From Hydrogenovibrio marinus (GTDB lineage: Bacteria > Pseudomonadota > Gammaproteobacteria > Thiomicrospirales > Thiomicrospiraceae), in assembly GCF_013340845.1 (NCBI RefSeq), contig NZ_AP020335.1, positions 1,488,001 through 1,552,000 of the forward strand: a stretch of 64,000 nucleotides of DNA. Direction: 5' to 3'. Position numbers and translations under genes: made by a program. Positions 1 to 64,000 of the stretch are shown piece after piece. The notes beneath the pieces were generated by a model that made no database searches, was not told the origin of the DNA, and saw only the letters and a program-made list of their open reading frames with translations. Position 1 is the first letter of the stretch; the number at the start of each line of letters is the position of its first letter.

Positions 1-466
1 AATCATGACCTAATGACGAGTAGTCAATAGTACAGATTTCATAAAAATTCTGTGTATAGTGGATATGCTTTGTTTTTAAATCTAGCTCTAGTCCACAAGT
101 TTTGGAGGTATCCAACATCATTTCATGAATGGATTTATGTGAACGTTTTATATCTGACTCACGAATATTTCCGAAGAAAAATTGCACCAGCAAACCTTCT
201 CCCATCTCCGTAACAAAAAAACGGCAAGGCTGTACATTTTCTTTTAAATGATGGGTGAACGAAGTGGGCGCAGAATGCGAGAAAGCTTGGATAATCTGAA
301 GTTTAAGATCGACATCTTCATTCAGATCGTAATCATCCCATAAAGCATCCGCCGCTTTATTTTGCCAGGCGATAAATAAATTGATATCGTCGTCTTTTTC
401 AACATAGGCAGCGGCGATTGGTAAATCGCTGAAGTCGATCAACATTTGATTTAAAGCATTTGCCAT
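1..466 (-). CDS. Partial sensory-type protein (N-terminal ~155 residues only)
   Basis: An open frame starts with ATG at 466 on the minus strand (N-terminus MANALNQMLIDFSDLPIAAA) and runs without a stop to the window edge, so the C-terminus is missing. The visible part looks PAS-like: an early hydrophobic/acidic segment, a WQNKAADALW stretch, then FFVTEMGEGLLVQFFF. This would suit the sensory half of a signalling protein such as a GGDEF/EAL or kinase protein, but no output domain is visible, so the function is unassigned. It lies 63 bp downstream of radA on the same strand. Confidence 0.6.
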   Translation of the reverse strand, partial: MANALNQMLIDFSDLPIAAAYVEKDDDINLFIAWQNKAADALWDDYDLNEDVDLKLQIIQAFSHSAPTSFTHHLKENVQPCRFFVTEMGEGLLVQFFFGNIRESDIKRSHKSIHEMMLDTSKTCGLELDLKTKHIHYTQNFYEICTIDYSSLGHD

Positions 467-497
467 GGGAATTTTTTCTTATCTTTTAGTTTATTCT

Positions 498-531
498 AAC
501 CGAATTGTCGACAAATATAAAAGCTTCGGTT
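498..531 (-). terminator. Weak hairpin after radA
   Basis: Inverted repeat AACCGAA/TTCGGTT with a 20-nt loop, overlapping the radA stop codon. The downstream tail on the minus strand is only moderately T-rich, so it is at best a weak terminator. Confidence 0.3.
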
Positions 532-1894
532 AAAGCAGCTCTAACGCCTCTGATAATCGGCTCACCGGATATATTTTCATTCCAGGAACAGGTTCTTTGG
601 GCGCATTTGCGGCGGGTACTATCGCTTTTTTGAATCCATGCTTGGCTGCCTCAAAAATACGTTCCTGTCCACTTGATACTGGGCGGATTTCTCCTGAAAG
701 CCCCACCTCCCCAAACACCACCAAATCTTCCGGTAGTGCTTTATTGCGCAGACTCGAAACCACAGCAGACAACACAGCTAAGTCGGCACTGGTTTCATTA
801 ACCTTTACTCCGCCAACCACATTGACATACACATCCTGATCCGATGCTTGAATCCCTGCATGCCTATGCAATACCGCTAGCAACATCGACATACGGTTAT
901 TATCAAAACCAACCGTGACCCGTTTTGGTGAGCCATAAGGGGAATCATCGACCAATACCTGTATTTCAATGAGCAAAGGACGAGATCCTTCCCAAACAAC
1001 CATAACAACGGAACCGGGAGACACAACCTCGCCCCTCGATAAAAAGATCGCTGATGGATTCTTGATTTGCTTCATGCCTTTTTCGGTCATGGCAAACACA
1101 CCTAGCTCATTAACTGCTCCGAAACGGTTCTTAATCGCCCTTAACGTTCTGAAGCGACTGTCTGACTGTCCCTCCAAAAACAATACCGTGTCGACAATAT
1201 GTTCTAACACTCTTGGTCCAGCAACTTCACCCGACTTGGTGACATGCCCAACTAAGAAAATCATAATGTTGTTTTGCTTGGCAAAGCGTGTGAGATAAGC
1301 TGCCGTTTCTCTAACCTGAGAAACACCACCTGCGGCACTGGAAACTTCTGAATGCTGTAGAGTTTGGATCGAGTCAACAATCATCACTTTCGGCTTTTCG
1401 TTACTGGCTGCCTCAGCTATTAACTCTACATCGGTTTCTGAATAGAGTTTTAAACTCTGGTCTGGCAAGCCCATGCGCTTAGCTCGCATGGCCACTTGTT
1501 GAAGCGACTCTTCCCCCGTCACGTAGAGTACTGACATGTTTTCGCTTAGGTGACAGGACACCTGCAATAACAAAGAAGATTTACCTACGCCCGGATCTCC
1601 ACCAATCAAAACAACAGAACCGGAGACTACTCCTCCGCCCAGAACACGATCCAACTCTTCAATAGAAGAGGAAAAGCGCGGAACTTCATCCAGACTGACA
1701 TCGTTTATGACTTTGATGTCAGAACTTTGTTCCCCAGCATAACCCAACTGACGCTTACTACTTACTTTTTGTGCGCCTAGTTTTATTTCCTTAAGCGTAT
1801 TCCACTCACCACAAGCGACACACTGCCCTTGCCATTGCGAATGCTCGGCACCACACTCGGTACAGACGTAAGCTGATTTTGATTTCTTTGCCAT
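530..1894 (-). CDS. radA: DNA repair/recombination protein RadA (Sms)
   Basis: RadA is a RecA-like, DnaB-like ATPase that promotes branch migration during recombinational repair. The 454-residue protein shows the N-terminal zinc finger (C11, C14, C25, C28), Walker A GGDPGVGKSS at about 98-107, the diagnostic KNRFG motif at about 255-259 and a C-terminal Lon-protease-like domain (VNVVGGVKV...). I place the start at 1894 (MAKKSKSAY), not at the longer in-frame 1927, because MAKK is the family's usual start, an AAGAAG/AGAAAG ribosome site precedes it, and the longer version would run into the petC terminator. Length is normal for the family. Its own promoter must lie in or near the petC 3' end. 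Confidence 0.97.
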   Translation of the reverse strand: MAKKSKSAYVCTECGAEHSQWQGQCVACGEWNTLKEIKLGAQKVSSKRQLGYAGEQSSDIKVINDVSLDEVPRFSSSIEELDRVLGGGVVSGSVVLIGGDPGVGKSSLLLQVSCHLSENMSVLYVTGEESLQQVAMRAKRMGLPDQSLKLYSETDVELIAEAASNEKPKVMIVDSIQTLQHSEVSSAAGGVSQVRETAAYLTRFAKQNNIMIFLVGHVTKSGEVAGPRVLEHIVDTVLFLEGQSDSRFRTLRAIKNRFGAVNELGVFAMTEKGMKQIKNPSAIFLSRGEVVSPGSVVMVVWEGSRPLLIEIQVLVDDSPYGSPKRVTVGFDNNRMSMLLAVLHRHAGIQASDQDVYVNVVGGVKVNETSADLAVLSAVVSSLRNKALPEDLVVFGEVGLSGEIRPVSSGQERIFEAAKHGFKKAIVPAANAPKEPVPGMKIYPVSRLSEALELL

Positions 1895-1916
1895 AAAACT
1901 TTCTTCTTGAAAATAA

Positions 1917-1938
1917 AAAGCCCGCATCAGCGGGCTTT
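1917..1938 (-). terminator. Rho-independent terminator after petC
   Basis: Perfect 9-bp stem AAAGCCCGC/GCGGGCTTT with an ATCA loop lies 6 nt after the petC stop and is followed on the minus strand by TTTATTTTC. It separates the petABC transcript from radA. Confidence 0.85.
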
Positions 1939-1943
1939 ATCAT

Positions 1944-2594
1944 TTAGTGTTTAATATCTCGCCAATATTCTTTCTTCAACAGATAAGTAATGATAAAGAA
2001 TATAAACAAGAACAGCATCACTTTCCAGCCAAGAGATTCTCTTTTCACCTTGATTGGTTCACCAACATATGCCAAGAAGTTAGTGATGTCAGCGACATCC
2101 TGGCTAAATTGTTCTTTTGTCGAATAACGTTGAACGCCTTCCAAGATGTTTGGCATAACCGTTCCATGAAGAACTTTGTTATCCCATGTTTTGGTCTTTT
2201 CATCATATTCAAAGCCCTTCAAGAAGGTATAAATATAATCAGGACCTTTTAGACGTGCCATCAAAGATAAATCTGGAACATGCGTTCCTAAAACTTCCAT
2301 ATCGACACCCGGCAACATGCGAGTCATCACGTCATCAACAGGCTTTGCTTGACCATAAGCCATCTTCTTGACGATCTCATCATCAGTCCAACCCAAATCA
2401 CGCGCAATACGGTTATAACGCATGTACTTGACTGAGTGACACGCCATACAGTAGTTTGAGAACAGAAGCGCGCCTCTTTGCAGAGAAGCTTTATCTTTTA
2501 GGTTAATCGGCGCCTTTTCCAGCTCAACCCCATGAACGGCAGCAACGGAAACAAACGGCAGTACAAACAACAACAATCCGAATAGTTTTTTCAT
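1944..2594 (-). CDS. petC: Cytochrome c1 of the bc1 complex
   Basis: Cytochrome c1 accepts electrons from the Rieske protein and passes them to soluble cytochrome c. The 216-residue protein has a signal peptide (about 1-19), a CMACH haem-binding motif at C49/C52/H53, a MTRMLPGVDM segment of the kind that supplies the methionine ligand, and one C-terminal membrane anchor (about 191-206) followed by a basic tail. It is last in petABC; its ATG overlaps the petB stop (TAATG), implying translational coupling. A terminator follows directly. Confidence 0.96.
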   Translation of the reverse strand: MKKLFGLLLFVLPFVSVAAVHGVELEKAPINLKDKASLQRGALLFSNYCMACHSVKYMRYNRIARDLGWTDDEIVKKMAYGQAKPVDDVMTRMLPGVDMEVLGTHVPDLSLMARLKGPDYIYTFLKGFEYDEKTKTWDNKVLHGTVMPNILEGVQRYSTKEQFSQDVADITNFLAYVGEPIKVKRESLGWKVMLFLFIFFIITYLLKKEYWRDIKH

Positions 2595-3829
2595 TAACTT
2601 ACCCTCTCTGGAACCGGTTTTGTCTTCTCAGATACCGAAGTAAACGGCAAGATAATGAAGAACAAGAAATAAGTTGCAGTGAAGATTCTCGCTAGCTTAG
2701 TCAACTCTGGTGATGCTGGCTGCGTTCCCAACCAACCCAACGCCAAGAAACTAATCACGAACATTGTTAGCAAAGCTTTATATGAAGCGCCTCTATAACG
2801 GATGGATTTCACTTTACAGCGATCTAGCCAAGGCATCGCAAACAGGACAGCAATAGAACCTCCCATCGCGATAACCCCCATCAATTTATCGGGAATTGCT
2901 CTCAAAATGGCATAGAACGGTGTGAAATACCAAACTGGCGCAATATGATCAGGCGTCTTCAACGGGTTTGCCGGCTCAAAGTTTGGTGGTTCCAAGAAGA
3001 AGCCACCACCTTCAGGCATATAGAACACAACGAATGCAAAGAAGAACAAGAACACAATAGCTCCCATACTGTCTTTGACTGTGTAATAAGGGTGAAAAGC
3101 AATACCATCAATTGGTAAGCCTTTGTCGTTTTTATATTTCTTGATTTCAACACCGTCAGGGTTGTTTGAGCCGACTTGGTGAAGTGCGACGATATGCATG
3201 AACACCAATACAATCAAAACCAATGGCAAAGCAATAACATGCAAAGCAAAGAAGCGGTTCAATGTCGCATCAGAAATAATGAAATCCCCTCTCACCCATG
3301 TCGCCAAATCATGCCCGATAACCGGAATGGCTCCGAATAGAGAAATGATTACCTGAGCTCCCCAATAAGACATTTGTCCCCAAGGTAGCAAGTACCCCAT
3401 GAAAGCTTCAGCCATCAGTACCAGGAAAATAAACATCCCCAAAATCCAAACCAATTCTCTTGGCTCTTTATAGGAACCGTATAGTAACCCTCTCATCATA
3501 TGAAGATAAATAACGATAAAGAACGCAGATGCGCCAGTAGAGTGCATATAGCGAATCAACCAACCCCATTCGACATCACGCATGATATATTCGATTGAGT
3601 TAAAAGCTTCTGCGGCACTTGGTTTATAGCTCATCGTCAACCAAACACCGGTAATGAACTGGTTGACCAGAACCAATAATGCTAAGGATCCGAAGAAATA
3701 CCAGAAGTTGAAGTTCTTTGGTGCGTAATACTCTCCAACATGAGCATTCCATGTGCTTACCAAAGGATAGCGTCTATCAATCCAAGCTAGGATAGAGTTC
3801 TTAGGCCTTTCATGTGTAGTATTTGACAT
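2594..3829 (-). CDS. petB: Cytochrome b of the bc1 complex
   Basis: Membrane core of ubiquinol:cytochrome c reductase, 411 residues, full length with both N- and C-terminal domains. The two bis-histidine haem ligand pairs are visible (H96/H197 and H110/H212 in helices B and D). The Qo-site tetrapeptide is PVWY (298-301) where the textbook motif is PEWY; PVWY is, as I recall, a known variant in proteobacteria. The start ATG overlaps the petA stop as TAATG. In a sulfur oxidiser this complex would link quinol from sulfide oxidation to cytochrome c and, run in reverse, support reverse electron flow (inference). Confidence 0.97.
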   Translation of the reverse strand: MSNTTHERPKNSILAWIDRRYPLVSTWNAHVGEYYAPKNFNFWYFFGSLALLVLVNQFITGVWLTMSYKPSAAEAFNSIEYIMRDVEWGWLIRYMHSTGASAFFIVIYLHMMRGLLYGSYKEPRELVWILGMFIFLVLMAEAFMGYLLPWGQMSYWGAQVIISLFGAIPVIGHDLATWVRGDFIISDATLNRFFALHVIALPLVLIVLVFMHIVALHQVGSNNPDGVEIKKYKNDKGLPIDGIAFHPYYTVKDSMGAIVFLFFFAFVVFYMPEGGGFFLEPPNFEPANPLKTPDHIAPVWYFTPFYAILRAIPDKLMGVIAMGGSIAVLFAMPWLDRCKVKSIRYRGASYKALLTMFVISFLALGWLGTQPASPELTKLARIFTATYFLFFIILPFTSVSEKTKPVPERVS

Positions 3830-4440
3830 TAAGCAACTCCTTTCTTAGCGTTTTCACCTACTCGAACAATTGAGGCGGTTTTAAAGTAGTAAGGAGGAAT
3901 AACCAAATTTGTTGGCGCAGGAACGCCTTGGAAAACGCGACCAGCCAAATCGAACATAGAACCATGACAAGGACAGAAAAAGCCACCTTCCCAGCCTTTT
4001 TCCATATCTGGTGAATTCACAGCGGGACGATATAAAGGAGAACATCCTAAGTGAGTACAAACACCGACTACGACCAAATATTCTGGCTTAATAGAGCGAT
4101 ATTCATTGGTTGCGTATTTAGGTTGTGTGGATTCTTTTGACTCTGGATCACGAAGTTTAGGATCCATCTCAGGCAAACGTTTCAACATATCTGGCGTTCT
4201 TCTAACAATCCAGACAGGTTTTCCACGCCATGACACGGTCATCATTTGGCCTGGTTGAAGATGACTGATATCAGCATCAACAGGAGCACCGGCAGCCTTA
4301 GCTTTCTCACTTGGTTGCCATGAACTTACAAATGGAACAGCCAGAAAAGTTGCCCCTGTTGCCCCTAGCACACCCGTTGCAGCCGTTAAAACTTTACGGC
4401 GCGTTAAGTTATTATTCTCATTATGCACATTTTGTGACAT
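3829..4440 (-). CDS. petA: Rieske iron-sulfur subunit of the bc1 complex
   Basis: The 2Fe-2S subunit, 203 residues. The N-terminus has a twin-arginine-type segment (LTRRKVLTAATG) followed by a hydrophobic anchor at about 17-39. Both cluster-binding boxes are intact: C128-T-H130-L-G-C133 and C156-P-C158-H159-G-S. It is the first gene of petABC. A small hairpin (CATTGAG/CTCAATG, 4461-4478) sits in the upstream leader. The upstream 162-bp gap to the Nif3-like gene is AT-rich and presumably carries the operon promoter. Confidence 0.96.
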   Translation of the reverse strand: MSQNVHNENNNLTRRKVLTAATGVLGATGATFLAVPFVSSWQPSEKAKAAGAPVDADISHLQPGQMMTVSWRGKPVWIVRRTPDMLKRLPEMDPKLRDPESKESTQPKYATNEYRSIKPEYLVVVGVCTHLGCSPLYRPAVNSPDMEKGWEGGFFCPCHGSMFDLAGRVFQGVPAPTNLVIPPYYFKTASIVRVGENAKKGVA

Positions 4441-4460
4441 AGGGTTTTCCTCTACTTCCC

Positions 4461-4478
4461 CATTGAGCTACCTCAATG
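4461..4478 (-). promoter_or_regulatory. Leader hairpin upstream of petA
   Basis: Perfect 7-bp inverted repeat CATTGAG-ctac-CTCAATG about 20 nt before the petA start codon, in the presumed 5' leader. It has no T-tract, so it is not a terminator; it may affect mRNA stability or translation. Confidence 0.35.
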
Positions 4479-4602
4479 TTAGGTTGCTTAAGTTTAGAAT
4501 CGACGTATTTTAGCAAAGCCATTTTTGGGTTACATAATTATATTTATATAACCTCATAAAAAAATTTATTTCACAAAGTACTAATATATTTATAGTTTAC
4601 TG

Positions 4603-5346
4603 TTAAACAGGGTTGTTAATATCACAAAAAACAACATCTAGCGCAAAATGCTCTTTAAGATGCTCGCCCAGCATTTGCACACCCAATCTTTCGGTCGCAT
4701 GGTGACCCGCTGCCAAATAGTGAATACCGCATTCAAGAGCTTGATGCGTTGTTTGCTCAGACACCTCTCCACTGATATAAACATCAGCATCCCAGTCAAT
4801 TGCTTGCTGAATATAGTTTTGAGCTCCCCCACTACACCAAGCAACTTTCTGTACTTGAGACTTTCCGCCTGGCAAATGTAAGGATTCTCTTTTTAGAGAT
4901 TCATCTACACGCCCTTTAAAGGCTTCTATTGCCATAGGTTCCGACAACACCCCCAATCGAACCAAACTCGTTGGCTCAGGCGTAATATCTTCGATACTCC
5001 ATAGAGTAGCCAGCTGCGCGTTGTTTCCAAGTACCGGATGAGCATCAAGAGGAAGATGGTAACCAATTAAATTGATGTTATGACTCAGTAAAGACTCAAT
5101 GCGCTTCTTTTTCATGCCGGTTATGGTTGGAATTTCATTTTTCCAAAAATAACCGTGATGAACTAACAATGTATCTGCACCTAGCTCAATCGTTTTATCT
5201 ATCAAAGCTTGTGATGCAGTAACACCCGTGACAATTTTACGAATGTCTTCAGCACCTTCTACCTGAAGTCCATTTGGAGCATAGTCTTTAAAGCTTGAAA
5301 CCTTTAGATAATCATCCAAATAATTTAACAGTGCTTTTCTATCCAT
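4603..5346 (-). CDS. Nif3-like dinuclear metal-centre protein (YbgI family)
   Basis: 247 residues, matching the family's usual length. Characteristic stretches are visible: FKDYAPNGLQVEG near the N-terminus, ADTLLVHHGYFW (metal-binding HH), LIGYHLPLDAHPVLGNNAQLA, VAWCSGGAQ and the C-terminal YISGEVSEQTTHQALE/AAGHHATE motifs that complete the di-metal site. The family forms toroidal hexamers; its cellular role is unsettled, and old database names such as GTP cyclohydrolase I type 2 rest on weak evidence. It lies between hisD and petABC on the same strand, behind the hisD terminator. Confidence 0.9.
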   Translation of the reverse strand: MDRKALLNYLDDYLKVSSFKDYAPNGLQVEGAEDIRKIVTGVTASQALIDKTIELGADTLLVHHGYFWKNEIPTITGMKKKRIESLLSHNINLIGYHLPLDAHPVLGNNAQLATLWSIEDITPEPTSLVRLGVLSEPMAIEAFKGRVDESLKRESLHLPGGKSQVQKVAWCSGGAQNYIQQAIDWDADVYISGEVSEQTTHQALECGIHYLAAGHHATERLGVQMLGEHLKEHFALDVVFCDINNPV

Positions 5347-5368
5347 ATTTTGCCACCGCTGATAAAAA

Positions 5369-5391
5369 AAATGACCTAAAACAGGCCATTT
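5369..5391 (-). terminator. Rho-independent terminator after hisD
   Basis: Stem AAATGACCT/AGGCCATTT (one G-U wobble when read on the minus strand) with a short loop, followed by a T7 run on the minus strand. It lies 25 bp beyond the hisD stop and upstream of the Nif3-like gene. Confidence 0.8.
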
Positions 5392-5416
5392 TTATTTAGG
5401 ACTTTCGATTGAAAAG

Positions 5417-6718
5417 TTATTTTTTCACTCGGTATCTTGCCGATGCTGCATGAGCCTGCAAACCTTCTCCGTCGGCCAGCACACCTGCTACTTGACCCAG
5501 AAGATTCGCACCTTCAGCAGAACACATAATCAAACTAGAGCGTTTTTGGAAATCATATACGCCTAGTGGAGATGAAAAACGAGCCGTTCTAGAGGTTGGC
5601 AACACGTGGTTAGGCCCTGCACAGTAGTCACCTAATGCTTCTGCTGTGTAACGTCCCATGAAAATTGCGCCCGCATGCTTAATCTTTGGCAACAAAGCTT
5701 CTGGATCTTCGATAGAAAGTTCCAAATGCTCTGGCGCAATGTAGTTGATTAGATCAATGGCTTGGTCTTCATTCTCAACCACAATAATCGCCCCTCTGTC
5801 TTCCAAAGCTTTAGTAATGATGGCTTGGCGTGGCATTTCAGAAATCAGCTTATTCATGCTCTCATAAACTTTTTCTGCGAATTCGGCATCTTGAGTCACT
5901 AAAATAGATTGAGCATCTTCATCGTGCTCTGCTTGAGAGAACAAATCAACCGCAATCCAATCTGGATCAGTTTGACCGTCACAATAAACCAAAATTTCAG
6001 ATGGTCCTGCAATCATATCAATACCAACAGCACCAAATACTTCTCGCTTAGCAGTCGCAACATAAATATTACCCGGACCAACAATTTTATCGACACATGG
6101 AACGGTTTCGGTGCCATAAGCCAGCGCTGCAACAGCTTGCGCACCACCTAACTTAAACACACGATCCACCCCACAAATCGCAGCAGCGGCCAACACCATA
6201 TCATTCACTTCACCATCTGGCGTTGGAACAACCATAATCAAGTCCTTGACGCCGGCCACTTTTGCAGGAACCGCATTCATAATGACTGATGAAGGGTAAG
6301 CGGCTTTACCTCCAGGAACATACAAGCCAACGCTGTCCAAAGCTGTCACTTGTTGACCCAGCATCGTGCCGTCAGCTTCTCTATAGCTCCAAGACTTCAT
6401 AATTTGATTTTCATGATAATCTTTCACGCGTTGCGCAGCCAATTCCAAACCATCTTTCTGGTCTTGTGGAATGCGGTTCAACGCCGCAGTTAACTCTGCC
6501 TTAGGCACTTCCAAGTCTGAACCTTTCTCCAAGCTCAAACGATCGAATTTTGCCGTATATTCAAGCAATGCTTCATCACCTCGTGTTCTTACGTTGTGAA
6601 TAACATCTTTTACCACCGAATTAACCGACTCATTTGAAACGGTTTCCCAAGCAAGTAATTTTTCAAGTTCAGGCTTAAAGCCTTCTGAATCGATTGAGAG
6701 TTTTCTGATATTTAACAT
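5417..6718 (-). CDS. hisD: Histidinol dehydrogenase
   Basis: Zn-dependent enzyme oxidising L-histidinol to L-histidine in two NAD-linked steps, the last reactions of histidine synthesis. The 433-residue protein carries the family signatures [52 protein letters not shown] and [12 protein letters not shown] use ATG 6718 ([10 protein letters not shown]) instead of 6733: GGAAG lies 8 nt upstream of 6718 and within the longer frame. It follows hisG by 21 bp, forming hisGD. Confidence 0.97.
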
Positions 6719-6739
6719 AGTGATAACTTCCAACTTTAA

Positions 6740-7375
6740 TTAGGTATTTGAGATAGCTGACTGAAACTTCTCAACAATTTCATTTATTTGATTGAATTTA
6801 GTTTTGTACGCATGTTCATTCACGATTAATCTAGAGCTAATATTGGCAATATGCTCTTCTGGCACTAATCCATTCGCTCGTAGCGTATTTCCCGTATCCA
6901 CCAAGTCTACAATCTTATCTGCCAAATCAATCAATGGAGCGATCTCCATTGAGCCATAAAGCTTAATCAAATCAACTTGCTCACCTTTTTGCGCGTAATA
7001 GGCTTTAGCTGAATTGATATATTTGGTTGCGATCTTTAAACGGTGCCCATGAGGCTTAGGAGTTTCAGGCCCTGCAACCATTAAACGGCATTTCGCAATT
7101 TGTAAATCCAGCAACTCATAGAGGTTGTCTGATGGCGCTTCCATCAAAACATCCTTACCTGCGACACCAATATCCGCAGCCCCATGAGAAACATAGGTTG
7201 GCGCATCAGTGGCGCGCACAATCAAAAGCCTTACATTTTCCTGATTAGTCGGAATAATAAGCTTTCTGCTCTTACTTGGATCTTCCAAAGGCAAAATATC
7301 AGCCGCTTCCAGAAGCGGCAAAGTATCTTTGTAAATTCTGCCTTTTGATAAGGCGATTGTTAATTGGTTATCCAT
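6740..7375 (-). CDS. hisG: ATP phosphoribosyltransferase, short form
   Basis: First step of histidine synthesis (ATP + PRPP to phosphoribosyl-ATP). At 211 residues it is the short form, which lacks the C-terminal regulatory domain and needs the HisRS-like partner HisZ for activity and feedback control; no hisZ is in this window. Visible family stretches: [20 protein letters not shown] at the N-terminus, the [20 protein letters not shown] segment, and the PRPP-binding region [14 protein letters not shown]. It lies 13 bp after murA on the same strand. Confidence 0.96.
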
Positions 7376-7388
7376 TTTCGTTCTTCTG

Positions 7389-8648
<1,260 letters not shown>

Positions 8649-8876
8649 CTATTCTTTTTCCGGAACGGCTGTTTTAATCGACAAGGCATGAAGCGCACCG
8701 CTTTCAAACTCTTGTTTAAAAACATCATTCACCATTCTGTGGCGTTGCAGGGGGGTTTTACCTTCAAACTCGGCGCTAATTACTTCGATTGCAAAGTTAC
8801 AATCTTCACCACTGGTTACAACTTGTGCGCCAGAAATAGCCGCTTGAATCTTGTTTCGAATATTTTCGGGAGACAT
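8649..8876 (-). CDS. ibaG: BolA-family protein IbaG
   Basis: A 75-residue BolA/IbaG protein. The family binds monothiol glutaredoxins and [2Fe-2S] clusters; IbaG is linked to acid response and Fe-S handling. The conserved core (GEDCNFAIEVISAEFEGKT then LQRHRMVNDVFKQEF with the invariant histidine and the final HALSIKT) is complete. It lies 3 bp ahead of murA, the same adjacency as E. coli ibaG-murA. Confidence 0.93.
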   Translation of the reverse strand: MSPENIRNKIQAAISGAQVVTSGEDCNFAIEVISAEFEGKTPLQRHRMVNDVFKQEFESGALHALSIKTAVPEKE

Positions 8877-8898
8877 AACTTTCCACTTTATAAAAAAC

Positions 8899-9666
8899 TT
8901 AATCGCGTATTTTAACGCCTTTGAATAACAAAATCAGATTAATCGCCGTTATCACTAAAAAGAAAACAATCGTGATGGTCAGGCTCAACGCAATAGATAC
9001 ATCGGACTGAGTAAAGAAACCATAACGAAAGCCATCAACCATATAGAAGAAGGGATTCAGGTGAGAAATATGCTGCCAAATACCCGGTAATGCGTGAATA
9101 GAATAAAAAACACCACTCAAGAAGGTCAATGGAACGATAATGAAATTTTGAAACGCTGCAAGCTGATCGAATTTGTCAGACAACAACCCTGCCGTCAAGC
9201 CTACCGAGCCCATAATAGCTGCACTTAATACTGCAAAAAGAAGAATCCACCCAGGATGGTTCATCGTCAAATCAAAGCCAAACATTCCTACCAGTAGAAC
9301 GCCTACACCTACAGCAAGCCCTCGAATAACAGACGCACCAACAAATGCAAGGTACAACTCCAAGGGAGAAATAGGACTCAACATGACAAAAGTTAAGTTT
9401 CCATGCATTTTTGACTGAATAATACTTGAAGATGTATTGGAAAAAGCATTTTGCAACACCGTCATCATAACCAGACCAGGAATCAAAAATTGACTATAGG
9501 TCAAACCACTAAACACCTCAATTTGCGTATCAATGACTTGCCCAAAAATCAGCAGATACAATAGCGACGAAACCACTGGCGCGAAAATAGTTTGAATAGC
9601 AACCGAGTAGAAACGTCTGACCTCTTTGGCAAAAAGCGCCCAACAACCAACAAGATTAAAGTTCAT
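8899..9666 (-). CDS. ABC-2 type transporter permease (YadH-like)
   Basis: 255 residues with about six membrane segments and the ABC-2 permease signature around residues 120-200 (GVFYSIHALPGIWQHISHLNPFFYMVDGFRYGF), typical of the YadH/NodJ branch. It overlaps the preceding ATPase gene by 11 bp, so the two form one exporter. Substrate unknown; the envelope-lipid neighbourhood (mla genes upstream) suggests an envelope component, but this is only context. Confidence 0.9.
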   Translation of the reverse strand: MNFNLVGCWALFAKEVRRFYSVAIQTIFAPVVSSLLYLLIFGQVIDTQIEVFSGLTYSQFLIPGLVMMTVLQNAFSNTSSSIIQSKMHGNLTFVMLSPISPLELYLAFVGASVIRGLAVGVGVLLVGMFGFDLTMNHPGWILLFAVLSAAIMGSVGLTAGLLSDKFDQLAAFQNFIIVPLTFLSGVFYSIHALPGIWQHISHLNPFFYMVDGFRYGFFTQSDVSIALSLTITIVFFLVITAINLILLFKGVKIRD

Positions 9667-10594
9667 TATCTTTACCTCCTGTCAAACTGATAAACACTTC
9701 CTCTAAAGTTGCATCTCTACTAGTAATATCCTTGATAGACAACGGTGACGCAGACAACCAAGACATCACTTGATTCAAAGGCAATTCTTTCTCAACTTTG
9801 AAAACCACTTCGTTCACATTGAAACTATCCAAACGGGTTGCCAAATCCACCACGGTTGAAAGCATCGCGTTTTCAAATCGCTGGGACAAACTCACTCGCA
9901 CATAACGGAAAGGATGCATAGAAACCAAATCTGACGTCGCCTCTAAAGCGCTTAACTGCCCTTTTTGGAGTATTGCTACTTTTTCACACAAAGACTCTGC
10001 TTCTTCTAAATAGTGTGTTGTCAAAATAATCGTGTGACCTTTTTGATGAAGCTCTTTAGTAAAGTCCCACAATGTTTTTCTTAAATCAACATCAACACCC
10101 GCTGTTGGCTCATCTAAAACAATGACGTCCGGTTTGTGAACCAGAGCCATAGCAATAAGAACTCGTCTTTTCATGCCTCCAGAAAGCTGATTTGTGTTGG
10201 CATCCGCTTTATCGCTTAAAGCCAGCCTCTCAAGCAACTCCCCAATCCATTTATCCTGAACACTACCAGAAAGACCAAAATATCCGGACTGGATTGTTAG
10301 AAGTTCTTTTATTGAGAAAAAAGGATCCGAAATCAACTCTTGAGGAACCAGCCCTAGTTGTCGTCTAGTTTGACGATAAGATTTCTCAGTATCATACCCG
10401 TTAACAAGAATATGCCCTGAACTAGGCTTCACCAGCCCTGCCATTGAATTAATTAAAGTCGATTTACCCGCACCGTTTGGCCCAAGCAAACCAAAAAAAG
10501 CTCCCTTTTCAACTTCAAAGGAAACACCTTTCAGCGCCTGTAACGAGCCATAGGCTTTACTGACATTCTGAAATGAAACTGCCGCACTAGTCAT
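9656..10594 (-). CDS. ABC transporter ATP-binding protein (YadG-like)
   Basis: 312-residue ATPase partner of the ABC-2 permease. Walker [10 protein letters not shown] at about 38-46, signature LSGGMKRR, Walker B VIVLDEPTAGVD and the H-loop TTHY are all intact. A C-terminal ~80-residue extension is usual for this branch. The gene begins 19 bp after mlaB, so it is probably co-transcribed with the mla operon. Confidence 0.92.
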   Translation of the reverse strand: MTSAAVSFQNVSKAYGSLQALKGVSFEVEKGAFFGLLGPNGAGKSTLINSMAGLVKPSSGHILVNGYDTEKSYRQTRRQLGLVPQELISDPFFSIKELLTIQSGYFGLSGSVQDKWIGELLERLALSDKADANTNQLSGGMKRRVLIAMALVHKPDVIVLDEPTAGVDVDLRKTLWDFTKELHQKGHTIILTTHYLEEAESLCEKVAILQKGQLSALEATSDLVSMHPFRYVRVSLSQRFENAMLSTVVDLATRLDSFNVNEVVFKVEKELPLNQVMSWLSASPLSIKDITSRDATLEEVFISLTGGKDNEL

Positions 10595-10613
10595 ATTTAA
10601 TTTATATATTTTG

Positions 10614-10898
10614 TTAAGCCGATAAAAATGGCTTTAGTTCATAAAGATCAATCAAGCCAGACATGTCTTCAGGTAAAGAAGTCACTTTTACCTTGTGTCC
10701 TGCTTTGGCCTGTAAAAAGAGAATCAATGCCAAGCAACTACTATCTGCAGAGGTGACAAGAGAACAATCAATCTCTTCAATCTTCTGCTCAGCAATCCAG
10801 GGATTGTTTTTAAACAGTTTGCTGATAGCGTGAACCGTCAAATCACCCGTTAAGGTGAGCGTCTTATCTTTAACAACATAAGCCGTTTGTTCGGACAT
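10614..10898 (-). CDS. mlaB: STAS-domain protein MlaB
   Basis: Small cytoplasmic STAS protein that binds the MlaF ATPase and is needed for assembly and activity of the MlaFEDB phospholipid transporter. 94 residues from ATG 10898 (MSEQTAYVV), preceded by GGAAG; the longer frame from 10949 would overlap mlaC by 32 bp and adds a non-homologous basic stretch. Core STAS elements ALTGDLTVHAISKLF-like and DCSLVTSADSSCLALILFL are present. Confidence 0.88.
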   Translation of the reverse strand: MSEQTAYVVKDKTLTLTGDLTVHAISKLFKNNPWIAEQKIEEIDCSLVTSADSSCLALILFLQAKAGHKVKVTSLPEDMSGLIDLYELKPFLSA

Positions 10899-10917
10899 AT
10901 TCACTGCTTCCACAAAC

Positions 10918-11535
10918 TTACACCTTATTCTTTTCTTTAAGGGAAGCAATCACCTGATCAATGCCCTTAGTGTCAAATTCAGACGCGAAAATTTTTCGGT
11001 AGTTAAGCAATAAACTAATACCTTCAATCGTCACGTCATACAGCATCCATTTGTGTGTATGGTTGTTTAAATAGGCGCGATAAATGACCGAAGATACATT
11101 CCCATCTGATTGGGTAACATCTGTCATAACCGTTGCTCTGCCTTCACGAGGCTCTTCAACGCGAGTCACCTTGATTTTTGATACCCTTAATTTAATCAAG
11201 CTTTGAGAGTAAGAACGAAGCAATGTGTCTTTAAAAGCCTCGGTAAACTCTTCCTGCTGCTTAGGCGTTGCTGAACGCCAATATTGCCCCATGACGTAAC
11301 GCGCCATTTTTGGCGTATCAACATAAGGCAAAATATATTCATCAGCAAATGCTTTGACCTTTTCAGGATCAGAGTTCAACTCTTCTCTTTGAAGATCAAT
11401 CTGCTTTAAAACAGTTTGAGAAAGCTCCTGAACCATTTCTTTAGGATCAGATTGATTAATCTGAGCTTGAGCACTTGTAACAACCAGTGATACCAATAAA
11501 CCAAATAAAACTACTATTCTGCGCTTAAAAATCAT
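10918..11535 (-). CDS. mlaC: Periplasmic phospholipid carrier MlaC
   Basis: 205 residues with a clear signal peptide (MIFKRRIVVLFGLLVSLVVTSAQA). MlaC (Ttg2D) shuttles phospholipid across the periplasm between the outer-membrane MlaA-porin complex and the MlaFEDB transporter. Family blocks ARYVMGQYWRSATPKQQEEF, DTLLRSYSQSL and WMLYDVTIEGISLLLNYR are conserved. It overlaps mlaD by 4 bp. Confidence 0.95.
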   Translation of the reverse strand: MIFKRRIVVLFGLLVSLVVTSAQAQINQSDPKEMVQELSQTVLKQIDLQREELNSDPEKVKAFADEYILPYVDTPKMARYVMGQYWRSATPKQQEEFTEAFKDTLLRSYSQSLIKLRVSKIKVTRVEEPREGRATVMTDVTQSDGNVSSVIYRAYLNNHTHKWMLYDVTIEGISLLLNYRKIFASEFDTKGIDQVIASLKEKNKV

Positions 11536-12005
11536 TTTTTATTCCCACTATCACTTAACTTAGTTAAGAACTGGCCAATCAACTCCTCTAAAACCAACGC
11601 AGATTGTGCGATATCGATCTGATCACCATTTTTAAGAAATTCATCATCTGCTCCAGGAGTCAAGCCGATATATTGATCTCCTAGCAAACCGGACGTTAGG
11701 ATTGATGCAGAGGTATCCAGCGAAAGCTTATTGTATTCTTTATAGATATCCATCACGACTTTTGCACGATAGGTTCTTTGATCCACCGAAATAGAATCAA
11801 CACGCCCGACGACGACGCCACTTATTTTGACTGGTGCCCTCACTTTAAGGCCACCTATATTAGAAAATAATGCGCTAACTTGGTAGGTTGGTTTGTCTTG
11901 AAACCCTTGAAAATTACTGACTTTAAATGCGACAAAGATCAATGCAACCAGTGTCATTAAAACGAATGCACCTACCCATATCTCTATACTGGAACGACGA
12001 AACAT
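11532..12005 (-). CDS. mlaD: MCE-domain protein MlaD
   Basis: 157 residues: an N-terminal membrane anchor (about 8-27) followed by one MCE domain (SALFSNIGGLKVRAPVKISGVVVGRVDSI). MlaD forms the periplasmic hexameric ring of the phospholipid transporter. The C-terminal segment ALVLEELIGQFLTKL is the usual hydrophobic plug helix. Overlaps mlaC by 4 bp; follows mlaE by 31 bp. Confidence 0.95.
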   Translation of the reverse strand: MFRRSSIEIWVGAFVLMTLVALIFVAFKVSNFQGFQDKPTYQVSALFSNIGGLKVRAPVKISGVVVGRVDSISVDQRTYRAKVVMDIYKEYNKLSLDTSASILTSGLLGDQYIGLTPGADDEFLKNGDQIDIAQSALVLEELIGQFLTKLSDSGNKK

Positions 12006-12036
12006 ATCAAGAATTCCTTACACACACTTGCGTTGA

Positions 12037-12825
12037 TTAATTAAACATTAATGCAGTTAGAACGAAATCCAACCCTAAAACCCCTAACGAGGCATGCACA
12101 ACCGTTCGGGTTGTTGCCCTACTCACCCCTTCAGATGTTGGTATAGCATCTTGTCCCTGAAATAGAGCAATAATTGAAACCAATACGGCAAATGCAACTG
12201 ATTTTATCATGCCGTTGACAACATCATCTTTCCAGTCAACATGAGCGTGCATTTGCGACCAGAAAGCACCATCATCAACGCCTAACCAGCCTACGGCAAC
12301 CAAATAGCCCCCAAAAATCCCCATACCTGTAAACATAACAGAAAGCATTGGCAGCGCGATAATGGCGCCTACAAGCCTTGGTACAAAAATAAATTTCAAT
12401 GGGTCTACCGCCATCATTTCCAGTGCTGACGTCTGCTCTGTAGAACGCATGAGACCGATCTCGGCGGTCAAGGCCGAACCCGCTCTACCTGCAAACAACA
12501 AGGCAGTGACTACCGGGCCTAACTCACGCAACAGAGAAAGTGCTGTCATTGTTCCGACTGCCTCTTCGGAGTTGTAATCCACCAACACATTATAACCTTG
12601 CAGACTCAGTACCATCCCAACGAACAAGCCGGCCGTTAAAATAATTGGTAATGATAAAACACCAGAAAAGTAGACTTGCTTAACGAGCAGATCAATGCGA
12701 GTAAACGCATAAGGTAAAGCTGGCACTAAAGAAGCGACAAATAACGCTCCTCTACCGACCGAGGAGGCAATACCCAGTGTTACCCTACCCAACGTGAATA
12801 GCAAAGAGTGAAAATAATTCAGCAA
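12037..12825 (-). CDS. mlaE: Phospholipid transporter permease MlaE
   Basis: 262-residue permease of the MlaFEDB ABC transporter with 5-6 membrane helices. Signature stretches: LPVV-type ELGPVVTALLFAGRAGSALTAEIGLM and EQTSALEMMAVDPL. It overlaps mlaF by 7 bp. The operon order mlaF-E-D-C-B is the same as in E. coli. Confidence 0.96.
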   Translation of the reverse strand: MLNYFHSLLFTLGRVTLGIASSVGRGALFVASLVPALPYAFTRIDLLVKQVYFSGVLSLPIILTAGLFVGMVLSLQGYNVLVDYNSEEAVGTMTALSLLRELGPVVTALLFAGRAGSALTAEIGLMRSTEQTSALEMMAVDPLKFIFVPRLVGAIIALPMLSVMFTGMGIFGGYLVAVGWLGVDDGAFWSQMHAHVDWKDDVVNGMIKSVAFAVLVSIIALFQGQDAIPTSEGVSRATTRTVVHASLGVLGLDFVLTALMFN

Positions 12826-13616
12826 GACAAATCCTCTATGTAATCCGTTGCCGGATAATGGAAAGGTACCGGACCGTCCGGCAGGCCTTGTAAAAACTGC
12901 TTAACATATTCTGAGTCGGATGCCAGCAACTCCTCTGGCGTACCTTGGGCGATGATTTTACCTTCTGAAATAACGCAGGCAAAATCTGCAATTGAAAGCA
13001 CCTCTTTAACATCATGAGATACAACAACACTTGTCAACTTAAGGCTTTGGTTCAGTTTCTTTATTAATGACACCAAAACGCCCATTGTAATAGGGTCTTG
13101 CCCAACAAAAGGTTCGTCATAGAAAACCATATCAGGATCTAATGCAATTGCCCTAGCTAAGGCAACTCGACGAGACATCCCTCCTGATAATTCGGAGGGC
13201 ATTAGTTCCAACGCCCCCCTTAATCCTACCGCCTGCAATTTTAGCTTAACAATTAGTTCTATCAGTTCTTCAGGAAGGTCTGTGTGTTCTCGAATGGGAA
13301 AGGCGACATTTTCAAACACATTCAAATCTGTCAATAATGCGCCAGACTGGAATAGCATTCCCATTCGGCTTCTCAATGCATAGAGTTGAGATCGTGAAAG
13401 CTTGTGTACATTTTTATCATAAACCGTAACACTACCCGAATCAGGTACCAACTGCCCTGCGATCAACTTAAGTAAAGTTGTCTTCCCCGTTCCGCTAGGC
13501 CCCATGATCGCAGTGATCTTGCCCTCGGGAATATCCAGGGTAACATCATCAAAAATAACCCTATCCCCTCGTTGGAATCTAAGGTTTTCAATTCGAATAA
13601 CGGTTTCAGTATTCAT
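12819..13616 (-). CDS. mlaF: Phospholipid transporter ATPase MlaF
   Basis: 265-residue ABC ATPase, first gene of mlaFEDCB. Walker A GPSGTGKTT at about 39-47, signature LSGGMSRR, Walker B MVFYDEPFVGQDP and H-loop VSHD are intact. The C-terminal tail (QGLPDGPVPFHYPA) is the typical MlaF extension that contacts MlaB. The operon promoter should lie in 13617-13674 or in the 3' end of the upstream DUF72 gene, which is on the same strand. Confidence 0.96.
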   Translation of the reverse strand: MNTETVIRIENLRFQRGDRVIFDDVTLDIPEGKITAIMGPSGTGKTTLLKLIAGQLVPDSGSVTVYDKNVHKLSRSQLYALRSRMGMLFQSGALLTDLNVFENVAFPIREHTDLPEELIELIVKLKLQAVGLRGALELMPSELSGGMSRRVALARAIALDPDMVFYDEPFVGQDPITMGVLVSLIKKLNQSLKLTSVVVSHDVKEVLSIADFACVISEGKIIAQGTPEELLASDSEYVKQFLQGLPDGPVPFHYPATDYIEDLSC

Positions 13617-13674
13617 AGCGGCTCATCATAACAAAATTGCCTAAATAAAAGAATCATTGAACATTGAGATGATA

Positions 13675-14307
13675 TTAATATCCCAATAGTTCCAACAACA
13701 ACTTTAGATCAGTCACATGCTTGGTCGACACATCTTCATCAATAGAGAAGATAAAACCACCTGAGTAATCATGTGGCAGTGACTCCAAAAATGGGGTCAC
13801 TGTTTCCTTCAATTGACTCATCGGATGGTCATTCATTCGTACCAAATACAATGGTTCTCCTGTCAAAACACCAAACTCTGACTCCAAGGACCAGCCCATT
13901 AGTTGTGGCCTAGAAGCGCAAGATGTCAATTTATAACCCAGAGGTTCAAGTTCAGATTGCAGAGCATTCATTTCAGCCTGAGATAAATGAAACCCCAAAA
14001 CACCAAAAGCCTTATTTCTTAACCAACCCTTGATAGCTTCTAACTTTGGCAAAACACCATCATTAAAAGCACTTACTTCAAAAACCACAAAGAAATATTC
14101 AGGCTCATGCAAAACCTCAAACTCTTCAATATGCGCTTTAGTCCACCCTTGCCACTCGGCTTGAGGTAAGAGTATCGCTTTGAAATGCTGACCGTAAAAA
14201 TCCAGTTGCCATTCAACAGGCATATCACCAGGATAAAAGCCGCCATTCCAGCTTTTATGAGCCCAACCTCGAGTCCCTACCAATAAATTTTCAACTTCAT
14301 TCGCCAT
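13675..14307 (-). CDS. Divergent DUF72-like protein
   Basis: 210 residues. The N-terminus (LLVGTRGWAHKSWNGGFYPGDMPVEWQLDFYGQHF) follows the DUF72 start pattern (G-T-x-G-W ... W-x-G-x-FYP ... L-x-x-Y-x-x-x-F), but the rest is poorly conserved and shorter than the usual 240-280 residues; the later family motifs are not recognisable. DUF72 has a TIM-barrel-like fold and no settled function. It lies upstream of mlaF on the same strand and is divergent from the antiporter gene. Confidence 0.65.
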   Translation of the reverse strand: MANEVENLLVGTRGWAHKSWNGGFYPGDMPVEWQLDFYGQHFKAILLPQAEWQGWTKAHIEEFEVLHEPEYFFVVFEVSAFNDGVLPKLEAIKGWLRNKAFGVLGFHLSQAEMNALQSELEPLGYKLTSCASRPQLMGWSLESEFGVLTGEPLYLVRMNDHPMSQLKETVTPFLESLPHDYSGGFIFSIDEDVSTKHVTDLKLLLELLGY

Positions 14308-14380
14308 AAGCTTTATTTATTTTAATTATAAAAAACCCTATAATAACGACTTTACGTAAAACAGTCTAAAAGAAAACTGT

Positions 14381-15370
14381 ATGACAATGACGCTCATTTT
14401 ACCAAGCTTGGTATTACTCGTAGGACTAGCCCTTCTTGTCTGGAGCTCAGACATTTTCATTGACGGAGCTGCAAGCACAGCGACCCACTTAAACATCTCT
14501 CCCCTGATTATTGGCGTCGTGGTTTTAGGCTTTGGAACCTCTGCCCCAGAAGTACTAGTCTCTATCTTGGCATCAATTGATAACAGCCCTGGCTTAGCCG
14601 TTGGTAACGTCATTGGTTCGAACATTGCCAACATCGGATTGGTGCTTGGGATAACCGCATTAATTTCGCCGATAGTCGTTAAATCTTCTCTTTTAAAACG
14701 CGAGTTTCCTATTTTACTCGTTGTCTCAGTACTGGGTCTGTTTTTACTGCTAGATCATGAATTAGGACGGTTGGACGGTATCATCCTTATCGGCATGCTG
14801 ATTTTCGTTATGGCTTGGATGATCAAAGCCAACAAAACGGTCGATAAACACGACCCTCTTGTTGAAGAAACTATAGAAGAAATCAAAGATCTACCACAAC
14901 TATCTCTCAAAAAATCAATCGTTTTACTTCTAATCGGATTTGTTATTCTTATCGCCAGTGCCAAATTAATGGTATGGGGTGCAGTAGAAATTGCGCAATA
15001 TTTCGAAGTTCCAGACTTGATCATCGGTTTAACAATCGTTGCTGTCGGAACTAGCTTACCTGAGCTTGCAGCGGCCATTTCCGCCGCCAAAAAAGACGAG
15101 TCCGACCTGATGATCGGAAACATTCTAGGATCAAACCTTTTCAACCTGCTTGCCGTTATGGCAATGCCTGCATTGATCGACCCTTCACCAGTAGACAATT
15201 CGACTTTAATTATCGATTATCCTGTAATGCTTGGAATGACTCTCGCCATGTTGATTGTCGCACTTCCTAGAAATGGCAGCGCAGTAATCACCAGAGCAGA
15301 AGGCATGCTCCTAACACTCAGTTATCTTGGCTATTTGATACTACTTTATTATAGAATGGTTCACCCATAA
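14381..15370 (+). CDS. Calcium/sodium antiporter (YrbG family)
   Basis: 329-residue CaCA-superfamily exchanger in the inner membrane, about ten membrane segments in two inverted halves. Both alpha repeats are visible: FGTSAPEVLVS...GNVIGSNIANIG near residues 50-90 and VGTSLPELAAAI...GNILGSNLFNLL near 225-255, with an acidic cytoplasmic loop (about 150-180) between them. Equivalent to E. coli yrbG at the head of the kds/lpt cluster. Here the next gene is kdsC; kdsD, which lies between them in E. coli, is missing. Confidence 0.93.
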   Translation: MTMTLILPSLVLLVGLALLVWSSDIFIDGAASTATHLNISPLIIGVVVLGFGTSAPEVLVSILASIDNSPGLAVGNVIGSNIANIGLVLGITALISPIVVKSSLLKREFPILLVVSVLGLFLLLDHELGRLDGIILIGMLIFVMAWMIKANKTVDKHDPLVEETIEEIKDLPQLSLKKSIVLLLIGFVILIASAKLMVWGAVEIAQYFEVPDLIIGLTIVAVGTSLPELAAAISAAKKDESDLMIGNILGSNLFNLLAVMAMPALIDPSPVDNSTLIIDYPVMLGMTLAMLIVALPRNGSAVITRAEGMLLTLSYLGYLILLYYRMVHP

Positions 15371-15414
15371 GAGCGTCGTCTCAAACGTATTTACAGAATA
15401 GCAAGGTAGTCAGC

Positions 15415-15957
15415 ATGGATTTTCAAACCAATATTTTAGAAAAAGCCGCCAAAATAAAACTTTTAATTCTAGATATTGATGGGGTTTTATCCGACAACAA
15501 GCTTTACTACGGCGACAATGGCATAGAGTACAAAAGCTTTCATACCCGCGACGGGCACGGAATGGTCATGCTACAACAAAGCGGCATTGAGATAGGCATT
15601 ATTACAGGCCGTAAATCCCCGCTAATCGACAAGCGAATGAAAGACCTGAAAGTGAAACACGTCTATCAAGGTGTTCCAGACAAACTTCCTACCTTTTTAA
15701 AATTGGTAGAAGAACTAGGGTTAGACCTGAGTGAAATCGCTTATATGGGGGATGACATTCTTGACCTACCAATCCTTACCCGTGTTGGACTTGCCGCCTG
15801 CCCTAAAAATGCAGACACTGAAGTACCGCAACATGTTCACTATGTTTCTCGCTTTAACGGTGGTGAAGGTTGTGTCCGTGAAATGTGTGAATTGCTTCTA
15901 AAGTCCCAAGGGCTTTGGCAAAAACATATAGACTTTTACCTCAGAAAAAGCCTATAA
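15415..15957 (+). CDS. kdsC: 3-deoxy-D-manno-octulosonate 8-phosphate phosphatase
   Basis: HAD-family phosphatase removing the phosphate from Kdo-8-P in LPS inner-core synthesis; 180 residues, normal length. HAD motif I LDIDGVLSD (about 18-26), motif II-region IITGRKSP, and motif III/IV YMGDDILDLPIL are intact. Sits between the antiporter and lptC, as in many gammaproteobacteria. Confidence 0.95.
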   Translation: MDFQTNILEKAAKIKLLILDIDGVLSDNKLYYGDNGIEYKSFHTRDGHGMVMLQQSGIEIGIITGRKSPLIDKRMKDLKVKHVYQGVPDKLPTFLKLVEELGLDLSEIAYMGDDILDLPILTRVGLAACPKNADTEVPQHVHYVSRFNGGEGCVREMCELLLKSQGLWQKHIDFYLRKSL

Positions 15958-16004
15958 ATAAGCAAGATAGAGTTTATCAGAACAAAACCAATGAGGGATA
16001 GCTT

Positions 16005-16568
16005 ATGAAAAAACGCTTACCAATGATTCTGGTTTTTGTACTATCCATCTCTCTTTTGTTGATCAACACACGACAAAACTTCATACAACCGTCTAACAAA
16101 ACGCCGCTTGAGCGACCAAAGACTACTTACAGCTGGCAAATTTTTGACTCGACTACTTGGCAAATCAATAAAAGCGCTCCTGATCAACAACAAACCTACT
16201 TAACGGCCAGAGCCATTCACTATCAGAATGATTCCAAGCAAAGTGACTTCACTACGCCCTTTTCTATCCAGCAAAAGCCAAACGAAACCTTGCTGATTCG
16301 TAGCCTAAAAGGAAGCAGTCAAAACGATCAAACCATCCATCTAGAAGGCAAAGTTCAAATAGAAAGTGCATCTAGCAACAAAGAAAATAAAAGCCTTCAA
16401 ACAGAACAAATTACTTATAATAGCGAAACAGAACAGCTGGTAAACCATGTCTTTACCAAACTCACAACTCCTAACGTAACCATTACGGGCGTTGGTTTTT
16501 CTGCCAATTTGAAACAAGACCAATACAAATTTGAATCAAATGTTAAAACGCAATACCAACCTCACTAA
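16005..16568 (+). CDS. lptC: LPS export protein LptC
   Basis: 187-residue bitopic inner-membrane protein: one N-terminal anchor (about 4-22) and a periplasmic beta-jellyroll. LptC takes LPS from LptB2FG and hands it to LptA. Sequence conservation is low, as is normal for the family; identification rests on topology, length and position between kdsC and lptA. Its 3' end overlaps lptA by 29 bp. Confidence 0.9.
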   Translation: MKKRLPMILVFVLSISLLLINTRQNFIQPSNKTPLERPKTTYSWQIFDSTTWQINKSAPDQQQTYLTARAIHYQNDSKQSDFTTPFSIQQKPNETLLIRSLKGSSQNDQTIHLEGKVQIESASSNKENKSLQTEQITYNSETEQLVNHVFTKLTTPNVTITGVGFSANLKQDQYKFESNVKTQYQPH

Positions 16569-17100
16569 TCGATTTCCTTTTGCTATGCGAGATGCTTTCA
16601 CACTATTGTTGATGCTCTCGATGCTATTCACTGCTTTCTCTGCACATGCGGAAAATACTGCGAACACATCAGATGAAAACCTTCCCGTGGAAGTCACCGC
16701 CGACTCATTGAACGCGAAAGACAAAGAAGGCGTCAGCATCTACCAGGGCAATGTTGTTATTACTCAAGGAACAACAACTATAAAAGGTGACAAAGTTACT
16801 CTACACCACCCTCATCGAAAAATATCTACTGCAATTGTGATTGGCAAACCCGCTACTTTCAAACGCTACCTCGAAGAAGAAAAAGGTTGGGTGACAGGCC
16901 ATGCCGATAAGATAACCTACTCTGCGGCACAGAAAACACTTCTACTTGAAGGCCACGCTCAAGTAATTCAAGAAGGCAAGAACAGTATCAGCGGCCCCAA
17001 AATACTTTACGATCTAACGCTCAAAACCTTGTCAGCAAAGGGTGAAAAACAAGATCGCATCAAAATGATCTTTACCCCTGACGAACAGGAACAAAAATAA
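16540..17100 (+). CDS. lptA: LPS export periplasmic protein LptA
   Basis: 186 residues from ATG 16540. The protein has a long N-region, a signal peptide hydrophobic core ([16 protein letters not shown]) and the OstA/LptA fold ([29 protein letters not shown]). LptA polymerises into the bridge carrying LPS across the periplasm. An internal ATG at 16585 (MRDAFTLLL) would give a tidier signal peptide, but neither start has a clear Shine-Dalgarno sequence and initiation is probably coupled to lptC. Its stop overlaps the lptB start (TAATG). Confidence 0.92.
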
Positions 17101-17822
17101 TGGCGACTTTCTACGCTCGCGGCTTGGCGAAAAGCTATAAAAGGCGTGTTGTCGTTACCTCTGTTGACTTGGATGTTTGCAGCGGTGAAGTCGTCGGCCT
17201 TCTAGGGCCAAACGGCGCTGGAAAAACCACCACCTTCTATATGATGACAGGGCTCGTTAAAAATGACGGTGGAGATATTTTCTTAAACGATAACAATATC
17301 AGCGACCTTTCCATTGATCAACGTGCCAAACTGGGCATTGGTTACTTACCGCAAGAAGCTTCCGTTTTCAGAAAACTGACCGTCACGCAAAATATCATGG
17401 CAATTCTTGAGATGCGTAACGAGCTATCAAAAGAACAACAAAACCAAAAATATGAAGAATTAATAGATGACCTTCAAATTGGCCATATTACAGAGCAATT
17501 AGGGCAAGCGCTTTCTGGTGGAGAAAGACGCCGCGTAGAAATTGCTCGTGCTTTGGCTATGGAGCCTGACTTCATCCTTCTTGATGAACCTTTTGCGGGA
17601 GTTGATCCAATCTCTGTAAAAGATATTCAAAACATCATCTTGCATTTAAAGCAAAAAGAAATTGGGGTTCTCATCACGGACCACAATGTAAGAGAAACTC
17701 TTGGTGTTTGTGACCGCGCGTATATCCTTCACGCTGGTACTATTCTAGCGAGTGGGACTCCGCAAGACATCCTTTCAAACGAAGACGTCAAACGGGTTTA
17801 TCTAGGCGAAAACTTCAAGTAA
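17100..17822 (+). CDS. lptB: LPS export ATPase LptB
   Basis: 240-residue ABC ATPase that powers LPS extraction by LptFG. Walker [10 protein letters not shown], signature ALSGGERRR, Walker [14 protein letters not shown] and H-loop TDHN are present, as is the LptB-typical Q-loop context YLPQEASVF. Start overlaps the lptA stop. In most relatives rpoN follows; here hpf follows directly. Confidence 0.97.
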
Positions 17823-17850
17823 TTTTTCACTTTTCCATCACGAACTCAGA

Positions 17851-17878
17851 TTAACGTAAAGTGCTTTTGTGCTATACT
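17851..17878 (+). promoter_or_regulatory. Putative sigma-70 promoter for hpf
   Basis: Extended -10 element TGC-TATACT (17870-17878) with a weak -35-like TTAACG 16 bp upstream. It lies about 90 bp before the hpf start codon, giving hpf a transcript independent of lptB. Confidence 0.45.
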
Positions 17879-17968
17879 TCAATTGAAGACGTGGGAAACA
17901 CGCTCAGCGTAAAAATAGATAAAAATAAACGAACTGCACATCGCAAGCACAGGCAAAGGAGCGATATT

Positions 17969-18298
17969 ATGCAAATCAACATCACAGGTCACCACATCGA
18001 CATCACAGATGCTCTTCATGATTACGTTACAGAAAAAATGCAGAAGCTAACCAGACATTTTGACCATGTCACGATTGCTCACACAATTTTGACTGTTGAC
18101 AAGCAAGGACAAAAAGCGGAAGCGACTGTCCACGTTTCAGGGAAAGATTTATTTGCTGAACATACTACTGATGATATGTATGCATCTATTGATGGTTTGG
18201 TTGACAAACTTGACCGTCAAATCATCAAGTACAAAGAAAAAATCGGAAGCCACAACCAAAAATCTGGTGGCATTAAAAATATGGCCGAGCAGGCTTAA
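17969..18298 (+). CDS. hpf: Ribosome hibernation-promoting factor (HPF/YfiA family)
   Basis: 109 residues; binds the 30S A/P-site region and promotes 100S or inactive 70S ribosomes when growth slows. Start at ATG 17969 (MQINITGHHIDITDAL) is preceded by AGGAG at good spacing; the longer frame from 17861 adds an unrelated N-terminus that would span the promoter. The beta-alpha-beta-beta-beta-alpha core (ITDALHDYVTEKMQKLTRHFD, DMYASIDGLVDKLDRQI) is intact. The long-form C-terminal domain is absent. Confidence 0.93.
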   Translation: MQINITGHHIDITDALHDYVTEKMQKLTRHFDHVTIAHTILTVDKQGQKAEATVHVSGKDLFAEHTTDDMYASIDGLVDKLDRQIIKYKEKIGSHNQKSGGIKNMAEQA

Positions 18299-18313
18299 AG
18301 TTTTCCGAAAGAA

Positions 18314-18338
18314 AAAGGGCCTGAGGCCCTTTTTTTAT
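18314..18338 (+). terminator. Rho-independent terminator after hpf
   Basis: Stem AAAGGGCC-tga-GGCCCTTT followed by a T run, 16 bp after the hpf stop. Confidence 0.9.
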
Positions 18339-18424
18339 GAGCGTTTTTAACTAAATTCCCCTTATTCTTACCAAATAATTGTTTTAGAATAACTCACAAT
18401 TAACCAACTCTCCTGGCCGCCTAT

Positions 18425-19771
18425 ATGTCTCAGACTAGCGACAAACTTCAAATCACGGAACAACTACTCGAAGCTGTCAATGCAAATAACGAGGATTATG
18501 CTCAACAAATATTGACCAGCCTTGTTCCTGAAGAAATTGCTGAAATACTTGAGGCTACCCCTCCCAAACAGCGTTATCCGCTTTGGGTTCACCTTTCTCC
18601 TGAAATCCAGGGGGAAGTCATCGGCCATACGAATGAGGAAGTTCGCTCTTCCCTACTACAACAGCTTGATAACCAAGAAATTATTGAACTGACTGAAGAG
18701 TTGGGAACAGATGATATCACCGATATCGTTCAATCTCTGCCCGAAGAAGGGCAGCAGCACATCCTAGACAACCTTTCTGATGAAGAAAGAACTGCTGTAG
18801 AAACGGCTCTTAGCTACCCAGAGGACACCGCTGGGGGACTGATGAGTACCGACATTGTCACCGTTCGTTCGGATGTCAGCCTTGAAGTTGTGTTGCGTCT
18901 TCTGAGAAAAATGGGTTCACTACCTGAAGCAACGCTTGACCTGATTGTGAGAGATCGCGAAGGTCAATATGAAGGTGTCCTAAGAGTTAACGACCTCATC
19001 ACTAACGATGAGGACACACTTGTTCATGAACTGGTAAAGAAAAAAGATGCCATCAAGGCAACTACTTCCGATAAAGATGTTGCCCATTACTTTGAAAAGA
19101 ACGACATCATTTCTGCAGCGGTTGTCGATGAAAACAATTTGATTCTCGGCCGTATCACCATTGATGATATCGTTGATATCATCCGTGAAGAAGCCGAACA
19201 TGCGCAAATGGCTAGCGCAGGTTTGACCGAAGAAGAAGATTTATTTTCTCCTCCACTTCGCTCAGCCAAGCGTCGCTCTTTCTGGCTCGGCATCAACCTA
19301 CTCACTGCGTTATTTGCATCAACAGTTATCGGTGCCTTTGAGGCTACTATCCAACAAATTGTCGCCTTGGCGATACTGATGCCCATTGTTGCCAGCATGG
19401 GAGGTATTGCCGGCACTCAGACAGCAACCATCGTCATTCGTGCTCTGGCAACAGGAAAACTGGGCGCAAAAAACAGTCGTGCCCTAGTGCTTAAAGAGGG
19501 GTTGGTTGGCTTTTTAAATGGTTTAATTTGGTCAGTATTGACGGGAGCTACTGCTGCCATCTGGTTTGATCAACTGTCTCTGGGAATGATTTTTGGCGCG
19601 GCAATGCTATTGAATTTGATTGCAGCGGCAGTAGCTGGCGCAATGATTCCGTTAGCACTCAATAAATTTAAAATAGACCCTGCCCTAGCATCAGGTCTTA
19701 TGCTAACAACGGTAACTGATTCTCTAGGATTTTTTGTATTCTTGGGGTTGGCGACCATCATCTTAGTGTAA
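18425..19771 (+). CDS. mgtE: Magnesium transporter MgtE
   Basis: 448-residue Mg2+ channel. Layout: N-terminal helical domain (about 1-130), tandem CBS domains (about 130-250; YPEDTAGGLMSTDIVTVR is the hallmark linker), a connecting helix and five C-terminal membrane helices (about 285-448) with the conserved PIVASMGGIAGTQTATIVIRALATG pore stretch. MgtE gates on cytosolic Mg2+ bound to the N and CBS domains. Single gene; converges with the small riboswitch-controlled ORF. Confidence 0.95.
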   Translation: MSQTSDKLQITEQLLEAVNANNEDYAQQILTSLVPEEIAEILEATPPKQRYPLWVHLSPEIQGEVIGHTNEEVRSSLLQQLDNQEIIELTEELGTDDITDIVQSLPEEGQQHILDNLSDEERTAVETALSYPEDTAGGLMSTDIVTVRSDVSLEVVLRLLRKMGSLPEATLDLIVRDREGQYEGVLRVNDLITNDEDTLVHELVKKKDAIKATTSDKDVAHYFEKNDIISAAVVDENNLILGRITIDDIVDIIREEAEHAQMASAGLTEEEDLFSPPLRSAKRRSFWLGINLLTALFASTVIGAFEATIQQIVALAILMPIVASMGGIAGTQTATIVIRALATGKLGAKNSRALVLKEGLVGFLNGLIWSVLTGATAAIWFDQLSLGMIFGAAMLLNLIAAAVAGAMIPLALNKFKIDPALASGLMLTTVTDSLGFFVFLGLATIILV

Positions 19772-19795
19772 GAACCGCTAAAGAGCAGTACTTGA

Positions 19796-19945
19796 CTAAA
19801 ACATCTTCGCTAAGACATCTTCACTATAGGCATACGCAGTTGCCGCGGTAAGAAAAACCGTCACAAACAACCACTTCAACACCATAGGTGTCTTTTTATT
19901 TTCCCTGAAAATATTCGATTTGCGTTTGACCAATTTGACTGCCAT
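19796..19945 (-). CDS. 49-residue single-pass membrane protein under a c-di-GMP riboswitch
   Basis: A small ORF beginning ATG 19945, preceded by AAGGAA at 7-nt spacing and ending in TAG. The product has a strongly basic N-terminus (MAVKLVKRKSNIFRENKK), one hydrophobic helix (about residues 21-40, MVLKWLFVTVFLTAATAYAY) and a short acidic tail SEDVLAKMF, predicting an N-in, C-out single-pass inner-membrane protein. I recognise no family. That it is expressed is supported by the upstream promoter, the c-di-GMP-I riboswitch and the ribosome site, all on the same strand and in order. It converges with mgtE. Function unknown; a c-di-GMP-responsive membrane effector or regulator is possible. Confidence 0.65.
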   Translation of the reverse strand: MAVKLVKRKSNIFRENKKTPMVLKWLFVTVFLTAATAYAYSEDVLAKMF

Positions 19946-20040
19946 TTTGCAATTCCTTTTTTGATAGCATCAAGGGGTCTAGCTAGGATAAAACCAAGTT
20001 ACGATATAACCGCAACTTTTGTCAAAGTAAAAGCGGCTAC

Positions 20041-20116
20041 ATAGGCAAATGGCAACCCGGCTATCTTAGAAAGACCCGTGGCTTTCCGTCCTTACTTCAC
20101 AGTAAGTTTGGCTCAA
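20041..20116 (-). promoter_or_regulatory. Cyclic di-GMP-I riboswitch (GEMM-I motif)
   Basis: Read on the minus strand the segment shows the GEMM-I landmarks in order: AGCCAAAC, a hairpin CTTACT-GTGA-AGTAAG with a GNRA tetraloop, then GGACGGAAAGCC, a second arm beginning ACGGGTCT and returning as AGATAGCCGGGTTGCC. The usual GACGCAAAGCC has one C-to-G change. GEMM-I binds c-di-GMP. About 95 nt separate the aptamer from the start codon of the 49-residue ORF; no clear intrinsic terminator is visible there, but CCCCTT and the small hairpin TTGAT-gct-ATCAA next to the AAGGAA ribosome site suggest translational control. Confidence 0.8.
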
Positions 20117-20147
20117 CATTATTGTTAAATATGGTTTTCGATATGCA

Positions 20148-20176
20148 TTTATGACATATTTTTTTCACAAATGCAA
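20148..20176 (-). promoter_or_regulatory. Putative sigma-70 promoter for riboswitch RNA
   Basis: On the minus strand -35 TTGCAT (20171-20176) and -10 CATAAA (20148-20153) with a 17-bp spacer. The predicted start point falls about 25 nt upstream of the riboswitch aptamer, in the AT-rich gap after prfC. Confidence 0.5.
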
Positions 20177-20238
20177 TATAAATCATCGACTTATCGAATA
20201 TTTTTGTTTTTTACTTTCTGAAACCAACTTAAAAAAGA

Positions 20239-21813
20239 TTAATGCTCGCGCGTAGCAACGAACTGCAAGTTTGGCCAACGCTCTTCCATCAAGCTTAAAT
20301 TCACCCTTGTAGGTGCGATGTAAACCAATTGATCAGCCGCATCGTAAGCAACGTTATCCTTTACCTTCGCCAAGAATTTTTCAATCTCAGGCTTGTCACC
20401 CATGATCCAACGTGCCGTCGAGACATTCACTGCTTCAAACAAGCATGAGACGTTGTATTCGTCTTTCAAGCGCTGCGCAACCACTTCGAACTGTAGTACA
20501 CCAACAGCACCCAATATCAAATCGTTATTGGCAATAGGACGGAACAACTGAGTTGCCCCTTCTTCTGATAACTGTGTCAGCCCTTTTTGTAAGGCTTTCA
20601 TTTTCATTGGGTCTTTTAACTGTGCGCGACGGAAAAGCTCAGGAGCAAAGTTTGGAATCCCCGTAAACTTCAGGTCTTCACCTTGTGTAAAAGTGTCACC
20701 AATCTTGATGGTTCCATGGTTATGCAATCCGATAATATCACCAGGATATGCCTCTTCTGCATGCTCACGTTTGTTTGCCAAGAACGTAATTGCCTTGGAA
20801 ATTTTCACATCTTTACCAATACGCACATGTTTAAGCTTCATGCCAGCTTCATACTTACCGGACACGATGCGCATGAATGCAACCCTGTCTCGATGCTGAG
20901 GATCCATATTTGCTTGAATCTTAAAGACAAACCCTGTGAGTTTATCCTCTTCGGCATTGACCATACGAGTTTCCGTTTCACGTCCTTTTGGCGGTGGCGC
21001 ATACTCGGCAAACCCATCCAACAGTTCCTGCAATCCAAAGTTATTCACCGCAGAACCAAAAAACACAGGTGTCAACTGACCCAACAAGAAGGCATCCAAG
21101 TCGAACTCATGGCTCGCGCCACGCACCAGTTCAATTTCTTCTCTCAACTCTTCTGCCATACTACCGATTTTTTCATCCAGCAGAGGGTTATCCAAGCCTT
21201 CAATCAACTCCCCTACAGAGGCATTCAAGCCGTCTGCCACTTCGAAAAGTCTGATGGTGTCATTGTAAAGATGATAGATTCCCTTAAAGCGTTTACCCAT
21301 CCCTATTGGCCAAGTCATTGGCGCACAGCTGATTTTCAACACCTCTTCAACTTCATCTAGCAGCTCAATTGGTTCTTTACCTTCACGGTCAAGTTTGTTG
21401 ATAAAGGTCAGGATTGGTGTGTCACGTAAACGACAAACTTCCATCAATTTGATGGTTCTATCCTCAACCCCTTTTGCAACGTCGATAACCATCAATGCCG
21501 AGTCAACTGCCGTTAAGGTACGGTAAGTATCTTCCGAGAAATCTTCATGACCCGGGGTATCCAACAGGTTCATCATGACTTTTTTGTAAGGGAACTGCAT
21601 CACAGACGAAGCAACGGAAATCCCTCTTTCCTGTTCCATTTTCATCCAGTCGGATGTTGCGCCTCGGTCGGTCTTACGGCTTTTCACCGCACCCGCCATC
21701 TGAATCGCACCACCGTAAAGCAACAACTTTTCTGTTACCGTGGTTTTACCGGCATCCGGATGGGAAATAATCGCAAACGTACGTCTTTTATTTTTTTCTA
21801 ACTGTAAGGACAT
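20239..21813 (-). CDS. prfC: Peptide chain release factor 3
   Basis: GTPase that recycles RF1/RF2 from the terminating ribosome; 524 residues. G motifs: G1 [10 protein letters not shown]2 region [29 protein letters not shown]3 DTPGHEDF, G4 NKLDRE. EF-G-like domains II and III follow. Start taken at ATG 21813 ([13 protein letters not shown]); the upstream TTG at 21822 is less likely, and neither has a strong Shine-Dalgarno. Single gene between the secF terminator and the riboswitch. Confidence 0.96.
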
Positions 21814-21894
21814 AAGGGTCAAAAACTCAAACTATCTAAGTGAATTGAAATGGATCAATTTAAATCTGTTCTATCAAATCTCCCATTACAAATA

Positions 21895-21941
21895 AAAAAA
21901 CTGCCAGGTTGGGTCTTTCATTCCCCAACCTGGCAGATTTT
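21895..21941 (-). terminator. secF terminator built from an inverted pair of the 18-bp repeat
   Basis: Stem CTGCCAGGTTGGG (21901-21913) / CCCAACCTGGCAG (21924-21936), 13 perfect base pairs, 10-nt loop, with a TTTTTT run on the minus strand. The right arm plus ATTTT is a full copy of the dispersed repeat CCCAACCTGGCAGATTTT. Confidence 0.85.
21924..21941 (+). repeat. Dispersed 18-bp repeat, copy 1 (inverted partner at 21901-21913)
   Basis: Exact CCCAACCTGGCAGATTTT; with its inverted partner it forms the hairpin after secF. Confidence 0.75.
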
Positions 21942-21979
21942 CGTTGCGTAGAACAAACTACGCAGGAAGATTTATCCGG

Positions 21980-23014
21980 CTATTTTTTCTTTTGGGGAGC
22001 CTGCTTAGCTTCTCTTTGCGCTTCCTCTTCCAAGAAGAGTCTGGTTAGCTCTTCTTCCTGCTCATCTCGGCTAGCGCCTTCTTTAGCAGGTTTCATCAAG
22101 TCTTCTTTCGAAACACCCAAAGCCAATGCAATGGCACTTGCAATGTAAGTTGAGGAATAGGTACCGACTACAATCCCCACAATCAATGCCATCGCAAAGT
22201 TGTGAATAATTTCCCCACCAAAAATAAACAGCGCGATCAACACCACCAACGTCGTGAATGACGTCATGATGGTTCTCGCCAACATTTGGTTAACCGCTAA
22301 GTTGGTTACATCAACTGGCGTCCCTTGACGCTCAATACGGAAGTTTTCACGGACACGGTCGAATACAACAATGGTATCGTTCAAGGAGTAACCAATAACC
22401 GCAAGAATGGCCGCTAGTACTGTCAGGTCAAACTGCGCCTGTGTCCAAGCGAATACACCTACGGTAATCGTTACGTCATGAATCAAAGCTGCAACCGCCC
22501 CGACAGAAAAACGGAATTCGAATCGGAGCGCGACATAAATCAAAATACCGATTAATGCATAGATAACCGCTAAGAAACCGTCTTCGGTCAATTCATCCCC
22601 AACTTGAGGCCCAACGAACTCAACACGTCTAAGGTCGATTTTATCGTCGTTGTTCGACTTCAAAATTCCTAAAATTTGATTGGAGATTTTTGAAGAGTTC
22701 ACACCTTCACGAGGCGCAATACGAATCAACACATCTTCGGCTGAACCAAAATTCTGCACAACCGCTTGGTCAAAACCGTTTGCTTGTAAATTCTGGCGAA
22801 TCTTATCAACATTGGCTGGCTTATCATACGCCAACTCAATAATCGTCCCACCAGTGAAGTCGATACCAAAGTTCAAGCCTTTGATGAGAATCCCGACAAT
22901 GGAAGCGATAATCAAAATCGTCGATGCCACCATCGCGATCTTGCGTTGTCCCATGAAGTTAATCAATTTTTGTTCAGACATATTCGTTTTATCCTGATTC
23001 TTATCTGTTGCCAT
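21980..23014 (-). CDS. secF: Protein translocase subunit SecF
   Basis: 344-residue inner-membrane partner of SecD that uses proton motive force to finish preprotein export. Six membrane segments; signature FGIDFTGGTIIEL after the first, and VIGYSLNDTIVVFDRVREN in the fourth. AGGAGAG lies just upstream of the ATG. The C-terminus has an unusually long charged, Glu/Lys-rich tail (about 60 residues). Starts 9 bp after secD. Confidence 0.96.
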   Translation of the reverse strand: MATDKNQDKTNMSEQKLINFMGQRKIAMVASTILIIASIVGILIKGLNFGIDFTGGTIIELAYDKPANVDKIRQNLQANGFDQAVVQNFGSAEDVLIRIAPREGVNSSKISNQILGILKSNNDDKIDLRRVEFVGPQVGDELTEDGFLAVIYALIGILIYVALRFEFRFSVGAVAALIHDVTITVGVFAWTQAQFDLTVLAAILAVIGYSLNDTIVVFDRVRENFRIERQGTPVDVTNLAVNQMLARTIMTSFTTLVVLIALFIFGGEIIHNFAMALIVGIVVGTYSSTYIASAIALALGVSKEDLMKPAKEGASRDEQEEELTRLFLEEEAQREAKQAPQKKK

Positions 23015-23023
23015 GTTTCTCTC

Positions 23024-24907
23024 CTAAACCGATAGCTTTTCAATCGGCTTGTTGCCATAACGCCAATTGACGATAGCACGCGTACCCATAATGGCCGTAA
23101 ACATGGAAGTAATAATCCCGATAGACAAGGTGATTGCAAACCCTTTGATTGGCCCAGTACCAAAACTGAACAGTACGATGGCCGCCAACAAGGTAGTGAT
23201 GTTCGCATCCGCAATGGTGACAAATGCTTTTTCATAACCAGCATTAATAGCCGCCTGTACAGAACCCACTCTCAACTCTTCGCGGATACGCTCGAAAATC
23301 AGTACGTTGGCATCAACCGCCATACCGACGGTCAGAACGATACCTGCAATCCCCGGCAGCGTTAAAGTTGCCTGCATCAATGACATAATGGCGACAATCA
23401 AAATCAAGTTCAGTGTCAGCGCAAGATTGGCAATCATGCCAAACACTTTGTAGCGCCATGCCATGACTACCAACACTAGGATAAAGCCGATAATGACCGA
23501 CATGAACCCTTGGTCAATGTTATCTTTACCAAGGCTTGGCCCAACGGTTCTTTCTTCAACAATTTCCATTGGCGCTGCCAGCGCACCCGCTCTTAACAAC
23601 AATGCCAAGTCTTGAGCTTCACGTGGTGAAGACAAGCCTGTGATCTGGAAGCGATTAGCGAACTGCCCTTGGATAACTGCCGCGTTGATGACGTCTTTAG
23701 ACGTTACACGACGCTTAACCTTTTTACCGTTTTCCAGCACAGTATCAATGCGTGTTTCGATGTAAACAACCGCCATACGGTTACCGACGTTTTTCTTCGT
23801 CGTTGCCAACATCTTACGACCACCAACGCTATCCAATGTCACGCTAACTTCAGGAGAACCTGACTTGGATTCAATACCTGATTGCGCATTGATAACGTTG
23901 TCACCGCTAACGATGATACGACGTTGAAGTAAAATCGGACGGCCATCACGGAAATGATACAAGCGAGCGCCATGAGGTGCATAACCTGTTTTCTCAGCTT
24001 CCTGAGGATCCCCTTTTTCTTCAACCAATCTGAATTCCAGTGTTGCCGTCGCCCCTAAGATTTCTTTAGCCTTAGCGGTATCCTGAACACCCGGTAACTG
24101 CACAACAATACGACGATCGCCCTGTTGTTGGATAACCGGCTCGGAAACCCCTAGCTCATTGATACGGTTACGCAACGTGGTGATGTTTTGTTTCAAAGCA
24201 TAAGACTTAGCTGTAGCGATGGTCTTAGGAGACAGCAGCAATTCCAATGAAGGTTCTCTTCCTTCTGGCAGTTGCTTGATGATGAAATCGCCATCAAATT
24301 TCTTGTTGATTTCCGCCTGAGCTTCATCAAGGTTCGTCCCTTCACGGAATTTAACCCACAAAGCTTCTTTTTCGTAATCTACTGACAGGTAACGAATACG
24401 CTTTTCACGGAAAGAGGCTTTGATTTCGTCGACATAACGGGTATAGGCTTTTTGCACCGCCGTTTCCATATCGACATCCATCAAGAAGTGCACACCACCA
24501 CGCAAGTCCAAACCTAGGAACATAGGTTCAGCACCCAAGTCTCTTAAAAACTGCGGCGTTGCAGGCGCAAGGTTAAGTGCGACAACCGCTTCTCGACCCA
24601 AAAGGTTTTTGATGACACTCTTCGCTTTTAACTGCTCTTCAGTTGAGTTGAATCGAACCAACAATTGGTCAGCCTTATAACTCATGCTCTTGATGGGGAG
24701 ATTGGCATCTTCCAAAGCTTTTTGCACTCTGGTTTCAATAGAAGCATTGAAGTTCACGGCTTTCGCTGGCGAGATTTGAACCGCAGGGTCATCACCAAAC
24801 AGGTTAGGGGCTGAATAAATCACCCCCAATACAATCACGACTGCCAGCAAAATATATTTCCAGGCTGGGTATTGGTTACTAATGACTTTTCTCTTAGAGT
24901 CAAACAT
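23024..24907 (-). CDS. secD: Protein translocase subunit SecD
   Basis: 627 residues: one N-terminal membrane helix, the large periplasmic P1 domain (about 30-450, LGLDLRGGVHFLMDVD at its start) and five C-terminal membrane helices with the conserved GIVLTVGMAVDANVLIFERIREE. Works with SecF and YajC at the SecYEG channel. Second gene of yajC-secD-secF, separated from yajC by a terminator-like hairpin that may set the stoichiometry. Confidence 0.97.
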   Translation of the reverse strand: MFDSKRKVISNQYPAWKYILLAVVIVLGVIYSAPNLFGDDPAVQISPAKAVNFNASIETRVQKALEDANLPIKSMSYKADQLLVRFNSTEEQLKAKSVIKNLLGREAVVALNLAPATPQFLRDLGAEPMFLGLDLRGGVHFLMDVDMETAVQKAYTRYVDEIKASFREKRIRYLSVDYEKEALWVKFREGTNLDEAQAEINKKFDGDFIIKQLPEGREPSLELLLSPKTIATAKSYALKQNITTLRNRINELGVSEPVIQQQGDRRIVVQLPGVQDTAKAKEILGATATLEFRLVEEKGDPQEAEKTGYAPHGARLYHFRDGRPILLQRRIIVSGDNVINAQSGIESKSGSPEVSVTLDSVGGRKMLATTKKNVGNRMAVVYIETRIDTVLENGKKVKRRVTSKDVINAAVIQGQFANRFQITGLSSPREAQDLALLLRAGALAAPMEIVEERTVGPSLGKDNIDQGFMSVIIGFILVLVVMAWRYKVFGMIANLALTLNLILIVAIMSLMQATLTLPGIAGIVLTVGMAVDANVLIFERIREELRVGSVQAAINAGYEKAFVTIADANITTLLAAIVLFSFGTGPIKGFAITLSIGIITSMFTAIMGTRAIVNWRYGNKPIEKLSV

Positions 24908-25000
24908 GTTTAATTTTCCAAACTCAACATTAAAACAGCACCACCTGCAAGGATTTCAAGATTCAAAGGTTTGAACTTACAGCGTGGCTTAAAACAACAA

Positions 25001-25019
25001 AAGGGGCATAATGCCCCTT
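25001..25019 (-). terminator. Terminator/attenuator between yajC and secD
   Basis: Inverted repeat AAGGGGCAT/ATGCCCCTT, followed on the minus strand by TTGTTGTTTT. It lies 17 bp after the yajC stop, so it probably gives partial termination ahead of secDF. Confidence 0.65.
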
Positions 25020-25035
25020 CTGAAAAGTGTCTCGA

Positions 25036-25374
25036 TTATTCCGCAGTCCCTTTCAAGGTCCCTTTTGGCAATTCACGAGAAACATTTTGTCTTTCAACTT
25101 TGACGATTACGTTGTTGGCAATTTCCAAATCAACGAAGTTCTCGTCCATATCACGGACCTTACCGGCAAGACCGCCGTAAGTAACAACTTCTGAACCTTT
25201 AGAAAGTGCTTCCACCAACTTTTTGTGCTCTTTCGCTTTCTTTTGCTGAGGACGAATCAACAAGAAGTAAAATACGACAAATAAAATAATCAATGGCAAC
25301 AAAGCTTCAAAACCGCCACCTTGTGCCGCTGCCGCGCCACCATCTGCCATCGCATCAGAAATAAAAAAACCCAT
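25036..25374 (-). CDS. yajC: Preprotein translocase subunit YajC
   Basis: 112 residues: short Ala/Gly-rich N-terminus, one membrane helix (about 25-42, LLPLIILFVVFYFLLIRPQQKK) and the cytoplasmic YajC domain (LSKGSEVVTYGGLAGKV). GGGAG precedes ATG 25374. Follows tgt in the classical queA-tgt-yajC-secD-secF order. Confidence 0.95.
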   Translation of the reverse strand: MGFFISDAMADGGAAAAQGGGFEALLPLIILFVVFYFLLIRPQQKKAKEHKKLVEALSKGSEVVTYGGLAGKVRDMDENFVDLEIANNVIVKVERQNVSRELPKGTLKGTAE

Positions 25375-25515
25375 CTTTTGTCTCCCAATAAGATTTATCT
25401 AAAAATTAGTCGCCGTATTTTGGCATAGTTCACTTCAAAATACTATGCAAAAACAGGCCAAATCAACAGTTTCTCACTCATTAAATTCCGATAAGCACTA
25501 CAATCCTACCAGAAC

Positions 25516-25555
25516 CCCAACCTGGCAGATTTTCTTCAAAATCTACCAGGTTGGG
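25516..25555 (-). repeat. Inverted pair of the 18-bp repeat after tgt, copies 2 and 3
   Basis: CCCAACCTGGCAGATTTT (25516-25533) faces AAAATCTACCAGGTTGGG (25538-25555) across a 4-nt loop; the 18-bp stem is complete with one G-U pair when transcribed on the minus strand. It begins 6 bp after the tgt stop. There is no T-tract, so it is less a classical terminator than a stable 3' hairpin. Confidence 0.75.
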
Positions 25556-25561
25556 TCAGAA

Positions 25562-27750
<2,189 letters not shown>

Positions 27751-27824
27751 CTATAAAATTTAAACAGCACTTCCGCTCCAAACAGCAAAAGTGCAAATCT
27801 TTTAAAACCGCAAATTATACTTGA

Positions 27825-27845
27825 TTCCAACTATTTAAGTTGGAA
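27825..27845. promoter_or_regulatory. Palindrome between queA and the DUF3087 gene
   Basis: Perfect 8-bp inverted repeat TTCCAACT-attta-AGTTGGAA between two divergent genes; no T-tract. Could be an operator or a leader hairpin. Confidence 0.35.
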
Positions 27846-27940
27846 GTTGGTTGCTAAAAGCTACCCGCTACACCGGTTTTTTTAATAGAATTGGCTTTCT
27901 GTTAAAAAATATAAGATTACACAAGCACTCTGGAAAATTT

Positions 27941-28468
27941 ATGTTCGAAATCCAAGACGTTGATCCCAAGCTGTATCGACAAAAAACACGTAATGCCACC
28001 CTCATCATCATGGGAATGTTTTTAGTCATCGGCATGATTTTCGCCACGCTAAGTGTCAAACTACTCTCTGCGTATAACTCAAATCCTTGGGTACTGAATT
28101 TCATTGGCGCGTTGGTTGGCCTAATCATCACCTTTTTTATCGTCAAAGTTTTCTTTATTGACAAAGAGTGGATGCGTGAATCCATGTATGGCTGGCAACT
28201 AAAACGCTCTTTAATGCGCATCACTAACGTCATGGAAAAACTCAGAAAAGATGTCGCCATCAACGACCACCAAGCCATGAAAACCATGAGATTTTATCAC
28301 TTAGGGCTTGAGCAGATGCATCGCCTTGAAGACAACCACTCTGAACTCATTGATTTATTGGCAGAAAAGCGTGAGTTGGAAGATAAAATGAATGCCGCAG
28401 GCATAGACCTGAACCAAAGCACTTTTGACCCGTCGCAAGTGGCGCGTTACCACTCACAATCAAACTAG
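27941..28468 (+). CDS. DUF3087 family membrane protein
   Basis: 175 residues from ATG 27941 (MFEIQDVDPKLYRQKTRNAT); the longer frame from 27851 has no support. Two membrane helices (about 21-43 and 51-73) followed by a cytoplasmic helical domain (KRSLMRITNVMEKL, HQAMKTMRFYHLGLEQMHRLEDN). Matches the DUF3087 family of gammaproteobacteria by these features; function unknown. The next gene follows after 9 bp, so they are probably co-transcribed. Confidence 0.75.
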   Translation: MFEIQDVDPKLYRQKTRNATLIIMGMFLVIGMIFATLSVKLLSAYNSNPWVLNFIGALVGLIITFFIVKVFFIDKEWMRESMYGWQLKRSLMRITNVMEKLRKDVAINDHQAMKTMRFYHLGLEQMHRLEDNHSELIDLLAEKRELEDKMNAAGIDLNQSTFDPSQVARYHSQSN

Positions 28469-28477
28469 GTTGGCAAA

Positions 28478-28765
28478 ATGAAAACTCTACTATTATTCGT
28501 CGTCGCTTTCTTCGCATACTTGCTAGTGCGTTTTATCATGAAAAGAGTCAATGAGATTCGTCAAGATGCATTGTCTGGCAATGAACAGGAACAGAATACG
28601 ACATCTGAAAAAGCCGAACGTATGGCCACTTGTGTCGAATGCGGTTTGAGACTACCTGAATCGGAAGCCATTCCCCTTAACCCGGCTGAAAAGATTGGCG
28701 ACACCTATAACATTGCTTTTTGCAGTCAAGAGCATAAACAGCTTTATTTGAAAAAACACTCATAA
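28478..28765 (+). CDS. PP0621-like small membrane-anchored zinc-binding protein
   Basis: 95 residues: one N-terminal membrane helix (about 3-20), a linker, then a treble-clef-like motif CVECGLRLPESEAI ... FCSQEHKQLY with three cysteines and a histidine. The pattern matches the PP0621 family of proteobacteria, usually found alone or near pil/ampD genes. Function unknown. Confidence 0.75.
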   Translation: MKTLLLFVVAFFAYLLVRFIMKRVNEIRQDALSGNEQEQNTTSEKAERMATCVECGLRLPESEAIPLNPAEKIGDTYNIAFCSQEHKQLYLKKHS

Positions 28766-28786
28766 ACTTCATAGAAGCTTATAGCC

Positions 28787-29236
28787 TTAAGATAAAACCT
28801 TTACGACCGTTACATCAAAAATTAGTGGCTGACCGGCCAATGGATGATTAAAGTCCATCACCACTTCATCTTCTTTGATTTGATACACCGTTGCTGGAAT
28901 TTCATCTCCAGTTGGTGTGTTAAAACCAATGACATGCCCCTCGGTCAACTGCATACCTTCAGGAAAGTCTGCCTTTTTCATGGTTTGAAAATTCATAGGA
29001 TCCGGTTGACCAAAAGCATCTTCCGGCATCAGAGTGAATTTTGCGCGTGTTCCTTCTTCTAGCCCAACCAGCAGTTCATCCAACTTGGCTAAAAACTGAC
29101 CATCTCCAACTTGAAATACAAAGACCTCATTTTCCTCAGTCTGTTCTACCACTGTGTCATCGAGCAAACTAAGTTTGAACTGAACTTCTAGCTCTGAAGT
29201 TTCAGAAACGCGTTTTAGCCTAGTTTTTTCGGTCAT
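28787..29236 (-). CDS. FKBP-type peptidyl-prolyl isomerase (SlpA-like)
   Basis: 149 residues with the SlpA/FkpB layout: FKBP strand, inserted IF chaperone domain (EDAFGQPDPMNFQTMKKADFP ... GHVIGFNTPTG) and the final DFNHPLAGQPLIFDV strand. Usually paired with ispH; here it overlaps the diguanylate cyclase gene by 4 bp (start inside its stop), so the two are translationally coupled. Confidence 0.88.
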   Translation of the reverse strand: MTEKTRLKRVSETSELEVQFKLSLLDDTVVEQTEENEVFVFQVGDGQFLAKLDELLVGLEEGTRAKFTLMPEDAFGQPDPMNFQTMKKADFPEGMQLTEGHVIGFNTPTGDEIPATVYQIKEDEVVMDFNHPLAGQPLIFDVTVVKVLS

Positions 29237-30486
29237 GCTTTATCTTCTTTCGTTTGTGTACGTTTTCTAGTTGTTGACGATGTTTTTGATGTGGTTTTGG
29301 TAGAGGTCTCTCCATACACCTTCACACAGTTTCTTCCTGCTTTTTTCGCAACGTAAAGGGCTTCATCCGCCAACTTCATAACAGCTTCAGGCTGCTGACT
29401 TCTTTCCGTTTTTTCTGCCAATCCAAAGCTCACGGTCACTTTTGTCTCGGCTTTCTGTCCCTTTTCCATGACTTCCAATGGTACTTCTGATATCTGTACG
29501 CGAATATCATCCAAAATCGGCTTTACTTGTTCAGCAGTTTTACCTGGGAAAACAACAGTAAACTCCTCCCCACCGTAGCGATAAGGGTAACCAACAGGGA
29601 TTTTCGACAATTGATAAGCAACCAGCTTCAGCGCGTTATCTCCAATATCGTGCCCATAGCGGTCATTAAAGGATTTGAAGTGGTCGATATCCATCATGGC
29701 AATCGCATATTTACGACCTAAGCCAGTAAATCTTTCAAATAATGCTCTACGCCCCTTCATACCGGTTAATTGATCGGTGTGAGCAATTTGATGAGAGTCA
29801 AAAACCAAAGATAAAATAATCAACCCGGCGGCAATAGATGACAGCCAAGCCAATACACCAAAAGACGCATATTGATTCAGACCGTACGCCATTAATATCA
29901 ATACAAAGATGACTGTATTGTCTAAAACTTTAGGGTGGTCTTGAAACGCATTACGAATAACAATAACCAACCACGCCGCCATCGTCACTAAAAACGGAAC
30001 CATTGGCAACGTAATACCGGAAGCGCCCACAGGCTGCGCCATTGTCAGTATGACATTCATCGGCAAATTATCCATCAACCAGTAGAACCCAAATCCTTGC
30101 AAACCAAACAGCGCTAGCAGACTAAAGACGTAGGGTTTAGACATTACGCCTTTTTCAGGCAGTAAAATCCAAACTAAAAGGTTCAACGGCAGGAAGGTTG
30201 CCAACAATGGATAAAATGCTGTAACCGCTAAGATATCCGTTTGTCCGGTATTTTTCGGAAAAAAGTAAACAATGGCGAAGTTCAATACCGCCAAGGTTAA
30301 CAACAGAAAGATAGGTTGAATTCGGTTTAGAAAAACACTGATAAAGATACCCAATGCAGCCGTGATATATGGTGCATAGAGCAATAATGTTTGAACTGGC
30401 TTCGGCCAATGGGCAATTTGTCCTATTTGCCAAAAGGCCAAAACTGAAAATCCGACTAACCAGATATAGTGCTTCGCATTAGACAT
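29233..30486 (-). CDS. Membrane diguanylate cyclase (GGDEF)
   Basis: 417 residues. The first ~230 form six to eight membrane helices of a sensor type I cannot name; the C-terminal GGDEF domain has MMDIDHFKSFNDRYGHDIGD (metal ligand D266) and the active site GGEEF (305-309), so it should make c-di-GMP. No RxxD inhibitory site is visible upstream of GGEEF. The last ~30 residues are a Thr/Ser/Lys-rich tail. Overlaps the FKBP gene by 4 bp. It is a local candidate source of ligand for the riboswitch at 20.1 kb. Confidence 0.9.
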   Translation of the reverse strand: MSNAKHYIWLVGFSVLAFWQIGQIAHWPKPVQTLLLYAPYITAALGIFISVFLNRIQPIFLLLTLAVLNFAIVYFFPKNTGQTDILAVTAFYPLLATFLPLNLLVWILLPEKGVMSKPYVFSLLALFGLQGFGFYWLMDNLPMNVILTMAQPVGASGITLPMVPFLVTMAAWLVIVIRNAFQDHPKVLDNTVIFVLILMAYGLNQYASFGVLAWLSSIAAGLIILSLVFDSHQIAHTDQLTGMKGRRALFERFTGLGRKYAIAMMDIDHFKSFNDRYGHDIGDNALKLVAYQLSKIPVGYPYRYGGEEFTVVFPGKTAEQVKPILDDIRVQISEVPLEVMEKGQKAETKVTVSFGLAEKTERSQQPEAVMKLADEALYVAKKAGRNCVKVYGETSTKTTSKTSSTTRKRTQTKEDKA

Positions 30487-30532
30487 GGCAATTCCGTTTG
30501 TACATTCTTAATTGAAGAGAGTAGTTTCTGAG

Positions 30533-30874
30533 TTAGTGCTTACCGAATATTGAAAAATCATCTTTCGGTTTATCGACACAACTGATACGCCACTCTAAAA
30601 CATAGTCACAATGTTTATATGCTGCACATTGGTCGTCGCTGTAACCAAACTCGGCTTTTTTTGCTGCATTTTTGGACAACACATCATAGCCACTCGGACA
30701 AAGCTCACTTGCTTTCGAAGCCAGTGCACTACTCATCAAATCTCTTGGCGGCTCGTTATATGGATGGGTTAAGATAAAATGTGTGTCGTCGATTTTTTTA
30801 GTTTGAATCTGGCTACAACCTGACAATAAAACAGTCATAGCCACAAGTATAAATGCAAGGTTTTTCAAGATCAC
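30533..30874 (-). CDS. Hypothetical lipoprotein
   Basis: 113 residues with a lipoprotein signal (MILKNLAFILVAMTVLLSGC, lipobox LLSGC, lipidated C20). The mature part has four further cysteines, compatible with two disulfides (ASELCPSGY, DDQCAAYKHCDYVLEWRISC). I recognise no family. It overlaps the upstream lipoprotein gene by 4 bp. Confidence 0.7.
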   Translation of the reverse strand: MILKNLAFILVAMTVLLSGCSQIQTKKIDDTHFILTHPYNEPPRDLMSSALASKASELCPSGYDVLSKNAAKKAEFGYSDDQCAAYKHCDYVLEWRISCVDKPKDDFSIFGKH

Positions 30875-31176
30875 TGTGCCTCTTCTTTAATTCCGATTTC
30901 TTGCACGATAAAACACATATTGGTATGCATTTTCTTTCCATTCACTAAAAAAGACGCGCCGTTGGCAAATTTGTCATCTTGGTTAAGACGAATATTACCT
31001 TTAATCACTTTAATTAACTTACCGGAGTAACAACTATAAATTTCTATCTTACGATCTAGACCAACCCAGTCTGATTGGATGTTTTTAGCTGTATTGGAGA
31101 CCTTTTCACAACCACTTAAACTGAACAAGCTCAGCAAAGTGGCGCCAGTAGCAATTGCTAGCAGAATATTTCTCAT
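30871..31176 (-). CDS. Hypothetical lipoprotein
   Basis: 101 residues from ATG 31176 (MRNILLAIATG); a GTG 9 bp upstream is an alternative. Signal peptide ends in the lipobox LSLSGC. The mature domain (VGLDRKIEIYSCYSGKLIKVIKGNIRLNQDD) resembles small beta-strand domains seen in DUF-type lipoproteins; no family recognised. First gene of a probable four-gene unit: two lipoproteins, diguanylate cyclase, FKBP. Confidence 0.65.
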   Translation of the reverse strand: MRNILLAIATGATLLSLFSLSGCEKVSNTAKNIQSDWVGLDRKIEIYSCYSGKLIKVIKGNIRLNQDDKFANGASFLVNGKKMHTNMCFIVQEIGIKEEAQ

Positions 31177-31446
31177 AATTCCCACTTCAGATTTTCTCTT
31201 TGTGTATGTTCACGGTATCGGTATTTTACCTTTTTAACTAACAGATTGCTGAGAGGATTCCCACTAAATCATGACTCCATAAATCCATGAAAAGTCAGTT
31301 AATAAGTTTAATTTATGCAAAATAGAAATTACTTATAAATATTCAACATAAAAATTGATTCCAAACCCTTGGTTTTTCTCGTTATCATACAATCAAATAG
31401 ATATTCAACAACTTAAAAAACCTAAGTAGTTAACAAGGTACCTCCT

Positions 31447-32571
31447 ATGAACATTACCATCCTTGGAACAGGGTTTGCAGCTCTGACTGCAGTTAAAGAA
31501 ACTCGAAAACAAGCTCCTCAAGCAGAAATCACGGTCATTGCACCAAGCAAACAACTTATTTATTTACCAAGCATTATCTGGATTCCTGCTAGAGAAAAAG
31601 ATGGCGGATCCTTAGAGATTGATTTAACCAATTTTTTTGAAAAACAAAACGTGAAATACATCCAAGCCAGTGTACTCAATGTCACCAACCAAGGTAGAAC
31701 CGTTGTAACAACAGATGGAGAGTACCAGAATGACGGCCTGATTATCGCCACGGGGGGTCGTTTCATCAAGAAACTACCAGGCATTGAGCATGCCATTACG
31801 CCTTGCGAAGGTATTTCCGCAGCTGAAGCCATTAGAGACAGGCTAGACAACATGCCCGAAGGAACTATCGCCATTGGTTTTGGCGGCAACCCAAACGAGC
31901 CTTCTGCTATGCGCGGCGGTCCAATGTTTGAGTTTTTATTTGGTATCGACACCCTACTGCGAAGACAAGGTAGACGCAGCAAGTTTGAAATCATCTTTTT
32001 CAACCCAGCCCCACAACCCGGAAAACGCCTCGGAGATAAAGTGCCTAATGCCGTCCTAAAAATGATGGCGAAAAAAGGTATTAAAACCCACTTGGGGCAC
32101 AAAATGAAAGGTTTTGAATCTAACAAGGTAATAACCGAAGGCGGTGAATTCGATGCCGATTTGATTCTCTTTATGCCAGGAATGACTGGTCCGGCGTGGC
32201 TACAAGATTCAGAGATCGAAAAATCCGAAGGTGGCATGATAAAAGCCAACGCACTTTGCCAAGTTTCAGGTCTGGAGAAAACCTATGTTGCGGGCGACTC
32301 CGGAAGCTACCCAGGGCCTGATTGGCAGGCAAAACAAGCACATGCAGCGGACTTACAAGCTGCCACCGCTACACATAACTTAATCAGCGAACTGCGAGGC
32401 TCTGTACCATCTGAAACCATCAAACATGAGTTGATTTGTATTATTGACACACTTTCGCATGGCGTGTTCATCAAACGCACAGAGCAAGGTACAATTTTGC
32501 TACCGCCTTGTCGTTTAATGCATTACGCGAAAAAATTCTTTGAATGGTGGTATTTGAGACAATACCGATAG
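31447..32571 (+). CDS. Sulfide:quinone oxidoreductase-like flavoprotein
   Basis: 374 residues of the FAD/NAD(P)-binding SQR/FccB/NDH-2 family: N-terminal dinucleotide fold GTGFAALTAV, second nucleotide motif ATGG, and the FAD-binding VAGDSGSYPGPDWQAKQAHAADLQA near 281-305. The C-terminus (LMHYAKKFFEWWYLRQYR) is the amphipathic membrane-binding helix seen in SQRs. Cysteines C120 and C355 align in position with two of the three redox cysteines of well-studied SQRs, but the central one (near 156-160) is absent. The enzyme would pass electrons from sulfide or a related donor to quinone; the exact substrate is uncertain. Confidence 0.75.
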   Translation: MNITILGTGFAALTAVKETRKQAPQAEITVIAPSKQLIYLPSIIWIPAREKDGGSLEIDLTNFFEKQNVKYIQASVLNVTNQGRTVVTTDGEYQNDGLIIATGGRFIKKLPGIEHAITPCEGISAAEAIRDRLDNMPEGTIAIGFGGNPNEPSAMRGGPMFEFLFGIDTLLRRQGRRSKFEIIFFNPAPQPGKRLGDKVPNAVLKMMAKKGIKTHLGHKMKGFESNKVITEGGEFDADLILFMPGMTGPAWLQDSEIEKSEGGMIKANALCQVSGLEKTYVAGDSGSYPGPDWQAKQAHAADLQAATATHNLISELRGSVPSETIKHELICIIDTLSHGVFIKRTEQGTILLPPCRLMHYAKKFFEWWYLRQYR

Positions 32572-32580
32572 AAAAGAATA

Positions 32581-32610
32581 AATACCCCGCACACTTGCGC
32601 GCGGGGTATT
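32581..32610. terminator. Bidirectional terminator between SQR-like gene and LuxR regulator
   Basis: Perfect 10-bp stem AATACCCCGC/GCGGGGTATT with a 10-nt loop, A/T-flanked on both sides, between convergent genes. Confidence 0.85.
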
Positions 32611-32626
32611 TATTCTAACAATGACG

Positions 32627-33313
32627 TTACTTGATTTCGTCTAGTTTAACTTTCAGCAACCCAATGTGGCTTGCGTAGTTAATCAATTCGGCAGAAGATG
32701 TCATCCCTAGCTTGGTCATGATATTCTCACGGTGCTTAGAGACCGTTCTGTCCGATATGTCTAGCATCTCCGCAATATCTTTTGTTTTATAGCCTTCGGC
32801 GACCAACTTGATAACCTGTTTTTCCCGAACGGATAGCTTCTTAGGCTTTTTAAATCCAGTCTCAATGGCTTTAACTTGCTCAAGCGATTCAAGATAACTG
32901 TTCAAATCGGATTCAATTTCAGAGTGAACAAATACCTGACCTTTTAAAACCAGTTCAATGCCTGAAATCAATTCGCTTTTTGAAACTGATTTCAGCGCAA
33001 CACCATCAACCCCCAAGTCCAGAACTTCCTTCCAAACATTCGGCGCTTCCGCGGCGGTCAGTATAATAATTTTAACTGGATTTTTACGTTTCTTAAGTTG
33101 GGACACTACCGCCATGCCACTTAATTTAGGCATGGATAGATCTATCAACAACAAATCCGGTTTCTTTTCTTCGGTTAACGTCAGTGTTTCCTCACCATCC
33201 TTGGCTTCAGCAATCACTGACACAGCACCATCAGACTCCAAAATTGACTTAAACCCCGCTCTTACTAGGTCATGGTCTTCAGAGATCAAAACTGTAGGTT
33301 TGGCACCTGCCAT
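32627..33313 (-). CDS. NarL/LuxR-family response regulator
   Basis: 228 residues: receiver domain (about 7-125; DLLLIDLSMPKLSG holds the phospho-acceptor Asp, T-loop ILTAAEA, conserved Lys in VALKSVSK) and a C-terminal LuxR helix-turn-helix (LSVREKQVIKLVAEGYKTKDIAEML...RTVSKHRENIMTKL). Lies downstream of the hybrid kinase gene (85 bp) on the same strand and is its likely partner. Target unknown; the converging SQR-like gene is a candidate. Confidence 0.93.
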   Translation of the reverse strand: MAGAKPTVLISEDHDLVRAGFKSILESDGAVSVIAEAKDGEETLTLTEEKKPDLLLIDLSMPKLSGMAVVSQLKKRKNPVKIIILTAAEAPNVWKEVLDLGVDGVALKSVSKSELISGIELVLKGQVFVHSEIESDLNSYLESLEQVKAIETGFKKPKKLSVREKQVIKLVAEGYKTKDIAEMLDISDRTVSKHRENIMTKLGMTSSAELINYASHIGLLKVKLDEIK

Positions 33314-33398
33314 AATCGTTCCTTAAATCCTTTTAATTTGAAAATGTAAAATCTGTCTTAGCAAACAGCTATTAATTATAACTTCATTTGCCAAAAAA

Positions 33399-35315
33399 TT
33401 AATACAGGCTACGATAAATTCTATTTATTTGCAATAACAACTCATCAAGTTCTTCTTTATCGGCTTCAAAGGACAGCTTCTCCATCCTTTTAATCAACGC
33501 CAACATCTCTTCAACTTCAAACAACATCAAATTCCCCTTTAAGCTATGAGAGACCTGACGAAATTGCGCTTCGTCTTTTTCTTTCCAAAGCACTTCCAGT
33601 TTCATCAAGTCATTCGACGTTGACTCAATAAATTGAGGTAAGAGATGAACCAAGGAATCCGGAACAAGTTTTGTCAGTGGAGCCTTTGATAGTTCCTCTC
33701 TTGCGATTAGCTCCTTATAAAGCACGCCAAAAACCTTGTCTTGTGAAATAGGCTTTTCAATCCAGGCATCAAAAAGTGTTTTGTCTACTTCTAATCCCAG
33801 TTTGGAAATCTCATCTTCCGTATGAGCTGCGGTAAGAGCATAAACACCTTTTAACTTTGGCTTTAAGCCATGATCAAGTTCCCTGATTTTTCTACAGACT
33901 TCCATGCCATCCATTTCTGGCATCTGTATATCAAGAAAGACGATATCGAAGTCTTTTTCCAAAAATTTCTGCCATGCCTGGTTACCATCTTCAGCATGCT
34001 CAACTTCACAATTGATTTCATGCAAGAACAATTCCAAGACTTTTCGATTAATGATTGAATCGTCTGCAATCAGGACACTAAGCGGCTCCTTTAGCTCAAT
34101 CAATTTTTGCTTGTGTTCAATACGAGACTCGATATCTGCAGAAGACTGGTCATCAGGCTCAGCACAAACACCCTCCTCCATGGGCAAATCAACGGTAAAC
34201 TTGGTACCAACGCCCTTGATAGACTCAACATCAATCGTACCGCCCAGTAACTCAACCAGTCGTTTAACAATAGGAAGACCTAACCCCGAACCAAAATATT
34301 GCTGACTCCCTTTTGACTCAAGCTGTTTAAATGGCTCAAAGATATTTTGCAATTGCTCCTTATCAATCCCTTCACCGGAATCGGTAATGGAAAACTGCAA
34401 CCCTATTTTCGACTCTTCTATCTCAACAAAAACCCCGCCTTCATGCGTAAATTTTATGGCGTTGACAATCAAATTAACCAGTATCTGAGAAACCCTTAAC
34501 AAATCCCCATAAAAGCAACAACTACGAGTCTTTTTGGCCACCGACACCGTTACCTTTTTGTCGTTGGCTATTGATTTTGTAAGATGTGTAACATATTCCG
34601 CCATTTCATCTACAGTGAAAGTACTTGGGTTAATCTGAATGTGCTCAGATTCTGTTTGGGAGTAAGTCAGAATATCGTTGATTAAGAAATTCAACTGATC
34701 CACTGTCAACTTCATGATTTGAAGCTGTTCATCAACTGGCAAACCATTGTCCTGATTCTGTTTGGCCACACCTATCAAGCTGCTCATGCCCATCAAAGGG
34801 GTTCTCAATTCATGACTAAGCATTGCCAGAAACTTGGTCTGGCTTTTATATAAGTCATGAAGTAAGGCATTCTCTTGTTGAGAGCGACGCTCTTTCTCTT
34901 GTAGCCTTTCGATAATTAAATCACTATGAGATGCAATTAAGCGCTCTTCCAGCTTGTACATCCGCGAAATATCGATACAGGAAGCACAAATGACTTCTGT
35001 ATCAGAGTTCGAGTTTTTTTGATGACGTAAATCATTCACCAGCCAAACAACATCCCCATCTATGTTCAACCCCGTCAAGAATTGCGTATGCGACTGCTTA
35101 CCCTCAAGCAAGGCTTGGGTATGTGTCATAAAATGATGCACCGATTCCGGTTCCATATAAGACATGAAATCATCACTTGTAATAACCGCTGCACCTATGC
35201 GGGATTCCAATTCGTCGGACAAGGTAATAGCGGCAAACTTCCGGTTGTAGTGCAAGCACCACCATAGTCCATTCTTGTAAAAGAAACGGGATATATCATT
35301 TTTAATTGACTTCAT
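33399..35315 (-). CDS. Hybrid sensor histidine kinase
   Basis: 638 residues, no membrane helix. Order: N-terminal PAS-like domain (about 20-118), coiled coil, HisKA with phospho-acceptor H168 (MLSHELRTPLMG), HATPase (NLIVNAIKFTHEG, DSGEGID, GSGLGLPIV), receiver (DIVFLDIQMPEMDG) and C-terminal HPt (VSHSLKGNLMLFE). This is a complete internal phosphorelay, BarA/ArcB-like in order but cytoplasmic. Phosphate would go to the LuxR regulator next to it. Divergent from fumC with little space between. Confidence 0.93.
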   Translation of the reverse strand: MKSIKNDISRFFYKNGLWWCLHYNRKFAAITLSDELESRIGAAVITSDDFMSYMEPESVHHFMTHTQALLEGKQSHTQFLTGLNIDGDVVWLVNDLRHQKNSNSDTEVICASCIDISRMYKLEERLIASHSDLIIERLQEKERRSQQENALLHDLYKSQTKFLAMLSHELRTPLMGMSSLIGVAKQNQDNGLPVDEQLQIMKLTVDQLNFLINDILTYSQTESEHIQINPSTFTVDEMAEYVTHLTKSIANDKKVTVSVAKKTRSCCFYGDLLRVSQILVNLIVNAIKFTHEGGVFVEIEESKIGLQFSITDSGEGIDKEQLQNIFEPFKQLESKGSQQYFGSGLGLPIVKRLVELLGGTIDVESIKGVGTKFTVDLPMEEGVCAEPDDQSSADIESRIEHKQKLIELKEPLSVLIADDSIINRKVLELFLHEINCEVEHAEDGNQAWQKFLEKDFDIVFLDIQMPEMDGMEVCRKIRELDHGLKPKLKGVYALTAAHTEDEISKLGLEVDKTLFDAWIEKPISQDKVFGVLYKELIAREELSKAPLTKLVPDSLVHLLPQFIESTSNDLMKLEVLWKEKDEAQFRQVSHSLKGNLMLFEVEEMLALIKRMEKLSFEADKEELDELLLQINRIYRSLY

Positions 35316-35487
35316 GGAGTTTATCGCTATTTATAAAGAGTTTTTCTCAGACACTTGTCTGGATAAGATAGAATACCAACAATTTAATTTTTTTTCTTCA
35401 CATGAAAGACTCTTCAAAAAGGTTTCGGCCTCTAAGCCCGCTAAAACCTCATTAGCAGAGTTCGCAATTTGGATGAGATCGACTTAT

Positions 35488-36876
35488 ATGACACAGGCAT
35501 TTCGCACAGAAAAAGACAGCATGGGAACACTCGAAGTTCCCGTTGATGCGCTTTATGGCGCACAAACACAAAGAGCCATTAACAACTTCCCTATTAGCCA
35601 CACGCCAATGCCGAAAAAATTCATTCAAGCACTCGGCTATGTAAAATTCGCCTGTTCCGAAAGTAACCTTGAACTGAATCTCTTATCCCAAGAAAAAGCA
35701 ACCGCCATTCAAGCTGCCGCAAAAGAGTTAATCGACGGCAAATACTATGAGCATTTTCCGATAGATGTATTTCAAACTGGATCTGGTACCAGTACCAATA
35801 TGAATGCGAACGAAGTGATTGCCCACCTTGCAAATCAAATGATGGCAACTGAAGTTCACCCTAATGATGACGTCAATATGAGCCAAAGTTCAAATGATGT
35901 TATTCCTACAACCATTCATATCTCAGCCGCTATTGAGCTAGAAGAGCACCTATTACCTGCGTTGACGCACCTTGCGTCAGTATTGAAAGACAAAGAACAA
36001 GAAGTTGGAGACATTGTCAAAACCGGTCGCACGCATTTAATGGATGCCACCCCTGTTACCCTTGGACAAGAAATTTCTGCATGGCGCCAACTTATTGAAG
36101 ATAACATTGACCGCCTAAAAGACACACAAAAACGTTTACATAAATTACCTCAAGGTGGCACTGCCGTTGGTACAGGCATCAATGCCGAACCAGAATTCAG
36201 TTCTTTGGTTTGTGCCAACCTTTCCACCATCACAGCGATTCCGTTTGAACCCATGCCTAACTTCTTCGTTGGCTTAAGTTCACAGGACACTGCATTGGAG
36301 TTAAGTGGACAATTAAACGTTCTGGCTGCCAGCTTAATGAAAATCGCTAACGACTTGCGTTGGATGAACTCTGGCCCTTTAGCGGGTCTGGGTGAAATCC
36401 AACTACCGGCACTCCAACCTGGAAGCTCAATCATGCCTGGTAAAGTCAACCCGGTTATTCCTGAAGCTGTTTGCATGGTCGCCGCCCAAATCATGGGAAA
36501 TCACACCGCAATTACTGTTGGTGCGCAGTCGGGTAATTTTCAATTAAATGTAATGCTGCCAATGATTGCAACCAACCTGCTTCAAAGCTTGGAAATTGCT
36601 GCAAACGCAGCTACTCAACTTGCAGATCAAGCGATTACTGGGTTTGTGGTGAATGAGACCAAGCTTAATGAGGCATTGGAGATCAACCCGATTCTGGTAA
36701 CCGCTTTAAACTCTGTTGTGGGCTACGAAACCGGCGCAAAAATCGCCAAAACAGCTTACCAAACCGGCCGACCTGTATTTGATGTCGCCAAAGAAATGAC
36801 CGACTTAGACGATGAAACGCTTAAGCATTACCTCAACCCTCTTTTATTAACTCGCGGCGGAACACCATCCATCTAA
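35488..36876 (+). CDS. fumC: Fumarate hydratase class II
   Basis: Fe-independent fumarase of the TCA cycle; 462 residues. Signatures GSGTSTNMNANEV, the catalytic TGRTHLMDATPVTLGQE and the aspartase/fumarase loop GSSIMPGKVNP are present. Start taken at ATG 35488 (MTQAFRTEKDSMG), with GGATGAG about 10 nt upstream; the frame is open back to 35314 but that part has no fumarase homology and overlaps the kinase gene. Confidence 0.96.
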   Translation: MTQAFRTEKDSMGTLEVPVDALYGAQTQRAINNFPISHTPMPKKFIQALGYVKFACSESNLELNLLSQEKATAIQAAAKELIDGKYYEHFPIDVFQTGSGTSTNMNANEVIAHLANQMMATEVHPNDDVNMSQSSNDVIPTTIHISAAIELEEHLLPALTHLASVLKDKEQEVGDIVKTGRTHLMDATPVTLGQEISAWRQLIEDNIDRLKDTQKRLHKLPQGGTAVGTGINAEPEFSSLVCANLSTITAIPFEPMPNFFVGLSSQDTALELSGQLNVLAASLMKIANDLRWMNSGPLAGLGEIQLPALQPGSSIMPGKVNPVIPEAVCMVAAQIMGNHTAITVGAQSGNFQLNVMLPMIATNLLQSLEIAANAATQLADQAITGFVVNETKLNEALEINPILVTALNSVVGYETGAKIAKTAYQTGRPVFDVAKEMTDLDDETLKHYLNPLLLTRGGTPSI

Positions 36877-36906
36877 GCTATTCAAAGCACTCACAAGGAG
36901 CAAACT

Positions 36907-37281
36907 ATGGCAACCATCAATCTGACGGCAGAAGAATTTGAAAAAACCATCACAGATAATGACATCGTTATTCTAGATTTCTGGGCAGAATGGTGTGGTC
37001 CATGCAAGCAGTTTTCGCCGATTTTTGAATCCGTGTCTGAAAAACACCCTGATATCGTTTTCGCTAAAGTCAATGTTGAAGAACAGCAAGAACTTGCTGG
37101 CTTGTTTCAAGTACGTTCAATTCCAACATTGGTTTTCATGCGTGAAAAAATCGTGGTTTTCTCAAATCCAGGACTACTACCAGAGGCTAATTTAGAAGAA
37201 GGCATCAAAGGCCTACGCGAACTGGATATGGAACAGGTTCACAAAGATTTGGCTGAAGCGCAAAACAACGATCAAGCTTAA
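36907..37281 (+). CDS. Thioredoxin-family protein
   Basis: 124 residues, cytoplasmic. Thioredoxin fold with active site WCGPC (about 30-34) and cis-proline RSIPTLV. Longer than TrxA by about 15 residues, with an acidic C-terminal helical tail (DMEQVHKDLAEAQNNDQA). AAGGAG precedes the ATG. Probably an extra thioredoxin, not the housekeeping TrxA, judging from divergence (inference). Confidence 0.9.
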   Translation: MATINLTAEEFEKTITDNDIVILDFWAEWCGPCKQFSPIFESVSEKHPDIVFAKVNVEEQQELAGLFQVRSIPTLVFMREKIVVFSNPGLLPEANLEEGIKGLRELDMEQVHKDLAEAQNNDQA

Positions 37282-37290
37282 AGCAACACT

Positions 37291-37323
37291 AAGCCGCAGA
37301 ACGCAAGTTCATGCGGCTTTTTT
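37291..37323 (+). terminator. Rho-independent terminator after the thioredoxin gene
   Basis: AAGCCGCA-GAAC-gcaa-GTTC-a-TGCGGCTT: a 12-bp stem with a single bulged A, a GNRA loop and a T run. It also faces the end of the convergent CBS gene. Confidence 0.9.
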
Positions 37324-37954
37324 ATGCATAGACCGTCAACGGCGGTTCTTCTGACAAACGTCTCACCAAGTCTGACAGCGTCACAATCCCCAACAACTTT
37401 TTGTCATCACTCAAGATAACGATACTGCCAATTTGATATTGACTCATGACCAATGCAACTTTCCTGATATCAGTTTTACCAAGGGTTGTAATCACCTCTT
37501 TATGCATCCATTGCCCAACGGTTTCCTGACGAATTTCCTCTAGCTCACCTTCTCTATCGACAATCGATCTTTGAAGTATTTCATGGAAAGAAATCATTCC
37601 TACCAGTGTCTCCATTTCATTCACCACTGGGATATGATGAATCGTATGGCGTTGCATCATTTCCCATGCATCCATTAAGGAAGCCTTCTCAGAAATGGTA
37701 AATACCGGTGTCGACATAATCTCACCAATATGAAAAACAGCATGACGCCCATCACCTTCTTTTACCGACTGATATTGATGAATGGCTTGGTGCATTTTCT
37801 TATTCTTTTCCGCCATCTCAAGATCAATATTGGTTTCTTCTAGCCCAGATTCCGGCACAGCCGGAACTTTAGCCGCAGGATCAACTCTTAGATCTGGACG
37901 TATTTGTGAAGTGCCAATGTAGCTTTGGCCTTCAGGCGAATAAACGATAAACAT
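37322..37954 (-). CDS. CBS-domain protein
   Basis: 210 residues: an N-terminal ~75-residue region (MFIVYSPEGQSYIGTS) that is not CBS-like, then a tandem CBS pair (IMSTPVFTISEKASLMDAWEMMQ...HIPVVNEM; WMHKEVITTLGKTDIRKVALVMSQ...GSIVILSDD). CBS pairs bind adenine nucleotides. The partner is not evident; convergent with the thioredoxin gene. Confidence 0.85.
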   Translation of the reverse strand: MFIVYSPEGQSYIGTSQIRPDLRVDPAAKVPAVPESGLEETNIDLEMAEKNKKMHQAIHQYQSVKEGDGRHAVFHIGEIMSTPVFTISEKASLMDAWEMMQRHTIHHIPVVNEMETLVGMISFHEILQRSIVDREGELEEIRQETVGQWMHKEVITTLGKTDIRKVALVMSQYQIGSIVILSDDKKLLGIVTLSDLVRRLSEEPPLTVYA

Positions 37955-38155
37955 GCAACTTTTTCCTTAATAAGAAAAGCTCTATCACTGCTTTTAATAT
38001 CGGCCAAACCCATGTTTTCTATAACAAAAACAGATAATAGCCTGAAAATATTTAAGGTATTTTTTGACTAAAAACACAGGAAATTGAACTTTCAATATGA
38101 AATGAATTGACTATACTATTGCAGATTCAGTTTAACAACTATAAGGAAATAACTT

Positions 38156-38758
38156 ATGTCAGTATTAGTAACAAAAGCTGCTCCAGACTTTACAGCTGCG
38201 GCCGTTTTGGCAGATGGAACCATCGTTGATGACTTTAACTTGAAAAACCACATCAAGGGTAAATACGCGATTGTTTTCTTCTACCCTCTAGACTTCACTT
38301 TTGTTTGTCCTTCTGAAATCTTGGCTTTTGATCACCGTGTTGAGACTTTCAAAGCACTAAACACTGAAGTAATCGGTATTTCCGTTGACTCGCAATTCAC
38401 TCACAACGCATGGCGCAACACACCTATTGAACAAGGTGGTCTAGGGAAAGTTAAATTCCCATTGGTTGCTGACCTTGGTGGGTCTATCATGGAAGCTTAC
38501 GGTATCGTTCACCCAGGTAACGTTGCTCTACGTGGTGCTTTCCTAGTTGATGATCAAGGTATTGTTCGTCATCAAGTTGTTAACGACCTACCACTAGGCC
38601 GTAACGTTGATGAATTGGTTCGTATGGTTGAAGCGCTTCAATTCCACGAAGAATATGGTGAAGTTTGCCCAGCTGGTTGGAACAAAGGTGATTCAGGAAT
38701 GAAAGATACGCCAGAAGGTGTTGCTGAGTACCTATCTAAAAACGCAGACAAGCTTTAA
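38156..38758 (+). CDS. Typical 2-Cys peroxiredoxin
   Basis: 200 residues, AhpC/Prx1-type. Peroxidatic cysteine in DFTFVCPSEI (about residue 52) and resolving cysteine in GEVCPAGW (about 170); the GGLGxx and YF-region C-terminus of eukaryote-like Prx1 is visible as GGLGKVKFPL. Reduces H2O2/organic peroxides using thioredoxin or AhpF; no ahpF is adjacent. AAGGAAAT precedes the ATG; codon use looks biased as in a highly expressed gene. Confidence 0.94.
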   Translation: MSVLVTKAAPDFTAAAVLADGTIVDDFNLKNHIKGKYAIVFFYPLDFTFVCPSEILAFDHRVETFKALNTEVIGISVDSQFTHNAWRNTPIEQGGLGKVKFPLVADLGGSIMEAYGIVHPGNVALRGAFLVDDQGIVRHQVVNDLPLGRNVDELVRMVEALQFHEEYGEVCPAGWNKGDSGMKDTPEGVAEYLSKNADKL

Positions 38759-38773
38759 TCCGCTTTTCGTAGT

Positions 38774-38803
38774 AAAAAAGGCTGTCCTCGGACAGCCTTT
38801 TTT
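38774..38803 (+). terminator. Rho-independent terminator after peroxiredoxin gene
   Basis: Stem AAAAAAGGCTGTC/GACAGCCTTTTTT with a CTCG tetraloop and T run. Confidence 0.92.
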
Positions 38804-38826
38804 GTTTTCCCTATTTGGAATGATGC

Positions 38827-39702
38827 ATGAAAAAACAACTCGCCCTCTATCAACAACGAGTCAATGATGCCTTAACTCATTTTCTAACAAGCCATCAAAC
38901 TGCCCCTACCGAGCTAGCTGAGGCCATTCGTTACGCAACCCTAAACAACGGCAAACGTTTAAGGCCAGCTCTAGTTTATGCTACCGGCGAAGCATTAGGC
39001 ATGTCACTAGATAAGTTAGATGCTGCCGCATGCGCCATTGAGCTCGTCCATAGTTACTCTTTGGTTCATGATGACTTACCGGCAATGGACGATGATGACT
39101 TACGCCGAGGCGTACCAACTTGTCATATCAAATACGGCGAGGCAACTGCAATACTCGTAGGAGATGCTCAGCAAACCCTGGCTTTTGATTGTTTGGCGAA
39201 TGGCACCAACCTTTCGGACAAACATAAAGTCAGTATGGTTCAAATTCTTAGTCAAGCTTCTGGGACTGTCGGAATGATTGGTGGACAGTTTATTGATATT
39301 CACTCTGAAGGAAAACTCCCCTCCCTTTCAGCATTGCAGAAAATGCATCAAATGAAAACTGGTGCACTTATCCAAGCTGCATTATTACTGGGAGCTTGCC
39401 AATCAGACCGCTTTGACGCCCTTAGACCCAACCTGGCATATTTTGCTGAAAAAATCGGGCTCGCTTTCCAGATTCAGGATGATATTCTTGATATAGAATC
39501 CAATACCGAAACCCTTGGCAAACCGCAAGGTAGTGATGAAGATGCCGACAAGGCAACCTATCCGAAACTTATCGGCCTTGACGCATCGAAAAACATGCGA
39601 GATACTCTTATCTCCGAAGCCAAGGAATGTCTAACAAAAATGGATATTCAAAGCGATTTTCTAATCTCAATCGCTGGCTATATTGCAGATCGAAATCACT
39701 AA
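38827..39702 (+). CDS. ispA: Farnesyl diphosphate synthase (short-chain polyprenyl synthase)
   Basis: 291-residue all-helical prenyl transferase making farnesyl-PP. First aspartate-rich motif DDLPAMDDDDLRRG, second motif DDILD, and GKRLRPALVYATGE are intact. Not beside xseB/dxs as in E. coli. One copy of the dispersed repeat (39427-39444, one mismatch) is embedded in the coding sequence (RPNLAYFAEK). Confidence 0.94.
   Translation: MKKQLALYQQRVNDALTHFLTSHQTAPTELAEAIRYATLNNGKRLRPALVYATGEALGMSLDKLDAAACAIELVHSYSLVHDDLPAMDDDDLRRGVPTCHIKYGEATAILVGDAQQTLAFDCLANGTNLSDKHKVSMVQILSQASGTVGMIGGQFIDIHSEGKLPSLSALQKMHQMKTGALIQAALLLGACQSDRFDALRPNLAYFAEKIGLAFQIQDDILDIESNTETLGKPQGSDEDADKATYPKLIGLDASKNMRDTLISEAKECLTKMDIQSDFLISIAGYIADRNH
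39427..39444 (+). repeat. Dispersed 18-bp repeat within ispA (one mismatch)
   Basis: CCCAACCTGGCATATTTT, differing from the consensus only at the 13th base. Confidence 0.5.
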
Positions 39703-39789
39703 AGATAACAACCGATTAAAGAGTGCTCTACAACATGGGATATTTGCTATAATTTGCAATTATTCTTTACTAGATCAATTTGATACGAA

Positions 39790-40179
39790 ATGGCTCAACA
39801 ATTTGTTTTAAAAACATTACTCGATTTTGCATCTGCCCACAGCCTAAGAGGTTACCCGGGTGACTGTGCTAATCTGCACGGGCATAACTGGAAAATTGAA
39901 GTGGAAATTGTTGGACAAGAACTCAATGACATCGGCATGGTGATTGACTTCAAACAAATCAAGAAACATGCGAAAGAAATCGTTAAAGAGCTAGATCATA
40001 AATTTCTTAACGATATCGAATATTTCAAAACGGTCAATCCTACTGCAGAAAATATTGCCCAGTACCTTTTCAGACAAATACAGCAACGTATTGAGGCGCC
40101 AAACGTGACCATGCACCAAATTACCGTTTGGGAAAATGACCGAAATTGCGTTATTTACAGTGAACCTTCAACAAGTTAA
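39790..40179 (+). CDS. queD: 6-carboxytetrahydropterin synthase QueD
   Basis: 129 residues. Converts dihydroneopterin triphosphate to 6-carboxy-tetrahydropterin, first committed step to queuosine. Zn-binding histidines in SAHSLRG and LHGHNW, catalytic Cys in GDCANLHGH and the C-terminal TVWENDRNC glutamate are visible. Alone here; queC/queE are not in the window. Confidence 0.95.
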   Translation: MAQQFVLKTLLDFASAHSLRGYPGDCANLHGHNWKIEVEIVGQELNDIGMVIDFKQIKKHAKEIVKELDHKFLNDIEYFKTVNPTAENIAQYLFRQIQQRIEAPNVTMHQITVWENDRNCVIYSEPSTS

Positions 40180-40202
40180 TCACCAAAGAGGCTGCTTACA
40201 TC

Positions 40203-40493
40203 ATGATCACACATGAATTGAAAGACCATTCACTCTGGCTACACGTTATCGACAACTTCACTGTCGACGACTTCAATACCTTCCAAGTAGCCCATCAAAA
40301 TGCTGATTGTGACCAAATTATCATAGACTTCTCGAATGCGACTCACATTGACAGTGGTGGGTTAGGCATGCTGTTGCAACTTCGCTCACAACTGGGCGAC
40401 AAAGCAGACCAGCTTATTCTCCACTCGGCTTCAGAACATATTCTGAAGATTTTTGAAGTGGTTAATTTCGATAAACTGTTCAAGATCACCTGA
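40203..40493 (+). CDS. STAS-domain anti-sigma factor antagonist
   Basis: 96 residues; SpoIIAA-like STAS fold with the phosphorylatable serine in the motif ATHIDSGGLGMLLQL. Such proteins are switched by a serine kinase/phosphatase pair, often linked to sigma factors or c-di-GMP enzymes. No partner kinase lies nearby. The ribosome site is weak (AGAGGCTGCTTACATC); pilD follows after 16 bp. Confidence 0.85.
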   Translation: MITHELKDHSLWLHVIDNFTVDDFNTFQVAHQNADCDQIIIDFSNATHIDSGGLGMLLQLRSQLGDKADQLILHSASEHILKIFEVVNFDKLFKIT

Positions 40494-40509
40494 TTTAGAA
40501 GCACACTAA

Positions 40510-41310
40510 ATGCTCGAACTTTCCCCAGTAGCGCAAATTTCTCTCATCACTGTTTTTGGGCTACTACTAGGTAGTTTTCTGTCTATGTTGACATGGCGCC
40601 TACCTCGCATGATGGAATGGGAAGGTGAAGCCCAACTCAAACACATTTCTTTCACTCGCTCACATTGCCCTAGCTGTGATACCGCGCTCTCTTGGAAAGA
40701 ACTCATCCCAGTATTCAGTTGGCTAAGTAGCAAAGGTCAATGCAGACACTGTAAAACATCCATTTCCGCTCGCTACCCTCTTATTGAATTATCGTCGATG
40801 CTTTTGACCTTAATCGTGGCACTTCACTTTGGACTTGACGCCAAAGGCTGGTTTGCACTGATTTTTACTTGGATGCTTATCGCAATTACCGTCATTGATA
40901 TAGAGCATCAGCTGATTTTAGACATCCTTAGCCTACCTCTGCTATGGATTGGGCTCATCATCAACTCTCAGTCGGTCTTCACCGACCCTATTGATGCGAT
41001 ATGGGGCGCAGTCATTGGTTACATACTGCTTTGGACACTGTTTTATGCTTTCAAATTTCTAACCAAAAAGGAAGGAATGGGATTTGGAGACTTCAAGTTA
41101 CTAGCAGCAATGGGCGCATGGTTTGGCGTAGAAGCACTGGCTCAAATCATCTTGATCGCTTCATTGAGCAGTATTTTGTGGATAGTAGCTCTCAGCTTAT
41201 TCCATAGACGAAATCTACAAGAACCTGTCGCATTCGGCCCATTCTTGGCTTTGGGCGGCCTATGTACTTTATTGTTGGGAAGTTCGTTTATTTTTTCTTT
41301 GATTGCGTAA
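40510..41310 (+). CDS. pilD: Type IV prepilin peptidase / N-methyltransferase
   Basis: 266-residue inner-membrane enzyme that cleaves and N-methylates type IV pilin and type II secretion pseudopilins. N-terminal domain with two CxxC pairs (CPSCDTALSW ... CRHCKTSIS), catalytic aspartates in TVIDIEHQLILD and the hallmark GFGDFKLLAAMGAW. About seven membrane helices. Usually beside pilBC and coaE; these are absent here. Relevant to competence, given the uptake-like repeat. Confidence 0.94.
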   Translation: MLELSPVAQISLITVFGLLLGSFLSMLTWRLPRMMEWEGEAQLKHISFTRSHCPSCDTALSWKELIPVFSWLSSKGQCRHCKTSISARYPLIELSSMLLTLIVALHFGLDAKGWFALIFTWMLIAITVIDIEHQLILDILSLPLLWIGLIINSQSVFTDPIDAIWGAVIGYILLWTLFYAFKFLTKKEGMGFGDFKLLAAMGAWFGVEALAQIILIASLSSILWIVALSLFHRRNLQEPVAFGPFLALGGLCTLLLGSSFIFSLIA

Positions 41311-41359
41311 ATCAGGAAAGGAGAGCTGAACGGCTCATGGAAATAAAAATCCTAGTCAG

Positions 41360-41677
41360 TTAGCTTCCTAACTCAGATTCCATTTCTTCACAGACTTGTG
41401 TCATTTTCAGTTTGTTGTTTTTGACGAAATCCATGACATACTCAAACATACCAGGATTCACATCTTCCAATTGAGTATCGATAATCAAGCACTTCTGCCC
41501 TTGATATAACTCTGGATGCAATAGTTCGGAGAAAACCAAGCGGTGAGATGAGCCATAAGAAGCCATCATAGAGGCAATACGATCAATCCAATCACTCGGA
41601 CGGAACTTCCTACCATCTTCGGTGTAGCCTTCGATAATGTAGCGACAATGAACCATAACTTCCAAACTAAACTTCAT
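41360..41677 (-). CDS. DUF3579 family protein
   Basis: 105 residues. YIIEGYTEDGRKFRPSDWIDRIASMMASYG and KCLIIDTQLEDVNPGMFEYVMDFVKNNKLK match the DUF3579 family of beta/gammaproteobacteria, function unknown. A second ATG seven codons in (MVHCRYIIEG) is an alternative start. Convergent with pilD. Confidence 0.78.
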   Translation of the reverse strand: MKFSLEVMVHCRYIIEGYTEDGRKFRPSDWIDRIASMMASYGSSHRLVFSELLHPELYQGQKCLIIDTQLEDVNPGMFEYVMDFVKNNKLKMTQVCEEMESELGS

Positions 41678-41928
41678 GCAACTTCACAAATAGCATGTGA
41701 AGTGCGTTAAATGCATCTATTTAAAACTTGCCGCGAATTTTAGCACACTAATTGAACTGAATAAATCAGACTTTTGCCTGATTCTGCTTAAATTCAACAA
41801 GGTTTGAATCAAAATCATTGATTAAAATGATAAATTCAAATATTTTTAGCCCCATAAAACCCTCAAATAATGGCATAATATGCCTCTTTTTTAAGACGTA
41901 CCGAGACAAGTTGACGAGATATACCGAG

Positions 41929-42996
41929 ATGAGCCATTTTCAAACAGATGACCTACGCATTAAAGCCATCACAGAAGTAAGTGCACCGGAAAAGTTGCAT
42001 GAAAAATATCCTATTTCCGACCTTGCAGCTCAAACGGTTTATAACACTCGAGAAGCTATCAAAAACATCCTTCACGATAAGGACGATCGCATGCTTGTTG
42101 TCATCGGCCCTTGCTCTATCCATGACCCGAAAGCTGCCCGCGACTACGCAACTCGCTTAAAAACCCTTATTGAGAAATATGCCGACGACCTGCTGATCGT
42201 CATGCGTGTCTACTTTGAAAAACCAAGAACAACCGTTGGCTGGAAAGGGCTTATCAACGACCCGAACTTGGATGAATCTTTTGAAATCAATAAAGGTTTG
42301 GAATTGGCTCGCTCATTATTGCTAGACATCAATAGTGAAGGCGTACCGAGTGCAACTGAGTTTCTGGACTTGATTTCTCCGCAGTATGTTGCCGACTTGA
42401 TCTCCTGGGGTGCTATCGGAGCCCGTACAACTGAAAGCCAAGGTCACAGAGAATTGGCTTCAGGTATCTCGTGCCCTATCGGTTTTAAAAACGGTACAGA
42501 CGGTGGCTTTAAAATCGCGGTAGATGCCATTCGCGCTGCGAACAACCCTCATATTTTCTTGTCTCTTACCAAGCAAGGTCATTCTGCGATTTTCTCCACT
42601 ACTGGAAATCCGGATTGCCATGTTATTTTAAGAGGCGGTAATGATGGCCCTAACTACGATGCACCGCATGTTGCTGAAGCCGTTAAAGCTCTTGAAGAAG
42701 CGCATGTACAAACCAAACTAATGGTTGATTGCAGTCATGCTAACAGTAACAAAGAACATAAGAATCAGCTAGTGGTGGCAAAATCCATTAGAGATCAACT
42801 TACATCGGGTGAACCACACATCATGGGTGCCATGATTGAAAGTCACATTACAGAAGGTCGTCAAGATGTTGTCGAAGGACAACCTTTGACTTACGGCCAA
42901 AGCATCACCGATGCTTGTATTGGTTGGGATGACAGCATCACTGCGCTTGAACTATTGGCTGAAGGCGTAAGAAACCGCAGAAAAGTCGCTAAATAA
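41929..42996 (+). CDS. 3-deoxy-7-phosphoheptulonate synthase (class I)
   Basis: DAHP synthase of the AroF/G/H type, joining PEP and erythrose-4-phosphate at the head of the shikimate pathway; 355 residues. Signatures VVIGPCSIHDPKAA, RVYFEKPRTTVGWKG, GARTTESQGHRELASG, and KLMVDCSHANSNK are intact. Start set at ATG 41929 (MSHFQTDDLRIK) with a weak GAG-rich ribosome site; the frame is open to 41818 but non-homologous. I cannot say which amino acid feeds back on this isozyme. Confidence 0.95.
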   Translation: MSHFQTDDLRIKAITEVSAPEKLHEKYPISDLAAQTVYNTREAIKNILHDKDDRMLVVIGPCSIHDPKAARDYATRLKTLIEKYADDLLIVMRVYFEKPRTTVGWKGLINDPNLDESFEINKGLELARSLLLDINSEGVPSATEFLDLISPQYVADLISWGAIGARTTESQGHRELASGISCPIGFKNGTDGGFKIAVDAIRAANNPHIFLSLTKQGHSAIFSTTGNPDCHVILRGGNDGPNYDAPHVAEAVKALEEAHVQTKLMVDCSHANSNKEHKNQLVVAKSIRDQLTSGEPHIMGAMIESHITEGRQDVVEGQPLTYGQSITDACIGWDDSITALELLAEGVRNRRKVAK

Positions 42997-43014
42997 AGCA
43001 ACCGCACTTCACCC

Positions 43015-43998
43015 TTAGAAGTGCTCATAGCCTTTTGCTGAAATGCTCTCGACAAGTTCGGGGGCATTTTTCCAAATAACCCCACTCTCTTCTCTTGGCA
43101 CAATGGTGCCTATACTGCGAACAGGCACGCCCAAATCTTCTTTATTGATAGCGCTTTCAAATGCAGTTATCTGAGACACGGGTAGCGTAAAGCACAACTC
43201 ATAGTCGTCCCCACCCGTTAACGGCAGCCAAGGATTATCTATCTCTTGCAGATATTGCTTCATTGAATCTGAGAATGGCATGGCCGCATAATCGACCTCG
43301 GCAGATACATTTGATGCCAGCAAAATATGTTCTAAATCAGCGATGAAACCATCAGAAATATCAATTGCTGCATTGGCAATATCACCGAGCATCAACCCTA
43401 ACTTTACACGAGGTTCTGGCCGGTAAAACTTGTCGAAAACCGTACTAGACACCAACGCCGCATCATATTTTTTCAGTAGTGCCTGTAACGCCAATGCGCC
43501 ATCACCAATGTTGCCGGACACATAAATCTTATCGCCAACTTTGGCAGCATCTCGCCTTAACACTTTGGCACTGTCGACCCAACCATGAGCGCTGACGGTC
43601 AAAGTCAAACGGTCACTTTTAGTGGTATCTCCTCCCACCAAAGGCACACCATACTTTGTCGCTAAACCCTTCAACCCTGCTGCAAAATCCATCAAAAATG
43701 ATTTATCTGCACAACGCGGAGGTAAGCTCAAACAAAGAGTATAAAAGGCAGGAACCGCTCCCATCGCAGCTAAATCGCTCAGATTAACCGCCAATGCCTT
43801 CCATGCTATATCGTAACCTGACGTTTCTAAAGGAAAGTGAACCCCTTCCACCAAAGTATCCGTTACGACAACAAGCTTCTTACCTTCCGGGCAACTGATG
43901 ACGGCACCATCATCGCCAATACCAATGTCTGTCGAATGGGAATGACCAATCAACCCTAATGGCTTAAAGAACTCATCAATGATTGAAAATTCTGACAT
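43015..43998 (-). CDS. thiL: Thiamine-monophosphate kinase
   Basis: 327 residues; phosphorylates TMP to thiamine pyrophosphate. ATP/Mg motifs GIGDDGAVI near the N-terminus, VTDTLVEGVHF, LAVNLSDLAAMGA, VPLVGGDTTKS and ISGDGFIADLEH-like AIDISDGFIADL are present. Follows nusB as in many proteobacteria (ribH-nusB-thiL). Confidence 0.96.
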   Translation of the reverse strand: MSEFSIIDEFFKPLGLIGHSHSTDIGIGDDGAVISCPEGKKLVVVTDTLVEGVHFPLETSGYDIAWKALAVNLSDLAAMGAVPAFYTLCLSLPPRCADKSFLMDFAAGLKGLATKYGVPLVGGDTTKSDRLTLTVSAHGWVDSAKVLRRDAAKVGDKIYVSGNIGDGALALQALLKKYDAALVSSTVFDKFYRPEPRVKLGLMLGDIANAAIDISDGFIADLEHILLASNVSAEVDYAAMPFSDSMKQYLQEIDNPWLPLTGGDDYELCFTLPVSQITAFESAINKEDLGVPVRSIGTIVPREESGVIWKNAPELVESISAKGYEHF

Positions 43999-44049
43999 AA
44001 GCCTCTCAAAGTTCTGTATTGATAGGTAAATTGATAGTAAAGATATGAA

Positions 44050-44079
44050 GCTTCACCTAAGAAAAGTAGTTGGTGAAGC
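44050..44079 (-). other. Intercistronic hairpin between nusB and thiL
   Basis: 8-bp inverted repeat GCTTCACC/GGTGAAGC with a 14-nt loop, 9 bp after the nusB stop. No T-tract; may stabilise mRNA ends or act as a weak attenuator. Confidence 0.35.
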
Positions 44080-44087
44080 CTTATTTG

Positions 44088-44582
44088 CTAATTGGATGCG
44101 TTAACTGCAGCAACTTCAAGTGAACGGATTTGCTGAGCGACCTTATCCAAAATCCCATTGATGTATTTATGGCTTTCTTCAGCACCAAAGCGCTTAGCTA
44201 ACTCGACCGATTCATTCAAAACCACTTTATAGGGAATTTCTGGCTTGTACTTCAGTTCATAAACCCCAATCCGTAAAATGATTTTCTCAACCGGGTCAAT
44301 CATCGCAACAGATCTGTCTAGAAACTGTCCATAAAGCTCATCAAAGTCTTCTGTTTCACTGACAACCGTGTTCACGATATCTTGGAACAAAGGAACATCA
44401 ATACCTGTTAGGCGGCCTTCTTCATTGAATTCCTTGGTGATCTCCGAAATCTCGGAACGATTCAACTGCCATTGATAAAGAGCTTGTAGCGCCACTGCTC
44501 TGGATAAAGAACGTGGCGTTATCTTTGAATCGTCTTCGGCAATTTCTTCACCTTGCCCTGGCTTAAAATTAGATATATTCAT
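44088..44582 (-). CDS. nusB: Transcription antitermination factor NusB
   Basis: 164 residues, slightly longer than E. coli NusB because of a ~25-residue N-terminal extension before SLSRAVALQALYQWQ. The all-helical core and the PYKVVLNESVELAKRFG and KYINGILDKVAQ motifs are intact. Binds boxA RNA with S10 in rRNA antitermination. Starts 14 bp after ribH. Confidence 0.95.
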   Translation of the reverse strand: MNISNFKPGQGEEIAEDDSKITPRSLSRAVALQALYQWQLNRSEISEITKEFNEEGRLTGIDVPLFQDIVNTVVSETEDFDELYGQFLDRSVAMIDPVEKIILRIGVYELKYKPEIPYKVVLNESVELAKRFGAEESHKYINGILDKVAQQIRSLEVAAVNASN

Positions 44583-44596
44583 AAAATCCGATAATC

Positions 44597-45058
44597 TTAC
44601 AGTTGCTTCAAAACGTTTGCTGTTTCAATCGCAGCCAAGGTGCATTCTTCACCTTTGTTACCAGCTTTGGTTCCAGCGCGCTCGATCGCTTGCTCAATGG
44701 TATCAACCGTCAACACGCCAAAAGACACTGGCGTACCCGTTTGTAGAGAAACAACCCCTAGCCCTTTAACACACTCACCCGCAACATAATCGAAGTGTGG
44801 CGTACCACCACGAATCACCGCACCCAATGCGACGATAGCGTCATACTTGCCGGATTCAGCCATCTTTTTCGCAACCACTGGAATTTCAAACGCACCAGGT
44901 ACAAGTACTTGTTGAATATTGTCTTCAGAACCACCATGACGGATGATGGTATCAACAGCACCTTTTACCAAGCTGTCTACGATAAAACTGTTAAAACGCC
45001 CGACTACCAAGCCAATTTTCAAACCCTGCGCCGTTAAGTGGCCTTCAACTGTTTTCAT
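44597..45058 (-). CDS. ribH: 6,7-dimethyl-8-ribityllumazine synthase
   Basis: 153 residues, icosahedral-type lumazine synthase (penultimate riboflavin step). [38 protein letters not shown], and the C-terminal [12 protein letters not shown] are conserved. Separated from ribBX by 129 bp. Confidence 0.97.
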
Positions 45059-45187
45059 AGTGTTTCCTTTGTTTTACTGATTTGTTTTCTTATCTGTTTG
45101 CACTTGCATTTAGCGCATTTATTTTAACGTCACCTTGACGAAAAACCCTAATTTTTATATTTTTTTGCCCATTGCCTGCTTTTGAAA

Positions 45188-46303
45188 TCAGTCTTTTTTA
45201 TCAATGTGGCCAACAATTTCTAAGCCGAATCCGCTCAAAGCATTCATACGCCAAGCTGACCCAATAACCTTTAATTTATTCAGCCCCAAATCAGAAAGAA
45301 TCTGTGCTCCAAGCCCGTAAGTCTTCGCATCATCTTCTACTTGAACTTCAGGCTGACTGATACCTCTGTCTTTCATTTGGAACTGCTGAATTTTATCCAA
45401 TAACTCGGTACCTTCTTCATGCTTTCTTAGCACCACGATGACCCCCTTACCTTCTTCAGAGACCTGTTGCATCGCGGAACGCAATGACCATTTACATTCA
45501 TCTCGCTTTGCAGAAAACAGATCACACAAAGTATCAGCCATGTGCACACGAACCGGAATTGGATCTTCTGAAGAAATATCTCCAAAGGTCAACGCAAAGT
45601 GCGCTCTATGATCCAGCACATCTTCATAACCAATCAGTGTAAAATCACCAAACTCGGTTGGCAAGCGGCACCGAGATACTCTTTCAATGGTTTTTTCGTT
45701 TTTAAGGCGGTATTCAATCAAGTCCGCAACCGTACCCAACTTAATACCGTGTTCTGCCGCAAACTTCTCCAAATCATCGCGACGCGACATCGTACCGTCT
45801 TCATTCATGATTTCGACAATAACCGATGCAGGTTCAAATCCTGCCATAGCCGCCAAATCACAACCAGCCTCAGTATGCCCTGCTCTTTCCAACACGCCAC
45901 CAGCGCGCGCCATAATCGGGAAAACGTGACCCGGCGTAACAATATCGCTTGGCTGAGCATCGGCTTTCACTGCAGCTTGAATCGTAGTCGCTCTATCAGC
46001 AGCAGAAATCCCGGTCGTCACCCCTTGAGCCGCTTCAATGGAAACCGTAAAGTTCGTTCCTAAAGTATCTTGATTGTTTCGAGTCATCAGTGGCAAGTGC
46101 AATTGCTGACAACGTTCTTTTGTCAGAGTCAAACAAATCAGCCCTCTACCGAACTTCGCCATGAAGTTAATATCGTCGGCAGAAACCACACTGGCGGGCA
46201 TCATCAAATCACCTTCATTCTCACGGTCTTCATCATCCATCAAGATGATCATCTTGCCTTGCTTGTAGTCTTCGATAATTTCTTCAATTGTATTTAATTG
46301 CAT
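45188..46303 (-). CDS. RibBX: DHBP synthase fused to a degenerate RibA-like domain
   Basis: 371 residues. The N-terminal half (1-~200) is a complete 3,4-dihydroxy-2-butanone-4-phosphate synthase: DDEDRENEGDLMMPA, ICLTLTKERC, TGISAADRATTIQAA, PGHVFPIMARAGGVLERAGHTEA. The C-terminal half aligns with GTP cyclohydrolase II but the zinc site is gone: where RibA has the C-x(10)-C-x-C pattern this protein has VRVHMADTLCDLFSAKRDECK. It therefore fits the RibBX class described from Shewanella, with RibB activity only. A separate ribA is expected elsewhere. Confidence 0.9.
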   Translation of the reverse strand: MQLNTIEEIIEDYKQGKMIILMDDEDRENEGDLMMPASVVSADDINFMAKFGRGLICLTLTKERCQQLHLPLMTRNNQDTLGTNFTVSIEAAQGVTTGISAADRATTIQAAVKADAQPSDIVTPGHVFPIMARAGGVLERAGHTEAGCDLAAMAGFEPASVIVEIMNEDGTMSRRDDLEKFAAEHGIKLGTVADLIEYRLKNEKTIERVSRCRLPTEFGDFTLIGYEDVLDHRAHFALTFGDISSEDPIPVRVHMADTLCDLFSAKRDECKWSLRSAMQQVSEEGKGVIVVLRKHEEGTELLDKIQQFQMKDRGISQPEVQVEDDAKTYGLGAQILSDLGLNKLKVIGSAWRMNALSGFGLEIVGHIDKKD

Positions 46304-46368
46304 CTGCTTTGCTCTGTTTGAGTTTGTCTTGTATTTCTCTTGGATGACCTATTGTGCATCAACCCTGT

Positions 46369-47019
46369 TTAGAGAAAACCGTTTTCGGCCAAAAGTTCTT
46401 TAGTGACTCGACTGCCTTCCGCCTCTTGCGGCGCAGTCATCATTCTTTCCAAGTAACGCGCCAATAGATCTACTTCAAGATTGACCTTGGAACCGATCTG
46501 CAAATCTTTAATGGTGGTTTCCTGGCGAGTGTGTGGCACGATATTGATATCAAAATTCGTTCCCTCAACCTTGTTGACGGTCAAGCTGATTCCGTTCAAA
46601 CAAATCGATCCTTTCGCCGCAATATATTTTGCCAATGCCACAGGGGCGAGAATCTGATAACGCCATGAACGCGCATCCTGTTCAATAGTCAAAATCTCAC
46701 CCACACCATCAACATGACCACTGACCAGGTGACCACCTAAACGATCTTGTAAACGTAGTGCTTTTTCTAAATTAACCGGAGAACCAACCAATAACTCGCC
46801 AAGAGTTGTGACACTTAAGCTTTCAGCGGATACGTCAGCAACGTAATGTCTGGCACCCAACTCGATAGCCGTGAGACAAACCCCGTTACAGGCGATGCTG
46901 TCCCCGATTTTGACATCAGCCATATCCAGCTTGCCGGTATCTATAGTGAAACGTGCATCACCATTCACCTGTTCGATTTTTGAAAGTGAACCTACGGATT
47001 CGATAATACCTGTAAACAC
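46369..47019 (-). CDS. ribE: Riboflavin synthase, alpha subunit
   Basis: 216 residues; two lumazine-binding barrel domains (MFTGIIESVG...SIACNGVCLTAI and LGGHLVSGHVDGVG...SICLNGISLTVN). Makes riboflavin by dismutation of two lumazines. Starts 9 bp after ribD. Confidence 0.96.
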   Translation of the reverse strand: MFTGIIESVGSLSKIEQVNGDARFTIDTGKLDMADVKIGDSIACNGVCLTAIELGARHYVADVSAESLSVTTLGELLVGSPVNLEKALRLQDRLGGHLVSGHVDGVGEILTIEQDARSWRYQILAPVALAKYIAAKGSICLNGISLTVNKVEGTNFDINIVPHTRQETTIKDLQIGSKVNLEVDLLARYLERMMTAPQEAEGSRVTKELLAENGFL

Positions 47020-47028
47020 ACTTTTCTC

Positions 47029-48189
47029 CTATTTTGACAAGGTTGACTTCGACGGACTGAGCACCAAGTGCAAATCTTCACCAACTTTCTGAATAGCATC
47101 AAATTGGTACTGAATCTTATCCGACATAGACTGGATACTTGGCAATGCAAACATCGGTTTAGCGCTATCCCCCATCAATGAAGGGGCCACAAACGCATGA
47201 ATTTCATTCACAAAACCTGACTCGATGAATGCACCCGCGACAATCGCGCCCGCTTCCACCATCACATCGCGCACCTGTTCTACTTCATATAGGTATTGGA
47301 GTACAGATTCAATATCAAGCCTATCATCTTCTGCTGCTACCGCAACGACCTCACCCCCAACCTGGTAGATTTTCTCTATCAAATCAGGGTTACGCTCCGC
47401 CGTTATCTTTGACGTCATCAACAAGGTTCTACCCGGAAGCGATAACATCTTTGCATCCAATGGCATACTCAAATTAGCATCCAGAACCACTCGTATCGGG
47501 TTTGCCGTCGTCTCATCAAGATTCATTGAGGCCAACACATCTGAATCCAAACGAACATTCAAACTTGGGTTGTCCGCAAGCACTGTTCCAATGCCTGTTA
47601 CCACAGCACCATGCATTGCTCGCATTTTATGAACTTCTACTCTGGCTTCAGCGCCCGTAATCCATTGACTCTTTCCATCACTCATCGCTGTTCGCCCGTC
47701 AAGGCTACTGGCTATTTTCAAACGTACAAAAGGACGATTATTTGTCATGGAAAAGATAAACCCTTTATTTAAACTTTCTGCATCGGCTTGCATCAGTCCC
47801 ACATCAACATTTATGCCTGCGGCTTGTAAACGCTTAATTCCACTACCGCCGACTTGAGGATTAGGGTCTTGCATTGCCACCACAACTCTAGCAACTTTTG
47901 CATCCACTAAGGCATCGGCGCAAGGTGGCGTTTTTCCAAAATGCGAACAAGGCTCTAACGTCACATAAACTGTTGCGCCCTCAACCGATAATGAAGCGGC
48001 TTTTGCGTTGGCTAAAGCCACACGTTCCGCATGTGGTTCACCAGCTTTTTGGTGCCAGCCTGTTGAGATAATACGACCATCTTTGGTGATTACACAACCC
48101 ACAGATGGGTTTGGCTTTGTGGAATAATATCCTTGCTTCGCCAAGTCGATAGCTTGGCGCATCATTTCTTGGTCAAAGTCAGAGAACAT
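47029..48189 (-). CDS. ribD: Bifunctional riboflavin deaminase/reductase RibD
   Basis: 386 residues. N-terminal cytidine-deaminase-like domain with zinc motif HAE (EPHAERVAL) and TLEPCSHFGKTPPCADALV; C-terminal reductase domain (RLKIASSLDGRTAMSDGKSQWITG, VVLDANLSMP). A full copy of the dispersed 18-bp repeat with one base change lies inside the reductase domain (codons for EKIYQVGGEV). Confidence 0.96.
   Translation of the reverse strand: MFSDFDQEMMRQAIDLAKQGYYSTKPNPSVGCVITKDGRIISTGWHQKAGEPHAERVALANAKAASLSVEGATVYVTLEPCSHFGKTPPCADALVDAKVARVVVAMQDPNPQVGGSGIKRLQAAGINVDVGLMQADAESLNKGFIFSMTNNRPFVRLKIASSLDGRTAMSDGKSQWITGAEARVEVHKMRAMHGAVVTGIGTVLADNPSLNVRLDSDVLASMNLDETTANPIRVVLDANLSMPLDAKMLSLPGRTLLMTSKITAERNPDLIEKIYQVGGEVVAVAAEDDRLDIESVLQYLYEVEQVRDVMVEAGAIVAGAFIESGFVNEIHAFVAPSLMGDSAKPMFALPSIQSMSDKIQYQFDAIQKVGEDLHLVLSPSKSTLSK
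47356..47373 (+). repeat. Dispersed 18-bp repeat within ribD (one mismatch)
   Basis: CCCAACCTGGTAGATTTT, identical to the inverted copy at 25538-25555; lies inside ribD, on the opposite strand to the gene. Confidence 0.6.
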
Positions 48190-48204
48190 TAATCACTCAC
48201 AAAG

Positions 48205-48669
48205 TTACTGAGAAGTTGTCGCTTTAACCAGTTTTTCAATTTCTTCTCTAAATGCATTCACATCTTGGAAAGAACGATAAACCGAAGCAAATCTGACATA
48301 AGCGACTTGATCGATTTCTTTCAAAGCTTCCATTACCAGCTCACCGATTTGCGACGAAGGCACTTCTTTAAGCCCATCCGCCGTCAGTTGTTTGGTGATT
48401 TTATGGATCACTTGATCGATTGCATCACTTTCAACCGGACGTTTCTCAAGTGCTTTGATCAAGCCCCCTCGAATTTTATCCTCGTAAAATCTTTCACGAT
48501 TCCCGTCTGATTTAATTACTCTAGGCAACGTCAGTTCTGCCGTCTCATAAGTGGTGAAACGTTCCATACACTGGATACATTCACGACGACGGCGCACCTG
48601 CGCGCCATCAGTCGCTAAGCGTGAGTCAATAACTCTAGTATCAGGTGCGTTACAAAACGGACATTGCAT
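48205..48669 (-). CDS. nrdR: Transcriptional repressor NrdR
   Basis: 154 residues. N-terminal zinc ribbon ([15 protein letters not shown] ... [16 protein letters not shown]) and ATP-cone domain. Represses ribonucleotide reductase genes in response to ATP/dATP. Lies between glyA and ribD, a common order. Confidence 0.97.
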
Positions 48670-48679
48670 AAATCAGCAC

Positions 48680-49975
48680 TTACATCTGCATAAAGTCAGT
48701 GGCATTTGTATAAACAGGACGGTCAGCACAAAGTGCTTCAACTTTTTGACGAACCTGATCCACAACTTCTTCATCCCAAGTACCATCATCTTGGCTACAA
48801 GAATCAATCACATCACACATCCAGTTGGCCAGATTAGTTGAATCTTCAACCGTGAAACCGCGTGTTGTAGATGCCGCTGTACCAATACGAATACCACTTG
48901 TTACAAATGGTGACATAGGATCATTTGGAACTGAGTTCTTGTTAACCGTAATGTGCGCTGCATCCAATGCTGCGTCAACCAACTTACCAGTCAAACCTTG
49001 TTGAATGAAGCTCACCAAGAACAAGTGGTTCTCAGTCCCTTTAGAAACGACATCATAACCACGATCCATGAATACTTTCGCCATGGCTTTCGCGTTTGCT
49101 TTGACGTTTTGGATATAAGTTTTGAATTCAGGTTCCATTGCTTCTTTAAACGCAACCGCTTTTGCTGCGATAACGTGCATCAAAGGACCACCTTGTGCGC
49201 CAGGGAAGATGGCAGAGTTCAATTTCTTCTCAATCTCAGGGTTCGCTTTAGCCAAAATCAAACCTGAACGAGGTCCACGAAGTGTTTTATGAGTTGTGGT
49301 CGTGGTAACGTCAGCGATTTGTACTGGATTTGGATATTCACCTACTGCAACCAAACCAGCCACGTGAGCCATATCAACCATCAGGTAAGCGCCAACCATA
49401 TCAGCGATATCTCTGAAACGTTGCCAATCAACGACTTGCGAGTATGCAGAGAAGCCGGCAATGATCATTTTTGGCTTGTGCTCTTTTGCCAAACGCTCAA
49501 CTTCTTCATAGTCGATTTCACCTGTTTCAGGGTTCAAACCATACTGAACGGCGTTATAGATTTTCCCTGAAAAGCTTACGTGAGAACCGTGAGTCAAATG
49601 CCCACCGTGTGCTAGGCTCATCCCTAGAACGGTATCGCCTGGCTCTAAAAGTGCCATGTAAACCGGTGCATTCGCTTGCGAACCTGAGTGAGGTTGTACG
49701 TTTGCATAGTCCGCACCAAACAATTCTTTCGCTCTGTCGATGGCTAGTTGTTCAACAACATCAACAAACTCACAACCACCGTAGTAGCGTTTCCCTGGAT
49801 AACCTTCAGCATATTTATTCGTCAAAACACTGCCTTGAGCTTCCATTACTCTTGGGCTGGTGTAGTTTTCTGATGCGATCAATTCGATATGATCTTCCTG
49901 ACGTTGCGCTTCTGATTTGATTGCATCCGCCAATACATCGTCGTAACCTGCAATCGTCATTGACTTATCAAACAT
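48680..49975 (-). CDS. glyA: Serine hydroxymethyltransferase
   Basis: 431 residues; PLP enzyme interconverting serine and glycine with tetrahydrofolate. [10 protein letters not shown], the PLP-lysine motif [15 protein letters not shown] and [13 protein letters not shown] are intact. The C-terminus ends NATDFMQM, a little longer than usual. First gene of the run glyA-nrdR-ribD-ribE-ribBX-ribH-nusB-thiL; 250 bp separate it from divergent ettA. Confidence 0.98.
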
Positions 49976-50226
49976 GCTGTTTTCTCCACACTGAATTAAC
50001 TTTTAAAAATAAAGAGGAATTCTACCAATTATCAACGCTTGAAACTACTTTTCTCTACGGGTAATTCACAAGAAAATAAAACCAATTTCCTATTCATTGA
50101 CATTTGCTTCTATAATTCAGCGTAAATAAAAATAATAAGTTCTCTTTAACTTTATTAAATAGAGGATTTTCGGTACAGTTATCGATTATTTTCGTACGTA
50201 AAACAAACCCCAGTAAGAGTTAAGCA

Positions 50227-51897
50227 ATGGCACAATTTGTCTATACCATGAACCGAGTCGGGAAAGTTGTTCCCCCTTCTAGATACATTCTGAAAGATAT
50301 TTCCCTTTCGTTCTTTCCAGGCGCCAAAATCGGTGTTTTGGGCCTTAACGGTGCGGGTAAATCCACCCTTTTGAGAATCATGGCGGGTATTGATACCGAT
50401 ATCGTCGGTGAAGCAAGACCCCAACCTGGCATAAAAGTAGGCTACTTACCTCAAGAACCACAACTTGACCCAACCAAAGATGTTCGCGGCAATGTTGAAG
50501 AGGCTGTCAAAGACGTTAAAGATGCCTTTGCGCAACTAGATCAAATTTACGCCGCCTATGCTGAACCGGATGCAGATTTCGATGCCTTGGCGAAAAAACA
50601 GGCTGAAATCGAAGACTTGATTCAAGCAATGGACGGTCACAACCTTGAGCGTCGTCTTGAAATTGCTGCCGATGCTTTACGTCTGCCACCTTGGGATGCA
50701 GACGTCACCAAATTGTCCGGTGGTGAACGCCGTCGTGTAGCGTTATGCAAGTTGTTACTCGAGAAACCAGACATGCTATTACTGGATGAGCCGACCAACC
50801 ACTTGGATGCAGAATCCATTGCATGGCTTGAACGCTTCCTACTTGAATTCAGCGGAACAGTGGTAGCCATCACGCATGACCGTTACTTCCTAGACAATGC
50901 CGCTGAATGGATTCTAGAACTTGACCGTGGACAAGGTATTCCTTACCAAGGCAACTACTCTTCTTGGCTAGAGCAAAAAGAAAAACGTCTTGAGATTGAA
51001 GCTAAGCAAGAAGCGGCTCGCATGAAAACCATTCAAAACGAATTGGAATGGGTGCGCTCAAATGCGAAAGGGCGTCATGCCAAATCCAAGGCACGTCTTG
51101 CCCGCTTTGACGAGCTTAGTAGCCAAGAATCTCAAAAACGAAATGAAACCAAAGAAATCTTCATCCCGGTTGCAGAACGCCTAGGTGAAAAAGTTATTGA
51201 AGTGAAAAACCTAACCAAAGGGTTTGGCGACAGATTGTTAATTGATGATTTAACCTTCAATCTGCCTCAAGGGGGGATTGTCGGTATCATCGGGCCTAAC
51301 GGAGCCGGTAAATCGACATTATTCCGCATGCTGACCGGGCAAGAACAACCAGATTCAGGTGAAATCAACTTCGGTGAAACGGTTCAACTGTCTTATGTCG
51401 ACCAAAGCCGGGATGCACTGGATGACAGCAAAACCGTTTACGAGGAAATCTCGCAAGGCGATGAAATCTTCACCGTCGGAAACATTGAAATCAACGCCCG
51501 TGCTTACGTTGGTCGTTTCAACTTTAAAGGCACCGACCAACAAAAACGCATCGGTGAACTGTCCGGTGGTGAACGCAATCGCGTACACTTGGCAAAAACA
51601 TTACGTAGCGGTGGTAACCTATTGCTCCTTGATGAACCTACCAACGACTTGGATGTTGAAACCCTTCGTGCATTGGAAGAGGCACTTTTGGATTTCGCTG
51701 GTTGTGCCGTGGTGATCTCGCATGACCGCTGGTTTCTAGACCGTATCGCCACTCATATGTTAGCATTTGAAGGAGATTCACACGTAGAATGGTTCGAGGG
51801 TAACTTCTCTGACTACGAAGAAGACTTAAAACGTCGAAAAGGTGCAGATGCTGCTCAACCGCATCGTATAAAATATAAGCCTATTTCGAAAGACTGA
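50227..51897 (+). CDS. ettA: Energy-dependent translational throttle EttA (ABC-F)
   Basis: 556-residue ABC-F ATPase with two ABC cassettes: Walker [10 protein letters not shown] and GPNGAGKST, signatures LSGGERRR and LSGGERNR, Walker [12 protein letters not shown] and [11 protein letters not shown]. The arm and toothed linker ([24 protein letters not shown]) are typical of EttA. Gates the first elongation step by ATP/ADP. Core of the dispersed repeat occurs at 50420-50431, but here it encodes the conserved RPQPGI stretch. Confidence 0.97.
50420..50431 (+). repeat. 12-bp core of the dispersed repeat within ettA
   Basis: CCCAACCTGGCA followed by TAAAAG instead of GATTTT; only the core matches, so it may be chance. 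Confidence 0.3.
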
Positions 51898-51955
51898 TAA
51901 CGATAACTTAGCATTGTGATTTTTACTTTCTGACCCCATTTTTAAGGAAAAAGAT

Positions 51956-52873
51956 ATGTCTGAACAATTTGATCGAATTCATTCGCACATTGAAGCCATT
52001 GCCAATGCTATGCCTGACCCCATTTTTGTTATGGGACAAGACGGCACCTATTTGGATGTCATTGGTGGAAGTGACAGATCGCTTTATGCAGACGGTCATC
52101 CTTTAATCGGCAAAAAATATCATGATGTTCTACCGGAAAAAATGGCTGACCGTTTTTTGAAAATCGTTAGAAAATCAATTGCCAGTAATACGCTACAAGA
52201 AATTGAGTACCAATTGGCAGATGATGAAGTCAACGGAATCGAATCAGAACGTGCGAACGAAGGACAATGGTACGAAGCTCGCGTTTACCCGCTAAACTCT
52301 GACGTTTACGACCAACCTGCTGTAATCTGGCTAGCTATCAACATCACTAGTCGCAAGCATATGGAAGAGCAAATTGAGCATTTGTCTTCCAACGACCCAT
52401 TAACAGAACTTTTCAATCGCGACTATTTCCTGGGAATTGTTGACGAAGAAGTCAATAAAGCACGCTTAAACAACCGCCCGCTTTCCATGGCAAAAATCAA
52501 CTTGGACTGCTTCAAACGCATTACCGATGCCTTCGGACATGAAATGGGAGATAAGGCGATTTTGATTGCCGCTCATGCCATTAAAAATGTCGTGGGAGAC
52601 TTGGGTTATATCGGCCGTTTAAGCTGTGATCAGTTTATGTTTGTTCTGCCGGACGTTAAGTCTGTTGATGCCTTCCGCATCACCAAACTTGCACAAGAAA
52701 CGATTTCCGCACAGAAAATCAAACTGGATGACGGTGAAACCACCTGCCTAACCAGTCATGCAGGAGTCACTGAAATGCGCCTAGAAACAGAAAACAGCCA
52801 AGACCTGTTCAAACGCGTTAACAAAGCGATTAAAGCCCTAGAAGGTACACGAGAAATCACCAAAGTGATGTAA
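51956..52873 (+). CDS. PAS-GGDEF protein with degenerate active site
   Basis: 305 residues, soluble. N-terminal PAS domain (about 12-135: AMPDPIFVMGQDGTYLDVIGG...WYEARVYPLNS) then a GGDEF domain beginning LSSNDPLTELFNRDYF. The catalytic GGDEF is SCDQF (223-227) and the first metal ligand is Asn (INLDCFK, 182), so diguanylate cyclase activity is not expected; it may be a receptor or partner protein. AAGGAA precedes the ATG. Confidence 0.88.
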   Translation: MSEQFDRIHSHIEAIANAMPDPIFVMGQDGTYLDVIGGSDRSLYADGHPLIGKKYHDVLPEKMADRFLKIVRKSIASNTLQEIEYQLADDEVNGIESERANEGQWYEARVYPLNSDVYDQPAVIWLAINITSRKHMEEQIEHLSSNDPLTELFNRDYFLGIVDEEVNKARLNNRPLSMAKINLDCFKRITDAFGHEMGDKAILIAAHAIKNVVGDLGYIGRLSCDQFMFVLPDVKSVDAFRITKLAQETISAQKIKLDDGETTCLTSHAGVTEMRLETENSQDLFKRVNKAIKALEGTREITKVM

Positions 52874-52900
52874 TCGTCACGGCCTTTGTAAACACCAACA

Positions 52901-52938
52901 AAAAAGCCCCGCTTTGTCTAGACAAAGCGGGGCTTTTT
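52901..52938. terminator. Bidirectional terminator between PAS-GGDEF gene and fur
   Basis: Perfect 38-bp palindrome: A5-GCCCCGCTTTGTC mirrored around a TA centre with T5; works for both convergent genes. Confidence 0.93.
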
Positions 52939-52966
52939 TGTTGAAACTTAAAAACTTGAAAATCTA

Positions 52967-53371
52967 TCAGTGTTTTAAAGTTCCATAAATCACTAAAGAG
53001 TGGCTTGCCAATTCATAACCTTTTTCTTTCGCAATTTCTTGAATACGTTCTTCAATGATTGGGTCAACAAACTCTTTTACCCTACCGCTTTTGATGCACA
53101 CTAAGTGGTCGTGGTTATCACCCGTATCCAATTCAAATACTGAAATATTGTTCTCAAAGTTCAAACGTCGAACAATACCGGCCTGCTCAAATTGCGTCAA
53201 CACACGGTAAACCGTTGCCAAACCAACTTCTTCACCCTGTTCGATCAATATTTTGTAAACGTCTTCAGCAGTTAAGTGGTGCTCTTCACTTTGTGTTTCC
53301 AAAATCTCTAGCACCTTCAAGCGAGGAAGCGTTACTTTTAACCCAACTTTTTTTAACTCTGCACTACTCAT
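52967..53371 (-). CDS. fur: Ferric uptake regulator Fur
   Basis: 134 residues. Winged helix (VTLPRLKVLEILETQSEEHHLTAEDVYK) and dimerisation domain with the HDHLVC metal region. The structural-zinc CxxC is altered: HDHLVCIKSGRV has Ser where E. coli Fur has the second Cys, as in some other Fur proteins. Ends SLVIYGTLKH, slightly short. Divergent from bamE, an arrangement common in gamma- and betaproteobacteria. Confidence 0.94.
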   Translation of the reverse strand: MSSAELKKVGLKVTLPRLKVLEILETQSEEHHLTAEDVYKILIEQGEEVGLATVYRVLTQFEQAGIVRRLNFENNISVFELDTGDNHDHLVCIKSGRVKEFVDPIIEERIQEIAKEKGYELASHSLVIYGTLKH

Positions 53372-53452
53372 AAGACGAATCTACCCTAATCATATTTAAT
53401 TCACTTATTAAAGCGGTATAATAAACCAAATTTACTTTTAAGATAACCAAAG

Positions 53453-53827
53453 ATGCGAACCATTTGCAAAAAAAGCCTTTTTAAGCCCCTACTGCGCACA
53501 GCAGTGCTAGCTTTCGTGATGACAACGCTATTAAGTGGATGCTCATTTTTCAAGCCCTATAAAGCCGCCATTACCCAAGGCACGGTCATCAATCAAGAAG
53601 CCGTTAGCTTATTACAGCCTGGCTTAACGATGGGGCAAGTCCAGCAGTTACTGGGACCACCACTTGGGCAAGACCCTTATAATCCAAGACATTGGGAATA
53701 CGTTTTCTATACTACCGACAAATCATTCCATCCTGATGCGGTAAGACATCTAATCGTCAATTTCGACCACGATGCCTATTTAGAAAACTGGAAAATCGTC
53801 AAAAAATCCGAAAAAGATAAAGGCTGA
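53453..53827 (+). CDS. bamE: Outer-membrane assembly lipoprotein BamE
   Basis: 124 residues; lipoprotein signal ending LLSGC (C30), then the SmpA/OmlA domain (LQPGLTMGQVQQLLGPPLGQDPYNPRHWEYVFYTT). Component of the BAM complex. Mature domain and location beside fur are typical. Confidence 0.95.
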   Translation: MRTICKKSLFKPLLRTAVLAFVMTTLLSGCSFFKPYKAAITQGTVINQEAVSLLQPGLTMGQVQQLLGPPLGQDPYNPRHWEYVFYTTDKSFHPDAVRHLIVNFDHDAYLENWKIVKKSEKDKG

Positions 53828-53843
53828 TTTTCAAACCTTTTCT

Positions 53844-54134
53844 TCAGGAGCGAGTCTTTGACTCGCTTCTTTCCTCTTGCACTTTCTGTCTACGTCTATC
53901 TCTTGGGTCAGCTTTGAGCGGACGGTAAACCTCGATTCGATCCCCATCTTTCAGCACTGTATCCAACGTCACCAATTGTGCAAAAATCCCGACCTTATCA
54001 AAAGATAAATCCGGCACCTCTTTCAATAACTTAGATTGTTTTAACGCTTGCTCAACCGTAGCACCCTCTTCAACTTCTTGCTCAAAAAGGTACTGTTTAT
54101 CCGGCAATGCATAAGTAACTTCAATTTTTATCAT
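53844..54134 (-). CDS. rnfH: RnfH family protein
   Basis: 96 residues, ubiquitin-like beta-grasp fold (IKIEVTYALPDKQYLFEQEVEEGATVEQAL ... GIFAQLVTLDTVLKDGDRIEVYRPLKADPRDRRRQK). Paired with ratA as in E. coli (ratA-ratB). Role unclear. Basic C-terminal tail; its last codons contain a GCGAGTC-ttt-GACTCGC hairpin (53849-53865). Confidence 0.9.
   Translation of the reverse strand: MIKIEVTYALPDKQYLFEQEVEEGATVEQALKQSKLLKEVPDLSFDKVGIFAQLVTLDTVLKDGDRIEVYRPLKADPRDRRRQKVQEERSESKTRS
53849..53870 (+). terminator. Possible bamE terminator inside the rnfH 3' end
   Basis: GCGAGTC-ttt-GACTCGC followed by TTCTTTCCTCTT on the plus strand; 22 bp after the bamE stop. Confidence 0.5.
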
Positions 54135-54152
54135 TTGTATCTGTAACTCTTC

Positions 54153-54584
54153 TTAGCCGTAAACCTGCTTAGCACGCTCACAAAACGACTGAACCATAGT
54201 CGATGCAATCTGTTCAAAAACCGCCCCAAGTGCAGCCTTAAGCAAAGGATGACTTACTTCAAACACCAATTCAAAAGAAATCTTGCACGCTCGTTCATCC
54301 AAAACCTTGAACTCCCATTTCCCGGATAAATGACTGAATGGGCCTTCAACAAGCTGCATTTTGATCAGCTCACCAGGTGTCAGCTCATTTCTGGTCACAA
54401 AAGTTTGTTTCAGCCTCGCCTTGGCGATGGTCACGCTGGCAAGCATAGAAGCTTCAGTAGACTCCAAGACTTCGGCCCCGCCACACCAAGGAAGAAACTC
54501 AGGATAGGAGGCAACGTCATTGACGATATTGTAGACCTCTAAAGCGGCATACGGCAGTAATGCCGATCGAGTAATTTTTTTCAT
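54153..54584 (-). CDS. ratA: RatA-family START/COQ10-like protein
   Basis: 143 residues, polyketide-cyclase/START fold ([35 protein letters not shown]...[14 protein letters not shown]). E. coli RatA was reported as a 50S-binding toxin; homologues act as ubiquinone-binding Coq10. Divergent from smpB, the standard gene order. Confidence 0.93.
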
Positions 54585-54604
54585 TTTTGAAGAACGAGAT
54601 TCGC

Positions 54605-54610
54605 TATAAT
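54605..54610 (+). promoter_or_regulatory. Consensus -10 box immediately upstream of smpB
   Basis: TATAAT ends 9 bp before the smpB ATG, with no Shine-Dalgarno between; no good -35 at 16-18 bp (TTGAAG is 12 bp upstream). If used, the transcript would be leaderless or nearly so. Confidence 0.4.
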
Positions 54611-54619
54611 TTGCAGATT

Positions 54620-55096
54620 ATGGCAAAAAAGCAGAAGCAAAACAATTCCAACTCCATTACCGTCAACAAAAAGGCGCGTTTTGAATACTTCATTGAAGAA
54701 GAATACGAAGCCGGTTTGGCACTGGAAGGTTGGGAAGTCAAAAGTTTGAGACAAGGTAAAGTCCAAATTAACGAAAGCTACATTCTACTAAAGAATAACG
54801 AGGCTTGGTTGTTTGGTGCGTTAATTACACCACTTATCACCGCTTCTACTCACAACACCGCAGACCCACTTCGCTTGCGAAAGCTATTGATGCACCGCAG
54901 AGAGATTGACCGGTTGATGGGGCTTATCGACCAAAAAGGCTACACGCTGATTCCCCTCAATTTGCATTGGTCCAAAGGGAAAATAAAAATTTCCATCGGA
55001 CTGGCAAAAGGTAAGAAACTTCACGACAAGCGTGCAACTGAAAAAGAACGCGACTGGAATAGAGAAAAACAACGCCTCTTGAAAGTTAGTATTTAA
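54620..55096 (+). CDS. smpB: SsrA-binding protein SmpB
   Basis: 158 residues; binds tmRNA and delivers it to stalled ribosomes. [34 protein letters not shown] and the C-terminal [24 protein letters not shown] tail are conserved. Start is ATG 54620 (MAKKQKQNN), matching the family; the frame opens to a TTG at 54587 without support. The ssrA gene lies 152 bp downstream. Confidence 0.97.
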
Positions 55097-55155
55097 TCCC
55101 TATATAGCTTCTGAAAGAAACTTAAACTCAAAAGCACTTACATCTACAGCCTAAG

Positions 55156-55164
55156 TGCTATAAT
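55156..55164 (+). promoter_or_regulatory. ssrA promoter, extended -10
   Basis: TGC-TATAAT, a perfect extended -10, with a weak cTTACA-like -35 about 16 bp upstream. Transcription would start near 55171, giving a ~78-nt 5' leader to be removed from pre-tmRNA. Confidence 0.6.
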
Positions 55165-55203
55165 AACGACAAATTTTAAACGCTTCTGTTTGGTTCGGTT
55201 ACC

Positions 55204-55221
55204 CCCAACCTGGCAGATTTT
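55204..55221 (+). repeat. Dispersed 18-bp repeat in the ssrA leader
   Basis: Exact CCCAACCTGGCAGATTTT, 28 bp before the mature tmRNA 5' end; no inverted partner nearby. Confidence 0.75.
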
Positions 55222-55248
55222 CACGGCGATTTAAGTGATACCGAATTC

Positions 55249-55604
55249 GGGGATGCACTGGTTTCGACGGGGAGTACGAAGTTTAAAATGCATGCCGTGC
55301 CTGAATGATGCACGTTAATCTTAGTTCAATTTGTTATAGTTGCAAACGACGATAACTACGCTCTAGCTGCTTAATCCAGCTAGTGCAGCCTAGACCAGTT
55401 GTTCGTGGCCTCTAGCGCTGTATCGACTTACGCGAAACCGCTGTTAGCATGTGTTTGGATGTTGGCAGTTAAACTTTACAAACTCGCTTGACGTGATCCC
55501 TGCTGGTCGGGCAGCGTTCAGGTTAAATTAGTAGACCAAATAAGCATGTAGAGTTTTAGATGGAGGCTTTACGGACGGCGGTTCGACTCCGCCCATCTCC
55601 ACCA
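55249..55604 (+). ncRNA. ssrA: Transfer-messenger RNA (tmRNA)
   Basis: One-piece tmRNA of about 356 nt. The 5' GGGGATG pairs with 3' CATCTCC (one G-U) followed by A and encoded CCA; the T-arm GGTTCGACTCC is next to it. The tag reading frame runs 55342-55374: codons for ANDDNYALAA then TAA. The ribosome-rescue pair smpB-ssrA is adjacent. Everything needed for function is visible. Confidence 0.97.
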
Positions 55605-55610
55605 ATATAC

Positions 55611-55662
55611 ATTACTGGTCAACTTCCAGTAATTTCATAAAAGCCCTTGAACGGGCTTTTTT
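55611..55662 (+). terminator. Tandem hairpins terminating ssrA
   Basis: First hairpin ATTACTGG/CCAGTAAT (55611-55633), then a classical terminator AAAAGCCC/GGGCTTTT with T tail (55639-55662). Confidence 0.88.
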
Positions 55663-55825
55663 CTTATCTATACATCCCATAATTCAACAAGACATAGAAT
55701 TAAGTGGCATAAAAACTGTCATTTAAATGTGTTTGCGCCACTTATTAACAGTATCCATTGGATACTTGAAATACCTAATCAAAAGAAGCCAATATTTTCA
55801 TTGCCTTGCAAATAGAAGATGGAAA

Positions 55826-57016
55826 TTACAGTGCTACTTGGAATTGCAACGTGAAACGATTGTCTTTTATTTGGCCTGCAGGCACGCTAGTGTCTTCACT
55901 GTACTCAATGGTTCCTTTTGCATTTTCCATCGGGTAGTAGCTTAAGCCAGCAATTACTGATTCAGTTTTTTGTGTACCATTGTTTTGTTCCGAAGACTGA
56001 TAGCGCAGCAAAGGCACCCAATGTCTATTGCTTGAAAAATAGACTGCTTGAACGTAGTCATCTACGTTGCTTTCTTTTGCTTTCGACGTAGCATATTGAT
56101 CGTGAGCTCTCATATAGACACCGGTTAATCTCACTTGAAGAATATCTGCCTGAGTATCAAAACCGAAGCGGTCAAAGTTACGAGCTTGACTTGATTTATT
56201 ATTCGTTGAAGAGATTTCACTACGGCCGGATACTCCAAAGGTTCCTACCATCAAGCGAGGTGTAATGTCTAAAGCGAGTCTTCCAAGATAAACTGTCGAA
56301 TCTTGCCCTGTTTTATCCTCAGTTAAACCACCGACTGTTGCGTCATAAAACAAACGTCGAGCAAGCCGACCAAATATCGAAAACTGCTGACGCGGATGTC
56401 TTAATTGACCATCTACCCCACTGAAACTTGATTCCAAAACATTGTAGTTGCTTACGGATAAGCGGCGCATGTTTGACAAAGTGTCATAGGGATCGGAAAA
56501 AAAACTAGGGGCGTAAGCTGCCTCTAGATGAAGGTGCGGGTTAATCGTATAACCTAAAGAAGTCGCTTCGGTAGTTAGACCAAATCCATCTTCCCCTTCA
56601 GCTTCAATATCAATATAGGTAAAGACTTTGTTGAAATTTCCACCAGCCAATAGTTCCACTTCATGAATGGCTCGGATTTCTTTTTTTCCGCTTTTTTTCT
56701 TGTCATAGGGTCTTGAAGTTATCGCTGCTGCAATGGGGAACTGCTTCATCATGCTTTCAAATTGTGATTCGTTGGCCATTTTATTCATACCAAAGCCTCG
56801 ACCACGCATCATATTATTAAATGAATACCCATTCATTTTATACAGTCTACCTGTCGCATTCAGCGCTGGGTAAGCCGTATGACATTCTTCACAAGTCTCA
56901 TGCTCCATACGGGCAAAAGCAGGCGTCGCATTAGCAACACTTGGTAAATAAAGAACAGTGACAACTACGAGTTCAATAAAAAATAGCGGGAAGGATAGTA
57001 TGCTTCTAAATATCAT
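55826..57016 (-). CDS. Cyc2-like outer-membrane porin-cytochrome
   Basis: 396 residues. Signal peptide (about 1-30, cleaved near SVANA-TP), then PAFARMEHETCEECH with one c-type haem site (C42, C45, H46) and AYPALNATGRLYKMNGYSF, the pattern that follows the haem in Cyc2 proteins. The rest (about 110-396) alternates polar and hydrophobic residues with aromatic girdles as in a beta-barrel, ending FTLQFQVAL. Cyc2 proteins oxidise extracellular Fe(II). GAGGAG lies well placed before ATG 57016. Downstream of the Spy-like gene, behind a terminator; electron donor here is unproven, and copper or another metal is possible. Confidence 0.72.
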   Translation of the reverse strand: MIFRSILSFPLFFIELVVVTVLYLPSVANATPAFARMEHETCEECHTAYPALNATGRLYKMNGYSFNNMMRGRGFGMNKMANESQFESMMKQFPIAAAITSRPYDKKKSGKKEIRAIHEVELLAGGNFNKVFTYIDIEAEGEDGFGLTTEATSLGYTINPHLHLEAAYAPSFFSDPYDTLSNMRRLSVSNYNVLESSFSGVDGQLRHPRQQFSIFGRLARRLFYDATVGGLTEDKTGQDSTVYLGRLALDITPRLMVGTFGVSGRSEISSTNNKSSQARNFDRFGFDTQADILQVRLTGVYMRAHDQYATSKAKESNVDDYVQAVYFSSNRHWVPLLRYQSSEQNNGTQKTESVIAGLSYYPMENAKGTIEYSEDTSVPAGQIKDNRFTLQFQVAL

Positions 57017-57121
57017 ATGTATCTCCTCAATAAAACTATTGAACGAACCTGATATTATTCAATTTAGACTCAAGCTGTGCTAGGTTCTTGGAACATAGCT
57101 TGGGAACTTGAAAATTAGAAT

Positions 57122-57158
57122 AAAAAAGTAGTCCAAAAAATATCTGAACTACTTTTTT
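57122..57158 (-). terminator. Terminator between the Spy-like and Cyc2-like genes
   Basis: AAAAAAGTAGT/ACTACTTTTTT stem with a 15-nt loop and T run on the minus strand, just after the Spy-like stop. Confidence 0.75.
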
Positions 57159-57163
57159 TGATG

Positions 57164-57733
57164 CTAATACCCCATCATCATGCCTCGGTAAGCATTGCGT
57201 AACTTTTCTTTTTGCTCTTTGGTAAGTATCGATTGCATTTTTTCACGCATTTTAGAGTGGAGCATAAAGGCCTGCTTTCTAACAGCGGCCATTTCATCAT
57301 AGGCTTTGCTGATAGCTTTTTGATCATGAGAACGCATGGCTTTGAACATATCATTTCTGGCTTTCCACATTTCGTTCATCATAGGAGTCATTTGGGCCAT
57401 TTGTTCAGAACGAATCTTTTGCATTTGGTTGATTTGTTTATCGCTCAGATTAATTACACCCATGCCGCCATAACCACCCATCATGCCCATACCGCCGTAG
57501 CCGCCCATCATTCCCATACCGCCGTAACCGCCCATCATGCCAGGGCTACCATAACCCCCCATCATGCCAGGACCATAGCCATTTTGCATGTGATATCCAG
57601 GACCATATCCACCACCCCCCATCATGCCGTAACCATTCCCCATCATCGGGGTATAGTCATCATCAGCTTGTGCTTGGGAAAATGGAATAATTAGAGTTGC
57701 CGATAGTAATAATGCTTTCAAAGATGTTTTCAT
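57164..57733 (-). CDS. Methionine-rich Spy/CpxP-like periplasmic protein
   Basis: 189 residues: signal peptide (MKTSLKALLLSATLIIPFSQAQA), a Gly/Met/Tyr-rich low-complexity region with four 9-residue MMGGYGxxG units (about residues 57-92), then a helical Spy/CpxP domain (LSDKQINQMQKIRSEQMAQM ... ILTKEQKEKLRNAY, the LTxxQ motif). Such proteins are envelope-stress chaperones or metal binders; the methionines could bind Cu(I). AAGAGGCATTACAAA precedes the ATG. Divergent from the SHOCT and CopB-type genes. Confidence 0.82.
   Translation of the reverse strand: MKTSLKALLLSATLIIPFSQAQADDDYTPMMGNGYGMMGGGGYGPGYHMQNGYGPGMMGGYGSPGMMGGYGGMGMMGGYGGMGMMGGYGGMGVINLSDKQINQMQKIRSEQMAQMTPMMNEMWKARNDMFKAMRSHDQKAISKAYDEMAAVRKQAFMLHSKMREKMQSILTKEQKEKLRNAYRGMMMGY
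57458..57565 (-). repeat. Four tandem 27-bp repeats in the Spy-like gene
   Basis: Each unit codes for MMGGYGGMG (first unit MMGGYGSPG). Near-identical units could expand or contract by slippage and alter the number of candidate metal-binding methionines. Confidence 0.8.
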
Positions 57734-58064
57734 TTTGTAATGCCTCTTAAATCTTTTAAAAAATTAGATATAAAAACAACCTACCTCGCTGACTAACCTC
57801 CTGTTGCCGCGGTGTTTCAATAAAAACTAAAGCATGCATAACGTTACGGGAGAGAAACATTTCTGTGAATGCTTTCGCAACGTTACATGTTGATTTTGAA
57901 CTTATTTTTTTTAATGTCAAATAAATTCACACTATTCGCGACATAGTTTTGAATTAAGACTATTGCCATTATTCATTACTAATATGACTTTGATTTTTAC
58001 AAAAAAAGAGTAACCTTTAAAAAGAAAACAATGTGCAATGAACTGTATCTTGTAAGGGGGACAT
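57734..58064. promoter_or_regulatory. Divergent promoter region of the metal segment
   Basis: 331 bp without a gene between the divergent Spy-like and SHOCT genes. It holds two direct copies of AACGTTAC (57840-57847 and 57879-57886), each centred on the palindrome AACGTT, which could bind a regulator; the remainder is AT-rich. I see no CueR-type or CopY-type operator and no RNA gene. Confidence 0.4.
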
Positions 58065-58301
58065 ATGAACTGGGACTTTATGAATATGCATGGATATTAT
58101 GGGGGGGGGTTCATGTGGTTGTGGTTTTTAGTAATCATTTTGATACTGGCATTCATTCTAGTGCCAATGTTTAGAAATAATAATTCAACACCTAACCCTC
58201 CTAAAGAAAGTGCGATGGAAATATTAGAAAAACGATTCGCGCGGGGAGAAATTAGTGCTGAAGAATATAAAAATATGAAACAAACCCTGGAAAGCAATTA
58301 A
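58065..58301 (+). CDS. Small SHOCT-domain membrane protein
   Basis: 78 residues: a Tyr/Gly/Trp-rich N-terminus, one membrane helix (about 16-36, FMWLWFLVIILILAFILVPMF) and a C-terminal SHOCT motif (AMEILEKRFARGEISAEEYKNMKQTLE). SHOCT proteins are often found beside copper ATPases. AAGGGGG is well placed before the ATG. A run of nine G bases (58101-58109) lies inside the reading frame at Gly-Gly-Gly, and slippage there would break the frame. 91 bp upstream of the ATPase gene. Confidence 0.85.
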   Translation: MNWDFMNMHGYYGGGFMWLWFLVIILILAFILVPMFRNNNSTPNPPKESAMEILEKRFARGEISAEEYKNMKQTLESN

Positions 58302-58392
58302 TTTTTAGACCTTAAGCTTTAAAAATTAACTGAATACTTAACTCGATGAAATGTAGCGGCCTGCTACGCTCATACGTTAGAGGGAGTTGAAC

Positions 58393-60420
58393 ATGGATGT
58401 AAAACACACCACTCATCATTCTCATGCTGCAATGAAAGAAAAAGACGGCATGCATCAACATCATCATCACAACCACCATCAACACATGATAGAAGACTTC
58501 AGGCAACGGTTTTGGGTATCCATGATACTAACAATTCCTATTTTATTTTTGTCCCCAATGCTTCAAACACTTTTCGGGTTCGAAAAATCTCTCAGTTTTA
58601 ATGGTGACAAATATTGGTTACTTGTTTTTTCAACCATCATTTTCATATATGGAGGAACACCTTTCTTAAAAGGACTTTGGAGCGAATTAAGCAACAAAAC
58701 ACCAGGAATGATGACCCTCATCGCAGTTGCGATTAGTACGGCCTTTTTTTATAGTGCAGTTGTGGTATTAGGCTTACCTGGTAAGGTATTTTTCTGGGAA
58801 TTAGCCACTCTGATTGATTTAATGTTACTGGGTCATTGGATAGAGATGAAGTCTGTTGTAGGTGCATCTCAGGCTCTCCAAAAACTTGCGGCTTTAATGC
58901 CAACTACGGCCCATAAAATATCTGAAGGAAACAACTTAATTGAAGTTAACCTTGAAGATTTAAAGCCTGGCGATAAAGTCCTTGTTAAACCCGGTGAAAA
59001 AATACCTTCAGATGGCGTTGTGCTTGAAGGGGAAAGCTCTGTAAATCAAGCTATGTTAACAGGAGAAAGCAACCCCATTTCAAAACAGACAAGTGACCCT
59101 GTTATTGGTGGCACAGTCAATGGTGAAGGCTCTTTAACGATAAAGGTAGAAAAAACTGGAAAAGACTCCTTCTTATCTCAAGTAATACTGCTGGTAGAAA
59201 AAGCTCAAGAAAGTAAGTCTAAAACTCAGAACTTGGCCAATCGTGCTGCTGTCTGGCTAACGATTGTCGCTTTATCAGGCGGCGCAATAACCTTCTTTGC
59301 CTGGTCAGTAATTCTATCGCATGACATTGCTTTTTCCTTAGAAAGGACTGTAACGGTAATGGTCATTACCTGCCCTCATGCCTTAGGTCTAGCCATTCCT
59401 CTGGTGGTTGCTGTTTCTACAGCACTCGCCGCCCGTAATGGCTTAATGATTAGAAATCGTACCGCTTTTGAAATGGCAAGAAACCTTCAAGCAATCGTAT
59501 TTGATAAGACAGGCACTTTGACAAAAGGTGAATTTGGCATCACCGATGTTGTTTGTTTAGAGGGTTCGTTAAACGAAAAAAATTTATTGATGCTTGCTTC
59601 ATCTATTGAACAACACTCAGAGCACCCTATAGCAAAAGCAATCGCTAAAGCTTCCACTGAATTTTTTAAAGTGGATAACTTTAAATCAATTCCGGGAAAA
59701 GGTGCTGAGGGCACTATCGAACAAAAGCATGTTCAAGTAGTCAGTCCGGGCTATCTAAGTGACAACAATATTACCTTTCAGTCAAAGCAAATTGAACAGG
59801 CTTTTGAATCAGGAAAAACCGTCATATTTGTTTTAACTGATGGAGAGCTCAAAGGTGCTATTGCATTAGCAGATATGGTTCGAGAGGAGTCCATTCAAAG
59901 CATCAAGCAACTACAAGCGATGGGAATTCAATGCATGATGCTAACAGGCGATAACCATCAAGTTGCCAAGGCTGTCTCGGATGAAATTGGTTTGGACGAT
60001 TATTTTGCTGAAGTTCTACCGCAAGAAAAAGCCAAAAAGATACAAGAGATTCAAGCTAGAGGACTTCTGGTCGGAATGGTTGGAGATGGTGTAAATGATG
60101 CCCCGGCTTTAGTTCAAGCAGATGTTGGGATAGCTATCGGAGCAGGAACGGAAGTCGCTATTGAGTCTGCTGATATTATTTTGGTTCACAACGATCCTAG
60201 AGATGTGGTGGCAACTATTGAACTTGCAAAGAAAACCTATAGGAAAATGATTCAGAATCTTTGGTGGGCTGCTGGTTATAACATTATTGCTATGCCTTTA
60301 GCTGCGGGCGTGTTATTCAATGTCGGTATATTATTGAGTCCTGCAGCGGGCGCAGTATTGATGTCGTTAAGTACAGTTGTAGTCGCAATCAATGCCAAGC
60401 TCCTGAAGTACGAAAAATAA
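58393..60420 (+). CDS. CopB-type (P1B-3) heavy-metal translocating P-type ATPase
   Basis: 675 residues from ATG 58393; AGGGAG precedes it, while the frame's TTG at 58387 is unlikely. N-terminus is His-rich (HQHHHHNHHQHM) with no CxxC metal domain. Eight membrane helices; the metal-site motif is CPH (C327-P328-H329) instead of CPC. Phosphorylation site DKTGT (D371), TGES, TGDN and GDGVNDAP are intact. CPH plus His-rich N-terminus defines P1B-3 pumps, which export Cu(II)/Cu(I) or Ag(I) from the cytoplasm. Confidence 0.92.
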   Translation: MDVKHTTHHSHAAMKEKDGMHQHHHHNHHQHMIEDFRQRFWVSMILTIPILFLSPMLQTLFGFEKSLSFNGDKYWLLVFSTIIFIYGGTPFLKGLWSELSNKTPGMMTLIAVAISTAFFYSAVVVLGLPGKVFFWELATLIDLMLLGHWIEMKSVVGASQALQKLAALMPTTAHKISEGNNLIEVNLEDLKPGDKVLVKPGEKIPSDGVVLEGESSVNQAMLTGESNPISKQTSDPVIGGTVNGEGSLTIKVEKTGKDSFLSQVILLVEKAQESKSKTQNLANRAAVWLTIVALSGGAITFFAWSVILSHDIAFSLERTVTVMVITCPHALGLAIPLVVAVSTALAARNGLMIRNRTAFEMARNLQAIVFDKTGTLTKGEFGITDVVCLEGSLNEKNLLMLASSIEQHSEHPIAKAIAKASTEFFKVDNFKSIPGKGAEGTIEQKHVQVVSPGYLSDNNITFQSKQIEQAFESGKTVIFVLTDGELKGAIALADMVREESIQSIKQLQAMGIQCMMLTGDNHQVAKAVSDEIGLDDYFAEVLPQEKAKKIQEIQARGLLVGMVGDGVNDAPALVQADVGIAIGAGTEVAIESADIILVHNDPRDVVATIELAKKTYRKMIQNLWWAAGYNIIAMPLAAGVLFNVGILLSPAAGAVLMSLSTVVVAINAKLLKYEK

Positions 60421-60475
60421 ACACTTTAGAGGGCGTATGAAACTCTGCCAAGAATATGCGCACTAATTAGCAACA

Positions 60476-60518
60476 AAGCGACTCACAGAAATCACTGTAT
60501 CCCTGTTCGTCGCTTTTT
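60476..60518 (+). terminator. Probable terminator after the CopB-type ATPase
   Basis: 8-bp stem AAAGCGAC/GTCGCTTT with a ~25-nt loop and TTTTTT tail. Confidence 0.6.
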
Positions 60519-60542
60519 TACGCTGGTTAGTTTAAGCGTTAA

Positions 60543-60928
60543 CTAGAAGTTCGACCATTCATCCTTACCTGATTTACTTTCTGAAGGAAATTGCAAAGGT
60601 TTATCACGGCTTTTCTCTGCAACTTTCTTGACTACTTTTTGAGTATCCCTATTTCCTGAGTCACCAATCCTAGCCACTTTAGCGGGGTTGCTAACTTTGC
60701 CTGTAACAAAGAATGCCATATCTTTTTTTCAACATAGCCGCTTGTTCACTCATACTTTCAGTCGCGACTGAAGTTTGCTCTACAAGCGCTGCATTTTGCT
60801 ATGTAACCTGATCGATCTCTGCAATAGGTTTATGAACTTGCTGAATTCCTTCTGCCTGCTCATGTGAAGTATGTGCAATTTCTTGGACCATAGAGGTAAC
60901 TTTCTCTACTGAGTCTGTAATCAAGTGT
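60543..60928 (-). pseudogene. Remnant of a methyl-accepting chemotaxis protein (C-terminal end)
   Basis: Conceptual translation on the minus strand gives LITDSVEKVTSMVQEIAHTS, HEQAEGIQQVHKPIAEIDQVT, an in-frame TAG, QNAALVEQTSVATESMSEQAAML, then a frameshift at an A-rich run and a tail that ends DEWSNF followed by TAG. This is the C-terminal half of the MCP signalling domain with a CheR-binding-type pentapeptide end. The N-terminal sensor and most of the hairpin are missing. It lies between the ATPase and the eut operon terminator. Confidence 0.85.
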
Positions 60929-60958
60929 AGAAAAGGCCAAAGACTACTAGTAAAAAAA

Positions 60959-60978
60959 GCCCTGTAGAAAAACAGGGC
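60959..60978 (-). terminator. Rho-independent terminator of the eut operon
   Basis: GCCCTGT/ACAGGGC stem, 6-nt loop, followed by seven T on the minus strand; 26 bp after the permease stop. Confidence 0.88.
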
Positions 60979-61003
60979 GAGGTATGGAACTTAAGAATGA
61001 AAG

Positions 61004-62425
61004 TTAAGCGACTTCCGCATACTCCCCTAACTCATCCTGAGCTTTAGAAAGCATGTCGAACTCTTCTTCGGCAGATTTCGCTACCAAGTGGTTTTTGCTA
61101 TACGCAAAGTAGTAGATTGCTCCTAGAACGAACAACAACATAGTGTAGTTAAATGCACGTGGATCAAATGCATATACTCCAGTCAGAGCAACCAAAGACA
61201 GCACTAACGCAATACCAGAAGTAAATACACCACCAGGCGTTTTATATGGACGCTCCAAGTCAGGCTGTTTGATACGAAGCATGATGTGACTCAATGCCAT
61301 TAATGCATACGAGACTGTTGCTCCAACTACCGCCATTGCCAACATCAAATCCCCTTCACCACTTAACGAGGCGATGAATCCAAGTACACCAGGAACAATC
61401 AATGCTCTTGATGGAATTTTACGATCGTTAGTGATAGAAAGCGATTTCGGCAAATAACCGGCACGAGACAATGCAAATACCAAACGGCTATAACCGTAAA
61501 TAATTGAGAAGAAAGATGCGATCAGCCCCACTAATGCCAACACATTTACCATAGTTGCAAGGCTTGCATTACCATGTGCATTCAATGCATCGACCAAAGG
61601 TACGCCACTTTCACTAATCATTTTCGCACCGGCAGCACCCGCTAACAAAAAGACAACCAAGACAGCGGTAACCAACAAGAACAACATCGCAGCGATAATG
61701 CCTTTTGGAACATCTTTTTCAGGTTCTTTAGCTTCTTCTGCTGCTAGAGGAACCCCTTCAATTGCTAGGAACAACCACATTGCAAAAGGCAAAGCCGCCC
61801 AGATACCGTACCATCCCATCGGCATAAAGCTGTTAGCCCCCAATGCCCCTTCCTTCACAGGAATGTCAAACAGGTTATTAACGTCAAAACCACTGATTAA
61901 CGCAACGCCCGTCGCAATGATTGCTAGTGCCGCAAGCGCACTAATGACCATCATGATTTTTAAGGCTTCGCCAACCCCCATCAAATGGATACCAACAAAC
62001 ACGAGATAGAAGAGCGCATAGACCCAAATACCATCAAAGCCTATCAGCGCTTGAACCGCTGAGCCTATGAATATGACGATTGCCGCAGGCGCTAATGCAT
62101 ACTCAATGAGTACCGCAAGCCCTGTGAGATAACCGCCAGTTGTACCCATTGCCTGACGTGCAAAACTATACCCGCCACCTGCAGTTGGAATTGCTGCAGA
62201 CATTTCCGCCAATGACAGTACCAACGTGAAGTACATGATTGCCATCAACACCGCAGCAATTGCAAAACCACCCCAGCCTGCTTGTGCCAGCCCGAAGTTC
62301 CAGCCGGCAAAGTCACCGGAAATAACATAAGAAACTCCCAAACCAGCTAACAAAAACCAGCCTGCTGTTCCTCTTTTCAACTGTCTCTTAGCGAGATAGT
62401 CGTGATCAGTTTGAGACGCACTCAT
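61004..62425 (-). CDS. eat: Ethanolamine permease (APC superfamily)
   Basis: 473 residues, about 12 membrane helices. The N-terminal stretch YVISGDFAGWNFGLAQAGWGG and AAIPTAGGGYSFARQAMG match the ethanolamine permease branch of amino acid/polyamine transporters. Last gene of eutB-eutC-permease (20 bp after eutC), so ethanolamine uptake is the likely role; other small amines cannot be excluded from sequence alone. Confidence 0.88.
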   Translation of the reverse strand: MSASQTDHDYLAKRQLKRGTAGWFLLAGLGVSYVISGDFAGWNFGLAQAGWGGFAIAAVLMAIMYFTLVLSLAEMSAAIPTAGGGYSFARQAMGTTGGYLTGLAVLIEYALAPAAIVIFIGSAVQALIGFDGIWVYALFYLVFVGIHLMGVGEALKIMMVISALAALAIIATGVALISGFDVNNLFDIPVKEGALGANSFMPMGWYGIWAALPFAMWLFLAIEGVPLAAEEAKEPEKDVPKGIIAAMLFLLVTAVLVVFLLAGAAGAKMISESGVPLVDALNAHGNASLATMVNVLALVGLIASFFSIIYGYSRLVFALSRAGYLPKSLSITNDRKIPSRALIVPGVLGFIASLSGEGDLMLAMAVVGATVSYALMALSHIMLRIKQPDLERPYKTPGGVFTSGIALVLSLVALTGVYAFDPRAFNYTMLLFVLGAIYYFAYSKNHLVAKSAEEEFDMLSKAQDELGEYAEVA

Positions 62426-62445
62426 AACTTTCCTCCAAATGAACG

Positions 62446-63318
62446 CTATTTATCTAACGTATTAACTAAAAAATTTCCGGTATCGGACGAATGTTCGATT
62501 ACCTTTTCGTCACTTCGGTCTTTCAAGTTCACCCCTGATAACTTCAACCGTCGTGACTCTTGCAGTAAAAAAAGCGCCCGCTTTGCCGCTTCCTTGTAGT
62601 TCAGCCCTTCTGGGCGAATATTTGAGATGCAGTTTCTAAATGCATCGGTTAACCCAATATGTGGGTTCCAGGTTAAATACAACCCCAAACTATCCGGTGA
62701 ACTTAACCCAGGTCGCTCGCCCACCAAAACCAGCACTGTTTTTGCATTGAAAAGCTCACCGATTTCATCACCGATAGCAACACGCCCCTGCTTCACAATA
62801 GTGATAGGCGCTAGCGTCCAATCTTGCTGTGTTTCATTTGCCATCAAGTCCAATAACGCTTGTAAGAACGGCAAAGTATTGGTTTCAATTGCTTTGGATG
62901 AAAGTCCGTCAACAACTGCAATCGCCAGGTCGCAAACCATGTCCTGATTGCCTGAGTAGTGCTCTTCTATATAGGTTTTTGAGTCCTTACTAAGCCTTCT
63001 ACCCAAATCTGGACGTTGAAGATAAATAAACCGATCAGAGGCTCGGCTTTGAACAACTTCAACCGTTTTGGGGAGCAATGTACTTTCAAGTTGTTCTAGA
63101 TCCTGCTGCAACTTATCAATATCCAAAGGCTGATGAACCGCATCTTTGGCTTGCGCATGAGATAATTGAAACTCCAGCAGTTCTTTAGTTGGGATACTGA
63201 CGCCCGCGCGACCAAGCCCGATTCTCGCTTGCGTAAACTGTTGCAAAACCTTCCACGGGTTTTCAGTAGTGCCACCTCCACTGAGCGCTTGGCTGTTTGA
63301 AAAGCTGATCTTACTCAT
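62446..63318 (-). CDS. eutC: Ethanolamine ammonia-lyase small subunit
   Basis: 290 residues. Partner of EutB in the adenosylcobalamin-dependent conversion of ethanolamine to acetaldehyde and ammonia. Family blocks TQARIGLGRAGVSIPTKELLEFQLSHAQAKDAV, YLQRPDLGRRL, VLVGERPGLSSPDSLGLYLTW and RNCISNIRPEGLNYKEAAK are present. Overlaps eutB by 4 bp. Confidence 0.96.
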   Translation of the reverse strand: MSKISFSNSQALSGGGTTENPWKVLQQFTQARIGLGRAGVSIPTKELLEFQLSHAQAKDAVHQPLDIDKLQQDLEQLESTLLPKTVEVVQSRASDRFIYLQRPDLGRRLSKDSKTYIEEHYSGNQDMVCDLAIAVVDGLSSKAIETNTLPFLQALLDLMANETQQDWTLAPITIVKQGRVAIGDEIGELFNAKTVLVLVGERPGLSSPDSLGLYLTWNPHIGLTDAFRNCISNIRPEGLNYKEAAKRALFLLQESRRLKLSGVNLKDRSDEKVIEHSSDTGNFLVNTLDK

Positions 63319-64000
63319 TGCAACAGCCCCTTGAGAGAACCTGAAAACTTTCTAGGGACTTCTGAAGACAACAGGTATTTATCGGTGTCTGTAAAAACTT
63401 CCATATCCTTAAGCCATTTCTGAAATTCTGGTGCAGGATCTAATCCAAGCACTCTACGAACGTAAAGCGCATCATGAAAAGAGGTGGTTTGATAATTGAG
63501 CATGATGTCATCAGAACCGGGAATACCCATCACAAATGAACAGCCAGCTACGCCTAACAGGGTTAGCAAGTTATCCATATCGTTCTGATCAGCTTCGGCA
63601 TGATTGGTGTAACAAACATCACACCCCATCGGTAAACCTAACAGCTTTCCGCAGAAATGATCCTCCAGGCCTGCTCTTGTAATTTCTTTTCCATCAAACA
63701 AATACTCCGGACCTATAAACCCAACCACCGTATTGACCAGTAAGGGAGAAAACTTTCGCGCAACGGCATAAGCTCTTGCTTCACAAGTTTGTTGGTCAAC
63801 ACCATGATGGGCATTAGCTGAAAGTGAACTGCCTTGTCCAGTTTCAAAATACATGACATTCTGTCCCACTGTGCCTCTGTTGAGAGATAAAGCCGCTTGC
63901 TGAGCCTCTTCTAAAATATTCAGGTTAAACCCAAAGCTGCTATTGGTTGCTTCCGTGCCGCCAATTGATTGAAATACCAAATCGACTGGTGCGCCCTTTT
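63315..64000 (-). CDS. eutB: Ethanolamine ammonia-lyase large subunit (C-terminal part)
   Basis: Open to the window edge; the N-terminal half lies outside. Visible: PVDLVFQSIGGTEATNSSFG, NVMYFETGQGSSLSANAHHGVDQQT, VVGFIGPEYLFDGKEITRAGLEDHF and MGCDVCYTNHAEADQND, all characteristic of EutB, the catalytic subunit. The visible 228 residues contain no frameshift or stop. No microcompartment shell gene is in view. Confidence 0.96.
   Translation of the reverse strand, partial: KGAPVDLVFQSIGGTEATNSSFGFNLNILEEAQQAALSLNRGTVGQNVMYFETGQGSSLSANAHHGVDQQTCEARAYAVARKFSPLLVNTVVGFIGPEYLFDGKEITRAGLEDHFCGKLLGLPMGCDVCYTNHAEADQNDMDNLLTLLGVAGCSFVMGIPGSDDIMLNYQTTSFHDALYVRRVLGLDPAPEFQKWLKDMEVFTDTDKYLLSSEVPRKFSGSLKGLLQ

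Follow-up and report, generated by a model that had tools for sequence, protein, structure and literature searches.

A divergent Cyc2-like porin-cytochrome gene on an accessory copper cassette of Hydrogenovibrio marinus

Keffer and others define the Cyc2 motif as AXPXFAR placed five residues before CXXCH, with PXL behind it (PMC8406198). All three tested Cyc2 proteins oxidise Fe(II), and the published Cyc2 tree discarded sequences lacking the strict form of the motif (PMC8406198). The folds published for Cyc2 and Cyt572 are those of OprP, OprO and PorB (PMC8406198, PMC10654088). Members of Hydrogenovibrio are known to grow on iron (PMC5794960, PMC11439405). Genomes of this genus were reported without cyc2 (PMC6501319), no known iron gene was reported for its iron-grown strains (PMC11439405), and the earlier reports on the genus give neither cyc2 nor mtoA (PMC6501319, PMC11439405).

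We analysed a stretch of 64,000 nucleotides from Hydrogenovibrio marinus, referred to as the window. On its minus strand it encodes a Cyc2-like fused monohaem cytochrome-porin of 396 aa (P0001, 55826..57016), recognised by its ORF, a family alignment and profile matches to Cyc2 clusters. The ORF starts with ATG and has an AGGAGA ribosome-binding site ahead of it (57022..57027, minus strand, as are all parts of the gene given below). A signal peptide, read by eye, takes up residues 1-29 (56930..57016), with likely cleavage between SVANA and TPAFAR, the same position as in the relatives. The cytochrome domain that follows (residues 30-65, 56822..56929) consists of ATPAFAR, five residues, CEECH and TAYPALNATGRLYKMNGY, and its core is invariant in the clade described below. 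As the original prediction had it, a single haem site comes right after the signal peptide: CEECH (residues 42-46, 56879..56893) is the sole CXXCH of the protein, lies 12 residues past the likely cleavage and is directly followed by the pattern then noticed, TAYPALNATGRLYKMNGYSF. The N-terminus (ATPAFAR, 5 aa, CEECH, TAY-PAL) agrees with the Cyc2 pattern, as do the signal peptide with one N-terminal CXXCH and the length, which for Cyc2 is at least 365 aa.

Searches of P0001 against Pfam, NCBIfam, PHROGs and PDB sequences gave no informative match, and a single plasmid match covered the N-terminus only. Among 369 gammaproteobacterial genomes there were eight full-length relatives, with 32-52% identity. 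A search of 58 further genomes of the same family gave no full-length match. A public genome scan seeded with three closer sequences returned four loci: one from a vent gammaproteobacterium, one from a MAG labelled Bdellovibrio, one that had already been found, and a distant Nitrospirota protein. The aligned clade members are 379-405 aa long, and their haem region and many barrel residues are invariant, with the pattern A-P-FA-C-C-H-P-L-GR-K-GY besides the invariant barrel positions. Full-length relatives of this kind, at 31-52% identity in other gammaproteobacteria, argue that the pattern seen in P0001 exceeds chance. By hhalign, the profile of these short proteins matched Cyc2 cluster 2 (E 5e-26, 351 columns), cluster 1 (E 7e-23, 356 columns) and a cluster-3-like set (E 1.6e-17), compared with an E of 6.6e-31 between clusters 1 and 2. 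Given the 351 and 356 columns covered, P0001 is a Cyc2 relative along its whole length, beyond the haem region.

In trees of 36-38 sequences, the eleven short Cyc2-like proteins, including P0001, formed one deep clade (support 98/99), split from clusters 1 and 2 with support of 99/96 to 99/98, and P0001 fell outside both the cluster 1 and the cluster 2 clades. We assigned the cluster labels ourselves, by position in the tree and by motif (P at +5 past the haem site in cluster 1 and at +4 in cluster 2), not by way of named references. The short clade shares its side of the tree with the cluster-3-like set (f72), the only stand-in for cluster 3 in these trees, which we infer to come from Zetaproteobacteria. 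Constraining the short clade to join cluster 1 or cluster 2 cost 13.4 log units (AU p 0.084 and 0.088), so such a union is disfavoured but not rejected. The Cyc2 architecture first proposed is upheld by haem context and spacing, profile matches and a porin-like model of low confidence, and refined to a deep clade outside clusters 1 and 2. It is well supported that P0001 is a Cyc2-type porin-cytochrome from a little-sampled clade. As a separate point, a rus operon was considered as a marker for an Acidithiobacillus reference and dropped: the f71 loci lack it, and one genome has a HiPIP-like neighbour.

Compared with cluster 1 (the Mariprofundus ferrooxydans PV-1 type, L005 and relatives), the short proteins share the signal peptide, AXPXFAR-5-CXXCH, P-X-L and the predicted barrel. 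They differ in having a mature length of 356-387 aa against about 380-410 in cluster 1, in carrying P at +4 past the haem site instead of +5, and in forming a separate deep clade; P0001, in addition, departs from [Q/K][T/Y]. Cluster 2 (the Acidithiobacillus type) shares these same features and also has P at +4, but the short clade is separated from it with good support and its mature proteins are mostly at least 50 aa shorter. As to cluster 3 (Cyt572), the short clade lies with the cluster-3-like set on one side of the split (99/96), with long branches between the two. A haem-less coiled-coil porin of copper clusters, found at L050 and L047, is related to the short clade in the C-terminal half of its barrel (hhalign E 4.6e-10, 153 columns); there, a coiled coil replaces the haem domain, and a gene of its own encodes the cytochrome. 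Regarding the strict signature AXPXFAR[Q/K][T/Y], P0001 has M-E at the last two positions. Three of the eleven proteins (L026, L028 and L029) keep the strict motif, while P0001 and seven of its ten clade mates miss at least one position. The published screen would hence have dropped most of the clade, P0001 included, and a strict motif filter under-counts Cyc2 relatives.

The C-terminal part of P0001 was predicted to be a 16-strand beta barrel (residues 95-396, 55829..56734). Two AF2 runs, one with 4 sequences and one with 5, each gave 16 strands, at a low mean pLDDT of 47 and 53; confidence was poorest for the haem domain and for the N-terminal side of the barrel. In Foldseek, the top ranks went to 16-strand porins (OmpC, OmpT, chitoporin and Omp32, and also OprP, OprO and PorB), with best E values of 2.8e-7 and 4.7e-8. 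The C-terminal part therefore likely forms a barrel, as the barrel-like C-terminus noted earlier had suggested, although the details of these low-confidence models are not trustworthy. Neither of the outcomes named beforehand as contrary, a prediction without a barrel or a phylogeny outside Cyc2 with a multihaem or non-porin family, came up.

After the haem comes a methionine-rich segment (residues 61-92, 56741..56836), seen from the Met count and the alignment and in part an insertion without counterpart in the relatives. This 32-residue stretch holds 7 of the 12 Met of mature P0001 (permutation p = 0.0008), and the family alignment showed no such segment in the other clade members. Met-rich segments of known copper proteins bind Cu(I), and by analogy the one in P0001 may be a hint of Cu(I).

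The gene lies on an accessory segment (55662..60927) that is missing from the nearest relative, G001, as judged by blastn and gene order. Homology to G001 ends at 55661, just past a tmRNA gene that flanks the segment (ssrA, 55249..55604, plus strand, by ARAGORN), and restarts at 60928; in G001 a single 262-aa ORF, EAL-like by eye, stands in place of these 5.3 kb. Upstream of the Cyc2-like gene, and on the same minus strand, is a Spy/CpxP-like periplasmic protein with Met/Gly/Tyr-rich repeats and 32 Met in 189 aa (57164..57733; PF07813 1.7e-8, PF13801 5.6e-8), and a consensus scan placed a terminator-like hairpin between both genes (57122..57158, minus strand). On the plus strand there follow a small membrane protein with a SHOCT domain (58065..58301; PF09851 2e-8) and a CopB-type copper P-type ATPase with a His-rich N-terminus and a CPH motif (58387..60420; TIGR01511, 627 bits). 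The Spy-like and CopB-type neighbours originally reported are thus borne out, and so is the lack of electron-transport genes nearby: none is adjacent, and the bc1 complex of the window lies at 1944-4440 (by eye). The Spy-like, SHOCT and CopB genes also occur together in another genus (CopB 77% identical), at a locus that ends at a contig edge.

The region downstream of ssrA, 55605-61004, varies among Hydrogenovibrio, with the cassette here, the 262-aa ORF in G001, other genes in G004 and an integrase-like ORF in G010 (by eye); it is an insertion hotspot. An integrase-driven insertion at the tmRNA end was considered and rejected, as no duplicated tmRNA end was found and the segment showed no integrase gene. 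Ahead of the Cyc2-like gene, Fur-like sites did not rise above background. Between the divergent Spy-like and SHOCT-CopB genes we noted direct repeats of AACGTTAC at 57840 and 57879, the sole copies in the window on that strand, which could possibly be an operator. Besides, 27-nt repeats at 57459-57646 encode the Met/Gly/Tyr-rich repeats of the Spy-like protein, a relative of which in G013 has GPGYGM repeats instead.

The host genome (2.49 Mb) carries soxB twice, as befits the sulfur oxidiser presumed at first, together with bc1 genes, ten cytochrome c domains that pass the Pfam cut-off and a multicopper oxidase. The divergent type is its only Cyc2-type gene. G007, presumed to be the iron-oxidising SC-1, carries an ordinary cluster-1-type Cyc2 (L005, at about 90.1 kb on its longest contig, G007:C1; L067:8122-9366), and the divergent type is absent from this genome. 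Iron growth in Hydrogenovibrio has had no agreed gene, and there are now Cyc2-type genes in two members, the cluster-1 type in the presumed SC-1 and the divergent type in the strain of the window.

The short Cyc2-like gene is directly adjoined by a gene for a c-type cytochrome (1-3 CXXCH) in six of the eight other genomes, or five of seven families, an arrangement suggesting that electrons are passed across the outer membrane. In two of these other genomes, a CopB-type ATPase lies no more than 10 kb from the gene. Of the seven other loci whose flanks are long enough, five lack copper genes in the vicinity. A heavy-metal-type ATPase, judged by eye, was also within 10 kb in three of six control loci with an ordinary Cyc2, so the copper link is not shown beyond chance. 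Linkage to copper was accordingly set aside as a trait of the clade as a whole: besides the window, it held at two of seven other loci, and the controls did not clearly differ. In two genomes, the short type co-occurs with a cluster-2 Cyc2. At L049:6639-10526, the short Cyc2-like gene is followed by a monohaem cytochrome, a flavocytochrome c sulfide dehydrogenase and a NapC-type tetrahaem gene.

Taking these data together, P0001 is probably a Cyc2-type cytochrome-porin of the outer membrane that has a single haem and passes electrons inward, with Fe(II) as the most likely donor by homology. Its short N-terminal haem domain would most likely sit in or at the mouth of the 16-strand barrel, where a small reduced metal ion on the outside of the cell would give the haem one electron, to be passed on to periplasmic c-type cytochromes and, through them, to the respiratory chain. 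The data show the haem site, the export signal, the kinship with Cyc2 and the location on the accessory copper cassette, and a low-confidence prediction backs the barrel. Inward transfer is likely, and we infer the electron flow, the donor and the partner cytochrome. This reading draws on the Cyc2-like haem motif and its spacing, the profile matches, the porin-like models, the cytochrome genes adjoining in other genomes and the soxB, bc1 and cytochrome genes of the host. Against it stand the window gene having no adjoining cytochrome gene, the pLDDT of 47-53 with its minimum in the haem domain, neighbours that serve copper and not energy metabolism, and the different Cyc2 of SC-1. One could argue that the protein serves energy metabolism only, as an Fe(II) oxidase for growth on iron that reached a copper cassette by an accident of transfer. 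This is conceivable, if not what we would expect, given the activity of all three tested Cyc2 proteins on Fe(II) (PMC8406198) and the growth of Hydrogenovibrio on iron (PMC5794960, PMC11439405); but the iron-growing SC-1 carries a cluster-1-type Cyc2, no Fur-like site was found upstream, and the two genomes in which the short type accompanies a cluster-2 Cyc2 suggest a separate job for the former.

As anticipated, several donors come into play, Fe(II) leading by homology and Cu(I) being a serious alternative, suggested by the cassette and by the Met-rich segment unique to P0001. If, at the outer membrane, the haem turned Cu(I) into Cu(II), which is less toxic, and drained the electron to the respiratory chain, the protein would join the CopB-type ATPase and the Spy-like protein in one cassette for copper defence. 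We hold this to be rather unlikely. It is favoured by the 5.3-kb accessory segment shared with these two, by a Met-rich stretch just behind the haem domain that the relatives lack, by the CopB-type ATPases that two other genomes have at most 10 kb away from this type of protein and by a haem-less porin with a related barrel that lies, with a cytochrome gene, inside a CopA/CopB copper cluster. Yet five of seven other loci show no nearby copper gene, half of the control loci also have a heavy-metal-type ATPase, a terminator-like hairpin parts the Cyc2-like gene from the Spy-like one, and the host already owns a multicopper oxidase. The fuller version, a clade missed by the signature, one member of which was recruited to copper defence and oxidises Cu(I) at the outer membrane through a Met-rich site by the haem, with the electrons going to respiration, is unlikely. 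Another extracellular donor, namely Mn(II), sulfide or polysulfide, or an electrode, would fit a sulfur-oxidising host and the sulfide dehydrogenase and NapC-type genes next to the L049 relative, but this evidence comes from one locus and we regard such a donor as decidedly improbable. Finally, a channel whose haem is structural, or a passenger gene with no redox role, would agree with a barrel related to haem-less porins; the invariance of the haem motif and its surroundings across the clade and the cytochrome genes adjoining in most loci make this very improbable. The divergent clade raises the question of whether proteins of the Cyc2 type also act on donors besides iron.

The haem-less coiled-coil porin was found beside a separate c-type cytochrome at L050:930-11991, L051:478-4915 and L047:11124-13151. 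At L050, the pair is accompanied by a CopA multicopper oxidase, CopB, a MerR regulator and a CopB-type ATPase, and pairs of this type are possibly a split porin-cytochrome for copper.
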